NCBI GenBank assembly: GCA_002104935.1 | Contig: MCGT01000003.1 | Span: 1,211,104-1,275,103 of the forward strand | Direction: 5' to 3' | Source: Hesseltinella vesiculosa | Lineage: Eukaryota > Mucoromycota > Mucoromycetes > Mucorales > Cunninghamellaceae | Length of the DNA: 64,000 nt | In this document: piece after piece, positions 1-64,000 of the stretch | Numbering within the stretch: position 1 is the stretch's first letter | Layout: each line of letters begins with the position of its first letter | Position numbers and translations under genes: made by a program | The notes under the pieces: model-generated | What the model was told of the DNA's origin: nothing | Seen by the model: the letters and a program-made list of their open reading frames with translations, nothing else | Database searches by the model: none

Positions 1-1366
1 GAAAGGCAAGATCTGCAACTTGAAATGAAGAAATACTTGATCGTGTATTCTAGACAGATGTTTTAAAAAAACTGAAGCCACGTTAGCATCGGGCCTCCTC
101 CTCTTTCCAGTTTGGGAGCAGTATTTCAAGTTGAAGATGGTCATGGCTTTGACATGCCAAAGGTGACGTTGACTGGTTCGCAAGCCATGTTGATATTGAC
201 CACAGTGATTGCCATGCCAAGGGTTATCAGGGGTTCGGGCAGAGGTGTACAAAGCAGCACATGAACTGGCCAAACCGTGCGTGAATCGCTATGGCAAGTC
301 AGGGCAATGGTAGTAGTCATGGCGGGACGGCAAACGTTGTGCCAAGGGTCGGCCAGCTTGGGGTGGCAGTCCGGGCCAGGGGTGGGACAGCAAGCGTCGC
401 GCCAAGGGTCAGCGGAAATTCAACACAGCTAGACTCATGCTATAATTTTTTTTTAAAAAGAGAGGTGAGATTATCAAGTCATGACGAAACATTCTATGCC
501 AATCATGTCAATTAAAAACATAAAGTCAACTTACGCCTAAGTCACAACGGCTTGCACGAAGCCAACGAAGCATCCAGAATCCTCAATGACATGCAATGGC
601 AAACACAGCTAGGAGGCCAGCATGAATGAAATCATTGCTGGGGGCTGCAATGACAATGGGGGCTGTGGTTGTAACAGCATACACAGTGGCAGTAGCTGGC
701 TCGGTCGGCATTGGACCACACCGGCAAAGAAGCGGGAGAAAACAGCAGCAGCAAACATCAACATCGCGAATCAAGTAAAGTGAAGAAGATGAAAATAAAA
801 CAAAGCATACAAAAAATATTGCTTTTCCCCTCTGACCGATCAGATCAGAGGATAGATTCGACGGATTGAAATTCCTTATCATTGTTCATGTACTTTCCTC
901 TCATAATAAAAAAGATACAAAAACGAAACCACAGTTGTAAAATATGCAGCGCGGGCAAGGAAGTGGAGATAAAATGAATTCAGGCACAGGGGTGGTGCGA
1001 GTTTCACAGCTTGTCTGGAGTCCAAAATAGGATGTTTTGCATTGGCTTTGGTCTTCACTGCTTTCCAGGTTTCTCCTTTTCATTATTATTTTATTTTTAT
1101 GAAAGCACTCAGCTGTTAAGCCCGATTCATATGAAAGCCAAATGAGCGCACACAAGGTAGGGTGAGCAATGACCTCTGTACAGTATTTTACAGCGGAAGT
1201 GAGCCTTATTTTTCCAGCCCCTCTTCGATACTTTTCTCGAAAAATAAGATTTATCACGCTTGCCATGGCAACCCTCTTTTTTAATTTCTTTTTCTCGGTT
1301 GTGATGACTGAATATCCTTCTGCTCCTTTGCATTCCTTTTTAGTGGAAAAAGATCAAATGTAAACA
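1..1366. other. Spacer without a convincing gene
   Basis: No supported gene was found. Around 300-420 there is an imperfect duplicated GC-richer block in which a phrase like gccaagggtc recurs, so the short open frame there is probably repeat-derived. Positions about 944-1010 resemble 30621-30700 (both contain a gtggagata...atgaatt...aggcacag core), which suggests an old dispersed repeat. On the minus strand near 600-770 a short frame ends in a hydrophobic stretch, but no upstream exon or signal could be tied to it. Confidence 0.5.
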
Positions 1367-3086
1367 TTAATCCCAGGCATCTGCGTCCAATCCCGTGGAT
1401 GAGGGTGTTGCCTGTTGTTTCTCTTGCGTTTTGAGTCGTTCCAGCTTGGCAACCACGTCTTCAGCTGGGGCTTTCTTGGATTTCTTGGACTTGTCGATCA
1501 CTGACAGCACACCACTACGTTCAGGAATAGAGGCAGATGGGATAGCAGCGGGTGACTGTTTGGTAGTAGCGGCAACTGGTTCGGTCGCAGACGAAACCGA
1601 AAGAGGCTCAGGAGTAGCCATAGGCTGTTTGGGGTTCTTCTGCTTTCGAACCATCGTCGATTTCGACGGGGTTGGCACAGGCTGCACAGGCTTGGGAGAT
1701 TTCGCAGACTTGGTGCTCATGGATGCTGCAGGCTTGGTTTTGGTGATAGAAGCCTTGGCTGACTTGGAGGGCTTGGAGGGTTTGACGGGGACGGGCGCTT
1801 CATAATGAACATCCTCCATGGCTTCCTCCTGTTGCGGCTCGGGTTCGGCAAAGAAGACATCTTGTTTCTTCTTCTTGGCTTTCCTTTCAGCCACTTCTTC
1901 GGCTCGTTCCTTGCGCTTTTTGGCTTGTTCTTCTTCCTTGGCGACCTGGCGCTCCTCACGTTGCTGCTGCTGTAATCTCTGTTCCTTGATGACATGGCGA
2001 TGGCGCCGCTTTGTTTCTGTCTTTCCTTCAAGCTTGTTCTCCTTTTCACGCTTCAGCCGTTCCTTCTTTTCCACCAGCTTCAAATTGCTGGCTTGCTTCT
2101 GTTTGCGCTGCAGAAACTTGGGATCAAAGCGCTGGCCATCAAACACACGCAGCGTCGGCACCAACGCCAGGATCTTTTCCCGGTAACTGTCCTTGTTCGC
2201 AATCGGGTTCCCCTTTAGATTCAAATTATGCAGCTGGACGAGGGAACCTAGGGCTGCAAGGTTGCTAAACGAGGGAAATTAAAAAGTTAAATAAAGTGCT
2301 TCCTTTTACATTTTTCACATAAAATAGTTTACCTCCAGTTTTCAATGAGATTGTTTCCTAGATCCAGCGTTTCCAAGGCATGGCATTGGCGCAAAGTGGC
2401 GGGTATCGTGGTGATTTGATTGTCGTTCAAACGAAGCTCTTTCAAGCACGCGGCTTGCGCGGTCAGGTCAGGGATAATGGAGAATTGGTTGTGCGATAAA
2501 TTGACCTTGGTCAGTTGAGTCATAGCTTGTATCGAAGGCAAGGTGCGGATATTATTATAAGAGAGCACTGATCATGAAAAAAGGGGCGTTTAGCATTGTC
2601 CTCCATGCCTCATTTCGCTTCCACCATTTACCAAGGGTGTTCAGCTGGGTCAAGTGATTCAAGTATTTGATACGTTTGATCTCATTCTTGCTAAGAATTA
2701 ACGCTTTCAATTGGGTCATGTTGGCGATTTCCATCGATAATGACTTCAGCTTGTTGCTGCCCATGGTCAATACTGAGGAAGGAGGTTAGTTCAAACCATG
2801 CTAAATGCAACATGACCTTACCATTGAGTTGCTTCATGTTTTCAAGACCATGCATGGATTCAAAGTTGTTAAGTGACAGATCAAGCATGGTCAGTTGATC
2901 AAGACCTTTGAAGTTACAGTTGGCGTTGGTAAGCTGGTTTTTGGCTAGATCCAACTTTCGCAATTGCAGGCAGCTGGAAATGTCGTCCAAATGCGTCAGG
3001 CCCTTGTCACGAGCTTTGATTTCCTTGATACTGTCCAATGCCTCAGTACGATGCCATTGGCTCAGTGTGTCTAAATCGAGCTTCAT
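1367..3086 (-). CDS. Leucine-rich-repeat protein with basic coiled-coil tail
   Basis: Function is not recognised beyond the LRR fold, a protein-interaction scaffold. Four exons join in frame: 3086-2822, 2772-2632, 2567-2333 and 2264-1367, giving about 512 residues; the three introns are 49-69 nt with GT-AG ends. The first ~215 residues hold about seven LRR units (LxxLxLxxN spacing, for example LRKLDLAKNQL and LKELRLNDNQI). They close with a typical LRR cap around LVPTLRVFDGQRF. The rest is strongly basic and glutamate-rich (predicted coiled coil, KKKK patch), then Pro/Ser/Lys-rich and low complexity. That tail suggests a nuclear or RNP-associated protein, which is inference. The start was chosen because MKLDLDTL leads straight into the first LRR. 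It is transcribed divergently from the reductase gene, 118 bp away. Confidence 0.8.
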
Positions 3087-3204
3087 CGTTTGTTTTAGAT
3101 CTGAAAGAGAGAAAAAAAAATTGCGGTCCACGAAGCGCCAGGATTTTTTAAGGGCCTTTTTTTTTTTTTTTTTTTTTTGGCACTCTCCTATCCCCTCATT
3201 CAAA
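3087..3204. promoter_or_regulatory. Shared divergent promoter region
   Basis: Only 118 bp separate the start codons of the LRR gene (-) and the reductase gene (+), so both promoters must lie here or overlap the 5' ends. The interval contains a run of about 20 T (3159-3178, plus strand). Such rigid A/T tracts commonly exclude nucleosomes in fungal promoters; applying that here is inference. No TATA box was identified. Confidence 0.5.
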
Positions 3205-4707
3205 ATGTTGAAGCGCACGTTTGCAACAGCAACACGATCTCGTCCATTTCGCCTTGCTGTCGTTGGCAGTGGTCCTGCAGGCTTTTATACTTGTCACCGC
3301 CTGCTTAAAGAACATGATAATACACAAATCGACATGTTTGATGCTCTGCCAGTTCCTCATGGCCTGGTTCGATATGGCGTGGCTCCTGATCACCCCGAAG
3401 TCAAGGTAAAGCGACAATCTGCCTTTGCGACTTATTGTAGCGTATCTCACATTCAGTTATTTATTTACAATCGACACCTGTAGAATGTCATGACCACATT
3501 TGACAAGGTTGCTGAGGACCCCCGATTCCGATTCATAGGCAACGTGTCCGTGGGGACGCCTACTTCTGTCCTCCAGGTCGCTGATCTCAAAGCTCATTAC
3601 GATGCCTTGCTGTTTACATATGGTGCCAGTGAAGATCGACACCTTGGCATCCCCAATGAAGATGCCTATGGGTCGACTTCGGCTCGCACGTTTGTGGGCT
3701 GGTACAATGGCTTGCCCCGGGATCAAGACCTTCAACTGCCCCTGCAGGACACCGATACAGCCGTGGTCATTGGCCAAGGCAATGTTGCCCTGGATGTGGC
3801 CCGCATCCTCCTGACCCCCATTGACGATTTGCGCAAGACAGACATCACCGAAGCGGCCCTTGAAGCTCTGTCTAAGTCCAAGATCAAGAATGTACACGTG
3901 GTTGGCCGTCGTGGCCCACTCCAGGCAAGCTTTACCACCAAGGAATTACGTGAACAACTCAGCTTGCCCAATGTACGGTTTGAGGCTGACCAACAGTGGA
4001 TCCAGCAGCAGATCGCTGCCCATGAAGATGCCATCAACAAACAGAGACCGCTGAAGCGATTGATGGGTCTGCTGGCCAAAGGCAGAAAGGACAACACTGG
4101 TGACAAATCATGGCATCTCAAGTTTTTACGCAGCCCAGTCGAAATCCTAGCCGACAATGGAAATGTGTCAGGCATCCGTTATGAAATGAACGAGCTGCAA
4201 GGCGAGTCCTTTGATAAGCAACGCGCCGTAGGCACTGGACAGTTTGAAGATCAAGCATGTGGCCTGGTGCTGCGCAGCATTGGCTACAAGAGCATGCCCA
4301 TGCCTGGCGTGCCCTTTGATGCTAAACGCGGTCTAGTCCCCAACGCCTACGGAAAAATCCTCCAAAGCCCTGATGCTGCTCAAGACGATACCCTCCCTGG
4401 TATGTATACTGCAGGCTGGCTAAAACGTGGGCCCACGGGGGTCATTGTGTCCACTATGTCCGACGCCTACGATACTGCCGATACCATCTTGACCGATCTG
4501 AAAAACGAATCACCCATGCTCCCTGACGACCCTCAACGATCCGACGATATTGTACCTCTTATCCAACAACGGGGCGTTCAGCCAGTCTCCTACCGCGACT
4601 GGAAAAAGATCGAAGCTGCTGAATTTGCCCACGGTGTATCCATTGGCAAACCTAGAGAAAAATTCACTTCTGTACCTGATATGCTCCATGTCCTCCAACC
4701 CAACTGA
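3205..4707 (+). CDS. ARH1: Adrenodoxin/ferredoxin-NADP+ reductase, mitochondrial
   Basis: This FAD flavoenzyme moves electrons from NADPH to mitochondrial ferredoxin, serving Fe-S cluster and heme A synthesis. Two exons (3205-3405, 3484-4707) give about 474 residues, a normal length. The N-terminus (MLKRTFATATRSRPF) is basic and hydroxylated with no acidic residues, as in matrix-targeting presequences. The FAD dinucleotide motif VVGSGPAGFYTCHRLL follows at about residue 20, then the family motif VPHGLVRYGVAPDHPEVK. The NADPH-binding VIGQGNVALDVARILL lies near residue 165, and the FAD-contacting GWLKRGPTGVI near residue 380. The single intron falls just after HPEVK and ends in TAG. The reading frame is intact. 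The family assignment is secure; the yeast symbol is by homology of motifs only. Confidence 0.95.
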
Positions 4708-5152
4708 CGATCCATGCCCTTACCTCTCCCTTTTATTCATTTTGAGCTTGTAACATAACCAGTAGACAGCTTTCACCACCCCATAGACTCTTTTTTATTT
4801 TTTTTATATTTTTATATCTTTATTTTTACTGTATAGAATTCAGTCAAAAAATGACCAGAACACGCTGGTGATATATCTTTGCATGTTTGGTTTTCCTTTC
4901 CAGGCTTTTTGATTCGCTGCCTTGCGAGGTGTAAAAGGCACGAGATACAGGCACACAATAAGTTGCCGTCTACAGTGAGGTTCCACCGCAGCACAAATTA
5001 CTGCTGACCAGTCCAGCGTTCAACGGAAGCTGGTACATGAATTCAACCTGACAGGTCCCAACCAAGCAGCCAAACGATGGAATAAAACAACGATTCAAAA
5101 TTTAAGCGAAAGCAAGACAAGCGTGATGACAATTTTATTTCAGCCGACAGGC
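4708..5152. other. Spacer
   Basis: AT-rich spacer between the reductase stop codon and the degenerate gene on the other strand. It has a T-rich stretch at about 4791-4830 just after the reductase that may serve 3' end formation. Nothing else was seen. Confidence 0.5.
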
Positions 5153-6540
5153 TCAAGACACGGATGGTCTGTTTCGCTTGGGGGTGGAAAAAGCGTAAGT
5201 GGAGGGGGAGTAGGGGAGCGGTAAAGGCTGTGGTCGTACCTTGTGATCAAAGGTGGTTGGTAGATTTAAGCTTGGCAAGGCGTCGTTGATAAGAGTTTCC
5301 AATGCATTTTCCTGGATTTTTGCAGCACTGTCGATCAAAAATTCCTATAGGCAACATGCACAAAAAAAAAAAAAAAAAGAAAAGAAAAGGCCAACAAAGC
5401 ATTTCACGAGCAGCAGACACTTTACCTTGAAGTGAAAAAGTGCTGCGATAGTAGGCTTCAATAAATGCATTTTTTGGCAGCACGAGACGGGCCAAGGGAC
5501 AAGCGACAAAGTATTCCAAGTCGGTTTTTTTTTCAAACTGTACAGATATCCGGAGGTACCAACAAAGTCCATGGTCATGATTTCATGGATTGTTCCTGGG
5601 GCATGGTTCAAGATCTGGGCATTGACTCTGAGATTTTTTGAGAGCTGCTTCAACATGGTCGATGTAGTATTTTTTCACACGTTGGAGCACAATTCAAGGC
5701 GTTCATCACCAGCAGCAAGGATGAGATCAATTTTCCTGCCATATGTTGCCCTCGTTTCATCGCATTCTTCAAAGAAGGATTTGTTGAGCTGCGCGTTCTT
5801 TTTTGTCGGATGAGAAGCGTGTTCGCCACTATGAGAAAAAAAATTAGAGCAACATTACAAGGCAAAGAATATCATGACTAACTCAACCATCGTAATCGGC
5901 GTGCCAGACAAAAGCAGGTCCATAACAGAAGCAATAAAGCGATAATAACTCAATTCAGATTCTGAACGGTTGACTTGCCACTGACCAAATGCCTTGATGC
6001 TGCAAGATAGAGTGGATATTGCTTGAGGTAAGCTGGATAAGTTACAAAAAATCAGACACTTACGCATGTTCAAACATGGAGAGAACCACATACGGCTGAC
6101 TCATACGCTTTTTTTCTACCGAGAGCTTGTGTTTCTGCTCGTCCACAAAATCGAGCATTGCTTCGATATCATACTTGAATCCCAGGTTGGTTTCAATAAT
6201 ACAATTGCTGCTTTGGTCCAGTGTTGCGGCAGTGTCGATGGCGATTATCCTTTTGCGATCGTTTTCAATAGTAGCCCAGTGTGAAGGTGGTAGTCTTTCT
6301 TCATAAATCTCCTTCATATCTGCATCTACGAGGTTTAAAACTCGCGATAGCGACAGTCTATCCTATGTTGGCAGTTAAAGAAGTTAATATCAGTCATTGT
6401 TTGCTCGCTTTTTTTTTTTTTTTTTTGCACACTTGATTAAAGCATCGCTCATCTGGGAATCGTCCTTTTTCAACATTTCTTTGCCTAACTTCATCATCAA
6501 CGTTGAAGGGTCCTTTCTGTCAATATACGTGTTACTCAAT
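5153..6540 (-). pseudogene. Broken multi-exon hypothetical gene
   Basis: Minus-strand coding-like blocks with plausible splice sites form a protein of an unrecognised family. In order they include a lysine-rich block (KLGKEMLKKDDSQMSDALIK), RLSLSRVLNLVDADMKEIYE, an acidic/aromatic block, GRKIDLILAAGDERLELCSN, LKQLSKNLRVNAQILN, a short FVGTSGYLY block, and EFLIDSAAKIQENALETLIN. The frame is damaged. An in-frame TGA lies at 5675-5677, between the ELCSN and KQLSKNLR blocks. Coding similarity changes frame at a 9-nt homopolymer (5525-5533) and seems to return near 5435-5439. I recall similar GRKIDLI/SKNLRVNA patterns from mucoromycete hypothetical proteins, but only from memory. It could be a pseudogene or a sequence with indel errors. 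Confidence 0.45.
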
Positions 6541-6567
6541 CCTTTTCAACAACCTGATATGAACTGA

Positions 6568-7020
6568 TTAGTTGCCTGGTATTTGCTGCTGGAAGCTGCT
6601 GGAATTACTGCAAGAGGCATAGATAGCGATTGCAGAGCGTTTTGTCGGGTTGCTGATCATCTCAAGATAAAATTGGAAGCCAGTGACACCATAGACATGC
6701 GCAATCACACGACGAATGATATAATCTTCGGGCATGCTTGCGAGATCATCAGGAAGGTGAATGTTGAGAGGTAAGACAACATTGTTTCCGAACTGCGAGT
6801 AGACTTCACCAAGATCATCCCAATGGATCCTGGCTTCAGCTGGAGGAGTTCGTTGGCGAGTGCCACTGCTTCGACAGCGCATGCAAGTTCGGTACCAGCA
6901 TCTATGTCCTTCAAACTCGGGAAGATGTCGTTTGCACTTGCAATCGGAACACTGGGCAAGTGGTGCAACATCTGGGGCAGTAGGGTCGGTTTGAATCAAA
7001 CGTGGATGAGGCTCCGTCAT
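6568..7020 (-). CDS. Small cysteine-rich putative zinc-binding protein
   Basis: An uninterrupted 150-residue frame opens with MTEPHPRLIQ. It carries a CxxC...C...TCxxCR arrangement (CSDCKCK near residue 24, then RCWYRTCMRCR near residue 41), which looks like a small treble-clef or zinc-ribbon site. A hydrophilic middle contains HWDDLGEVYSQFG, followed by a weakly hydrophobic end rich in Ser/Gln. It lies just upstream, same strand, of the broken gene at 5.1-6.5 kb. The two may be parts of one decayed gene, since no clean splice junction joins them. Function unknown. The acceptor-like TTTTTCAG at about 7070 suggests there may be a 5' leader intron. Confidence 0.4.
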   Translation of the reverse strand: MTEPHPRLIQTDPTAPDVAPLAQCSDCKCKRHLPEFEGHRCWYRTCMRCRSSGTRQRTPPAEARIHWDDLGEVYSQFGNNVVLPLNIHLPDDLASMPEDYIIRRVIAHVYGVTGFQFYLEMISNPTKRSAIAIYASCSNSSSFQQQIPGN

Positions 7021-7715
7021 TGGGAAGTTGTTGTTCCCATCAATATCCTATCTTCCAATGTAACGCTGAAAAAAAAAAAGCAAACTGGAATGTCGCCCAG
7101 TCAACGTTTTATCAATTTCTAAAAAACGAAAAGATGGCCATTCCCCCCAAGGGACACCCAGGCGATCTGATCAAAAATCACAGTGAAAAATTGTTCCAAG
7201 TTGAACAATGGTATGCTTTAGAGATGTTTTTAGCGCCCCAAGTGAGATGGCAAATCTGGATGATTTTCATTGACTATCTTCCGGCTGCTGTCGGTAGCGC
7301 GATACCCGGTACGCCCAACATTGCTTGCGATGTTTTAATGATAACTCTCGTGCTTCACACCTGCGTGCTAAACGTACGCATCTGACAGGATTATAATTTG
7401 AACTGTTTTCGTGTAGACGAGAGGGTGCCCACAGCTTGGTTGTCATCTACACATATTTTACGAAAATGATTTCACTGCATCGCAGCTGATGTTGACTGTA
7501 GCCTCAGGCCTTTCAGTCGCTTTACAAAGAATGAGAGTGCGGACAAAGCGCTTTTTTTTTTCTAAAATAAAAAAGAACCAGCTGTTTACTCTTCACTCAA
7601 AGCCCACGTTCTAGTCAAACGATCGTCCTCCACCTACTTCTCTCTCATCGATTGAATGTGCAAAAGCCTTCTGATCATCATGCTCTGACCTCTTGAGCTT
7701 TTATCGGCTTCTTTT
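7021..7715. other. Spacer with dispersed repeat copy
   Basis: No gene was seen. About 7128-7260 resembles blocks near 31330-31460 and 32158-32270. They share a core gatctgatcaaaaat (7164, 31364; a variant at 32181), and the matched stretch runs from an upstream ggcca(tt/aa) motif into an AT-rich tail. The rest is AT-rich with the 3' flank of RMI1. Confidence 0.5.
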
Positions 7716-9474
7716 TTATTTTCTGATCAGATCATACTTTGTTATTTCCGGCAGCACACCAACTTTCTCCTGTTTTTCCAGGACCGAGAAATCTATTTCT
7801 AAATCAGCAGGGCTTTGGTGAAGAATATCAGTCATAGGTTTGATGATCTATGAGGAAAAATAGGTTATTGCCGAGGAATCAAACTAAAGCCTACATCTTT
7901 ACCTTGACACCAGCCACTGCAGGCCCTTGCTCTCTCCAAATTTTGAACACATCTTCCAAGGAGTAGCCTTGGAGGTAATCTTTCAGCACCTAAGATATAG
8001 GAGAATCGCGCTTCAGTTTCCATGCCTTTTTTTTTTTTTTTTTTTTTTTTCACTTCAGACGAGCCTGACCTTGCCGGAAACACACGCGGTGACATTTTGG
8101 CCACCATGTACTAGGTCCATGATTGCAAAGCAGTTATTCTTTAGCACACGAAGCGTTTTGAAATGAGTACAATCCACCTGATACAAAATATACATAAAAA
8201 CGAAAGCCTGTTAATTCATTCCTTAAAAAGATCCGTAGGAGGGGGCTTACGCGAACCACAACCCTGTCATCTTGAAAATGATGCTCGTTGTCATTCAACG
8301 ACTTGACCATGTTTTGCAGTTCATGAAAAAGGACACGTCTTGCGGAAGGCGCGGGGTCGATGGGGTGGCCGAGCTGGTCGAGTGTAAAGTCAGCCATATC
8401 ATCGTCGCTGAGTTCCCAAGGATCCTGAGAAGTATGGATGGCGTCAAGTCCATATTCTAGCTGTTCCATGGTCGCATCGTGCTGGCTTTGAAAGTAAGAT
8501 GACGGTGGCGGGTCGGTGGCCGAAGGCAAAGCGTTTTCGTTTCGGTAGGACAAAGAGACTTCCATACCAACAAGGGCTTCTTCAGGAATGTCGTCATAAA
8601 ACATACTGCCGTCGTCATCTTCGTCCAATAAATCGACAATTACTGGCGATGAAGAGAATATAGCAGGCGCACGGGGTGCTGCTGTGGTAGTAGACAGAGG
8701 CAGGGTTGAGACAGGAGGATAGATGGACGTGGACGATGCATTGGAGTTGGGTATAGATGCTGATGAATTTTGTGACCTGATATCAGTGTTGTCAAAGGAG
8801 GAGAAGAAAAAAAGGTAAGGTCAGGGCACGCGTGTTCGTACGAAGGGATAAGCACTTGCTCAAGTTTGAATTTGAACCGGCGTAATAGCTCTTGTTCCAT
8901 GGAGTCGCCAAAAAGGGATTGGACTTTGCCACCCAAAACTTGGAATTGACTGGGTTTGACCAAAAGTAGCCCATTGGCATACAAAGCTGAATGGATCACA
9001 ACCTAACATGGGAAAAAAGAACGAGGGGCATGAGATCTGGCACCAAGAGGTGTGGTCTTAAAGATATACCTTTGTACCGAAGGGAGTGGTGAGGGATATA
9101 TTTGGTATTTGTTCGAGTTCATAGACGAAGATTTCGCGCTGGCCATCGGTCATTGTCCATTTGAGTCTGCCACGAGCCAGATTATCAGGATCGGTTTCGA
9201 TGGATTTCACAAGCGAGTACAATGAGTTTGAGGTGTCAGTAACATCTTGGATTTGCAGGATTAGCTTTGATGGTAGACGTTTGTTGGGATCTAAACAGGG
9301 CAGACATGATTTCCCAATGTCGTCGGTCAAGAAGTGATCGAAAAGATGGTCGTATTTCTGTTTGGCAGTCAAATATTCGGCATTGGGTGTGTCACGTTCC
9401 CACTGTTCGTAAAAATTGGGCCGTATTCGTATTCCATTTTGCTCAAACTGTGTCAGCACATTGCTTGGTGGCAT
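7716..9474 (-). CDS. RMI1: RecQ-mediated genome instability protein 1 (OB-fold)
   Basis: RMI1 is the OB-fold subunit of the Sgs1/BLM-Top3-Rmi1 dissolvasome, which resolves double Holliday junctions. Six exons join with consistent phases: 9474-9070, 9002-8842, 8776-8251, 8177-8070, 7989-7903, 7847-7716. They give about 472 residues. The N-terminal helical segment (about residues 1-60) leads into the OB fold. The family-typical stretch runs GRLKWTMTDGQ, then TPFGTKVVIHSALYANGLL, then LLVKPSQFQVLGGKVQSL (about residues 105-165). The middle is Ser/Pro-rich and acidic (LLDEDDDGSMFYDDIPEEALVG). The last three exons form a second folded region (THFKTLRVLKNNCFAIMDLV...), possibly the C-terminal OB domain seen in longer RMI1 proteins. 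A long A/T tract (about 24 nt) sits in the fourth intron. It is divergent from GID7. Confidence 0.85.
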
Positions 9475-9743
9475 TCTTTTTATTCGCAGGGAAAGAGAAA
9501 GCGCTCAAAAAGGGCTTTTCCGCAGGTGCCCAGGCGCACTTTTTTTTCTTTTTTTTTTTTTTTATCAGCATTCATTGGAAAGGTAAACGACGTAACAATA
9601 ACTTATGCATACGTGCATGATAGTCCTTAATCCAATATATAACAACTAATCCACGTTTATAATGCGAATTTAACTTTTTTTTTTCGTTTCTTTCTCATTG
9701 TACACTTGCGGTCTGCCTTGCACTGCAGCTTCAAGTTTACGCT
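9475..9743. promoter_or_regulatory. Shared RMI1/GID7 divergent promoter region
   Basis: The 269 bp between the two start codons must hold both promoters. It includes T-rich runs at about 9541-9563 and 9676-9684 on the plus strand, which may act as nucleosome-excluding tracts. No sequence-specific operator was recognised. Confidence 0.45.
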
Positions 9744-12009
9744 ATGCAGATTACTACCAAAAATGACGATGCATCACCTTCGCCTCCGCCTGATTCTCAT
9801 CTCAGCCCTGATGGGATGCATCATAAGGATGTTGTTCGGCTATTCCTTCAGTCGTTGTTCGACATGGGTTATGAGTAAGTGGCATCCAACGGACTCGTTT
9901 GCAAAATGCGTCATACTTACCCGTCCTTTGTGTTTTCGTTGACCGTGTCCATGTTAGCAATGCAGCAATACAATTGGAGCAAGACTCTGGCATTACCTTG
10001 GAAACACCAAAAGTGGCTGAATTTCGACAAGTTGTGCTGATGGGCCAATGGAGCAAATGCGAGGCGATGCTGCCGCAGCTCTGCCTGGAGGACCAACCTG
10101 AAGTTCTCCAGCAAGCAAAGTTTTTGATTCGCCAGCATAAATTTATTGAATTACTGCAAGACAGAAAATTGATGAAGGCCCTATCTGTGCTACGGAATGA
10201 GCTCTCCTGCCTTGGAAACACGGATAAATTACATGAGCTGTCAAGGTAACCCATAAGAGACCGCGTGGGGGTTGTCAATGTCACCCAGCGTTTTCTGACA
10301 GATTTCTTGTTTTGTGATCAGCCTGATGCTGTGCTCATCAGCAGATGAAGTGATGAGAAGGATCCACTTGGATAAGTCCATTGCTGACACAAGAGATCAG
10401 CTACTGGTCCACCTACAGCGTACGATGAACCAGGACGGTGTGCGAGGACTGACGAGATCCAACGGAGCTGGGCGGGTTGCAAGTGGATGGGAGCTCACCT
10501 TTTCTTATCTGTTTTATCATTTTTTTTTTTGGAACTAGACTGTGTTGACCCTGCCATCATGATACCTCAAAATAGACTATCCACCCTCATCCACCATGCA
10601 TACGAATGGCAAAAGCACCAGTGCGCGTATCACAATGACAGCAAGCATTTCTCGTTGTTTTCTGACCACATGTGCGATAGGTAAATCCAGGGGTGAGTGA
10701 GTGAAGTAGGGAATGAATAACCCGACATGATCTCTCCTCTTATTTTATTAGGCACGAGCTGCCAACGCGAACCATTGCTATTCTTTCTGGCCATAGTGAC
10801 GAAGTTTGGCACGTTGCTTATTCCCATTCTGGCCGATACCTGGCATCAGCATCGAGTGACCAAACCTGTATCATCTGGGACATGCAGGTAAATAAGAGTG
10901 TCAAGGAAGCAAATCGTTTTAAACACTTTTTCTTTTTCATTGCAGACCTTGCAGCGAATGAAGCGGCTACACTGTCCAACAGATGCATCCTTTTGTGGCT
11001 GGTCACCTGACGATTCCAAAATTGTTGTATGTGGACATGGTGGGATGTTTATCACGTGGGATCCATTTGTAGGTGACAAGTGAAAAATATACTCTTTGAC
11101 ACCTTCCTTTTATTTTATGAAACTGTCTTTGATAACTCGCATTTATTAAATATAGAAAGGAACACTGTTGCAAGAATTCGAAGGTCATACAGATGATGTC
11201 GCTTGCTGTGTTTGGTTACCTGATGGACGGCATCTGATATCTGGGTCTCGCGATAATACCATTCGTCTCTGGGTAAGGATATAAATAGAACCCCCCCTCC
11301 CCCTCTCCTTGCTTCATTCTCGAGTTTCATACCAACTTACGATCACTTCCAACAGAACATGGACGGTGAAGTAGTGACCCAGATGAAAGAAGAACGAGTT
11401 GTGGATATGGCGTTCAATGGCGATCAATTGATTGTGATCACTTTTCAAAAGAAGATCTCGGTGTATAATTTACAAGGACTGCAATTTTACAAGGCATTGT
11501 AAGTTAAAACGAGGCACACCAGCCGAGACTGATTCTCCCCCCTTTTTTTTATGGTGTAGCGACATCGCGGAGCAATATAGAATGACGTCGCTACGGGTCA
11601 GTCAGGATGGTCGGCTCGCTTTGGTAAATTTGGAAGACCAGTCGATCCATTTGTGGGACTTGAGCAGCCAATGGCTATTGCGGCGGTACCAAGGACATGA
11701 ACAGCGAAAATTTGCCATCCGATCCTCCTTTGGCGGCGCGCAGGATACCTTTATTATAAGCGGCAGCGAAGATCACCGAGTTTATATTTGGAGCAAGGAT
11801 CACGGGTCTCTATTAGCTGTACTTGAGGGTCATGACGATACTGTCAATTCCATTGCGTGGAGCCCATCCAATACCATGTTTGCCTCGGCTAGCGACGATC
11901 ACACCATTCGCATGTAAGTTTAAGAGTTAATTGGAAACACGCTGACTCTTTTCACGTTGTTAGCTGGGGACGAGCTCAAAAGCCAATGGAAAGCCTGTCA
12001 TCCCAATAG
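9744..12009 (+). CDS. GID7: WDR26/Gid7-type WD40 subunit of the GID/CTLH E3 ligase
   Basis: This protein is the LisH-CTLH-WD40 scaffold of the GID/CTLH ubiquitin ligase, which in yeast degrades gluconeogenic enzymes. Ten exons join in phase (9744-9874, 9958-10245, 10322-10419, 10539-10680, 10752-10887, 10946-11068, 11156-11272, 11356-11498, 11560-11913, 11964-12009) for about 525 residues. LisH: HHKDVVRLFLQSLFDMGY, residues 26-43. CTLH: FRQVVLMGQWSKCEAMLPQL, then FLIRQHKFIELLQDRKLMKA and VLRNELSCL. The WDR26 signature PAIMIPQNRLSTLIHHA follows, then WD repeats beginning ILSGHSDEVWHVAYSHSGRY and ending SGSEDHRVYIWSKDHGSLL and FASASDDHTIRIWG. The short tail ends SLSSQ. Motif order matches WDR26 closely. 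The start is the ATG giving MQITTKNDDASP. Exon 6 could instead end a few bases later, but only the chosen donor keeps phase. Confidence 0.92.
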
Positions 12010-13045
12010 ATACTTTGATTTTGATTGTGCATTGGGAATAGCCAAAATAAGACCTTTTGATCATGCATGTGTCCTCCCAAACAATAAAACGATGACACTT
12101 TTCAAAAGGAAATCAGGCCATTTTCACTGTCAATTTTCGCTTACAAACTCCGTTGTGTCACCGGGGTTGCGTGGACAGGGCAAATCTGTGTCACTAAAAT
12201 CAAAGGGGAAAAATGGGGGGGGAGGGCCCTTGCTTGGGAGGGAAACGAAAGAGCGATTAGGCCACAGTCATTGGCTTAGTCAAGTGAAGAAAAAAAGAAG
12301 GCAGACATTCTGTTTACGATGTTTGGCGTCCATAAACAATTGCTGAGTGCTTTTTTTTTTATGTTGCTAAAACAAGTGTAACGCTTTTAGTGATCCAACA
12401 GTCAATTTATTTGAAAGACAGTTTTCGAAAATTAATTGAAAACGCGTCAATGGATTGTTTTGTATCTTTATTGTAATCCAATGGGGATAATAAACACAAT
12501 TAAAATTAAAAACATGATTTCATTCTAGTGATGGCGGGAAATGAGATACTGGCGTTGAGAATAAGATATGTGAGAGGGGTCCATTGCAGAAAATGGATTT
12601 GTGGCTTGTTTTTTTAACGGTGACCTTGAAGGTTGTTTGAATAGACTGGCAAAGTAAAACAAATCGCGCGAATAGGTGTTCTATTTCTTTCTGGTAGGGT
12701 GTTCGCTTCTTGTGCAACAACATAAAAAAGACCAAAGCTTCTGCCTTTTTCTGTTAGCTGGTTCTCCCCCCAAAAAAAAATACTTTTTTTTCTCCCGCCG
12801 TCCCTATTTCGCTCTCCTTTTTTTTTTCCCTTCTCTTTTTTCTTTTTCTTATGAATCTTGGTCGTTCTCCTCGTTGCTCATGCACCATCACCCTTCCCCT
12901 TTGAAACGACATAAAAATGACTATTCTCTTATAGAAAATGTAAGATGGGAAGTTCATGAAATGGCCGCGTCCTTAACCAACTCGACTATTTTAGTGTGCT
13001 CAATGTCAACAACTGGGCCAAAGTCTATGCCCCACCCATAAACAT
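12010..13045. other. Spacer upstream of transcription-factor gene
   Basis: AT-rich, with several poly-A/T runs (12350-12360, 12771-12790, 12818-12845) and pyrimidine-rich stretches just upstream of the next gene. That is consistent with a fungal CT-rich promoter. Frames here were examined for a Zn2Cys6 cluster (CxxCRxRKxKC-like) belonging to the downstream regulator and none was seen. Confidence 0.5.
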
Positions 13046-15097
13046 ATGCAGGAATACAAGCAATTACGATCAACATTAGATCAGCACGATCCAACCATCG
13101 ACCTAGCTGCCATTGAACGACAACTGCGGAAACTCGAAGCCAAGCTTTCAGTGCAAGCTAACTCCCCACCCCCTACTTCTCCTCCTGCTCAGCCTGTGGC
13201 TGGACCCTCCTTGCCGTCGTCTGCCTCCTCAGCCGTCCAGCATGCTGATCCTACAATGACGTTACAGCCGTCTGGCATTCATATCTATACCAACATGACC
13301 GAGCCACACCATTTTGTTAAATTGCTAACCCGCGGCATCAACCCTACCCTTGTGCGAGAGAAGGCCGATACCAGTTTTTCCCGCGCTATCGAAATCGTCC
13401 ATGGGCTCGGCCCTGCTCCGTCGGTTGATACACTGTTTCCTATGGCTGACATTCACCATGCATTGGACGATCCTCTCGAGCTGGCCTGGGTGGATCGCCT
13501 ATTAACGTCAAGCTATCCGAGGTGCTTCCTGGTATATCAAAGTGTCGAAGGTGATCGCCTGGTCGAATATATCAGCCCAACCTATATCCAAAACCTGACT
13601 GGTCAGAATAAATTGGAACATGCGCTCTTGTCTAAAGCCGTCCGAGCCTTTGTGTATCGCCACGAAGCTGTCTCACTTGCTCATCAGCATTCACACGCCA
13701 CCCCGCTATCAGCTGCCACCCGGCCAACCTTGGACGACCCACTAGAAAAAAGAAGAAAGGCTCAATTCAGCGACCTGTATTTCCAGCAAGCCGAGGAGTT
13801 GCTGGAGTTATGTTTTGTTACCAGCAGCCGTAATACCATCCGAGCCTTGTTGCATATGTACATGTACCAGTGGATGATGCCCCAATCCCAGCCGTCCATG
13901 CCGTCCATGCCGCCTTTGTCTCCGCAGCCCACCCACCAAAACGCCAACTTCAAAGTGGTTCAGTACAGCGACTTGGCCTTGCGCATGGCCCAAGGATTAC
14001 GCATCCAGCGCGACACCGGTATGATGATCAACGAATTGTTGCGCGAGGATGATCGACGGCTCTGGTGGTCGACGGTTTGGGCCCATCTTTGGAGTTGTAT
14101 GGTGTTTGACCGCCCTTTGCTGCTTGATCCCATGGAAGTCCTAGAACATAGCCGTCCACCTTCGAAGCGTGCGAACGAATCCATCGAGGTGGGTTACTGT
14201 GTCGACTTTTGTGTACAAAGTGTCAAGCTGCTAGCCATCACCAACCACATCCGACACCTGCTGCTGCAAAAAACGACGGAGCTGCACCTGTTGGACAACT
14301 TGCAAGACATCGACCATCAGCTCCAAGCCTGGCGCGGCCAGCTGCCCGAATCTTTTCGCCCTGAGACCTGGAACCAGACGTCATCCTCCACGTCGTCGTC
14401 GTCCACTCCCACCCCCATGGACCATCATCACCATGACTTTGGAGGCCCCAACTATGAGGCCAAAGCGTTTGCTGCCGAGATTAGTCTGTTGCTGCATGGA
14501 CAGTGGGCACGCGTCAAACTCCTAGTGTACGAATGCTTTGTCACCCACGACCGCTCTATCTTGGACTTACTCATCATGCGCAATCGCTTCACTGTCGCCA
14601 CTGAATTCGTCCAGTTCTTGGCCCATATAGTTCAGCGTACTCAGCCTTGTTATTTGCTATATCTGCTTACTTGTGTTCAACCTTGCTTAGCAGCCTTGCT
14701 GTCTCTGGCCACCTGCCCAAAAACCGAAGAGGCGATCCGGGATCAAGCCTATGGTCAGTTAGCCACTCTCAAAACGCTATTACACCAGTTCCCTTTTTTT
14801 AACGAACCCGCCGCCAAGCATTGGATCCTGATGATCAACAATGCCATGCACAATTCATTTACCACGCCTCATCAACTTCATCAGCCGCCACCACACCCAA
14901 CACCCCTAGCCTCGGCCACCTCCTTGACCCACCCACCTCCTCCACCGCCTACCCAGTACCCTCCCTTTCCTTCCTCTCTTTACCCACCGGCTGTGCCTGT
15001 TTTACCTCCTGATCCTTTACTCTTATATCCAACTTGGCCATCAGCTTCGTTTGATCCGTCGCAACACCATCCTGACCATCCAAACTCACAACCTTGA
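13046..15097 (+). CDS. Fungal-specific transcription factor domain protein
   Basis: A single 683-residue exon. It starts MQEYKQLRSTLDQ and quickly enters a predicted coiled coil (AIERQLRKLEAKLSVQ), the segment that normally follows a Zn2Cys6 DNA-binding cluster. A Pro/Ser-rich linker follows. The fungal_trans middle homology region covers about residues 100-420. Marks of it include YFQQAEELLELCFVTSSRNT, LHMYMYQWMMP, YSDLALRMAQGLRIQRD and the REDDRRLWWSTVWAHLW signature. Low-complexity Pro/His-rich sequence makes up the last ~80 residues. No zinc cluster is encoded in frame or visible upstream. Either a first exon is far upstream or this regulator has lost its DNA-binding domain. A ~25 nt T-run lies just after the stop. 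Targets are unknown. Confidence 0.8.
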   Translation: MQEYKQLRSTLDQHDPTIDLAAIERQLRKLEAKLSVQANSPPPTSPPAQPVAGPSLPSSASSAVQHADPTMTLQPSGIHIYTNMTEPHHFVKLLTRGINPTLVREKADTSFSRAIEIVHGLGPAPSVDTLFPMADIHHALDDPLELAWVDRLLTSSYPRCFLVYQSVEGDRLVEYISPTYIQNLTGQNKLEHALLSKAVRAFVYRHEAVSLAHQHSHATPLSAATRPTLDDPLEKRRKAQFSDLYFQQAEELLELCFVTSSRNTIRALLHMYMYQWMMPQSQPSMPSMPPLSPQPTHQNANFKVVQYSDLALRMAQGLRIQRDTGMMINELLREDDRRLWWSTVWAHLWSCMVFDRPLLLDPMEVLEHSRPPSKRANESIEVGYCVDFCVQSVKLLAITNHIRHLLLQKTTELHLLDNLQDIDHQLQAWRGQLPESFRPETWNQTSSSTSSSSTPTPMDHHHHDFGGPNYEAKAFAAEISLLLHGQWARVKLLVYECFVTHDRSILDLLIMRNRFTVATEFVQFLAHIVQRTQPCYLLYLLTCVQPCLAALLSLATCPKTEEAIRDQAYGQLATLKTLLHQFPFFNEPAAKHWILMINNAMHNSFTTPHQLHQPPPHPTPLASATSLTHPPPPPPTQYPPFPSSLYPPAVPVLPPDPLLLYPTWPSASFDPSQHHPDHPNSQP

Positions 15098-15639
15098 TAC
15101 CTTTTTTTTTTTTTTTTTTTTTTTTTTCAGTGTAAAATTCCTGCCATGTAATTTGTAAATAAATTCTACCCTTATGTACTTACGCTTCCTTTCTCGGGGA
15201 ATAAAAGTCTTTGGCTCCTCCAATTCCTTCCAGCCTTCAAAATAAGTAAAGGGACAAAAATATAAAAAGAGAGTCAAAAAAAAAGAAAGGAAAGCTCCGT
15301 GATTAAAAAGGCGTCCAGATTGGAGCAAGTTTTATGCGTCTGCTCGTTTTGGCCATGCTGTCATGAATAGTGATGTCCATGAAAAAGTTAATTTGCTGGT
15401 TTTTCATGAAAGCCCACAGACCATTTTTCCGTGGACCTTACGCCATTTGCCTTTTTCAGGACTGGGTTTGTGTTCCCATGTTTATTTTTTTCAACTTGAA
15501 ACTTGGAGTAGAGAGGGCGCAAACAAGAGACAAACAAAACCAAACCGGTCTGTTTGGGCTCTTTTTTTCTATCTCTTTTTCTCTCTTTTCTCTCTCTCGC
15601 TCTAAAACCACCCACTCTTCCCTTCACCAAGCGTTAAGT
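15098..15639. other. Spacer
   Basis: It starts with a long T homopolymer (about 15103-15127) that may act in 3' end formation of the upstream gene. It ends with a CT-rich stretch (about 15560-15603) just before the SANT gene start, typical of fungal core promoters. No gene was seen. Confidence 0.5.
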
Positions 15640-17266
15640 ATGGTGCGAACTAAAAAACCTCGAGAAAAGCCAGCTGCAGGTAACCAAGGCAAATTCTGCC
15701 TTTTTTAATTTAAGTTTGCACAAAACTCTAAACCGGACGACTTACGCAACTTCATAGACACTCAGCCAAAAATCGACCAGCAAATCGAAGCAACCGCGAC
15801 TTTGAAAGACGCTGTAAAAACAACAACCTCGGACCAGACTGCCGTGTTTTATTGTAACATCCTCCTCTTTTTCTTCTCTCGTTTCTCACTAGAGCAATGC
15901 CACCCCCTCCTCTCTGGGTGCCTCGGACAAATCATCAGAACCAACGCTTGATCAGGAACAGTCGCCAATCGTCGGCGACGAAATCTTGGCTGATTTGATT
16001 GAACCACCGCCGCAATCTTCACCTGCTGCTATTCTCGTGCCGCCCGACATCCCGCCTTACCAGCTTGATTTTAAAAAGAGCAAGATATGGAATACATTTG
16101 ATCTCTCCGAGCATGACATCATGCTTCTACTGCAGGACTGCCAATTCAACGAGGCAAGGCTGCTTACACGAAAAAGAAGAAGAAAAAAAGTAGGCCTTGA
16201 ACGAGGAGCTTCATGAGGCATCTCTTTATTTTAGGATGAAGTGATGGTGCGTCTGATCACCCAGCCTGGTTACCTTGCTCGTGTCCAACAGGGTTGCCGC
16301 CCTGCTACTATGATGTCACCATCGAATGCAAACGCGCTTCCTCTGCTTCAGCCGCTGAATGAGGACTCCGACAAAGAAGCATCGCTAACCGCTCCCACGA
16401 GGAAACAAATAAACATGCAACCCTTCCTGGCTCCAAAACCCGCCGCATCTCAAGAGCCAAATACCATCGTTCCATCTTGCACCACCTCTGTCTCCACTGC
16501 GTCCCTGTCTTCTTGTCCACCCACTCCCCTTCCTAGCCCTGGTCTCCCTGAAAGGAAAAAGTAAGCGCGCTGCCAGTTTGAAACAATCTCTCACGCTTTT
16601 TTTTTGGGAAAAGACGAGTACGATCCGTAGGCAGGTTGGCACTTGACGACGCTATCAAGCAAGTGCAAGTGCACAACAACCCTGAACAAGCATTCCAAGG
16701 CTGGTCCGAGGCTCGCTTACGAGCTTACCGTATGATTGACACTAACCCCAACAGTTATTACTATCGCTTCAATGCTCCAGGCGAAGAACAAGCAAAAGGC
16801 CCCTGGACGGAGCTTGAAAAACAGCTATTTTTGGACCGCCTCAAAGAGCTTGGTGCAAACTCACAATGGGGTGTCTTTTCCATGGTGATCCCTGGCCGCG
16901 TCGGTTATCAGGTGAAGCAAAAAAAAAAAAAAAAAAAAAAAAACTACCCAATGGACATTCCTGCTGATTTTCTTTTTCCGCCTGCGCCAGTGCTCAAATT
17001 ACTACCGCTACTTGATTGAAATTGGGGAATTGCAGGATACCAATTACATCGTGGATGAAAAGGGCAAAGCGCATTATCTTTTTGACAAAAAGACACCCTT
17101 TGGAACAGTCGAGAAAACTTTGCGCACACATATCAAACATGGCTCAAGAAAACGCGAAGTGCCAAAGAAACCGAAAAAACCAACTTGGCAGGATGACGAC
17201 ACCGATGATGGCGAATACAACCCTCGACACAAAAAGAAAAAGAAAAAGTCAAAGCGTCCCTATTAA
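15640..17266 (+). CDS. SANT/Myb-like domain nuclear protein
   Basis: Probable DNA- or histone-binding nuclear protein. Exons: 15640-15679, about 15758-15843 (the donor could instead be at 15813), 15893-16189, 16235-16560, 16614-16911 and 16991-17266. All give consistent phases, for about 440 residues. The N-terminal half is Ser/Pro/Gln-rich and likely disordered. A folded part begins KQVQVHNNPEQAFQGWSEAR and PNSYYYRFNAPGEEQAKG. It leads into the SANT domain: GPWTELEKQLFLDRLKEL, then WGVFSMVIPGRVGYQ, spliced to CSNYYRYLIEIGEL, with the expected tryptophan/aromatic spacing. The C-terminus is a lysine-rich, NLS-like tail (HKKKKKKSKRPY). The intron splitting the SANT domain carries a pure A tract of about 24 nt on the sense strand (16919-16942). 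The ortholog is not identified. Confidence 0.75.
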
Positions 17267-17498
17267 CTCATTCTACGAATCCATACCATCAATAAACAAA
17301 AAGCAACAGCAAAAAAAAAAAAAGTGCATGTCGCACTAAATTTAGACTAGACTCATTTTGTGTCAGCAGCAAGACACATGCTGCGTCAACATTTCATAGT
17401 CAAGCAGACCCAAAAAAATAAAAATGAAGCCCCGTTTTGGATCGCTTTTTTCTCTTTTCTTTTTTAATTCAATCCCATTGTCATTTGTTCTTAACATC

Positions 17499-19619
17499 AT
17501 GATCAAACCATTTGGTTCTTGGATATCACCATTAACAGCCAATGACCTCTCCGTTGCAGGGCCGATTCGTGATATTAGCACTGATGCCCTGACGCAGTCT
17601 GTTTACTGGAATACGGACGTAGTTGAAGAGCAAAGCCGAGGTCAGCTCTACCAACGGTCCTTCAGCAGCGCTGAAAATAGCATCAAGCCGCTGCTCCCTC
17701 TTGGTTATGATTGCCGTTCGCATGTGCATGAATACGGTAGTGGTTCTTTCTCTGTTCGCAGTGGCTTGCTGGTGTTTATCAATGATATCGACAAGGCTGT
17801 CTACACGCTAGACGTTAGAAAAGACGATCAAGAACCCGTACGACTCACCAGCCCCAACACATTCCTGCGTTACGCCGATTTTTGCATCGATCCTTCCCAT
17901 CAGTTTGTCCTTGCTGTGCAAGAAGAGCACTTTGAAAATGAAGAACCAAAGGATGTTGTCAACCGACTGGTGGCGATCCAATTGTCTTCTGGCAATGTCA
18001 AGGTCGTGGCTGAAGGGGCCGATTTTTATACCAGCCCCCGCCTCGACAGCAGCGGTCACTTTGCATTTGTGTCTTGGATGCATCCTAACATGCCTTGGGA
18101 TTTTACCCAGCTCTCTTATGGTACCTACTACTACTCCGAAACCGACTCGTTTGTTGCAGATCAAATTGAGATTATCAATCCCGGCGTCGACGAAAGCATC
18201 GTGGTAGGCCAGCAATATCCAGGAAATTCAATCACAAACCGATGCTTATTTTTTTTTATGCGGATAGCAACCTGAGTTTGGTATCGATGACACATTGTAC
18301 GTTGCCTCTGACCGCAGCGGTTACTGGAATCTGTATCGCTTTGACAAGCCAAGTCTCAGCTTTGTACTTCTATTGGACGCAGCCTTGGAACAAGAGTTTG
18401 CTGGACCTGCCTGGGGCCTAAATATGTCCTGGTACAAACCCTTCGAGTCAGATGCAACCAAGTTGGCGTGCTTGAACAGGGGGATGCTATCCGTCATCGA
18501 TACCACCACCAACACTCTAACCAATGTCGAAAGTCATTACACGCTTTTCTCCGTTGTGCACACGGTCGCCCATCCTGCCTCTGGTCATGAACTTGTAGTG
18601 GCCAATGCCTGTTCACCTACTCATAGCGCAGACCTGATTACCTACGATATCCAGGAGCAAGCCGTCCATCAAGTCACACAGCCTTCCAAAGACCGCGTGC
18701 TGGACCCAAGCCACGTCTCAGTGGGCAAAGAAATTGTCTTCCCCACCACCAACAACCTGACAGCCTACTGCTACTTTTATGCTCCCAAGAATGCTGATTC
18801 CCAAGGTCCTACAGGACAGCTCCCTCCTCTGCGTGTCATATCTCATGGTGGTCCTACAGCCTCGGTAACAAACGCCTATTCCCCCAGCATACAATATTGG
18901 ACAACACGTGGGTTTGCAGTGGCTGACGTGAACTATGGTGGCAGCGATGGCTATGGGCGTGCTTATCGCAACAGGTTGCAAAAGAACTGGGGTGTTGTTG
19001 ATGTAGATGACTGTTGTAATGCCGCACTCTACCTTGCTGATCAGGGCCTGGTGGATAAGGAAAAGCTCGTTATTGAAGGCGAGTCTGCTGGCGGTTTTAC
19101 AACGCTTGCAGCTTTGGTATCCCGCAATATCTTCAAGGCTGGTATCTGTCTCTATGGCGTCTCAGATTTGTCTCTCATGGTGCATGAAACTCACAAATTT
19201 GAAAGCATGTACTGCGATCGCTTGATTGGTGATTACCTCATGGAAAGAGATGTGTATGAGCAAAGGTAAGAGCAGTGCCTCCATGCCATTCCCCTCCGCT
19301 CAGCCTGTCCCCACTTTCCCTGTCTTGTAGGTCACCCATCAACAACATTGACAAAGTGAAATGCCCTGTGATTTTATTCCAAGGTGAGGATGACAAGATT
19401 GTGACTCCTTCACAAGCCGAAGTGGTGGTAAATACGATGCGAAATAATGGCCTGCCAGTGGCCTATGTCCTTTACCCTGGAGAAGGCCATGGCTTCCGCC
19501 ATGCTGAAAACATCACCCGAACCTTTGAATTACAGCAATGGTTCTTGGGTCAGATCTTTGGTTTCCAAGTTGAAGGTGTCAAGGGCATTCCCATAGAAAA
19601 CTTTGAAACCGATCAATAA
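17499..19619 (+). CDS. S9 family serine peptidase, copy 1
   Basis: Prolyl-oligopeptidase-clan (S9, acylaminoacyl-peptidase/DPP-like) hydrolase that releases dipeptides or acylated residues; exact substrate unknown. Three exons (17499-18203, 18268-19265, 19331-19619) give about 663 residues. The N-terminal two thirds form a beta-propeller-like region (repeated LTSPNTFLRYADFC and SPRLDSSGHFAFVSWMHP blocks). The alpha/beta hydrolase part begins near LRVISHGGPTASVTNAYS. The nucleophile serine is in GESAGGF. The acid is likely in FQGEDDKIV and the histidine in GEGHGFRHAEN, so all three triad positions are present. The start MIKPFGSW was chosen because it aligns with the paralogue start MATKAYGSW; an upstream in-frame ATG at 17424 would add a hydrophobic leader. 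No signal peptide with the chosen start suggests a cytosolic enzyme. Confidence 0.88.
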
Positions 19620-20691
19620 AGACGCTTCTTTTTTTTTTTTTTTTTTTTTTGGCCGATACGTTGCAGTTTGCCCTGAAATAGCGAATTTTTGTACGGGACC
19701 AGCTCCCTGTTATGTAGTCCAGATGGCCTGTAGTTTTAGCCATGGATATGCCTCATGGTTTACCATTTTTATACTAAATTTGAGAGGAAATAGCCAAGGA
19801 TTGCTTTTCGTTGCTTTACTGGCACATCGCTCGAGGGGTCCTGTAGAGAAAATGCTATTCCGAAAAAAAAAAATACTTACTCTGCACAGAGCATTTGAAA
19901 GCATGGTTCCCTGTCAAATTCTGCGTGCTTTCGAAATCGTTCGAATGATGATGATGTTGAAAAAATGAAGCTGATCAGAAAAAAAGTTACCTAGCCAACT
20001 TTTCACCTGTTTAGTTTTAAGGACGTTGAAAAACGCGGAATGATTTCACATTCCGACATCGCCAAAATTATACTTGACGAGAAACGGTGGCATGGTCACC
20101 ACGAAGTCATGGTGTAGAGATATGTCCATGCCAAACAAATGATAGTGTTGGTGCTGCTGATGTCAAGTGTGGCGTGGTAGGTGCAAGACCAAACGACGAT
20201 TGCATCCAGGGCTACCGTGGATGGTAAACATGCAAAATTTTCCAGATTTCTGCAATCAGTTTTGAATAGCACGCAAAATAAAAACTACTGCAAGCAGGTG
20301 GCCTACTGTATTTGGACGAAGGGTTAGCTTGAGTTCTAGTTCGCCAGTCGACAAATCGTACATGGTGCGTGCAAAATTTGAGCTTACCAAACCCCGGGTT
20401 AATGGTGGCATCGTTCCACCTGACCAACAACATGTTCTTGCAAGGTACAAAGAAGATTTGGCCACGTTGCAATAATGGCAAAGCAGATTCTTATTTGTGT
20501 CAGCTATATTGGTTTTATGGTCCTCTTTTACTGTGCATCGAAAATTTAAAAAAGGAGGCCGCATCCCGTAAGAGGAAAAAACCACCCAAATCGGTAATAA
20601 CCAATGGCTCAGATTTTCCGGACTTCTTTTTCACACGTTTTCGCTCTTTTTGTTTTGCCTCTTTGCTTCACTCCGTTCACATTCACACAAC
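19620..20691. other. Spacer between peptidase paralogues
   Basis: It begins with a T homopolymer of about 23 nt (19628-19650) after the first peptidase gene. The rest contains no coherent gene. The minus strand at 20210-20590 has short overlapping frames with splice-like signals but no recognisable motif. Confidence 0.4.
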
Positions 20692-22868
20692 ATGGCTACA
20701 AAAGCATATGGATCATGGCCCTCTCCCTTGTCCACGGAGGACCTTACTGCTGCTAAATCTGCTCGTGATATCTCTATCGATAGTCAAACACAATCAGTTT
20801 ATTGGAATCAAGTCGTGCCAGCCGAAGAAGGTCGTGGCCAATTGTTCAAACGTACCTTGGCGAGCACTGATCTTAACGACGTCAAACCCTTGCTCCCTCT
20901 TGGTTACGACTGTCGTTCCCGTGTGCATGAGTATGGTGGTGGCTCATTCTCGGTAGAAAAGGGCTTGCTTGTATTTGTCAATGACACTGACAAGGCTGTC
21001 TACACGCTAGACATTGGAAAAGACGATCAAGAACCCGTACGACTCACCAGCCCCAACACATTCCTGCGTTACGCCGACTTTTGCATCGATCCCTCCCATC
21101 AGTTTGTCCTTGCTGTGCAAGAAGAGCACTTTGAAAATGAAGAACCAAAGGATGTTGTCAACCGACTGGTGGCGATCCAATTGTCTTCTGGCAATGTCAA
21201 GGTCGTGGCTGAAGGGGCCGATTTTTACACCAGCCCCCGCCTCGACAGCAGCGGTCACTTTGCATTTGTGTCTTGGATGCATCCTAACATGCCTTGGGAT
21301 TTTACCCAGCTCTCTTATGGTGCCTACCACTACTCCGAAACTGATTCGTTCGTTGTGGACGGCGTCAAGGTTATCAATGACGGCGTCGACGAAAGCATTG
21401 TGGTAAGTGCGGGAGCAAAACAAGAGAGAAGCTGGTTTGAAAATCATCAATGTAATGTTATTATGTACAAGCTTTCTTTTTAATTATTTGTTTAAATTGG
21501 GACAACCTAGCAACCTCAATTTGGCATTGACGACACCTTGTATTTTGTCTCGGACCGCAGCGGCTTTTGGAACCTCTATCTCTTTGATCAAACTACCGGT
21601 AGCTTTGTGCTGTTGTTGAAAGAAGCCTTGGAGCAAGAGTTTGCTGGCTCAGCCTGGGGCCTGAATATGTCCTGGTACCAGCCTTTCAAATCTGATGCGT
21701 CCAAACTGGCCTGTCTAAACAAGGGCATGCTCGCAGTCATTGATACCAAAGCCAAAACGATGACCAACGTTCAAAGCGACTACACCATTTTTGCCACCGT
21801 GACCACCGTGATTGACTGCAATACTGGTCATGAACTCGTCGTGGCCAATGCTTGTTCCAAGACCCGCGCCACCGACTTGATTGCTTACGATATACAAAAT
21901 CAAGCCATCCACCAAGTCACACAGCCTTCCAAAGACCGTGTGCTCGACCCAAGCTACATCTCAGAAGGCGAAGAAATTGCTTTCCCCACCACCAACAACC
22001 TGACAGCCTACTGCTACTTTTATGCTCCCAAGAACGCTGATATTCAAGGTCCTGCAGGCCAGCTCCCTCCTCTGCGTGTCATGTCTCATGGCGGCCCCAC
22101 CTCTTCCGTCGACAATGCTTATTCTTCAACCATTCAATACTGGACAACGCGCGGGTTTGCAGTGGCCGATGTCAACTATGGTGGCAGCGATGGCTATGGA
22201 CGTGCTTATCGCAACAGATTGCAAAAGCAATGGGGCGTTGTTGATGTAGATGACTGTTGTAATGCCGCACTCTACCTTGCTGATCAGGGCCTCGTTGACA
22301 AGGAAAAACTGGCCATTGAAGGTGGCTCTGCCGGCGGCTATACTACGCTTGCAGCCTTGGCCTTCCGCAATGTTTTCAAGGCTGGCATCTGTCTCTATGG
22401 TATCTCAGACATCACTCTCTTGGTGCGTGAAACCCACAAATTTGAAAGCAAGTACTGTGATCGATTGATTGGCGAATACCCTGCCGACAAGGATGTGTAT
22501 GAACAAAGGTAAGGAGTTGTGATGCGCAGAAGCTACTTCAATAGATACCCTTTCCATTCAACGCTCTTCTCTTTGACAGATCACCCATCAACAGCGCTGA
22601 CAACCTGCAATGCCCTGTGATTTTCTTCCAAGGTGAGGACGACAAGGTTGTGCCTCCTTCACAAGCCGAAGTTATGGTCAACACCATGCGAAACAAAGGT
22701 CTGCCAGTGGCCTATGTCCTTTACCCTGGAGAAGGCCATGGCTTCCGTCGTGCCGAAAACATCACCCGCACCTTGGAATTAGAACAATGGTTCCTTGGCC
22801 AAATCTTTGGATTTGAAGTCGATGGTGTACAAGGCGTTCCCATTGATAACTTCCCTTCTCAACAATAA
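20692..22868 (+). CDS. S9 family serine peptidase, copy 2 (tandem paralogue)
   Basis: Tandem duplicate of the upstream gene, same strand, about 1.1 kb away. It has identical exon structure (20692-21402, 21511-22508, 22580-22868), and exons 2 and 3 have the same lengths as copy 1 (998 and 289 nt). The product is about 665 residues. Triad: nucleophile in EGGSAGGYTT, acid in FQGEDDKVV, histidine in GEGHGFRRAEN. The nucleophile elbow here is GGSAGG, the usual S9 form, while copy 1 has GESAGG. Most of exon 1 is clearly diverged between copies, but 20989-21320 is nearly identical to 17790-18121. The start is the only ATG in the right place after a CT-rich leader. Confidence 0.9.
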
Positions 22869-25800
22869 ACTTTACAAGCGCATGGCTTTTTTTTTTTTTG
22901 AGAACGATATTTTATTGACATTGTTTGAAAAGCGAGGGGGTGGGTAGAAGAAACAGTTTTTGAAATGTGCCTCCGCCACAAATTTAGCTTCTCGCATTGC
23001 ATTTTTCTACCATCTCGACCGAATGGTTTGGTTTTTATTTTCTTCCAATTTGACGACCAGGTTCACTTGCGAAGAAAAAAAACCTGCAAGAGTCAAACCA
23101 GTACTTTGGCGCTATAGGATATGCGGTTGACCATTGTTTCTTTGTAGCTCTGCAGTGTGGGTTTTTTCATAGTTTTTAAACCTTTGTCTTAATATCAGGC
23201 GCTTGAAGTTGGGTATAATATCTGCAACCATGGCTAAACAAAAACCAAAAAAAAAAAAAAAAAGGGAGGGGTTTAATCGCCTGCTTTATCCTCCTTCATT
23301 CATACTTTTTCATTGCGTTTTCTGATATCGTTCATCACCATGTTCTCTGTTTTCAGCCTCTAATTTGGTGCGGAAGCCATAGGAGTGTTGCCAAACGAGT
23401 ATTATTTCCTGGTCGTGGTCCTACGGCCTCGAAAGGTAAAAAAGGTCAGCCAATCTTGCTTCATGTCATTTAATAAAATTTTCATCATACCTTATTGTCG
23501 ATTGTTTTCAATAGATTTTCATTCACCAAAACGTTTTCTTATCATCACCACTAAATTTGGTTATTTTTCTGCATTGCAATAGAGTTTCTGAGTGCTCCAC
23601 CCTAGACAGCTGTGCCATTATACATATATTTCATTGATCGGAAGCCAATACGCGACCAACTTTTACAAAAAAAAGTGAGACCAAGGAATTTACTTCTGAT
23701 TCTTGATGCTAGTTTGCCTTTGATGCTGATAATTTAATGTATCGATTCGTTTTCTTTCTAGCGAAATTAAGTTGCCACTTTACATGTTGGTCTGGGAGTA
23801 ACTTGCATTTTTTTTCCGAGTTGAATGAGTGATGCCCCAGAGAACTCAATAGTTTGCATTGGTGAGGGTGCCCGCCCAATAGTTATCTTCAACTGTCTTC
23901 AGCTGGTTTTCTAAATGTGGATGATGTGCTCATGCCAAATAAGCTATCGAAGAGAAAAAGGAGATGAGACCATGGGTATGCTAATTGCATTGATAGCATA
24001 CCTTTGCTACTGCTGCGTTGATACTTTTGGTTCGTTTTCTTTCTGCGAAGATCGAGTAGCCACTTATCAGTTGTTTGGATGTCCTGATTTTGAGAGGCGA
24101 TCCAAAGAGTTCAATTGTCTGCGTTGCCAAGAGTGCCCGTCCATTAATTGCTGTCAATTGTCTTCCAATAAGAATTGTAATGGCGGATGATGTGATCATG
24201 CCAAGTAAGCTGTCTAAAAAAAAAGTAGATGAGACCATGGGCTGGTTAACTGTGCTGATGACATACCTTTGATATTGCTGCTTTGATGCTTCGGTTCGTT
24301 TTCTTCCAGTAGATTGTGCTGCCCATTTTTCTTGCATGCTTTGTAAGGTCAGTTTGTTTTCAAATGTGAATTTGTTGTTCGGTGACTGATGCTTGTCATT
24401 GAAGATAGAATAATCAAAATTGATAAGGTTGGATGCATAAGTCACCATTTAGGAGATTGCCTGCGACAAATCAGTGGGTTTGTTTGACTTTGCCGGGCTG
24501 AACTGTCACTTTCCGTGTTGACCAGACAGTAACTTGCTTTTTTTTTTCGGGCTCAACAAGTGTGCCGGCTTTGAGAGATGCTCCAATAGTTCAATTGTCT
24601 GCATTGTCGAGAACTTCCGTCTAGTAATTGCTGTCAACCGTCCTCCATTGAGATTTGTAAAGGCGGATGATGTGATCATGCCAAGTAAGATGTCTAAAAA
24701 AGAAGAAGAGATCAGGCCATGGCTGAGTTGACTTTGATGCTGACGTACATTTGCTATTGCTGCATTGATGCTTCGATTTCAAGTGTATTTGGTTCCCGGT
24801 GACTAGTGGTTGTCATTGGAATTAGCATAAGCCAGAGAGATGATGTGGTTGGGTACACAAGTCACCATTTACGAGTTTGCTTGTGGCAAACATGTGGGGT
24901 TTTTTGATGGAGTTGCCACTTTGCGAGGATGAATTCAAGTGTATAAATTTCCATCTCCGTTATGGACCTCGTGTGTTGGTTGAGCAAGATCAAACTATCC
25001 TATAATAAATCAGTGTTCAGTACCTATTGCAGAGAGACCAGGGTTCGTTGCTCTTGCATTACCTTGTTTGAAATGTCCAGACATTATTTGGCTGGAGACC
25101 AACTGCATGAGAGAGTTTGATTTCTGGATGTCTTGATGTTATTGAGTTGGTTCAAGATGCACTGCAGAAAAAAAAAATGAGTAACCTGGGGTGCCTCGAC
25201 AAATGATCTCGTCTTACCTATCGCAGTTGGCTTTCAGTGCTTGTGTGATAGGTGCGACTTGGGCTTTTTGCTTTGACACCAAGACACCACCGGCATGGAT
25301 ATTTTTGTGGGTTAAACAAAGGATAGCCCACTCCCAAACGATAGCCTGAAGATGGAATGGAGAGACCAAAGTATAATGATGCTTGACCCATTCGGGTTTT
25401 CCGGTCTTGTTGCCAGAGGGGGGTAAAAGTCTAGCGTTCCCCAGTTGGCAATGCGGTTGAATACCCTGCATTCGTCTTGAAGTTCATTGAAGTAGCCAAG
25501 GATGTCACGAGAGGCCAGAATTCATCTATTTTTTGTAAACAGGTCAGATCGTGCAGGAATTATAAATAAAGCAGCTTACTTTTGGCTTCCCAGAACGCTA
25601 GGATTCAATGGTCGCGTGGCTTTTGGAATCTTTCCAGCAAAATACGAGATGATTGACATTGGCTGATGTAGCTCGTTGACTTCATGATCACCAGCTATGA
25701 GATACAGAAGCTGGAATACTTTGACCAAAGACGGGAGGTTTGAAACCCATAATTGGCGAGAGTCATTGATCGAATGCATAATCGGGTTGATGTCTTTGCC

Positions 25801-26971
25801 CTGCCTACCTGCCAAAAAAAAAAAGTCGCGACCTCCCCGCCAAAAGCGATCCGGCATGAACCATATCCTAGGCGAGCCCTATCGTGAATCCTTCACCACG
25901 CAGCCACTTACCTACACCCTCCTGGTTCAGTCCCGGCCCTGTGTCAGGTCGTCAAAAAGTACGAAGCTGCGTTTTCCTTCTGGCTTTCCCATGAAAGACC
26001 AAGTCGACACTGGATCCAACAAGCATCAGGAGATTCCATCAAGAGGACAAGAATGACAACCAAACGGTACAAGAGGACAAGGCAGCACATTCCTTTGGTC
26101 GACCGGTCTCCCAAGCAAGGCAATCGAAGGAGGCCGGCCACAGAAGCGTTGAAAAAGTGAAAAAAAAAAGAATGGTTAGCCGCGGCCTGTCTTGAATAAA
26201 TGATAATCATCTGACTTACCGATTCGTTTGAGCAGGACAGGAGGGTTTGGAAGATGGCACCACCAGCACATAATGATATGGGAGTTTTTTTTTTTTTTGC
26301 GTAAAAGAAAAAAAGGGTAGCAATTAGTCATTGGTCAAAATTTCTATACAAGATGTTTTTACCTTAAAAGGAGATCATTTTCAGAAGGTGCCTAACGCAG
26401 TCCAAAAAAAAAAAAGTGTCCAACATGTCCAATAGTTCCCGTGGCCGATGTCATTCATGCCTTTGTGTAACTCCATCCGCTAAGTGTCATGAAGGAAAGA
26501 GTGAGCTGTTGACTTTATCATCCGTACCTTCATCCACAGGAGCACAAGGAAACCGGCCAGGAAAATATAGGAACGCGACCACAGCAGTGTCCAGAAACAC
26601 TTTGGTAAGCTTCAAGCAGAAGGTGTCCATCACGCACTTGGAGAGGAGAGGCTAACCTCAGTGTTGGCGATAGCAGGCCAGTTGAAGGCCATAGTTGTTG
26701 AGGCTGGTCAGTCAGTTTAGGAGCCGTTGGTGGCTCAAGACCAGTAGGCAGGGCAGGAGACGAATGCAGGGTTGTTAGTAGGTCACCTAAAAAAAGCGTA
26801 TTGAGTAAAATGAATCACTCAAGCTATATAATTATCTTACCGTTTGTGGCGACCTAAATGACGTGGTCAGAGTTGCCAGGCGCCAAAGAGACAGGCGCCA
26901 CAAGAAGCAGGCGCCAAACACACAGGCGACAAAACACAGGCGACAAAGAGCGAGCCACCGAGGAGGGAAGA
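22869..26971. other. Long gene-poor interval
   Basis: About 4.1 kb without a model I trust. A start-like ATG at 23230 is followed by a pure A run, and a CAG acceptor-like site lies near 23356; no protein family emerges. From 23.7 to 24.95 kb lies a degenerate tandem repeat (listed separately). At 25.2-25.9 kb the minus strand has coding-looking pieces with splice-like ends, including WEWAILCLTHKNIHAGG and ASRDILGYFNELQDECR, but in clashing frames. That suggests a decayed or unrecognised gene. Near 26.6 kb a minus-strand start (MAFNWPAIANTE) could begin a small hydrophobic protein, with no follow-up exon I can defend. Confidence 0.45.
23690..24950. repeat. Degenerate tandem repeat, about 3-4 units
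   Basis: A core close to gatgatgtgatcatgccaag recurs at 23920, 24186 and 24666, spaced 266 and 480 bp apart. It is flanked each time by similar text: an upstream attgctgtcaa...cctcc-like stretch, then gatgagaccatgg, then (t)ttgctattgctgc and gatgctt/cggttcg. Other shared blocks (agtaacttgc plus T-run, aatagttcaattgtctgc) recur near 23800, 24100 and 24530-24600. Units are diverged and of unequal length, as expected of an old satellite or nested element remains. No coding capacity is conserved between units. Confidence 0.6.
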
Positions 26972-29900
26972 CTATGGCCAGTCGGCCGGCAGGCCAGGAG
27001 CAGACGGCACAAACACCGGTTTGATGCGGTGGCGAAGCGGCTTGATGTCGCGCTTGGCCTAGTTAGATATAAAAAAAAAAGTCAGTGAGTGCCATGGCCA
27101 ACAAGATCTTTATCTTTTGCTTTTCTTACGAGAACATCGCCGCTTGCCACACGCCGACGAGGGGGGTCATCCTCGTCATCTCCTGGCCCAGAGTTCAGTT
27201 GGACCCCTACAATTCTTGTTGCTGCAGCCGCTGTACCGGCTGCCAAGGCAGGCACAGCGGGAGCAACAGCAGGCAAAACAGGTGCACCAACACCGCGCCC
27301 AGCAGGACGAGCAGAAGAAGACGCACGGCCACCACCAGCGAGAGCAAGAAGAGCTTCGGCTGCTGACGTGCAGCGCACGCCAGCAGGAGGAGGAGGAGGA
27401 GAAACAGCAGCAGAAGCAGTGCGCACGGCGGGTGGCGCACTTGCACGCACAGCAGGACGAACAGCTGTGCGTGCAGGAGGCGGAATGGACGTGCGCACTG
27501 GGCGGCGAGGAAGAGGAGCCGCCACAGCAGGAGAAACGGGAGCAGGCACACGCACAGCAGCAGCAGACACACCAGGTGCAACAGCACCACGCCCAGCAGG
27601 GCGAGCAGAAGAAGACACACGGCCACCACCAGCGAGAGCAAGGAGAGCTTCAGCTGCTGACGTGCAGCGCACGCCAGCAGGAGGAGGAGGAGGAGAAACA
27701 GCAGCAGACACACGCACAGCAGCAGCAGCAGCAGACACACCGGGAGCAGCAGACACACGCACAGCAGCAGCAGCAGCAGACACACCGGGAGCAGCAGACA
27801 CACGCACAGCGGCAGCCGGAGCAGCAGAGACACCGGGGGCAGCAGAGACACCGGGGGCAGCAGACACGCGCACAGAGGGAGCAGGAGCAGCAGAGGCAGC
27901 GGGGCGAACAACAGAACGCACACGGGCACCACCAGCAAGAGCAACGAGAGCTTCAGCTGCCGACGAGCGGCGCACACCACCAGCAACAGCTGGAGAAACG
28001 ACATCCGCCAAGCGAGAACGCACAGTGGGAGCAGGTGCGTTGTCGCTTGCCACAGTGCAGGTGGGCAGGCACTGGGCAGGACCAGCAGGCACGTCACCAG
28101 TGCCTGCGGCTCGCTTGACGGGGGCTGCTGTGGGTGCAGTGTCGTCTACGAGCATTGGCTCGACAGGAACCACGACACTGCGGGCTTGCACCACAGCAGC
28201 AGGTGCCAGGGCAGGTTCATCCACGAGCATTGGCTCGGGAGAAGCCGCAGGAACAATGGCGGCTTGATCCACGAGCATTGGCTCGGGAGAGGCCACTGGC
28301 ACCGGAACAGGGACACCCGCATCGGCTTCAGCAGCCCAGCACCAAGGAACAGGGACACCAACGCGACGAACAGGCAAAAGACCTAGATTGGATTGAGCAA
28401 ATGTCAATAAACACTCTCCATTTCAATACTCCATCATTGTCTTACCAAAAGCGCGGTCGAGGGCCATGTGGCGGGCATGTCGTCGGCGGTGTCGGCGGTG
28501 CTGGCTGACAAAAATGAAGCGCAGTTGGCCTAAGAAAAAAATAGATCGTATATGAGTAATGCGTCTTTGGTTGACTCCACTATTTGCAACTTACGCTCAA
28601 GCACGTATGGCTGGTGGCGGTGGCCATAGTGCTTGTTTGGCCAAGCAACCAACTTTGAGCGGGGTCGGGAGGCTTTGTGAAAAAAAAAAAAAAAAGAGAA
28701 TGAGCTTCGTGTTTGCATTCATGTTTTACAAGATTTGGTTTCACACGACTTACGAGGGCAAAAGACCACGACAGGTACATCAGTTGATGCGGCAGGAGCA
28801 ACAGTGGCCGCATCAACTGAAGGGGCAGAGCTTGAAATCACAGCCACAGCTGATGCGGCAGGAGCAACAGTGGCCGCATCAGCTGAAGGAACAGGGCTTG
28901 AAATCACAGCCTCAGCAGAGTCTGAGGCTGGAACACCGCGAGTGGAAGCTTTCTTGACGACGAGGAGGTTGGATTCCTAAATGGAATACAAAAAAATTAG
29001 TTTTGCACCGATACAAACAAGTCATTTGATTAACTCACCAAGCCAATCGAGTCCTCGTATTTGGCGATGGGGGCTTTGTTGACGACGAGGAGGTTGGTTC
29101 CCTACATGAAATACGATAAGATGAGCATTGTACCGAGTAAAATAAAGTCTTTGATCAACTTACCAAGCCAAAGGTATCCTCGCTTGCGGTGTTGGGGACT
29201 TTGTTGTCGACGAGGAGGTTGGTTCCCTACATGAAGTACAACAAGATTAGTACTGCTGCACCGGTGAAAACAAAGTCTTTGATCAACTTACCAAGCCAAA
29301 GGTATCCTCGTTTGTCGTGGTCAGGACTTTGGGGTGGTGAATGAGCTTCGCCTATTTGCAACAAAAAGGAAAAGGGGTGAGTTGTGTGTTCTCTTGCCAA
29401 GAGCCATAACAAATAGCCAAAGACTTACATTGTTGATACAGCGGATGACAAACTCATTCTTTGCAGAACGTGTGCCCTATGCACAGTTAAAAAAAATGAC
29501 TGTGAATAAACGATTCCAGAGTATTTGATCAAACTTACCAAGTCCACGTTCTGGTACTCAACCCCCTTTGTACAATGAAAGATAAGAAAAAGTAAAATGG
29601 ATATGAGTACGATGATTTCTAGGCAAATATGTTTTTGGTAAGACTTACAAAGTCCAAAGGTGCGTATTGGTGTCGGCAGGTTCGCTAATTAAAGTAAAGA
29701 AGACGATGATTAGACTCGACTGAATAGACCACTACTTTAGTATTAAACTTACCGTGCCCGAGGCGAACAAGTAGATTGCATACATGATCAAGGACAGGGA
29801 ACATGCAGCAATCAAGGCGGAGGCTATGGCCGACACAAGCAGGATCAAGGTTGACGCAAGCAGGAGCAAGGCTGACCATAGCACGGCCGACAAACAGACC

Positions 29901-30352
29901 AACACCACATCAAAGAGCTTGCTGACCAAAAGGTCAGCGGCCAAAACCAACTGATGAGCCAGGTGCACTACATCAGGGGTAATGGCAAGCACGCAACGAG
30001 CAAAACGCACAGCAACGTTGCGGATGTGGCTGGCAATACGCACAGCACCTTTGTGGATCTGGCCAAAAAGATCCAAACGAACAACACCCCAAAGCAGAAC
30101 ATAACATGCCAGGACGGCAGCCATGGCACAAAGGCCAAGCGCAAAGTCACTGGCAAAGTTCTCGGAAACTTCACCCACGGTGGCCAGTGGGGAAGGTGAA
30201 GATGCAGGTGCGGCATCGAGGAGAGCGGGAACGGGTGGTGGGGTGATCAAAGGGGTGGTCGAGCGAGCCAAACGCTCAAGCTCGAGCACAATGCGCCAGT
30301 ACTGGCGGAAGAACAGTACTGGCAAAAAAACAGCAGCAAAAAGGAAGAGCAT
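26972..30352 (-). CDS. Unrecognised membrane protein with tandem mini-exons and Ala/Pro/Val-rich tail
   Basis: Family not recognised. Twelve exons join with every phase consistent: 30352-29753, 29684-29649, 29565-29539, 29476-29429, 29351-29292, 29226-29164, 29101-29039, 28976-28754, 28672-28595, 28529-28446, 28382-27130, 27058-26972. The product is about 873 residues. Exon 1 encodes several hydrophobic helices: the N-terminus, FALGLCAMAAVLACYVLLWG, and a long stretch after LLVSKLFDVV. Small exons then encode variants of GTNLLVxNK...EDTFGL. The large exon is Ala/Val/Pro-rich with three EPMLVD boxes and three copies of a block like SAAEALLALAGGGR, separated by VSAAPGVSAA runs. The tail ends IKPVFVPSAPGLPADWP. 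It is GC-richer than its surroundings. The start is uncertain: open frame continues upstream to an acceptor-like CTTTAG near 30430, so a further 5' exon is possible. Confidence 0.6.
27200..28070 (-). repeat. Internal coding repeats of the Ala/Pro-rich exon
   Basis: Inside the large exon three related blocks of about 130-230 nt recur near 27330-27400, 27620-27700 and 27930-27990. Each encodes SAAEALxALAGG followed by an Arg/Ser-Ala-rich spacer, and the first two also share SPPPPPAGVRCTSAAEALLA. Between them lie short units encoding VSAAPGVSAA, with GCAGCAGCAGACACACC-like DNA on the plus strand. The high GC and phase-neutral repeat keep several frames open on both strands, so overlapping ORFs here are not evidence of extra genes. 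Confidence 0.75.
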
Positions 30353-33300
30353 CGCAAAAAAAAAGCAAGTAAAAAGCACGATAGCAGTAATAAGAAAACG
30401 AAAAAAAAACAGCAGCAAAGTAGGGTAACCCTAAAGAAAAAGAAAAGAAAACAGTCGAGGCTCAAGAAGCAAGTAAACAAAAAAAACTTTTTCGCCAGCG
30501 ACCAATCAAATCACAGCGGTGGCTTGTGCTCTCTGACTGGCTTTTTCTCCTCAACGTTTCTTTGACATTTGCTAGAGTAAAAGACACATTACCTCAAGAA
30601 ATGAAAAAGGCGTAAAGAAATGCAACGCGCAGAGTGTAGTGGAGATAGAATGAATTGAGGCACAGAGATTGTGCATCGTAGCACTGGCCGAGTTTCACCA
30701 AATGCAGGCGATCGAAAATAACCCTAATACACCACTCATTTTGGGGGAAATCAACCGTGATCTGCACTGGTATTCTCTCTGCTTATTACGATATACACTG
30801 TACGTAAAGTGTCAATAATAAGGTCTATTTCTTGCGAGTCAGGGAGACATTTGAAAAGGGGTATTGCCTGCATTTACAAACACCGAAGAGAGCGGCGCCA
30901 CCAACAACGAAAAAAAGCGGCAGCTTGTCAAACCATGCTGTTGAGAGCGGTATTGAATCAGTCACGACATGGAAAGAGAAAACCAGACACACTGGAGTAG
31001 TTTGTAAATAATGAGTGGTTGGACCATTGCTTTTTCATATCGAATGTAGCATTCGCTAATTACCAATGGCGCTGCGGCAGTGACCAGGAATCAAGGTCAG
31101 TGTGCGGCGTTCGAATTGGCTACTCATTTTTTTTTTTCAAAAATGACAAAAAACCAAAACATTGCATAGCATTTTTGGGTGATTGGATTGAAGCGAGGTT
31201 TTGAGCAAGTGCGCAGATGAATGTATGATGGTGGTGCTGAAAAAATCAGGTCGTTTGACGAAGGTCACTCAGCCAACTTTTATTCAGTTTCGTTTTGACA
31301 CCTCCGATTCCCTAGCTTAAAAAAATGAAAAACCGGCCATTTTCACCATGGGATCCCAAGGGTGATCTGATCAAAAATCCTAGTGCAAAATTTCTCTAAT
31401 TAAATTCACCCAAAATTTGGCATACAAGCACGAAATGATAAGAAATGGCCATGAATAAAACTGCAAGTCTCTCAGGCAACGGAGGGAAGAGCTAGAAGGT
31501 AAGTGACCAGTCACCTTGCATGTACAAGCCAGGAAACGAAGATGAGTTAAAAATGGCAACCTGACCTCCAAAAAAAAAAAAGAATGGTCCCAATTGGCGA
31601 TTAATAAGGCGCAAAAACTTGTGCAAAAAAAAATATCGCATACAACTTACGTATGATGCTGTTTGTGGTTATAAACTTGCATCCCTCAGGTACAATGGTG
31701 ATGAGTTGGGGGAGGAAGATGATCAATGTCTTTCGCTTTGAGATCGTTCACGGTGTACAAATTGTTTCATCTCGTTTGTTGACCTACTTCGGTTGACACC
31801 AAACTGACCAGGTAAGTATCATTCAATATTATCTGGCAACTTCATAAACCACAACCATTCTGGATCTCTCACTATTGAAATACCTGTAGAACATACCAAA
31901 GATTACCGCAAGCAACGAGGTCGGAATCTGAATATTGGCTGGTGGGGTTTTTTTTTTTTTTTTTTTTTGTTTTTTGATCGTTTTTTAGCTGGAGAATCGG
32001 ACAAGAAAAACGAAAGGTCGCAACGAGTTGGCTGGGTGGCCTGATCTATTGACTTGGATTTTTCAGTAACGATAGTCTTCGCATGGAACTACACTCATGG
32101 AAAATCTCAGCTCGATCCATTCTCACAAAGTAATGAAAGCGGTATCTTTTATTTTTAGGATGGCCAAAGGTTGTCCAGGCGATCTGGTCAAAAAAGTGAC
32201 TTCTTCAACAGATTGACCCCAAATTTTGCATGAAGCTAATACTTCATGAGAAATGGCTGTGGTAACAAGCGCAAGCCCCGTAAACAAGTTGATGTCAATA
32301 TAGAAACGCCGTAAAACAGGGATGCCCAGCTGTTTTGCCAAGATGACGCAACTTTGATGACAGCCCTAGTCTGCACCATCTAATTCATGACCGGTTATTA
32401 TTTTGCTAACCCGTAGTCCATATTGGACACTGGTTATTTGCAGGTTTTGGTGTCAATCTGATAACACAACACCTTGTCCTATCATTCACCAGTCACTTCC
32501 TACAACGTTTTGAGAGTAACGGGCGGCGACCAAATTTAGCTGGCAGAGCGAGGCCAATTGAGGCAGGCAGCTGGCTCATGTTTATTTTACTGTAGCTGGA
32601 GCAGCTAAAGTTTTCATCAGGTGGGTGAGTGCCAAGAAAAGCTCACGTCTTATAAGCCAAACATAAATCACCGGGATGCAATACTCGAGGTCAAAAATTG
32701 GCGCGATCGGGTTGTATTGCCGAGGAAGACGTCGTTGTCCACCATGGTCTTGAAAGCCGCTGAGCTTTAAAAGCCAATTTGATTCAGGCGTCTGTCGTGC
32801 CAAGCCAAGCCGAGAAAGGATTAGTTGGAGATAAAGGAAGCATACAGTAAATGGAGGATGAAAGCATCCTGGCTGACAGGAAGGCGCAGAGGTAAGCCTG
32901 GATGACAGCCGAGGCAGATGGATTCGAGTGGTAGTTTTGCGCAAGGGGGCTTATTGCAAGGTTTTGACAGTAATTTTTAAAGTGGCATGCATTGGGTTAG
33001 AAGCAGGTTGGATGAGCAAAACATCGTGATGCTGGTATAGTCCATAATTGCCTAATTTATGAGCGGTGTCTCGTCTCGTGAGTGATACATGCGCGGATGC
33101 AAAAAGGAATCGGCCTTGCTGAGGAAAAAGAAGGGCCAATCACTGTCGACACTCAAGCCATTCGAACGATGGTGTCTCGACAGCCACGTAGTGTAACCTA
33201 TTTGACTTCTTGGGCTTCAAATGGCTATCTTTTTGCGCACCCCTGATCATGAAATCAAGGCGGAATTTCCCTGTAAAAAAAAAAAAAACGGTGGGTGGTT

Positions 33301-35146
33301 CGTATTGCGCTTGAGCGATGCACCGAATGAGCAAGGAGAGATCGGGTCACGCAACGGAATCCCGTTTCTCAGGGCTGTCATTTTGAAATGAAGATGCTCC
33401 CGGTTTATTCAGACCTCGTGTACGTCTTGCATGTGAAAAAGTGGCATGCAGAACGAGCCGCTTATGAAGGCAACCCGTTCTCAACCCCAACCATTTTTTT
33501 TTTAATTGAAGCAGAGACGTCTTACAAAGAAGTTGTGATTTTGATCTCGTTGCCAATTTCGTACCACGCCATCGGTGAAAGAAAAGGGGAATGACGGCTT
33601 GGCCGAGGGACTGGAGCGACGATATGACATGTGTGCTGACGAGAGTTGGAAAAAACTCTAAAAAGAAATAAGGGTTTTCACATGATTTCTAAGCGTGCAT
33701 GAACGGAGGAGGACGTGGCGCAATCCGAGATTTAGTTGAATGTCGGGTGGCAGAGGATGTGTTTCGTGTAGTAGGCAATGGCCAACAAAGCAAGGATGGT
33801 CCGTGAGGAGCAATGCAGATGTTTGTGGGGTAGTTTTTCTTTATCATCTTTTTTGTGATGATGCGCGTCAATCTGAACGATTTGTTTGAAGTCCTCTTTT
33901 TCGGGACAGACAGACCAAAACGAGAAAGGTGGCAAAAAGTAGGCAAATTAAAGTTGGCCAGCATCATTGGCTGTCAATTCACGTGGAGCCTTTTTTTTTA
34001 TTTTATTTCATTTGTGACCCGAGTCAGAAAACAAAAGGGTGCTAGCGATGTCGATTTTGAGCATCAGAGAAATGAAATGAAGGAGGAAAAGAAAAAAAAA
34101 GCAGAAAAAGAAAAAAGAGACAACTGAGCCGGCGAGAAAGAGCTAGCAATAGCCTTGGTTGTGACAGACCTGGCTCATTCTTTTTCATATGGGACGATTG
34201 CCAAAGATCGAACTCCGAAATTGAAAGACTCGCTTTGAGGAGGAGAAAAAAAAACTTTTTCAAGGCAATGCGTGATCCTGGGTACTCCAAATACAATTTC
34301 AAACGTGTCATTGTAGGTAGATTTTAATATACAAAAGGTAAATGTCAAGAAAAAAAAAAAGCGAATGGTTTGACGCGAAGTCGTTATTGCCTCGAGTTCT
34401 GTAACTTTATGAAAACACAGATCTTGTGTAACATGCGGCCTCGGTTGATTGCAAGGTGATATATGCTTGCGTGTTCAAAAGAAAATGAGTAACCTAACAA
34501 ATCCGCTTATCTTGTTTTTAAAAAACGAGGTACCTGCTTATATTTTCTGGGGTGGATCTTTTTCGTTGAAGGTCTGTGCTATTTCTTTCTTTCTTTTTTT
34601 TTTTTTTTCTTGATCTGGAAGATGTCAAACTTAACGCTGAAGCTTTTTGTTATATGGCCTATTTCTGAACATTGGGAACAATAGGCTTTTTACCCAAACA
34701 AGGTGAAAAGATTGATCGTTCAGGGACGCTTGGGAAACTCACATGGAAATGGCAGGTAGGTCCAGGCTGGCCGTAATGAAAAAAAAAAAAGTAAAAATAA
34801 ACCCGCTCAGAATGCGCTGTCAAAAGTGGTTGTTGCACAAAGGATTTGCTACTCATTGTTCTTGCTTGAAGAAAAAAAAATGGATGGGGTTATGTCGTTG
34901 AACTCGAAAAAAAAAGCTAGTCTTTTGGAACAACCGTGCATTTTATTTTTTTAGCCCGCCAATTGGGACAGCCAGCAAAGTTTTTTCAAAAGCAAGATCA
35001 AAAACAAAGCTGACCTTTTCGAACCTCTTTCTTTAGCTACTTTTCTTTTTTCATTTCCTTCTTTACCCACTCCCTTCCTTAATATTGCTACTTTAATTCC
35101 TCCACTCGTTAATAGAACTCAATCGAAGCAATCGTAAAAAAAAAAC
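30353..35146. other. Long gene-poor interval with dispersed repeats
   Basis: About 4.8 kb without a supported gene. It contains many A/T homopolymers (31949-31968, 33275-33289, 34595-34608), a copy (30621-30700) of the repeat also seen at 944-1010, and two copies (about 31330-31460 and 32158-32270) of the gatctgatcaaaaat repeat. The final 150 bp before the next gene are CT-rich, as in other promoters of the window. Confidence 0.5.
31330..31460. repeat. Dispersed degenerate repeat, copy 2 of 3
   Basis: It shares gatctgatcaaaaat (31364) and the flanking order ggccatt...c(a/c)c..ggg...GATCTGATC...caaaatttggca with 7128-7260, and a weaker version with 32158-32270. It has no open frame and no clear termini, so it is probably an old non-autonomous element fragment. 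Confidence 0.4.
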
Positions 35147-38100
35147 ATGGAGATTGTTGGCCAGGAACATATTACACCTGGCACTGCAGAGCATGCAGCT
35201 GACGTTGCACTCCAAAATGAATATTATAGCCAAAAACCCGTTACCTCGATCGATCATGATGATTATATGGAGGAATATTCTGAAAAACCTCCTCCCCCAA
35301 CTCGCAAACGATTTTACAAGAACAAGAAGTTCTGGATTATCTGTGCCTTGATCACTGCCATTGTGGTGGTGGTGGTGGTATGTTTGATGGTCTTTGTATT
35401 CTTCCCTATGATTGCTCAAAGCCTGATGAATCAATCTGGAATTGCTGTCAACGCTGCGTCAATCACCTTTTCACCTCCTGCCTCGGCTGTTACCCAAACT
35501 GAACAACATCAAAACACCGATCCCACCAAGCAATTCTACATGAGCATGGACAGTTCCATGAAAAACACCGGTCCTTTCACTGCTACCCTGAAATTCCATA
35601 ATCCCATCCGTGTCTATTACAAGGACTCCTTGCTCGGCAACATCACTTTGCCCGACTCCACCATCAGCGGCGGTCAAGGTAACTTGGTCGCCCAAACTCC
35701 CTTTTTGATTGAAGATGCCAATTACTTTGGCCAATTCTCAAAGGACATGCTCTCTGCTGAATCCTTCGATTGGAACATGCAAGGTCTTGTCGACATCACT
35801 GCCCTTGGAAGGTAAAGTTTTTTTTCGGCTCTTAAAATTTTCGCTCCTTTTTTTTTTTTTTACTGACTTTTTCCTTTTTGTTACGTTTTTTCCTCCTCTG
35901 TCTCATGTCAACTATAGAACTGCCACTGTCAACCTTAACAAGCAAGTGACCATTGCAGGCAAGTGACCCGCTTCCAAGGACATCCAATCTCTAATGTTCT
36001 TTGTCATTGATCGTCATCTAACGCGCTTTTCTCCCCTCTAACAATTTTTATTGTTTATCTCCCTTGTAGGTATGAATGGCTTCAAGCAGGTGCGCATTCA
36101 GTCCTTCCAATTGCCATCGGATGCTCCTCAAGGTGGTATCAATGTTGAACTCGGTACTGTGTTGACCAGTCCTTCTCCTGTGGGTGTTGAAATGGGCACC
36201 ATTACCATGGACATGTACTATGAAGGTGTTGGCCTTGGCCGAATCAGCGCTGACAACGTGACTCTGCAAAAGGGCGATAACAACATCAACCTCAAGGGCG
36301 TGTTGGTGCCTCAAACTGATCCCAATGCTTTGGTCAAGGTTGGCCAGATGTTCACCCAATATGTCGGTGGCCAAATCGCCGCCACGTCTGCCATTGGTGT
36401 GTCCACAGTTCTCAGCAACAACGTCACTGTTCCTTGGTTGAACGCTGCCTTCCAAACCGTCCAATTGAACGTGGGTCTCCAAAACCAAGGTGGTCCTCTC
36501 CAAATGATTCACGCCGTCAGCATGGGCTATTTGGACCTGGCTTTCAATGGCAACAGCCCCTACTCTCCTTCCCTCTCTGCACCTGCCGTGGTTGCTGACT
36601 ACTCTATGCCCTTTGGCTTCTCGCTCGCCATCACACAAGTCACTCAAAACCTGACCATGTACACCAACTCCACTGGCAACTTCTCCCAGCTGGCCGTTCC
36701 CTGGGTTCCTTCCCAAAGCAATCAACAAACCGGCAAGCTCCAATTTGGAATCGCCAACGCCAACCTTGTCGCTATGGCGGGCAAGAACGATGCCTTTGAT
36801 CAGTACACCTACGACTTGACTGCCAGCAACCTGTACTCCTTTGGCGTCCTTGGTCAAGCATGTACGCAAACGAGCACTCCTATCGGTAACATCACGATGT
36901 GTGGTGTCACTTTTGACGTTCAAACCTCGCTCCACGGTCTCCAATTCCTCAACAGCACCCCAACAGCCATCACCTCTGTCGACATGACTGGTGGCACCCA
37001 AAACGCCCTCCAGCTCGCCATTGGTGTTTCCATGGGCAACCCATCTGACTTTAGCATGTCTGTTCGTAAGTTTTTGATTTGTCTATCCCAAATCCATTTG
37101 GGCTCACTCTTTTTTTTTGTTTCCAAATGTAGAGGATGTGACCTTCAACATGTTGACCAATGACTCCACCCAAGTGGGCACTGCCACTTTATCCAACTTG
37201 ACCCTGCAACGTGGTCAAAACAACGTGATTGCTCATGCCAATTTTGACCCTCGCTCGACCCAACAGGGCCAAAACATGTTGAGCACTTTTGTCATGGGCC
37301 AAAACAGCTCCACTTCCATCGGTGGCTACGCTGGCTCCACTGCTATTGCCTCCTTGGCCAAGGCCCTCGGTGCTGTCCATATCACCACTGTGTTGCCTGG
37401 TTTGCCCAAGCCTCTGATTCAATCTGCAAGCCTGTTTGTCCCTGGCAATGCGATCCAGACCAGCACCGTTGAAGTGTCCGTTGTCATTGCTAATCCTTTC
37501 ACTGCCGGCCTTGCCATCTCCAAGGTGCAGTCGTCTGCTACCTACAAAGGCATGCCTGTGGGCAACATCAACCAAGACATCAGCAACAACCCCTTTGTCA
37601 TCGGTGGCCATGCCAATGGCACCTCGCCTCAGCTCAACATGCAAATGAACATGGAGCCTGGCGCTGTTGCTCTCTTGATGCGCGACTTGGCCGTCGACGC
37701 TCACTTGGACACGAATGCATTGGATGCTCTCTTGGGCATGGGTGGTTTCCATATCCAAGGCCAACAAGACATTGCCCCCCAAGCCAGCGTCTTTGCTGGT
37801 TTCAACATCTCTGACTTTGTGATCAAAGGTAGAAAAAAAAAAAAAAAACGAACTTTCCTCCTCGCAAAAGCTAAAGACCGGCCTTTTTTTTTAATTTTCA
37901 ATAGCCATGACTGCTCTCAAGACCGACCTTGACCTCACTTCCACTCTTCACGTCGGCGACTATGTCGATGACCTTGCATTCTCGCAAAAGGCTGTCCAAA
38001 TCAATGCCGACCCTTCTGTTGTTGGTCTCATTCCCATCGTTGGTCAACCCATTGTCCAAGCCATTGTGAACGGCGCCAACCTCGGCTTCAACACATTGGT

Positions 38101-40561
38101 GCTCTCCAACCCCACCGAGAACAACGCCAATGTCCAAATGGTAAGAAAATACGCCCCCTTTTTAAAAACCTAGTACAACGAACCAACCCTCTTTTTTTTT
38201 ACTTCCTCTCCGTAATTTAGGTCGGTTCCATCACCAACACCGGCCCAATGGACGCAACTATTGCCTTCCCCAGCCCTCTGACCATCCGCTGGCAGGGTAA
38301 GCAAATCGGTACCGCCACCATGCCAGCTGTTCAAGCCTTGGCTGATAAGGGTGCCCAGTTCAACGTGCCTTCCAACTTTATCATCACTGACGGCAATGCT
38401 ATGCAAGAATTTACCTCGTACATGATCAACAATGAAGAATTCATCTGGGAAATCGTGTCCACCGATGTGGCTGTTACTGCCCTTGGTTTCACCTTCAACA
38501 ACATTTCCATGGATAAGTTTGTCACCATCAAGGGTTGCAATGGATTCAAGAACGCCGTCACCATCAACTCTTTCAACCTGCCTGCCAATGATCCTGCCGG
38601 TGGTATCACCTTGACCACTGCCACCAACATTGTAAGCGCCTTGGTTTTTTTTTTTTTAACTTATCTGAACTGAATTATTTCTATCACTCCATAGAACAAT
38701 CCCTCGCAAGTTGGTTTCTCTCTGACTTCAGTGCAATGTAAGCTTCTGCTTAATGGGGGAAAAAAATCAATTGCTCATCCTTCTTTCTTCATCTTGCATA
38801 GTCGACAGTTATTATCAAGATGTGTACGTTGGACCTCTTGGCGCCAACCCTGCCAACTTTGCTCCTGCGGCCTCATCAGCCATCAACATGACCGGTCGCA
38901 TGGTGCCCCAAACCGGCGACGGCTTGCAAAAGGTCCAACAACTCTTTGAAAACTACTTGAATGCCAAGGATACCCCTCTGACCGTGAAGGGTGCCGCTGC
39001 CAGCGGCCCCATGGGCCAAGTCGGCTGGCTGACCAACGCTTTCAAGACCCTGTCCATCGACAACGTGATCTTGCCTGGTCCCAAGGAAAAGCCTCAGCTC
39101 ATTGGTGGCATCAACATGGCCAACATGCAGCTCGATTTCACCAAGGATGCCTGGGCTCCTCCCACCGGCTCAACCTTGGTCCAGGCCCAATTGCACTCGC
39201 CTTTCGGTTTCCCCTTGGGTGTGTCTCAATTGTCTATGGAAGTTGACTCGGAGATCCAAGGCCAAAAAATGGCTCATCTTTCCATCCCTACCGAGAAGGC
39301 CACCACCGACAACAACAACGTCGTCACCACTGCCTTTAGCGGTGTTCCTTTTGCTGTCTCCAACCATGACCTCTTCAGCGGCTTCCTTGCTGCCCTGACC
39401 AAGAACGCTAACGGCACCTTTGAATTGGCCGGCACTTCCAGCGCTTTGGCCCAAACAGCCATTGGCCCTATCCAACTTGCCGGTGTCACCTTTGACGTGC
39501 AAACTTCCATGGCTGGCTTCAACAACTTCAACGGCAAGACCACGATCGTCTCCACCTCGGTTTCGGGCGGCACTCCTGAATACACTATCGTTGACACTGT
39601 CATCGCTTATGACAACCCCTCAGCCATCACCATCAACGTCGGTAACATTAACTTTTCCAGTAAGATGAACGACGACGGCTCTGTGGTTGGGTCTGTCTTC
39701 ATGGAAAATGTCGTCATCAAGCCCGGTCCCAATCAATTCAACGGTGTCTTCCACATGCAAGGCACCACTGAAGCCATTGGCCGTTTGTACTCTGCTTACA
39801 TGACCAACGCCCTCGTGCCCATGACCGTGTTTGGTACTAGCACCTCGACCAACATTCCTTCGCTTCAGCCAGCCTTTGAAACTGTGTCCTTGACGACCAC
39901 CATGCAAGGTATTCAATCCAACATGGTCAACAGCGTCAAATTGTCTGTCACTGTCGAACAGCTCGTCAACAAGCAAGCCACCATTATCGTCACCCTTAAC
40001 AATCCCTTGAAGACCCAAATGGCCCTAGTCGAAGCCAAGGCTGAAATGTATTGGCCCGGCCCCTCTGGCGAAGTCTTGGTCGGTCATGTGGATTCCATCG
40101 TTCCCTGCACAGTCCCTGCTGGCGGCACTACCACCTGCCAACCCTGGTCTGCCGTTGTCGACGCCTCCATCATCCAACTGCTTCCTATTGTGGCGGCTTC
40201 CAACAAGAACATGAACCTCCGACAAAACGTCACTGGTCTGATCGGTACCGATGGCGGCGGTTACCAAGCCAAGTTCTACTACTACCAAAACAATGTGCCC
40301 ACTGAAATGGACGCCAACCTCGGTCCCTTGGGCAGCCTTCCTCTTGGCAGCACCTTGAACTCCACCAGCAACCCTACCCAAGGTCTCAGCAACAGTCCCT
40401 CCGCCTCCGCCACTGCCACCTCCCCTGTGCCGACCAAGCCTACAGACACTCCCTCCCCCGTCACTCCTTTGATTCCCATCGAAACTAGCTCACAACCTCC
40501 TAAAGAAACGGAAAAGCCTGCCCCCACCGCATCCAGCGGCGCCAAACCCATTGGCTTCTAA
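35147..40561 (+). CDS. Large DUF3712/LEA-2-like vacuolar membrane protein (Tag1-like)
   Basis: Eight exons with consistent phases (35147-35811, 35918-35958, 36070-37065, 37133-37828, 37905-38140, 38221-38631, 38695-38737, 38802-40561) give about 1615 residues. The cytosolic N-terminus of ~65 residues has a Pro-rich RKRFYKNKK stop. One transmembrane helix follows (FWIICALITAIVVVVVVCLM). The lumenal part has repeated beta-rich modules, each with a hydrophobic 'NPF/NPSxxxxxI' start, GxxxMxxVxxxPGxN-like strands and an F..Y...G.....G linker. That is the pattern of fungal DUF3712 proteins such as the yeast vacuolar Tag1, implicated in ending autophagy. There are many N-glycosylation sites. The C-terminus is Ser/Thr/Pro-rich. 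The intron at 35959-36069 has a GC donor (gcaagt). The link to Tag1 is inference from architecture; the frame is intact. Confidence 0.75.
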
Positions 40562-40808
40562 AGCCTGTCCGCTGGCATTGATGTTCTGATCCATTTTGCA
40601 TTTTTTTTTTAATTTCTTTAGCCATGTGTTTGTGTTTAACATTTATCTTATGTTCATGTTTTAATATTGTTTAATTTTTTTTTTCATTAACAAATACAAT
40701 AAATGTGATAGATCTTTTTGATAGCATTTAAAAAAAAATCACCGAGCGCATTGATCATTCATCGACGGAGACAATTTCCAGCCGGCCCTTTTCCGCATTT
40801 CGCGACAA
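40562..40808. promoter_or_regulatory. Intergenic region before BDP1
   Basis: This 247 bp spacer holds AT-rich 3' sequence of the DUF3712 gene (AATAAA-like at 40699) and the BDP1 promoter. No specific operator was recognised. Confidence 0.35.
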
Positions 40809-41863
40809 ATGGCTTCCTATACATCGTTTTCCATCAGTAAGAGCACAAGGACATCTGCCAAGGCGTTTATCTGAACACCACAGGCTAAGTCTCTCTGTCT
40901 TTTTTTTTTTTTTTTTTTTTTTTTTTACGACTGCGTTCTCCAAGATAAAAAGCCCACTCGTCGTTTTACACCAAAGGTGCGGCCCAGGTCCGACACGGCT
41001 GAAAAATCAGCAGCAAGACCATCAAAGCGCAATGTCACTCTGGATCGTGAAAACGAAGAAGGACTGCCCAGATACGAAATCACAGAACCCAGGCTGTCTG
41101 GACATCGCAAGGCTTATGGGGTGTTGCCCCCTTCTGCTACCGTCCTCTCACCCACAGAGGTGGATGCAAAGATTGATGCGTTTTATGATGCTCATCCTTC
41201 GCTGGGACAATTTTTCCGACCCCTTAGCCCTGTCAGCGATAATGATGCATCAGCAGATAACCTAGTGACGACTGTCACTGACGATTTACCGATCACAACT
41301 CACTCTGCCATTCTGGCAGAAACGTAAGAAAGAACCAAAAAAAAAAAAAAAAAACTGTATTGAAATTCAACCGTGGTAGGTCCATGGCACCACAGGTGCG
41401 ATTGGTGGATGGTGAGATTGTTCTGGATAACGCTTCCTTGTATGTGGATCAGCCTATCGGTCTGCGCCATTACAGCGATTACGAAGTAGTTGAGGAACAG
41501 AGTAACCAGCTATCAGCACCAAAATCAGGCGTGATGAAGTTGAACCGTCGTCGATCAAGTTCAAGTAGCACCGGCAGTAGCGGAGGAAGCAGTGGTGGAC
41601 GGCTAGCGCGTAGAAAAAAAAAGCGACGGTGGACCATGCAGGAGACACGTCAGTTTTATCGAGCGTTGCGTCTACATGGGCCGGATTTCGAAAAGATGGC
41701 GACAGTGGTTCCGACGCGTACACACAAGGAAGTCCGAGCCATGTTCAAGCGCGAGGAAAGTCTGTCGCCTGAGAAGATTATTCAAGCCATGGCAAAGCGA
41801 GTAGCTGTAGCTGAGAGGAATGCTGCAACTTCTCGTCCATCGCCTCAACAAGATCCCCAATAA
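40809..41863 (+). CDS. BDP1: TFIIIB subunit B'' (Bdp1), SANT domain
   Basis: Bdp1 joins TBP and Brf1 to form TFIIIB and recruits RNA polymerase III to tRNA and 5S genes. Three exons (40809-40836, 40945-41323, 41380-41863) give about 296 residues. The N-terminus reads MASYTSFSINKKPTRRFTPK across the first splice, the Bdp1-type basic 'KK.T.RF.PK' box. The pre-SANT motif PQVRLVDGEIVLDNASLYVD is near residue 138. The SANT domain spans about residues 224-275: RRWTMQETRQFYRALRLHG, then DFEKMATVVPTRTHKEVRAM with FKREE. This domain order is diagnostic. The protein is short compared with yeast Bdp1 (about 590). Intron 1 carries a 26-nt T tract and intron 2 an A tract of about 17 nt. The first exon codes only nine residues and its start rests on splice phase and motif continuity. 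Confidence 0.9.
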
Positions 41864-42657
41864 AGAATCCTCCAACATTCATTATGATTTGTTTATAGCC
41901 CAGTCGTGCCATTTTTGTAACGCATTATGATGCCAGCGCCCCGTCGAGTGCGAAAAGAAATGAAAAATGGTACCCCCCCCCCGAACTAGTGACCGCCGAC
42001 AAAGTGCATATTTCTCATCCTTGTAGCCCTTCTCCACGACGCCAGGGCGGCTTTCACATAACCTTGTCATATCCATCTCTGTGCAAAATTTGGAGCAAGA
42101 CATCGATGATTTTTTTTTTTTTTTGGCATTTTCGTTTACGGGCCTCCATTGGTGAAGAAAATAAAAACGGCGTCTTACAGCGCCAAATTGAACAAGTCAG
42201 TATGAAAATTTGCATAGGTGTTTAATTCGTGAATGACGATGCCGCTGCTGCTGATTTCTCAAGCAAGAGGCGGAGACGATGCAGGATGAGAGCTTGCATA
42301 TTTTTATTTACGCTATAAAACCTGTAGCTCTTTTATTTATTTATTTTGGGCTGGTTAGACGGTCAGGATCGCTACAAGCGTTTACTATTCGGCAGGCCAG
42401 TTGACTAGTAGAAAAAGTCTAAATCTAAATCGGCTATCATAGGCAAAAGACGGAACAAGACATCACATGGTTACATGGCAAAAGGGCTTGGGCGAGGCAT
42501 GGCATGATGCTGAGTTTGTTTTGACCAGAAAAAATGGACACCCGCCCCTTTTTTTTTAATTCGTTTTTCTTTTTGAACCTTTCTTTCTTCATTTTCTTTG
42601 AACAACAACCCATTCCCCTCGTTTTCCCTTTCACCTAGATATCCATTCCTTGTCATC
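41864..42657. other. Spacer
   Basis: AT-rich with a C8 run (41973-41980) and a T run (42110-42124). The last 120 bp are CT-rich and likely promoter of the PQ-loop gene. No gene was seen. Confidence 0.5.
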
Positions 42658-43090
42658 ATGACAGACATATTCTCCATTGTCCTCTCCTTTAGCATGGTCT
42701 TTGGTCCCATTGTGGGTTACATTGATCAAGTACGTCAATTTTTTTCTCCTCTTTTCATCGATCACCCATGTTATTGTCTTTTTTTTTTTTTTGCCACTCT
42801 TGTTGACTCAACGATTCTTTTTTATTTATTGTAGTATCGTATTATTAAACAACGACATTCTAGTGAAGGATTTAACAGCAAAGCTTGTGCGATTCTTTTG
42901 TTTGCAAAGTAAGTCACTTTTTTTTTTATCTTGACTCGCACTCTTGGTTTAATTGAACGTCTGCCCTTCATTTTTATTATATGTATAGTATTCTCAGGGT
43001 CTTCTTTTGGTAAGACTTTTGGCTATCATTTAGGGAGAGAACAGTGAAAGGAAAAGAGGAGGGTGTCAAAAAGTCAAAACCCTGACGGCT

Positions 43091-43123
<33 letters not shown>

Positions 43124-43803
43124 GGTGCAACATCACCAAGGCTTGGCAAGCGATTCGATACAACGCTGCTGTTGCAATCGATTGTGATGATTGTCACTCA
43201 GTTGGTGCTGTTGGAGGCTGTTGTCTACTTTCGGACCACGCCAACTTTGCTTGACGATTCCAGCAGCGAAACTCTGTCGATTGTCTCCGAAGCGGGTCAC
43301 CCATGGACTCTAGCTTGGCAACGGCGCCAGCTCTTTTGGAACTGGCCGACCTACCTGGATTACTTCAACTTCCTACTCGCCTTTACTACCGCTGTCGGGC
43401 TGCTCTATGTGTTTCTGCACCAATGGGCGCCTTTTGTGGAAATCATTGGATTTCTCAGCCTCAGCATCGAAAGCACCCTACCTATCCCCCAGTGCATCTA
43501 TCATTCGCGCCACCGATCTACCGAAGGGTTCAGTCGCTTGGTCCTCGCTACATGGGTAAGGACAAAGAGATGGAACCTCTTGCCAGCGGTACTCATTTAG
43601 GTTCTCATCCGCGCGGAAATTAGTTTCTTGGCGACAGCTTCAAAGTGTTTTATTATGCGTTTACGCATGCTCCTATTCAATTTGTCGGATGTGGTATCTT
43701 CCAGCTGTTAGTTGATTTTTGCCTGGTGTTTCAATGCATCTGGTACTCATCCACCTTTAGAAAGTGGTTCCACCGAGGAGCGGATTATGAAATTATAGAA
43801 TAA
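42658..43803 (+). CDS. PQ-loop repeat membrane protein (ANY1/SLC66A2-like)
   Basis: Five exons (42658-42729, 42835-42908, 42989-43009, 43141-43555, 43624-43803) give about 253 residues with seven hydrophobic helices. The first PQ-loop is FGPIVGYIDQYRIIKQRHSS, spliced across intron 1, and the second STLPIPQCIYHSRHRSTEGF. Family hallmarks include RVFFWLGKRFDTTLLLQSIV, spliced across intron 3, and FKVFYYAFTHAPIQFVGCG. Fungal Any1/Cfs1 and animal SLC66A2 modulate flippase-dependent phospholipid asymmetry at endosomes/trans-Golgi; the same role here is inference. Exon 3 is only 21 nt. The intron that follows has a 31-nt T tract (43092-43122) before a CAAG acceptor. The last exon's acceptor was chosen because it restores the conserved GDSFKVFYYAFTHAP frame. 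Confidence 0.85.
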
Positions 43804-44968
43804 AAACCCTGTGATGCAACCTGTTTTTTTTCACTTCTTGACCGATGCATTCCTAAAGGCCAATTGTGCCCTAATCAGCCAGCTGCTTACAGTATGTGAC
43901 ACTCGCTTAGGCATGATTCAGAAAGACTGTAATTTTGACCACGTTCGTTGCTCATTATACGCAGAAGAGCTGAGCCGTTTGATGTCTATCGAGAGAGCCA
44001 ATAGATGGAGGGGATGGCACAGCACTTTTGAGATAAATGGATTGATCTGAACCTCTGCATAAACGGAGAACCCCATGATTGGAATGGATAGAGACATGGT
44101 CACCTTTTTGCTCGACATTGTGCGTTTGAGCTTTTATTTTTACTGTTCTAGATGACGTTTTGATCTTGTTCTCTTGGATCACTCCCTTCGCATTGGATAA
44201 GAATTTAGCTCCATGGTGTTCGCTGATGTTTGGTAATTGTGCAGTTGCTGCCTTGGCAATGACGCAGGAAAGTCACAACTGCCTGCGTCTCGCTGCCAGC
44301 CTGCGTCCCAATGGGAATGACTGCTGATGCCAACAGACTGCCTATTCCTTTGTCGTCCTGGTGTGTTCCTGAGCTTCCTGTTCCACTCTGTTAGTTACCA
44401 AAAGGCGCGAAGTACTGTCCACCGCTTTTCATGTTTCTGCAGAGAAAAAGGCTCTATGTAGTCGTCTGAGATGGAAGCTGCATGAGCCTAGAAAGTCGGG
44501 GGACGTGTTTTTTTTTTGCTTGTTTGTTTGTTTGTTTGGTTGGCTGCTGCCTTGCTCGCAGCTCCATTGCAATTATGCCATTGACTATGGAACAGAGAGC
44601 TGTATGCCCAGGTGTTCACGACCAGAGGCATGACTGGTACATTGTGTTTCAGTGATGGGGAGGGAGGGAGGACAATAGCAAACAGGCTGGTTGAATGTCA
44701 AGGGGCACGTGGTGTCTTGTCCAATGTTTGTTGCTTGAACGACCAGAATCAGAAATTTTTCGAGGTGTATTTTTTTTTTCCCCTGCTATCATTGTTACAC
44801 AAATCGTTGTCCCCCAATAGTCTCCATCACGTTTTAGCATGGCGAGACCTGGGGACGAGGGTCGGAGACCGAATATTTTACGAAAATTTTCTTTTTTTCC
44901 TTCCCTCGTTTGTTTCAATCCCTTGCTATATTCTCTTTTACTTTTTTTTTTTTTTTACACAAAAAACC
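43804..44968. other. Spacer upstream of PPN1
   Basis: About 1.2 kb. A plus frame at 43811-44050 (79 codons) has no recognisable motif or codon signature and is treated as chance. A (tttg)n tract lies at 44519-44538. The last 150 bp are T/C-rich and likely promoter. Nothing else was seen. Confidence 0.45.
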
Positions 44969-46618
44969 ATGGTTACTATTAAAGTATTATCATGGCTTGT
45001 CCTCTCTTGCTGTTACCTGCTAGGTGTCCATAGCCTACCTACGCTACAAACCGTTCTACAGAAAGCCACTTCAGTCTTTTCTTCCTCCGTTGACTCCCCC
45101 CAGTATGGCCGCTTTTTGCATTTGACAGATATCCATGTAAACAAACAAATCAGAAAAAAAAGAATCCATAAACTCATTTTTCCAAACAGCTGGACGATTA
45201 CTATGCTGAGGGAGCCACCATTAAGTCCTTTTGCCACCGCATGCCCAAAAAGAAGAAGAAGAAGAGCAAGCTTGCAGGCCACTGGGGTGCTCCCGGCACC
45301 GATTGTGACGCTGCACCTTCATTGGTTTACCACAGTCTAGAATCCATTGCAAATGAATGGAAGGATAAAATCGATTTTGTACTGTGGACGGGTGATAATG
45401 CTAGGTATAGCAAAAAAAAAAAAAAAAAAAAAAAAAAACAGTTAGCGAATGTTCAGCAGAGAGATCAAACGAATGTCGGACCTCATTTTTTTTTTTTCGC
45501 TCCACTGTAGACATGACTCGGAACCAGGCAAGATTCGACGCTCGGGCCAGGAAATTTTGCAATACAACATCCGTATGACAGAACTGATGCAAAAGCATTT
45601 TCGACGATCGGCCGACAACAGCTCCATCCCCATTGTCCCCTGTCTCGGCAACAACGATGTCCACCCTCACAACGTGTTCTCCGGACCTACACCTCGACCT
45701 GGCACTGACGACCAGGATGATAACCTGCAACTGATCCTTTACCGCAACTTTTGGGCCGACATGATCCCCGAAGACCAGTATGAGGCTTTTCGTCACGGTG
45801 GCTACTTTGCTGTAGATGTGGCACGTGGTATCCGCGTGCTGTCGCTGAACACTCTCTATTTCTTCGACTCAAATGACGCCGTAGGCAGCTGCTCGGCCAA
45901 AGGTGAGCCAGGCTACGACCACGTGCAATGGATGGAAGAACAATTGGCTCGTGCCCATGAGGATGGCGTCAAGGTCTTCATCATTGGTCATGTGCCACCA
46001 TCCACGCGCTCCTTCAAGCCCGACTGCCTCGATGCCTATGTCAATGTGTCGCTCGCCTACAAGGATATCATCCAAGGCCACTTTTACGGCCATGCCAATG
46101 CCGACCACTTCCAGCTCTTGCACCGAAATGCCGAAGATGACGACGATAGCATGACCATCCAAGAGAGCCCTAGCCGTCTAGCCGAGCGCCTACGGGACCA
46201 GTACAAAGAGCTAGCCCACCACGGCAAGGATGATGGTCACGACGAAAACATCATGGTTGTCCACGTGGCTCCCCCACTCTTGCCTCTGTTCAACCCCACC
46301 TTCCGTATCAACGAATACAGCCTGGATGATTCACCTTATTATGGCACATGGACTAAATATACCCAGTGGTATGCCGACCTGAAAGTTTGGAACGATGCCT
46401 ACCGCCATGGAAACACTTCCAAACCCCAATTTCAAGTCGAATACGCTACAGATGCTGATTACAACATGTCTGATCTGTCACCCCAGAGCTGGGTCCGCCT
46501 TGCCAGAGACCTCACGGAAAAAACATCTGCAGCCCGTGATCTGTGGATGGCCTACCTAACAAACATGGTGGTTCAGAATGAAGACAGCTTAAACGACGAG
46601 ATGTTCTGGTTAGACTAG
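44969..46618 (+). CDS. PPN1: Vacuolar endopolyphosphatase
   Basis: A calcineurin-type metallophosphoesterase that cuts inorganic polyphosphate chains in the vacuole. Three exons (44969-45136, 45190-45404, 45511-46618) give about 496 residues. The N-terminal hydrophobic segment (LSWLVLSCCYLLGVHSL) is a signal anchor. Metal-binding motifs are in family order: FLHLTDIH at the end of exon 1, FVLWTGDNAR joined by splicing to HD, then VPCLGNNDVHPHN, IIGHVPPS and HFYGHANADHF. A Cys-containing HWGAPGTDCDAAPSLV block and the long C-terminal domain (GTWTKYTQWYADL) are typical of Ppn1. The lysine run MPKKKKKKSKLAGHWG lies in the usual variable loop. Intron 2 contains a 26-nt A tract and a T-rich tail. 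Confidence 0.92.
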
Positions 46619-46695
46619 ATTGCACTCCTGCACGGACTCTCAAAAATAATACATGATGGTTTTTTTTTAATTTATGATCGAGAGGGAGTGTTTTT

Positions 46696-46733
<38 letters not shown>

Positions 46734-46749
46734 GCCAGATGCTTTATTA
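46619..46749. terminator. Convergent 3' region of PPN1 and the Kelch gene
   Basis: Only 131 bp separate two convergent stop codons. It holds a T homopolymer of about 33 nt (46700-46732), preceded by AT-rich sequence with TAATACATGATGG. Both transcripts must end here; which signals are used is not determined. Confidence 0.4.
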
Positions 46750-48830
46750 TTATTCATATTGGCCAAAAGGTTTTGCTTGGAGGACGCCGTCTGGTTTGAC
46801 AGCACGTTGGGAGGCATCTGCTGGAGAGACAGGTGATGTGGCCGTGGAGCTGGGGTGTTCGGAGGAGACATCATAGACATCTCCATAGGCATTATCTGAA
46901 AAGGGTTTGGTGACAAGGACCCCATCCGGTTTCACAGCCTTTAGGTCCGTTGGGCGGTCATCCGTGCCAGGTGTTTGAGTGCTGGTGACCGTTTCGTTTT
47001 CGTAAGGCGAGTTCAGCAGATCAAGCTCGTTTCTTGGGTCGGAGAGCTCGACTTGGAAATCCTGGTGTCTCTTCTTACGCTTGAAGTAATACACCACAGC
47101 AACGCAGCTCGTAATAATCTATGGGGACAGCCAAAGGTCAGACGCAGTCGAGGTATTTTTTTTTTTTTACGGCAACCAGGGCAACCGCGACAGCGATGCC
47201 GACAATGGCACCAGTGGACAGGCTGCTCGAGGCTGAGGAGGACGAGGAAGACGAGGAGGGAGATGCCGAGGAGGGAGACGCATTGTTGGTATGGGCCAGC
47301 CAAGCCATGTTGCTGGGATCGGTGACATTCAGAATGTAGGAGGAGGTTGTCGGGATGCCGCCGTCTGCTTGACCAAAGAGGATAAACACGTAGGATGAGC
47401 CATTCTTAGTGTAGGGCACTGCAGCATGGGTAAACAGGCGATTGGGTCCGGAAGGCGTATTTGCAATGTTGGCGGAAAACATCAAGTTCTTTGCCTCATC
47501 GTAAAAATAGCCCATGGTGCTGACGTAAAACTGAGGTTGGCTGACTGGCAGCCATCAAAGAAAAGTAAGTTTTCGAACCACCCATTTTTTTTTTTTTTGC
47601 GATGAAGCAGCTTACTGTTGTCGATACTGGTGGAAACACCACCAAATATCAGATAGAGACTCGTACCAGGAACTTAAAAAGGAAGACATGGAAAATCATG
47701 GTCAATGGCAAGGTTCGAAGCAATCAAGCTGCGGAAGAGAAGCTTACTTTGTGTGGTGGTGTGGTACAGGCGTCCGGGGACCGTAGAGCTGGCATTGGTG
47801 TTTACGTTGTTGACGCTCCATTGCGAGGTGGAAGTGTCAAACACCCACATGGCTTGGAGCGTGTCGTTAGAAAGGGCCTGGGGGCTAACAGCTTCGGGCG
47901 CCCACGTAGAACCGCCGATGACGTAGATCAAAGAACCGTTGTTTGATAGGCTCATGGTGTGTCCATATCGAGTCGAGCCACCTGGAGTTGTGGCATTCAG
48001 CATCGATAATTGATTCTAGGAGAAAATAAATAGGCGGATGATGATTGGGTGCTTGGGTCGGGCTGCTGAAGATGGGCTTACGTTGGCAAGGCTATAGACA
48101 ATCAGAGAGTTGCTTGCAAGCTGATAGCCAATGCCGCTATTGTGAAGAGTGAGAAAGGTGAGAACAGATTTAGATATGGGAGAGCTAGGTTTACTGCAAT
48201 TGCAATCCGCCAAAAACAAAAACTTGGGACAACGATGGCACATAGACACCGGCAGCTTCATACCTGGAGAAGAAGGATGAGTTTCAATGTCCGCTCAATC
48301 AACGGCCATCTCACACGTAGTAAGAGCTGTTGGGAGAGCTGATGGGGGGTGTGATGGTAGAGGCGATCTGGAAGCCGGAGGTGGATGGATTGACCACGTA
48401 GCCGATGTTGCTGGTGGCGTCGAAGCCGGCATATAAAAATAACTGAGAGTTGTTGTTGACAGGCACAACGATGTTCTCCGCGTTTTTGGCCTGGAAGTCG
48501 GCCGTGACCCAGGGAAGGGTAGGGATATTCGTAAAATCGAGCGCTGTCATGTTGAGGATAGATATCGTGGAGGTGTCCACAAAGACATCGTCTTCGGTCG
48601 TTCCCATTCGCGTGGTGCTCCCTCCATAGCAATAAATCAAATCGCCTTTGACTACCCCGCACGCTTTCCAAAATTAATAAAAAGTAAATAAAAAAGAAGC
48701 AGATGGCATGGTTTTTTTTTTCTTTACCAGCAAAAGCTTGAGCTGGCACTGAGCCTGTTGGGGCAAACGAGTCAGCGTAGACTAGAGATATCAAATAGCT
48801 AACCAGCAGTAGTAGCAGGAAAAAGCGCAT
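46750..48830 (-). CDS. Kelch-repeat type I membrane protein
   Basis: Eight exons with consistent phases (48830-48728, 48663-48315, 48263-48195, 48136-48082, 48015-47748, 47672-47616, 47544-47171, 47118-46750) give about 547 residues. A signal peptide (MRFFLLLLLVSYLISLVYA) opens the protein. A six-bladed Kelch propeller follows; blades show the GG pair plus Y/W pattern (LIYCYGGST, VFVFGGLQLQ, LIYVIGGSTWAP, LYLIFGGVSTS). A Ser-rich stalk (SPSSASPSSSSSSSSAS) leads to one transmembrane helix (GAIVGIAVAVALVAV continued by IITSCVAVVYYF across the last intron). The cytosolic tail of ~110 residues carries the 13-residue unit AVKPDGVLxxKPF twice. Kelch proteins of this layout are common at mucoromycete cell surfaces; ligand unknown. 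Confidence 0.85.
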
Positions 48831-49276
48831 TGGATATGAAAAAGTCAAAAAGATTGAGGGGAGGAAAAAGGAAAGAGAAGAAAAAGGATCCCACCAAATT
48901 GAGCCGATGTTCTCCTGGTGAGTCGGAATTGAGGCGCAATACTTTTTTTTTTTTTTTTTTGTGTCCCTCCTACCTTCACGTTCGAAATGCTTGCCCATTT
49001 TTGTTCATGGATGGATGCCAACGACGTGTGACAAACTTCGAGATGACCAGTGTTGAGGCAAATCTTGTTGATCCGCCTGCTTCGAGAAGAATTTCCAATT
49101 TTAGGTCATTTTTGCGCTTACTTTTATCCAATTTTCCGGTGTAACTTGGGCGACGAGACTATACCAAACTTTGATCCATTGCAGCCCGCGTGCCATTCAT
49201 TTATGAATTGTTTCATGTTTAATTTTATTTTACTGTATTGGAGGAGCAGAAAAAAATAAGGGGGCGGGGATCCGTC
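48831..49276. other. Spacer between Kelch gene promoter and UGGT 3' end
   Basis: It includes a T tract (48943-48960) upstream of the Kelch gene start and AT-rich sequence downstream of the UGGT stop. A frame spanning part of it has no recognisable motif. Confidence 0.45.
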
Positions 49277-52200
49277 TTACAATTCGTCATGGAACGAGGT
49301 TGAGGCCTCGGTTTCGACATGTTTCTGTAAAAAGCGGGTGCGGATGGACTCGATTTCTGTATCATATGTTTCCCATTCTGGGACCTGGCGGCGCGCCCGA
49401 TCAAGTTTGGGTTCCTTTGTCAGAGGATTGTTGCACTAAAAAAAAATACAAGCCCATCAGCAGCCTGTTTTCGCTCGCCGTGCTTTTTTGCTTACCAAGT
49501 CGATCGTCTTTGCCTTGGCAAGACTTTCGTCACTGCACCAGGTTTCGCACCACAGCCATTCCTGAGGCAAGGAGAAGATGGGCACGGCATGAATCATGTT
49601 ATTGGGCAGATCTTGATCCAAATTGGCCAGCGAGTTGGGGTCCGCGCTGAGCTGTTGGTACTGGGCTCGCAATCGGTCACCTGCTGCCAATTGTCGGAAT
49701 CGCACCAAATCCACCACATACAGAGCACTATCCACGTCATAAAATAAAAACAAAAAGTGAGCAGGGACATTTTTTGCCTTGTTCACGGTCATTTTTCTTT
49801 ACCTGATGTGATAGGGTCGGCCACTCAAATGATCTTGCCAGTAACCTTGGGTCCAGAAACGGAAGCCATCCATTTCTTTACGGTCACTGCAGAAGGGAGT
49901 GTAGCCATAAGGAGCGCCTTTCAGATCCAAATCCACCAACTCCTTCATATCTGTGCGAACAATCTACGCAATCGAGGGTCAGTGGCATTTTTTTTTTTTT
50001 TTTTTGGTGCGATGCTTACCTGATCGGCATCAACAAAAATGACTTTTTCCAAGTCCAATGGGAATAGCACGTCCAAAAACAAAATCTTGTAACCCCAGAT
50101 GGTGCGCTGTTTTTCCTTTTGAGCATTCAACCAGGACGGCCACTTGTACGTCACCAGTTCGTAATCAAAGCCGTAAGCCTCGGCCAATTCAGGCAAAAAG
50201 TCCTAATGTCATGCCCAAGAAATTAGACACCCATTTGCTCCGGCTGTTGCTGATGGCTTACCTTGAAGGCTGGAGATAAAAAGTTCTCGATGAACCAAAA
50301 TTTGACGGTGCTTTCGGTGTGTTTCATGACAGACGCCGTCATGATGGCTAAGAAGCGTTCATAGAGATGACCAGAGGCGACGGAGAAAATGTTGATCTCT
50401 GCATGCTTGGGACCGTGGGTGGCTGCTAGGTCTTGCTCGGTGGTGTCTTTTTTGCCAAAGAATCTAAATAGACAAGATGAGGAGACAAATTGCACCTCTT
50501 CTTATCTTACCGTTGGGACAGGGAAGAAAGGATGCCGGTGTCTTGTGGGGCAGAGTCGGTGGCTTCCAGCACGTCGACTGTTTCCATGCCAGGGTTCTTC
50601 TTTACCATGGGGAACACTTGCAAGCCTTCGAACGAATCCAAAAACAAAGGTTTATCGGCCGCTTCGGACGCATTCCACTGGCCATGGGTGCCGATGCTTT
50701 CGAGGTGGTACACGTCGCTGGAGCGGCCAGGCCGGAGGGACAGCTGCCACAAACCAGGACCGGCTTTTAGTTGGAGGTAACCGAGGTTGGCCATGACAAT
50801 GGTGCCCGTGACAGCAGGCGCATGGACCGGCGCCAGATGGAATTGCACACCACGAGGGGGCTGTTGGTTGGAGCTGTCGAGGCTGTGGCCTTCGATGAGG
50901 ATCTGTTCGAGTTCATAGCCAGCCTTGACGCTTGTTTCCTTGGCTGGCAGGGACGTGAGACGGATGTTGTCGAGATCGACGCCATTGGCGGCCTTGACGG
51001 TGACTTGCCAGGGCTCGATCGTGTGCACACCCAGCGTATACAGGGGTTCAAGGGGCAAGGCATCAAAGTAGGCGGTGGGCACGTTGAGCTGACCCTGTGC
51101 ATCAAAGTGCCAGTCGGCGTCGACCACTGAGCGATAGAAGCGGGTCAGCGGCAGCTTTTCCAGACTTTGGACGGCGTTGAATCGGATGTCCAAGACCACA
51201 CCCTCCAGCTCGGACAGGGCAAGCAACAGGCCGGACCAGGCCTGGGCTTGCTCGCTCAAGGGATCCAGCAGCACGCCCACTTCGGCATACACCTTGTCCG
51301 TTGAGCCGATTCGTAGACGGGACTTGTCGCCAGCCAGGTGGTGGTAGTAACGGTCACGGGAGCCTTGCTTGTTATTTGTCAGGAGTACGTTGCGAACAGT
51401 GTTGGCTTTCACAGACTGTAGCACGACCATCAAACGGGTCATGACATCTGCCATGGCTGTCTGGCTGCAGTGAGAGAAACTCAAGTCGGTCAAGCGTTTG
51501 TGCATGGGTGAGATGCGGTCGTGCCATTCTCGTTGCCACAACGTGTTGAAGTCCGAGGCGGTGAATCCTTTGCTGGCTGAAAATGGTCCTACCACCTAGA
51601 CCAGAGAAGAAAAACAGGTGGTCAGTCAAGCCATTCCGTTTGAAAGAACAGGTGTGCGTGATTAGAACTTACGCGGCCATTGAGGATGATGGCGGCTTGG
51701 TCAGGTGAGGTCAGGACAGGTCGGGCGTTGGCCAAAGTGAGGTGGGTGCGGACAGTGTGCCAATAATCGATGGCTTCGTCTTGCTTGTCGCTGTCGACCG
51801 TTGGGCTACCGGGGGCCAGTCCTTGGCCGTTGTTCTGCCAGTGTTGATATTGGGCTTCGACCAGCTGTTTCAGCGAGTCCACTGTTGGCTTATTGAAGAA
51901 CATGTGAGTGAAGAGAACGTCAGAGAACAGGACAGTGTCGTGGGCGACATCCTTCTTGGAAGGCATGTGTAAGAGTGACAGTCGGGCATGCTCGCTTGTG
52001 TCCTGATTCTGCAAAAAAAAAAAAAAAAATGGAAGAAGTGTGAGGTTTCAGACAAAAAGAGGAGTGGGACGATTACCATGAACTCCAGAGCATTCAGAGC
52101 CAGCTTTAGACCTTGAGGTGTGTCCATGTCGCCCACGATCCACAAATTGGCATAGTTGGGGCCGTCTGTCGAATGGGAGAGTGAGAAAGGGGCAGGAGAG

Positions 52201-54852
52201 AGAAATCGTGGTGAGGACCACTTCATTTTTTTTAATTGCGACAAGAGATCTTACCGGAGGACACATAATGGATATCTTGATGCACGTTGTTGGAGATCAT
52301 GGTCAATGGCCGCTGCTCAGTGATACCAATATAGGGGTTACGACTGGAGGCGACGTTGTCCTGGTCAAGGAAATAATCGTACACGTTGTCTTCATTCTTG
52401 ATGTTGCCGTAGTAGATCTGCCGCAGAAAACAAAAAAAAAAAAAGAGTCAGAGCAATGTCCAGGTTGCCCTGATAAAAAAAAAGTATAGCCTACATCGCG
52501 GGTCAAAAGCTGTGTTTGCATGTGGAGCGCATTCATCAAGATTCGGCTCCAAGGCTATCCAAAATGAACCGGGTAAGTCTTTTTGCATACAGCTCGAAAA
52601 AGAAAATGCGCGTACTTGTTCGTTACTGTATTCCAAAAGTTGGCCATTCAAAAACAGCACATCGCCTTCGCTAGGTTCATCAAGACCAAGTCGCTGTAAA
52701 TAGTGCGTCAGGCCCGAGGGTATGGGCTGAGTCTCAATGGCAGTCCATGCGTCGCTGTTGGTCACAGAGCTGTAAGCCTCAGCAATGATTTCCTTTGTGG
52801 GTGCCTCGGCTTTGTTGGCAGAGACCAAAGCAAGGACCTACGGCAACAAAATAAAATAAAGATAAAAAAAAATGTGGTTCAGTCGATACGAGTCTATGTT
52901 GCATGCTTGCTTGATCTTACCTTTTCAAGAAATGCTACTGTTGGTGCAAGACCTTTGTTTTCATGCAAATCAAGCGCGGTCTTGGCCATGAGCGACGCTA
53001 TTGAAGAAGAGCAGACAGAAAAAAAAAATTAAGAATACTCTCCTCAACGTGGCCCGGAGATCTTACCAACACCATTGTGGTCATCCACGACAGGTACCAA
53101 GCCGAAGCGAAGGGGCGTGCCTTGCTGGATAACGGAGCCAATTTCTTCAACGATGCGATGCAAAGATGGGGTGGAGGCGAGGTTTTCCACAAAGAGGACA
53201 TTGAAAATATTTTTGCGAACGGCTTTCAGCTGTCCAGGGTAGCCGGGGCGCAGGAACTATCGTTAAAAAAAAAAAAGAAGGCGTGAGCGTTTGGTGTCTC
53301 GGTAAAACAGGTGGTTACTTGGCCAAGATCTTCATCCCAGCTGCTGTAAAGGTTATCGCGTTCAATGTCATTGAGCCAAATGACAGAGGGGCTGGAAGGG
53401 TCATCACGGGTGTCGAATGCTTGGGTAGCGCCATCATTGGTCTCGTCTGGCAGCACATCTACGGACACGAGGTCAAGGGCTTGTTGATGTGTCAGCCCTT
53501 CAGACACTAGATCTTCAATGATGCGGTGTTCCCGAATCAGCGCGCGAGCAAAACTACAAAGGAGCGATCAGTCAAAGGGCAACAAAGCGAATTGGCCGCT
53601 TACTAGAAGGGGTTGGCTTCACTATTTTCCACAGGGAGACCATTGAGCCACATTTGACTCATGCCAGCACGAACGTGTTGACGCTGGTTCTTGGTTAACT
53701 CCTGGATGACCTCGTCTTGGAGGGCAACAGTGGAGATCTTGTGCGCATACTTTGGGAAGTCCTGGGCCAATTGGGCCAGGGCTGCCAGCGGGTTCTTTGC
53801 CTCCAAGATGAATTGGGTGGCCTTGAGCGACAGGTCTTCAATAGAAATAGAGGGATGAGATGAGAGGGTAAAAAGAAAGAGGGCAAATTACGTTTGATTT
53901 CGTCTTGCGTCATTGGTTTGATGGTTGGCGTTTCATCGGTAAAGAGGATCTGATTGACCTTTTTGCCAATATTCTTGATAAAGGAGTCCTTGGAGGTATC
54001 TTTGTCAAGGACAGCAGGGGTGGTTTGGCTTTGTCGGTCATCAATCACAAGGTAATCGGTGTTCTTCAGAGCGAGTTCGACGCCATAGCCGGTCAAGTAC
54101 AATGGGCTAGGTGCAGACGAGGCGGGCTTGTAGCGGAGGGTGAAGGACAGGTCGTGGTTGAGATCGACGCGGGTGCGCAGGTATTGGTACCAGGCAGCAA
54201 ATTCAGGTGTGGAGAAGGATGAGGTATAGAGGTGCAGCAGCGGGAGTTGAGTGTCGGTGCGGTTGAGGCGGCCATACACGTGGTCGGACGGGAGTTGCAC
54301 AGGATTGACGTGGCGACTGTCAAGTTCTTGAAGCAAAAGCGTGTCCACAGTGCAGGCTTGGGTGTTGCCGACTTGCACCCACACGGGACAGGAAGCATCA
54401 AAAGATGAGATGGTGGGTTGCACAGAGTGTTGATACACTTGATGATGAGCTTCAATGAGGGGTGCGGCAGCATGCAGACCAAGATGAAGCTGGATAAGCG
54501 AAAGCAGCTGGGGGTCAGCGACATGGTGACGGGCCAACGTCATGGCTCGATTGTATTGTTGCTGAGGCGTAAGGGCATCTTGGTCGATGCTGGTCAAGTC
54601 TTGTACGTAATCCCAATAGCTTTGGGGGGCTACCTTGGCCAAAGTTTCACTGAGGATTCAAAAACGAGGGGTGAGGGTGGACGATCGTTTTATTCGAGGT
54701 TGCATGGCTTCTTACGCGATTTCCACAAGAGCATCGGGTGCAGCCCAAGGTGCAGTCATTGTTAATTCTACAGGAGGAGATGGTTCCTGGCTAGCCACAG
54801 TCCATGAGCATAATAGACCAATAGCAAGACCAATGGAGATGCACCTGGTCAT
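49277..54852 (-). CDS. UDP-glucose:glycoprotein glucosyltransferase (ER folding sensor)
   Basis: UGGT re-glucosylates N-glycans of misfolded glycoproteins so they re-enter calnexin binding. The multi-exon gene (over a dozen exons; first 54852-54716, second 54649-53892, a large one from about 51595 to 50511) encodes roughly 1500 residues. It has a signal peptide ([21 protein letters not shown]) and the long thioredoxin-like sensor region. The C-terminal GT24 catalytic domain carries [53 protein letters not shown] (DxD site), [18 protein letters not shown] and DQDLPNNM...[14 protein letters not shown]. The protein ends HDEL, the ER-retrieval signal, right before the stop. All segments inspected keep the reading frame. 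Small introns often carry A/T runs. Identification is secure; not every internal splice site was fixed. Confidence 0.93.
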
Positions 54853-54966
54853 GGTTTTTTTTTATGGTCTGAAAGAAAAGGGACGAAAATAAAAAAAATA
54901 AAAATGGCAAGCTCCTTATTTAAAAGGGCGCCCCTCCACCCAAATTCTTTCAGCACCCTCTTTTTA

Positions 54967-56207
54967 CAGAATTTTTAGTGATGATTGGCGCGCAGGATAG
55001 AAATTTTAGCAGGCAAAAGAGAACTAATTCACAGGCAAAATAAAATTGATTGCACGCAAACCAGGTCTGATTTGCACGCAAAGCATTTCCAGTGCACGTG
55101 AATCTGGTTCTCCAGCCACGCAAACCAGACTTCCGACTCCCGCAAACCTGATCTTCTCCACCCGCAAACCAGATCACCGACTCCCGCAAACTTGATTTCG
55201 AAGTGCGGGAAGGCTTGGATAGTAGGAAGGTGTCATCAACGTGAGTAGCCCGCCCAACCTTTTTTTCTTGTCGCACTTACGTTCAAGGTGTCATCCAGGT
55301 GAGTTGCCCGCCGCCCAGCCTTTTTTTCTTGTCGCACTTACGTTCAAGATGTCATCCAGGTGAGTTGCCCGCCGCCCAGCCTTTTTTTCTTGTCGCACTC
55401 ACGTTCAAGGTGTCATCCAAGTGAGTTGCCCGCCGCCCAGCCTTTTTTTTCTTGTCGCACTTCGACATCTTTTTTTTTTTTTGGATGACTCGGTACGTTC
55501 AAAAATGTTCAAAAATTATCAAACTTGGGAGTTGACGACATCTTTTTTTTTTGAACGTACCGAGTCATCCAAAAAAAAAAAAGATGTCGAAGTGCGACAA
55601 GAAAAAAAAGGCTGGGCGGCGGGCAACTCACTTGGATGACACCTTGAACGTGAGTGCGACAAGAAAAAAAGGCTGGGCGGCGGGCAACCCATCTGGATGA
55701 CATCTTGAACGTAAGTGCGACAAGGAAAAATGGTTGGGCGGCGGGCAACCCATCTGGACGACATCTTGAACGTAAGTGCGACAAGAAAAAAAGGCTGGGC
55801 GGCGGGCAACTCACCTGGATGACACCTTGAACGTAAGTGCGACAATAAAAAATGGTTGGGCGGCGGGCAACCCATCTGGATGACATCTTGAACGTAAGTG
55901 CGACCAAAAAAGAAGGTTGGGCGGGCTACTCACGTTGATGACACCTTCCTACTATCCAAGCCTTCCCGCACTTCGAAATCAAGTTTGCGGGAGTCGGTGA
56001 TCTGGTTTGCGGGTGGAGAAGATCAGGTTTGCGGGAGTCGGAAGTCTGGTTTGCGTGGCTGGAGAACCAGATTCACGTGCACTGGAAATGCTTTGCGTGC
56101 AAATCAGACCTGGTTTGCGTGCAATCAATTTTATTTTGCCTGTGAATTAGTTCTCTTTTGCCTGCTAAAATTTCTATCCTGCGCGCCAATCATCACTAAA
56201 AATTCTG
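54967..56207. mobile_element. Foldback (inverted-repeat) transposable element
   Basis: A 1241-bp palindromic element bounded by TA on both sides (54965-54966 and 56208-56209), the usual target-site duplication of the Tc1/mariner group. Its ends are perfect inverted repeats starting CAGAATTTTTAGTGATGATT. Each arm has an outer ~280 bp unique part holding several copies of a CGCAAACCAGA-like motif. An inner array of ~61-bp tandem units follows (about four in the left arm, 55250-55470; about six in the right arm, 55585-55935). A loop of about 50 bp sits near 55527, between the mirrored gatgactcggtacgttc copies. No transposase is encoded, so it is non-autonomous. The TIR does not match the neighbouring Tc1 elements, so its mobilising enzyme is elsewhere. 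Confidence 0.85.
55250..55940. repeat. Mirror-image arrays of ~61-bp tandem units
   Basis: The unit reads (one strand) cttgtcgcacttacgttc, aaggtgtcatccaggtgag, ttgcccgccgcccagcc, then a T run. Left and right arrays are reverse complements of each other and differ in copy number (about 4 versus 6) and in the length of the T run. Small variations (acatctt/acacctt, cccatc/ctcac) alternate between units, which suggests unequal exchange within the arms. The units keep open frames only because of their repeat structure. Confidence 0.85.
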
Positions 56208-56220
56208 TATTTTTGTTTTA

Positions 56221-57953
56221 CACTCTCTCCATGAATAATAAGTGGCGGCTCTCCTGGAAGACAGGTGGCGGACTTTGGATTTTTGAGTGTCGCACAAGCC
56301 AAGACAAATTTGGCGCAGCGTTTTTTTTTTTTTGTCGGGATGACCAAATGGACTATGTCGCATTTTGAGAAAGTTGCCTTTTTCCATGTTTCCCCGATAA
56401 ACAAGTATATAAGAAGCGATCTAATGTGTGGCAGTTGTACATTTCAAAGGTCACTGATTTTGGTTATTACGTATGAAAAAGTTCAGCTTTGTCCACGACG
56501 ATGGTTTTGGGAAAATAACGGATGACAGCGGTCAAGCGATGGTCCTTGATGAGGAGCCAACCATTGAACTGGATCCAGGCGCGATGATGGAAGTTGAAAC
56601 ACTGACCAACCTCAATCAATATCTGTCAGAAGGAATTGCTGCTGCCGATTTGATTGAAGCAGTGATATCCGAGTCCACCGACAAAGAAATCAGCCCAAAG
56701 AAAAATGTTGGGAAGCGAAAGCCGCGACATGATTACGAAGTCAAGCGTCTTGTTGTCACCTACAAGTTGGAAAAGCTTTGTTCAGCAGCTGAAGCTGGAC
56801 GTCGGCACAATGTTGACTCAAGAACTGCCCAGAGGTGGTGCAAGCAATTTGACGAGGAGGGAACGATAGACATGAAGACAAAAAACGCCGGACGGAAAAC
56901 TATCTTGCTTGATGATCACAAGGATTTCATCATCTCCTTCATCGACGACAAGCCGACAGCGACGGTATGCGACGTTGTGGATGCACTCATTCATGAATTC
57001 CAAGGGTTGACTATCAAGAAATCGACTATACATAAGTATATGGTGAATGACTGCCGATTGTCGCTCAAGAGGACCAGAGTGCATGCTGAGAATCGAAACG
57101 CGGATGAAACGCTCGACAAGCGACTCGCATGGGCGGTGCAGTGGACTGCAACAGACATGGATTTTATAAAGAACTGTGTCTTCATCGATGAAGCGTCATT
57201 TAGCATCAATTTGCGCCGAACAGTAGGCTGGTCGCGTGTCGGATCAAAGACAGTCGTGGAAGCAGCCGCCACGAAATCCAAGACGCATACGATCCTTGGT
57301 GCTATTTGTGCTGCTGGTGTTGTTCAAATCAGCATGAGAAGCCCGCCTACAGGGAACAAGAAACGCAAACTTGATCAAGATATCTACAAGCACATTGGAG
57401 TCGGCACAAACACTCATCACTACATCGCCTTCTTGAATGAGGTCATGAATACTATGGACCAACACCCAGAATTTGAGGGCTACTATTTGGTGATGGACAA
57501 TGCACCAATTCATCAATCCAAGGCCATCGACACCTTCATCAGGAACCGTGGGTATCGATGCATGTATCTTCCGCCCTATTCCCCTGAGCTCAATCCGATT
57601 GAGCAGTTCTGGTCGGCCGTAAAGAGCAAGGTTAGGCGTGACGAGCTGAAAGATGACGAGTTGTTGTCTCATCGAGTCAAGGCGGCGTGTAATAATGTTT
57701 CTATCAAGAGTCTGCATGGCTTTATCGGTTATTCTGCTGCCCGGATCAATGACTGTTTCCATAGGACTCCTATGTAGTTGTATTTAATAAACAACTTGTC
57801 GCACGACAAGTCTATTACGACACGAAAAAAAAATATCTACGACAAAAAAAAAAAAACGCTGCGCCAAATTTGTCTTGGCTCGTGCGACATTCAGAAATCC
57901 AAAGTCCGCAATCCGTCTTCCAGGAGAGCCGCCACTTATTCATGGAAAGAGTG
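56221..57953 (+). mobile_element. Tc1/mariner element A (complete, potentially autonomous)
   Basis: A 1733-bp element flanked by TA (56219-56220 and 57954-57955). Terminal inverted repeats are about 115 bp. They start CACTCT(C/T)TCCATGAATAA, run through gtggcggctctcctggaag and tttggcgcagcg, and end in a poly-T/poly-A run. It encodes one transposase with all three acidic catalytic residues. Its right TA is shared with the left end of element B. Confidence 0.9.
56473..57777 (+). CDS. Tc1/mariner (IS630 superfamily) transposase, DD34E
   Basis: An uninterrupted single-exon frame of 434 residues that cuts and pastes the element at TA sites. Residues ~75-190 form paired helix-turn-helix DNA-binding domains (DYEVKRLVVTYKLEKLCSAA, then HNVDSRTAQRWCKQFDEEG and TIKKSTIHKYMVNDCRLSLK). 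A lysine-rich NVGKRKPRHDYEVKR may be the nuclear signal. The DDE domain has Asp ~239 in VFIDEASFSINLRRTVGW, Asp ~342 in LVMDNAPIHQSKAIDTF and Glu ~377 in YSPELNPIEQFWSAVK. That leaves 34 residues between the last two, the Tc1 signature spacing. The ~70-residue N-terminus is acidic and of unknown role. With intact frame, TIRs and TA duplications, this copy may be recent or active. Confidence 0.95.
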   Translation: MKKFSFVHDDGFGKITDDSGQAMVLDEEPTIELDPGAMMEVETLTNLNQYLSEGIAAADLIEAVISESTDKEISPKKNVGKRKPRHDYEVKRLVVTYKLEKLCSAAEAGRRHNVDSRTAQRWCKQFDEEGTIDMKTKNAGRKTILLDDHKDFIISFIDDKPTATVCDVVDALIHEFQGLTIKKSTIHKYMVNDCRLSLKRTRVHAENRNADETLDKRLAWAVQWTATDMDFIKNCVFIDEASFSINLRRTVGWSRVGSKTVVEAAATKSKTHTILGAICAAGVVQISMRSPPTGNKKRKLDQDIYKHIGVGTNTHHYIAFLNEVMNTMDQHPEFEGYYLVMDNAPIHQSKAIDTFIRNRGYRCMYLPPYSPELNPIEQFWSAVKSKVRRDELKDDELLSHRVKAACNNVSIKSLHGFIGYSAARINDCFHRTPM

Positions 57954-57955
57954 TA

Positions 57956-58727
57956 CAGCGTTTCCATGAATAAGTGGCGGCTCTCCTGGAAGACAGGTGG
58001 CGGACTTTGGATTTCCCTGGTGTCGCACAAGCCAAGACAAATTTGGCGCAACTTTTTTTTTTTTTTGTCGTAGATATTTTTTTTTCGTGTCGTCATAGAC
58101 TTGTCGTGCGACAAACTGTTACTTAAATACAACTACATAGGGGTCCTATGGAAGCAGTCAATGATGCGGGGAGAAGAATTACTGATAAAGCCATGCAGAT
58201 CCTTGATAGAAACATCATTACACGCCGCTTTGACGATGCGGCCGACCCGAACTGCTCAATCGGATCGAGCTCAGGGGAATAGGTTGGAAGATGCATGCAT
58301 CGATACCCACGATTCCTGATGAAAGTATCGATGGCCTTGGATTGATGACTTGGTGCATTGTCCATCACCAAATAGCAGCCCTCAAATTCTGGAGGTTGGT
58401 CCATAGTTTCATGACCTCATTCAACAAGGCGATGTAGTGATGAGTGTTTGTGCCGATGCCAATGTGTTTGTAGGTAACTTGATCAAGTTTGCTTTTTTGT
58501 TCCCTGTAGGCGGACTTCTCATGCTGATTTGAACAACACCAGAAGCACAAGCACCAAGGATCGTAGAAAAAGGCAACTTTCTCAAAATGCGACATTATGC
58601 TTTTGGTCATCCTGTCAAAAAAAAAAAAAAGTTGCGCCAAATTTGTCTTGGCTTGTGCGACACCAGGGAAATCCAAAGTCCGCCACCTGTCTTCCAGGAG
58701 AGCCGCCACTTATTCATGGAAACGCTG
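57956..58727 (-). mobile_element. Tc1/mariner element B (internally deleted, inverted)
   Basis: A 772-bp derivative of the A family lying in reverse orientation between TA at 57954-57955 and TA at 58728-58729. Its termini begin CAGCGTTTCCATGAATAA, slightly different from CACTCTTTCC in A and C. Minus-strand coding remains include LVMDNAPSHQSKAIDTFIRN and YSPELDPIEQFGSAASSK followed by frame loss. The DNA-binding half is missing. The deletion joins the 5' leader (aaagttgcctttttc) directly to the catalytic-domain DNA starting near the ATCCTTGGTGC position of A. It is non-autonomous. Confidence 0.88.
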
Positions 58728-58729
58728 TA

Positions 58730-59498
58730 CACTCTTTCCATGAATAAGTGGCGGCTTTCAAGGAAGACAGGTGGCGGACTTTGGATTTTCGAGTGTCGCA
58801 CAAGCTAAGACAAATTTGGCGCAACATTTTTTTTTTTTGTCAGGATGACCAAATGCATAATGTCGCATTTTGAGAAAGTTGCCTTTTTCCACGATCCTTG
58901 GTCCTTGTGCTTCTGGTGTTGTTCAAATCAGCATGGCAAGTCCGCCTACAAGGAACAAAAAAAGCAACTTGATCAAGTTACCTACAAACACATTGGCATC
59001 GGCACAAACACTTATCACTACATCGCCTTCTTGAATGAGGTCATGAATACTATGGACCAACATCCAGAATTTGACGGCTGCTATTTGGTGATGGACAATG
59101 CACCAAGTCATCAATCCAAGGCCATCGATAGCTTCATCAGGAATCGTGGGTATCGATACATGCATCTTCCAACCTATTCTCCTGAGCTCGATCCGATTGA
59201 GCAGTTCTGGTCGGCCGCATCGTCAAAGCGGCGTGGAATGATGTTTCTATCAAGGATCTGCATGGCTTTATCGGTAATTCTTCTCCCCGCATCAATGACT
59301 GCTTCCATAGGACCCCTATGTAGTTGTATTTAAGTAGCAGTTTGTCGCACGACAAGTCGATGACGACACGAAAAAAAAATATCTACGACAAAAAAAAAAA
59401 ATCCTGCGCCAAATTTATCATGGTTTGTGCGACACTCGGAAATCCAAAGTCCGCCACCTGTCTTCCAGGAGAGCCGCCACTTACTCATGGAAAGAGTG
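58730..59498 (+). mobile_element. Tc1/mariner element C (internally deleted)
   Basis: A 769-bp derivative in the same orientation as A, between TA at 58728-58729 and TA at 59499-59500, with termini CACTCTTTCCATGAATAAG. It retains a plus frame at 58845-59333 encoding IGTNTYHYIAFLNEVMNTMD, LVMDNAPSHQSKAIDSFIRN and YSPELDPIEQFWSAA before shifting frame, so the transposase is dead. It has the same internal deletion junction as element B, so both descend from one deletion derivative. With B it forms a near-perfect palindrome of two ~770-bp arms around 58728. Confidence 0.88.
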
Positions 59499-59500
59499 TA

Positions 59501-59948
59501 CTGTTTTTCCAAGAAAGGAAGTCGCCCTCTGTGTGAAACACTGTCGCCTTTTTCAGGACGGATGCGTCGCATTGTAATGAAATGAATGAGACTTACACAT
59601 GGCTTCTGCTTTCCAGTATCAACTGAATGTGAAGGACCACAGTATCACTTTTTCTCTTCGAAAACATGGAGCTCGATAGGATGGATGCCAAGGAAGAAGA
59701 TGGAAGCCTGAAAAGCCCAGGGTCTTTATTACTTGATTATTTCAGGCTCGTTTACCCACTCCCTCTTTCTTATTTTTAGTTCTTGCTTTCCTTCAGCCGA
59801 TCTCTTGTAAAATAAATGTCACAATCACTTTCGTTTATCCATGAGGTTAAACGAAGAGCCCTAAAAGAGAGAAGATACGTGTTTGAGTGAACAATCAGAG
59901 CTGCAGTCGCGCGTCCCTTTTTCCTCTCCGCCTTATTTTTTTGTTTGC

Positions 59949-60014
<66 letters not shown>

Positions 60015-60077
60015 ATTTTTTTTCTCCTTCACGCATTTACCTTTCGACTTTGTTCACCTTATTCTTGTAGTTATGCA
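59501..60077. other. Spacer and CT-rich leader of the Fanzor-like gene
   Basis: The first 100 bp after element C contain tgtcgcc and gtcgcattgt motifs reminiscent of transposon termini, but no second matching end was proven. The final part is promoter-like and CT-rich. Confidence 0.4.
59953..60012 (+). repeat. (CT)n microsatellite, about 30 units
   Basis: A pure dinucleotide run lies 65 bp upstream of the probable start codon of the Fanzor-like gene. CT-rich blocks are common just before start codons in this window, but this is the only perfect long one. It makes a long Ser/Leu frame in two frames, which is not taken as coding. Confidence 0.9.
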
Positions 60078-63000
60078 ATGTCCCAAACCATTCTACAACA
60101 AAGAGCCTATTTGGAGGGTCTAAAACGGCGCAAAATTGAAAGAGAAGAAGAACAAGAGCGACAAGGTGAGATCTTGCTCCAGAACAAGGACAGCTAACAG
60201 AATGCTTTGTTTCAATACGTTCAGGCAGAACACCCTGTGCCAGATGCGGAAGGACAGATCATGTGGATGGTCGTTCCCGGCTCTGCCCATTCAACAGTAA
60301 GTTGATCATGACAAGCATTGGTCAAACGAAATATCTGACTGGTTTTTTTTTTTTTTTTTTTTGCTGCTAGGACATTATGGGGCACCAACCCAAGCAGTTG
60401 TGAGACAGCAGAACAGACAAGGGAGAAGAGCAGGCCAACGGCAATTGGACGCCGCCCGGGCCAATCCCAACGTTCCCCGATGCCCACACTGCATTCTCCC
60501 GGACGGAAGCAATGACGCGTGCGAGCACCACGGAAATGCTGCCAGCCACCTCTGCCACGCCCATAAAACCAATGTGGACGATGTTCTGGGCAACATCATT
60601 GGTCCAAACCACACCCCTTTTGTCCGTCGCTGTTCTCTGAAGCATGCCCTGCGATGCTATGGCCATTCCAGACGGCAGCGAATGCGTGCCAAAGCAAATG
60701 TGATGCAAGAAGTGAACGTCGTTGTCGACCATGTGCGGGATCTGTCGATCAAAGCCATGCTTTTCACCCAACATCATGCTCTGACACTGTTGGAAGGTTC
60801 TGAGCCAATCCCTCTCCATTTTGGTTCGCAAGATTACATTTATGGCGTTATGCAGTTGCTGCTTGGTGGTCACATCACGAACCAAAATCCGAACCTCCCC
60901 CAAGACACAGAATCCATTTTTCACGCATATGTCCAATCATTCGAAACCGCGGATCTCCCAACAGTTCAACCGTTACCTGGCTATTCCCAAACATACGCTC
61001 ATATGGCCAAGACCCTAGCCACAGCGGTCAAGAATGGCCTGGCTGAATCATTTGAACCTCGCTGCCGAACCTTCTTGGCGTTCAAACTCCGATCTTTGAT
61101 TCCAGCCAATGTAAGTTGCGAGGGAAAAGAAGACAGGAACTAAACAACTCTCCATCTTTGCCTCTTAACAGGAAAAGCCAACTAAAAAATCATTGAAGAA
61201 ATTGGTGTCATTTGCCTACGACACTCTCTGCGGGACTGACAGCGAACCAGCAACTCCTACGTATGCACATGCTTCCTGGCAAGATGCTGTGGCGTCAGTG
61301 ATTTCCAATGTGACCCTAGGGCCGACGCCTGTGAATTTGGAAAATCTAACAGCCAAGTTTAACTTATACTTGCCCGTCGTGTATGGATTCCTTGGTAAGG
61401 GCGTAAAAAGAGGCTCAATTGTGTCAAAGGAAATATGACTCATCTCTTCCTCCTCCAAAAAATAAAAATAGCTGAAATGGAAGCCTACAATAATGCAGCC
61501 ACTGGTGTAGTGAGCGAAGAAACAATCGTCGACTATGCTGACAACAAGAGCTGCTGGGAGCTGCTTACGCGTTTGGACCGATTCAATGATCTGGGCCGCC
61601 GGCAGCAAAACCGCCTTGTCCGTGCGTTTTTCAAAATGGTCAACCATCCGACGATGCCTGTCAGATTTGGCCCAAAGCTTGGCGATTATCTTCGCAGTGG
61701 AATGACAACATTGGTAACAAGAACCCGTGAACAACTCTCGTTGTCACGCCAATTCCTGAATGGACGGTATATGATCGACACGTCAGTATGCTTCAGAACG
61801 ACAACAGCTTCAACAATGCATGTCACAAAAATGTATACCCTGCTGCCTGCTCTTCGATTCACGCGCAAGTTTGTGACTCTGGATGCCCAGTGTCTGGCCC
61901 GGATTTTCGACCAAGCAGGTGCACAACCTCGATACGAAGATTATTTGTTCGTCGGCAATCCTGTGGCAATGGACGGCCCTAACGACGAACCATCCAGACG
62001 AGGACGACCCAGACAGCCGGTTCTTTCTGACTATCAAAAGATCAAGAAGAAGTTCCTGGTATTTTGGAGTTCGTTGGATTTCAAAAAGGTCCGACTGGAG
62101 CAGTGGTAAGCTTGGGCAGGTGAATAGAAAAAAAAAAAAGCGGGCATCGTGGTAATCTTTTTGTTTCCCTAGCCGAGAATCTCTGGGTCGTATGATGTGG
62201 ATGTGCCCCCTGAAGGGAACAAAATAGCATTCAGGAACCTTGTACGAACCGATGGCCATACCCTGGAATTCCTGTGCGAACGGAAAAGCCGAGAACGCCT
62301 GCCTGATCTCGTCATGAGTGACTTGGATGACAACGACATGGTGGAATTTTGGTCCTATGGTGTTGACCCAGGGCACACGGTGCCATTCACAGCAAGTGGA
62401 TTCCGAAAAAAATTGCCTTCGATTCACAAACAACGAATTTTACGCCAAATCCGGGTATAAAAAACGTCGATACCACCGCCAGCTGTCAACCACCGAGTCT
62501 GGGATGAACATTGCACTCAACAGCCTGCCAACGAAAAAAACGGTGATCATCGACCAGATGGACATCGTATTGCCAGTCGCTGTGCGAGACCCTGCCTGTG
62601 CTTTACCAATTTTATGGCTCATCCTTTACCAATGCGCGCTTTTTGGCCTATGTCTCTAAGCAAAAAGTCCTGGATGAGATGGTGAACATCTTTGCGTTTG
62701 GTGGCAAAAAATATAAAGAACATGACGTACTGTAAGTATGAATGGTAAAAAAGAGAGAGGGGGGGGATAACGGAGATTGACGTCAATCTTTATTTTTTTA
62801 TTCAGTAAAAAAATACCCTTTTCAAGAATACCCCTGGTCATGATGGGCTCTGGTGTGTTCGGCTTCACACTGAAGGGAAAAAAACGCGCATGTCAATTAT
62901 GCCAAAACTCAAGCAAGCCGAGTTGGGAAGGACGGCTGCTTGTCTGCGTGGTCAATGAAAGCTTTACAAGTCAAGTAAGACAGAACTGGGGTGGCGGGAA

Positions 63001-63253
63001 GAATAGCTGCTCATAACAAGTGTCTTGGTTTTAGGTATGCTGTGCCTGCCACACGCAATCTCTGTCGCTTGCGCGAGTTCTTGACCCTTTGACCGATTCC
63101 GCGGTTTCCCTCTGGTCTGTAAAGACATGCTACATTTGCCAACGCCATTGGAACCGGGACAAGTCGGCAGCCAAAAACATTCTGCACCTGGGATATTTGG
63201 AACAAGAGAAGCAACCTCGTCCCGAAGTTTTCACCAAGTCAATGAGCCATTGA
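60078..63253 (+). CDS. Fanzor-like (TnpB-related) putative RNA-guided nuclease, frame-damaged
   Basis: Eukaryotic TnpB homologue. Exons: 60078-60165, 60225-60296, 60371-61110, 61172-61394, 61472-62105 (donor uncertain), 62173-62731, 62806-62974, 63035-63253; about 900 residues. The N-terminus is coiled coil plus Cys motifs (CARCGRTDHVDGRSRLC, CPHCILPDGSNDACEHH). A long helical region follows, then FRNLVRTDGHTLEFLCERK. RuvC-I aspartate: WSYGVDPGHT. Next: NNEFYAKSGYKKRR, SLPTKKT, YQFYGSSF...FLAYVSKQKVLDEMVNIF, FGGKKYK and MGSGVFGFTLKGKK. The relocated glutamate is in VVNESFTSQ. Zinc ribbon: VCCACH and TCYIC. RuvC-III aspartate: NRDKSAAKNIL. Disruptions: frame changes at the A7 run 62406-62412 and between about 62541 and 62572, plus a phase conflict at the exon 5/6 junction. 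It could be a decaying gene or carry sequencing indels. Start: first ATG giving MSQTILQQRAYLEGLKRRK after the CT tract. Confidence 0.8.
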
Positions 63254-64000
63254 TGAAATCCCGAAGATTTCAATTTTACACCTTTCAAATGTAGACGACA
63301 AAGGCGTCTTTGTCTGTCCTTGGTAAGAAAGATGAGAAAGACAAGGCAGATTCCTTACCTTTTTATTTAGGGTAAATTTTCAAACCATATCGAAGAGTAT
63401 GAACTAACATTTCCTTCCCTTTGTACACGACTCTGCCTTTCCCTCTTGTATTGTAAGCTTCACTCTCGTGGAATAGCCAAGCATCACTTTCGTCACTCAC
63501 CGTTCGATTTTTATTTATTCTTAGCGGTGTTTCTTTTGGTTGATACTGTATGCTCCCTTTCGCCTTCGTGAGTACCACATCCATCTCAAGTATAAGGTTT
63601 AGTTGCTTCAGGCTGACACTTATGCCTTAAATATTATAGCTCCACTCTTCGGTTTTTTTTCTCTCTTGGTGCTCATCACCACAATTGATGCACGACAATG
63701 CGACTTTTTTTTGATTTTGTTATTTCACGACTTCGTTATTTTGGTATTCCGACATTCATTTTTGGATAAAGTGTACTGTGTAGATGAACGAGAACAGTGG
63801 GAGGAAAGGGCAGAGGCGTTAGGCAATAAAGGGGAACATGGCTCTGCGGTTCTTGGGATAGTTGGGGAATTCTTTCTTGTAATTTTTGTGCTTCTTGATG
63901 GCCAAACGTACATTTGACCGGTGGCTACCACGTTGAACAAAAAGGCTGCCGAGAAGAATAAAAGATGAGACGATCAACAGAAAAAAATAAAAAAACCTTA
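63254..64000. other. 3' flank of the Fanzor-like gene
   Basis: Noncoding as far as can be seen. In known systems the guide-bearing RNA lies at or after the 3' end of the nuclease ORF, so 63254 to about 63650 is where such an RNA would be sought. No conserved hairpin was established by eye. Short frames here lack motifs. Confidence 0.4.

Follow-up and report, generated by a model that had tools for sequence, protein, structure and literature searches.

The window analysed here is a stretch of 64,000 nucleotides from the fungus Hesseltinella vesiculosa (contig MCGT01000003.1, positions 1,211,104 to 1,275,103 of the forward strand), whose genome assembly comprises 27.05 Mb in 85 contigs. Towards its right end the + strand carries a gene that starts at 60078 and stops at 63253, with eight exons and seven GT-AG introns; the splice model agrees with the original prediction in the start, the stop and the exon structure. 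Exon 1 (60078-60165) follows from this model, under which 900 codons are open in five of 15 copies. Exon 2 (60225-60296) encodes a zinc-knuckle-like motif, CARCG-x3-H-x7-CP, which is also seen in the family alignment. Exon 3 (60371-61110) encodes a Cys/His-rich block and then a region predicted, with low confidence, to be helical (AlphaFold2 mean pLDDT 59.2). Exons 4 (61172-61394) and 5 (61472-62105) are defined by the splice model. Exon 6 (62173-62731), placed by the splice model, the copy alignment and a weak alignment to SpuFz1, contains the TDG motif and the DPG of RuvC-I (Asp codon 62365-62367). Exon 7 (62806-62974), placed by the splice model and the copy alignment, contains the relocated Glu of RuvC-II (62957-62959). 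The reading frame of the window copy is broken in both exons 6 and 7. Exon 8 (63035-63253; splice model and Pfam) contains the C4 zinc ribbon, the Asp of RuvC-III (63158-63160) and the stop codon (63251-63253).

The gene had been predicted to encode a Fanzor, an enzyme related to the CRISPR nucleases that would probably cut DNA under RNA guidance. The motifs on which this prediction was based, namely TDG, DPG, VVNESFTSQ followed by CxxC...CxxC, and NRDKSAAKNIL, are all present in the order described, and their composite signature occurs in none of 20,000 shuffles of the protein spliced from the copy L030. In this protein the catalytic residues are D651, E823 and D870 and the ribbon cysteines are C830/C833 and C860/C863. 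The profile PF07282 (OrfB_Zn_ribbon / Cas12f1-like_TNB) scores 29.5 bits on the spliced L030 protein, over the cut-off of 26.3, so that the TnpB/Fanzor profile match on which the original prediction had been staked is present. It is the sole Pfam family over its cut-off (DAP10, with E 0.13, stays under); exon 8 of the window alone scores 15.7 bits, under the cut-off. The NCBIfam matches at E<=1 are three, guided_TnpB, IS200_TnpB and Cas12f2, and the first of these covers the C-terminal 60 residues with E 3.8e-7 and 29.7 bits, far under its cut-off of 100. When the single protein is searched against the PDB, the only match at E<=1 is SpuFz1 of Spizellomyces punctatus (PDB 8gkh), a weak similarity (E 0.75) whose aligned parts are the DPG block and the C-terminal WNRD...RPEVF block. 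With a two-sequence profile SpuFz1 has E 0.51 and is fourth of 16, behind three unrelated chance matches.

The published motif of the superfamily and of Fanzor1, in the available text of PMC3627910, is D-X(125,275)-[TS][TS]XX-C4-X(5,50)-RD. The L030 protein contains it, from D651 to T826 and on through TSQV-CxxC-x26-CxxC-x5-RD. For Fanzors the accessible part of PMC10711439 gives a DPG, a Glu six residues before the ribbon and, in Fanzor1, the TDG of the WED domain. In L030 the DPG lies at 651-653 and the Glu six residues ahead of the first CxxC (E-SFTSQV-C), which separates Fanzors from ordinary TnpB. The RTDGHT of the window family, which a related gene described below (gene B) keeps, corresponds to the Fanzor1 TDG, with a putative placement in the WED domain. 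The same source gives an expression for Fanzor-related TnpB, DPG-x(120-160)-E-x6-CxxC-x(12-18)-CxxC-x(4-8)-D (PMC10711439). L030 falls outside it because two of its loops are longer (x169 and x26), and the protein is therefore not filed as a Fanzor-related TnpB of the prokaryote type. The motif order and the relocated Glu fit published Fanzor1 (PMC3627910, PMC10711439) and, together with the PF07282 score, uphold the Fanzor reading: the sequence supports the gene as a Fanzor1, a eukaryotic relative of TnpB. Fold models were set aside in this assignment. The model of exon 6, built from three sequences, has a pLDDT of 34.5 and was discarded as evidence for a RuvC core. The model of exon 3 (pLDDT 59.2) gave 119 matches in the PDB at E<=10, of which not one reached E<=0.001; they were rejected as chance, and 14-3-3 chains with an rmsd near 17 make up many of the 50 listed.

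Comparison of copies indicates that the gene is the sole protein gene of a 4.27-kb element with sharp ends. The whole element spans 4,273 bp (59501-63773, + strand), beyond which the copies stop aligning and the flanks are unrelated, and a TA is found on each side (59499-59500 and 63774-63775). With these TA included, the left end (59499-59526, + strand; aligned left ends of 10 loci, compared with a mariner end) and the right end (63748-63775, - strand; 11 rows from 10 loci) form imperfect terminal inverted repeats. The gene is present at 17 places in the genome with 97-100% identity, and at 10 of them at least 3,163 of its 3,176 bases are spanned. The original account of the gene, sound in its structure, had missed this repetitive nature, the defined ends of the element and the broken frame of the window copy. 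Eleven of the 17 places are at contig ends, because the assembly breaks at a repeat. An association with telomeres was considered and rejected, as both orientations occur and no telomere-like repeat is seen at the window end.

All 11 right-end rows, from 10 loci, end in ATAAAGTG-TA, and the right-end motif GRATAAAGTGTA is found at 40 genomic sites, compared with 4 for the reversed control. On the left, a TA stands ahead of CAG, CTG or TAG in 8 of the 10 family-1 ends; these three terminal bases are more variable than the interior. By-eye reading finds the TA at 11 of 14 left ends, the others being L028, L031 and the C13 copy. The flanks are biased as well. CAG or CTG follows the right-hand TA at 5 of 10 loci, against 3.4% of the TA sites in the window, and 7 of 14 left ends (families 1 and A/A+B, manual count) are preceded by TTTA, against 10.9%. 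This bias could be explained by a transposase preference, by a TAM or by intron tolerance. A target duplication of 5 bp, TACWG, would agree with the window copy and L026; it fails at L028, L030 and L031, and at L032 by one base. The sequences therefore favour a TA with a target preference over such a duplication. The left flanks of L026, L030, L031, L033, L038 and a C12 locus (L043) have a T-rich sequence like an intron end, followed by the CAG or TAG of the element, so that insertion would rebuild a sequence resembling a splice acceptor.

The Fanzor element is the last member of an array. The array begins with a complete Tc1/mariner-like element running from TA to TA (56218-57955, + strand), 99.8% identical to a 1.73-kb copy on contig C15. 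It contains an open frame of 439 codons from stop to stop (56458-57777, + strand) for a DDE_3 transposase; the corresponding frame in the C15 copy (L049), judged similar by eye, scores 9.7e-27 for DDE_3 and 1.4e-6 for HTH_28. Copy comparison then identifies two shortened mariner derivatives, neither assigned to a strand. The first has one TA on each side (57956-58727). The second (58730-59498) retains a DDE_3 remnant (58809-59333) and abuts the Fanzor element at one TA. The four elements are placed head-to-tail with a single TA at each join. With 0 to 3 mismatches allowed, the genome has the mariner end at 80 places (0 for the reversed control), several of them with tandem copies that share a TA. 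A mariner directly adjoins three of the 10 Fanzor left ends, those of the window copy, L032 and L036, and one TA is common to a mariner end and a Fanzor-type right end both on C34 and on C4. In their outer 13 nt the Fanzor ends share 10-11 positions with the end of the mariner, a match equalled by 0.15-0.4% of the 4,773 TA-anchored 13-mers in the window, and a further ~15 nt are only partly alike. An inner CG-containing motif lies, by eye, at an equal distance from the end in both kinds of element.

This short end similarity and the adjacency of the elements suggest that the neighbouring mariner transposase probably moves the Fanzor element in trans. A rather unlikely alternative is that the Fanzor element is moved by its own mechanism or by another transposase, and that the mariner copies are repeats stacked at the same TA. 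Such a mechanism would accommodate the three left ends of 14 that have no TA, the excess variation of the left terminal three bases and the 7 of 10 family-1 left ends that lie in flanks unrelated to mariner. On the other hand, it would leave unexplained why the first 13 bases match those of the mariner, why the inner motif is equidistant and why all 11 right-end rows end in GTG-TA, and mobilisation by the mariner transposase is preferred.

Under the eight-exon model the window copy contains 9 internal stops, which arise from small frame breaks in exons 6 and 7 that are private to it among the aligned copies. Because of these breaks, the motifs originally noted in the window fall in more than one frame. 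These stops, together with five private length changes among the 10 long copies, could mean that the locus is a dead relic whose Fanzor gene has become an inactive pseudogene with a decayed frame, and broken frames are also found in three other long copies (L027, L029 and L032, besides the window copy L024). This reading is improbable, given the other copies. The sequences were retrieved for 15 of the 17 places (C29 and C34 were left out), and L025, L026, L028, L030 and L031 are open over 900 codons, L028 with one splice acceptor reading AA in place of AG. Six of the retrieved copies (L033-L038) are cut by contig ends, and two of these, L033 and L038, are free of stops in the remaining part.

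The relic reading is further opposed by a second reading of what is apparently the same locus. The window's contig, C23, and contig C45 overlap at their ends, and the overlap takes in the element with its right flank. As read from C45, the gene has 900 open codons; close to the C45 end it lacks one knuckle cysteine, which is kept in the window. Between 60601 and 62150 the two readings have zero differences. Towards the C45 end (59707-60600) there are 53, and towards the window end (62151-64000) there are 14, of which 8 are length changes; the 222-bp right flank has one. The differences thus cluster towards each contig's own end and are read as contig-end consensus errors of one locus. From this comparison within the assembly, the frame breaks of the window copy are probably an assembly error and the real locus is probably open. 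As both contig ends would represent the same locus, the 17 places probably amount to 16 loci. Four further copies are also open. The element in the window is a real and probably active Fanzor1 element. The main reading, held at a probability of roughly 80%, is that the product of the gene is a Fanzor1 and the sole protein encoded by a non-autonomous DNA transposon, with mobilisation, a guide RNA and cleavage being presumed.

The protein is also maintained in a divergent relative. Gene B, on contig C12, has the same eight exons and is 59.5% identical to the window-family gene over 881 aligned codons. The differences fall 297, 215 and 553 times at codon positions 1, 2 and 3 (0.34/0.24/0.63), a pattern that points to selection on the protein. 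Gene B retains D651, E823, D870 and all four ribbon cysteines, and its protein scores 30.2 bits for PF07282, over the cut-off. The genome as a whole is very rich in Fanzors: in its 27 Mb, PF07282 has at least 46 matches at E<=0.001. None of these is in the window family, in which an intron splits the ribbon.

Gene B differs from the window gene in its surroundings. On C12 (L043, L039, C12:456501-468500; also L063) there are 8.2-kb elements with the same end motif as the window element, in which an additional, divergent Fanzor, gene A, stands in tandem ahead of gene B. Gene A is recognised by CGIDPGRR, NEFWTS, a C4 ribbon and WDRD; its ribbon scores 21.7 bits for PF07282, under the cut-off, and its RuvC-I exon has 75 genomic matches, some of them pieces of one locus. 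It is located upstream of gene B at six of the eight gene-B loci (two on C12 and one each on C13, C15, C41 and C59) and is absent at the two on C2. It is truncated by the contig end at C15 and C41 and decayed at C13. On C12 the first copy has a stop after RuvC-I and the second copy has a stop as well. Both ends of the element were found at two places on C12, whose left flanks differ; the right flank of the second place lies outside the sequence read. Copies with gene A only have the same left end on C35 and, at two C23 loci, a right-end module of ~95 nt that is 77-78% identical. No left end was found at the tested C23 locus and no right end in the retrieved C35 stretch, and none of these A-only elements was traced from end to end.

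A tentative proposal, with the odds somewhat against it, is that the genome holds OMEGA elements with two effectors, the A and B Fanzor1s, between one pair of mariner-like ends, that the ~95-nt right-end module is common to them and to the A-only elements, and that the window element is a B-only branch. If so, both nucleases might depend on a single guide RNA from the right end, or a guide RNA specific to B might have been lost or gained, and the arrangement would offer a natural test of the coevolution of effector and guide RNA. No published report of two-Fanzor pairs was found in the literature, which was partially covered.

The Cys-rich N-terminus was originally suggested as a possible mark of a lineage-specific subgroup. 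It is real and conserved, but its first part marks no single subgroup, since CARCG-x3-H-x7-CP of exon 2 recurs with identical spacing in three further families of Fanzors in the genome: gene B (CPRCG...), gene A (CPTCG...) and the L062 family (CATCG...). Gene B and the window family also have in common a second block, encoded by exon 3 (RCxxCILPDG...CxHHGN...HLCHAHKT...RRC). As a guess, the N-terminus may bind zinc, and nucleic acid or the transposase. Although so long a Cys/His-rich region kept between two families might suggest a DNA-binding protein domesticated by the host, in which the nuclease is no longer relevant, this is highly implausible for a multi-copy mobile element whose ends are kept and whose catalytic D-E-D is intact in both families. 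Published Fanzor1s are mostly of 600-700 aa (PMC11423790, as far as its available text goes) and reach about 800 aa (PMC10711439, likewise). No publication pairing a Fanzor with a zinc knuckle was found in a literature search that was thin on subscription papers.

Downstream of the gene, a conserved noncoding block (63568-63773, + strand) extends to the right end and is kept in relatives that contain no gene. The relative on C1 (L045, C1:187801-188900) is ~575 bp long and retains both Fanzor-element ends and the 3' block, resembling in this the ghost loci described in the available text of PMC10432273. Those on C52, C23 and C21 are fragments, and the copies on C35 and C2 keep the 3' block with the remainder of the last exons. 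In published Fanzor right-end RNAs the terminal inverted repeat and the target duplication lie inside the scaffold (PMC10711439, in the accessible portion), and for this reason the 3' block is taken as the candidate region for a guide RNA. RNAalifold found no conserved fold in seven 3' blocks (consensus energy -2.6), in five right ends of A-only and A+B elements (-1.7) or in three ends of family-1 type (-1.8), and the Rfam search of the 3' block gave no match.

The following cycle may be proposed. Acting in trans, the mariner transposase would move the Fanzor element by a cut-and-paste mechanism at TA. The nuclease would be loaded with a transcript of the 3' end, whose scaffold would lie in the last ~100-200 nt and whose guide would read into the right flank. 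The nuclease would then recognise a TA-containing motif at the left flank together with the guide match and cut the empty site left by excision. Subsequently, repair of this cut site from a copy would restore the element.

Elements of this type have been described. Fanzor1s with the same motif are found in Tc/mariner-type elements such as PUl-4 and SPu-1 (Bao and Jurka 2013, PMC3627910), and some of these encode only a Fanzor, with terminal inverted repeats like those of confirmed mariners and TA duplications (PMC3627910, available part). They come from other organisms, whereas the window family is distinguished by its 900 aa, eight exons and Cys-rich N-terminus. SPu-1 is a 2.1-kb element with 33-bp terminal inverted repeats and a protein of 633 aa in one open frame, according to the same partial text, in contrast with the imperfect repeats and the 900 codons in eight exons of the window element. 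The SpuFz1 element has putative TA duplications (PMC3627910), and SpuFz1 has a guide RNA (PMC10432273), each as given in the accessible portion. PpFz1 of Parasitella parasitica, also of the Mucorales, is likewise a fungal Fanzor1 with an extra insertion; in the available text of PMC11423790 this is a RuvC insertion (FRI) of ~100 aa, whereas the extra part of the window family is N-terminal. PpFz1 is absent from the PDB sequence-search matches, both with the single protein and with the two-sequence profile. No publication pairing a Fanzor with Mucoromycota was found in the same search, sparse in subscription papers. The element adds to the known type of Fanzor1 in mariner; the two-Fanzor elements and the zinc-knuckle N-terminus are the newer points.

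Fanzors are studied as compact RNA-guided nucleases of eukaryotes, and the reason why transposons keep them is an open question. One small genome here brings together an element that carries the nuclease, a putative helper transposase from an element with similar ends, gene-less relatives and versions with one or two nucleases. As near-identical copies are present and several are open, the ideas of a helper transposase and of empty-site cutting are directly testable in one organism.

Two observations were made elsewhere in the window. Between 17400 and 22512 the open frames indicate two very similar consecutive genes, a tandem duplication, which we take to encode peptidases of the prolyl-oligopeptidase type. 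Between 27063 and 28422 long open frames overlap on both strands in a repetitive, low-complexity stretch rich in Ala and Gln.
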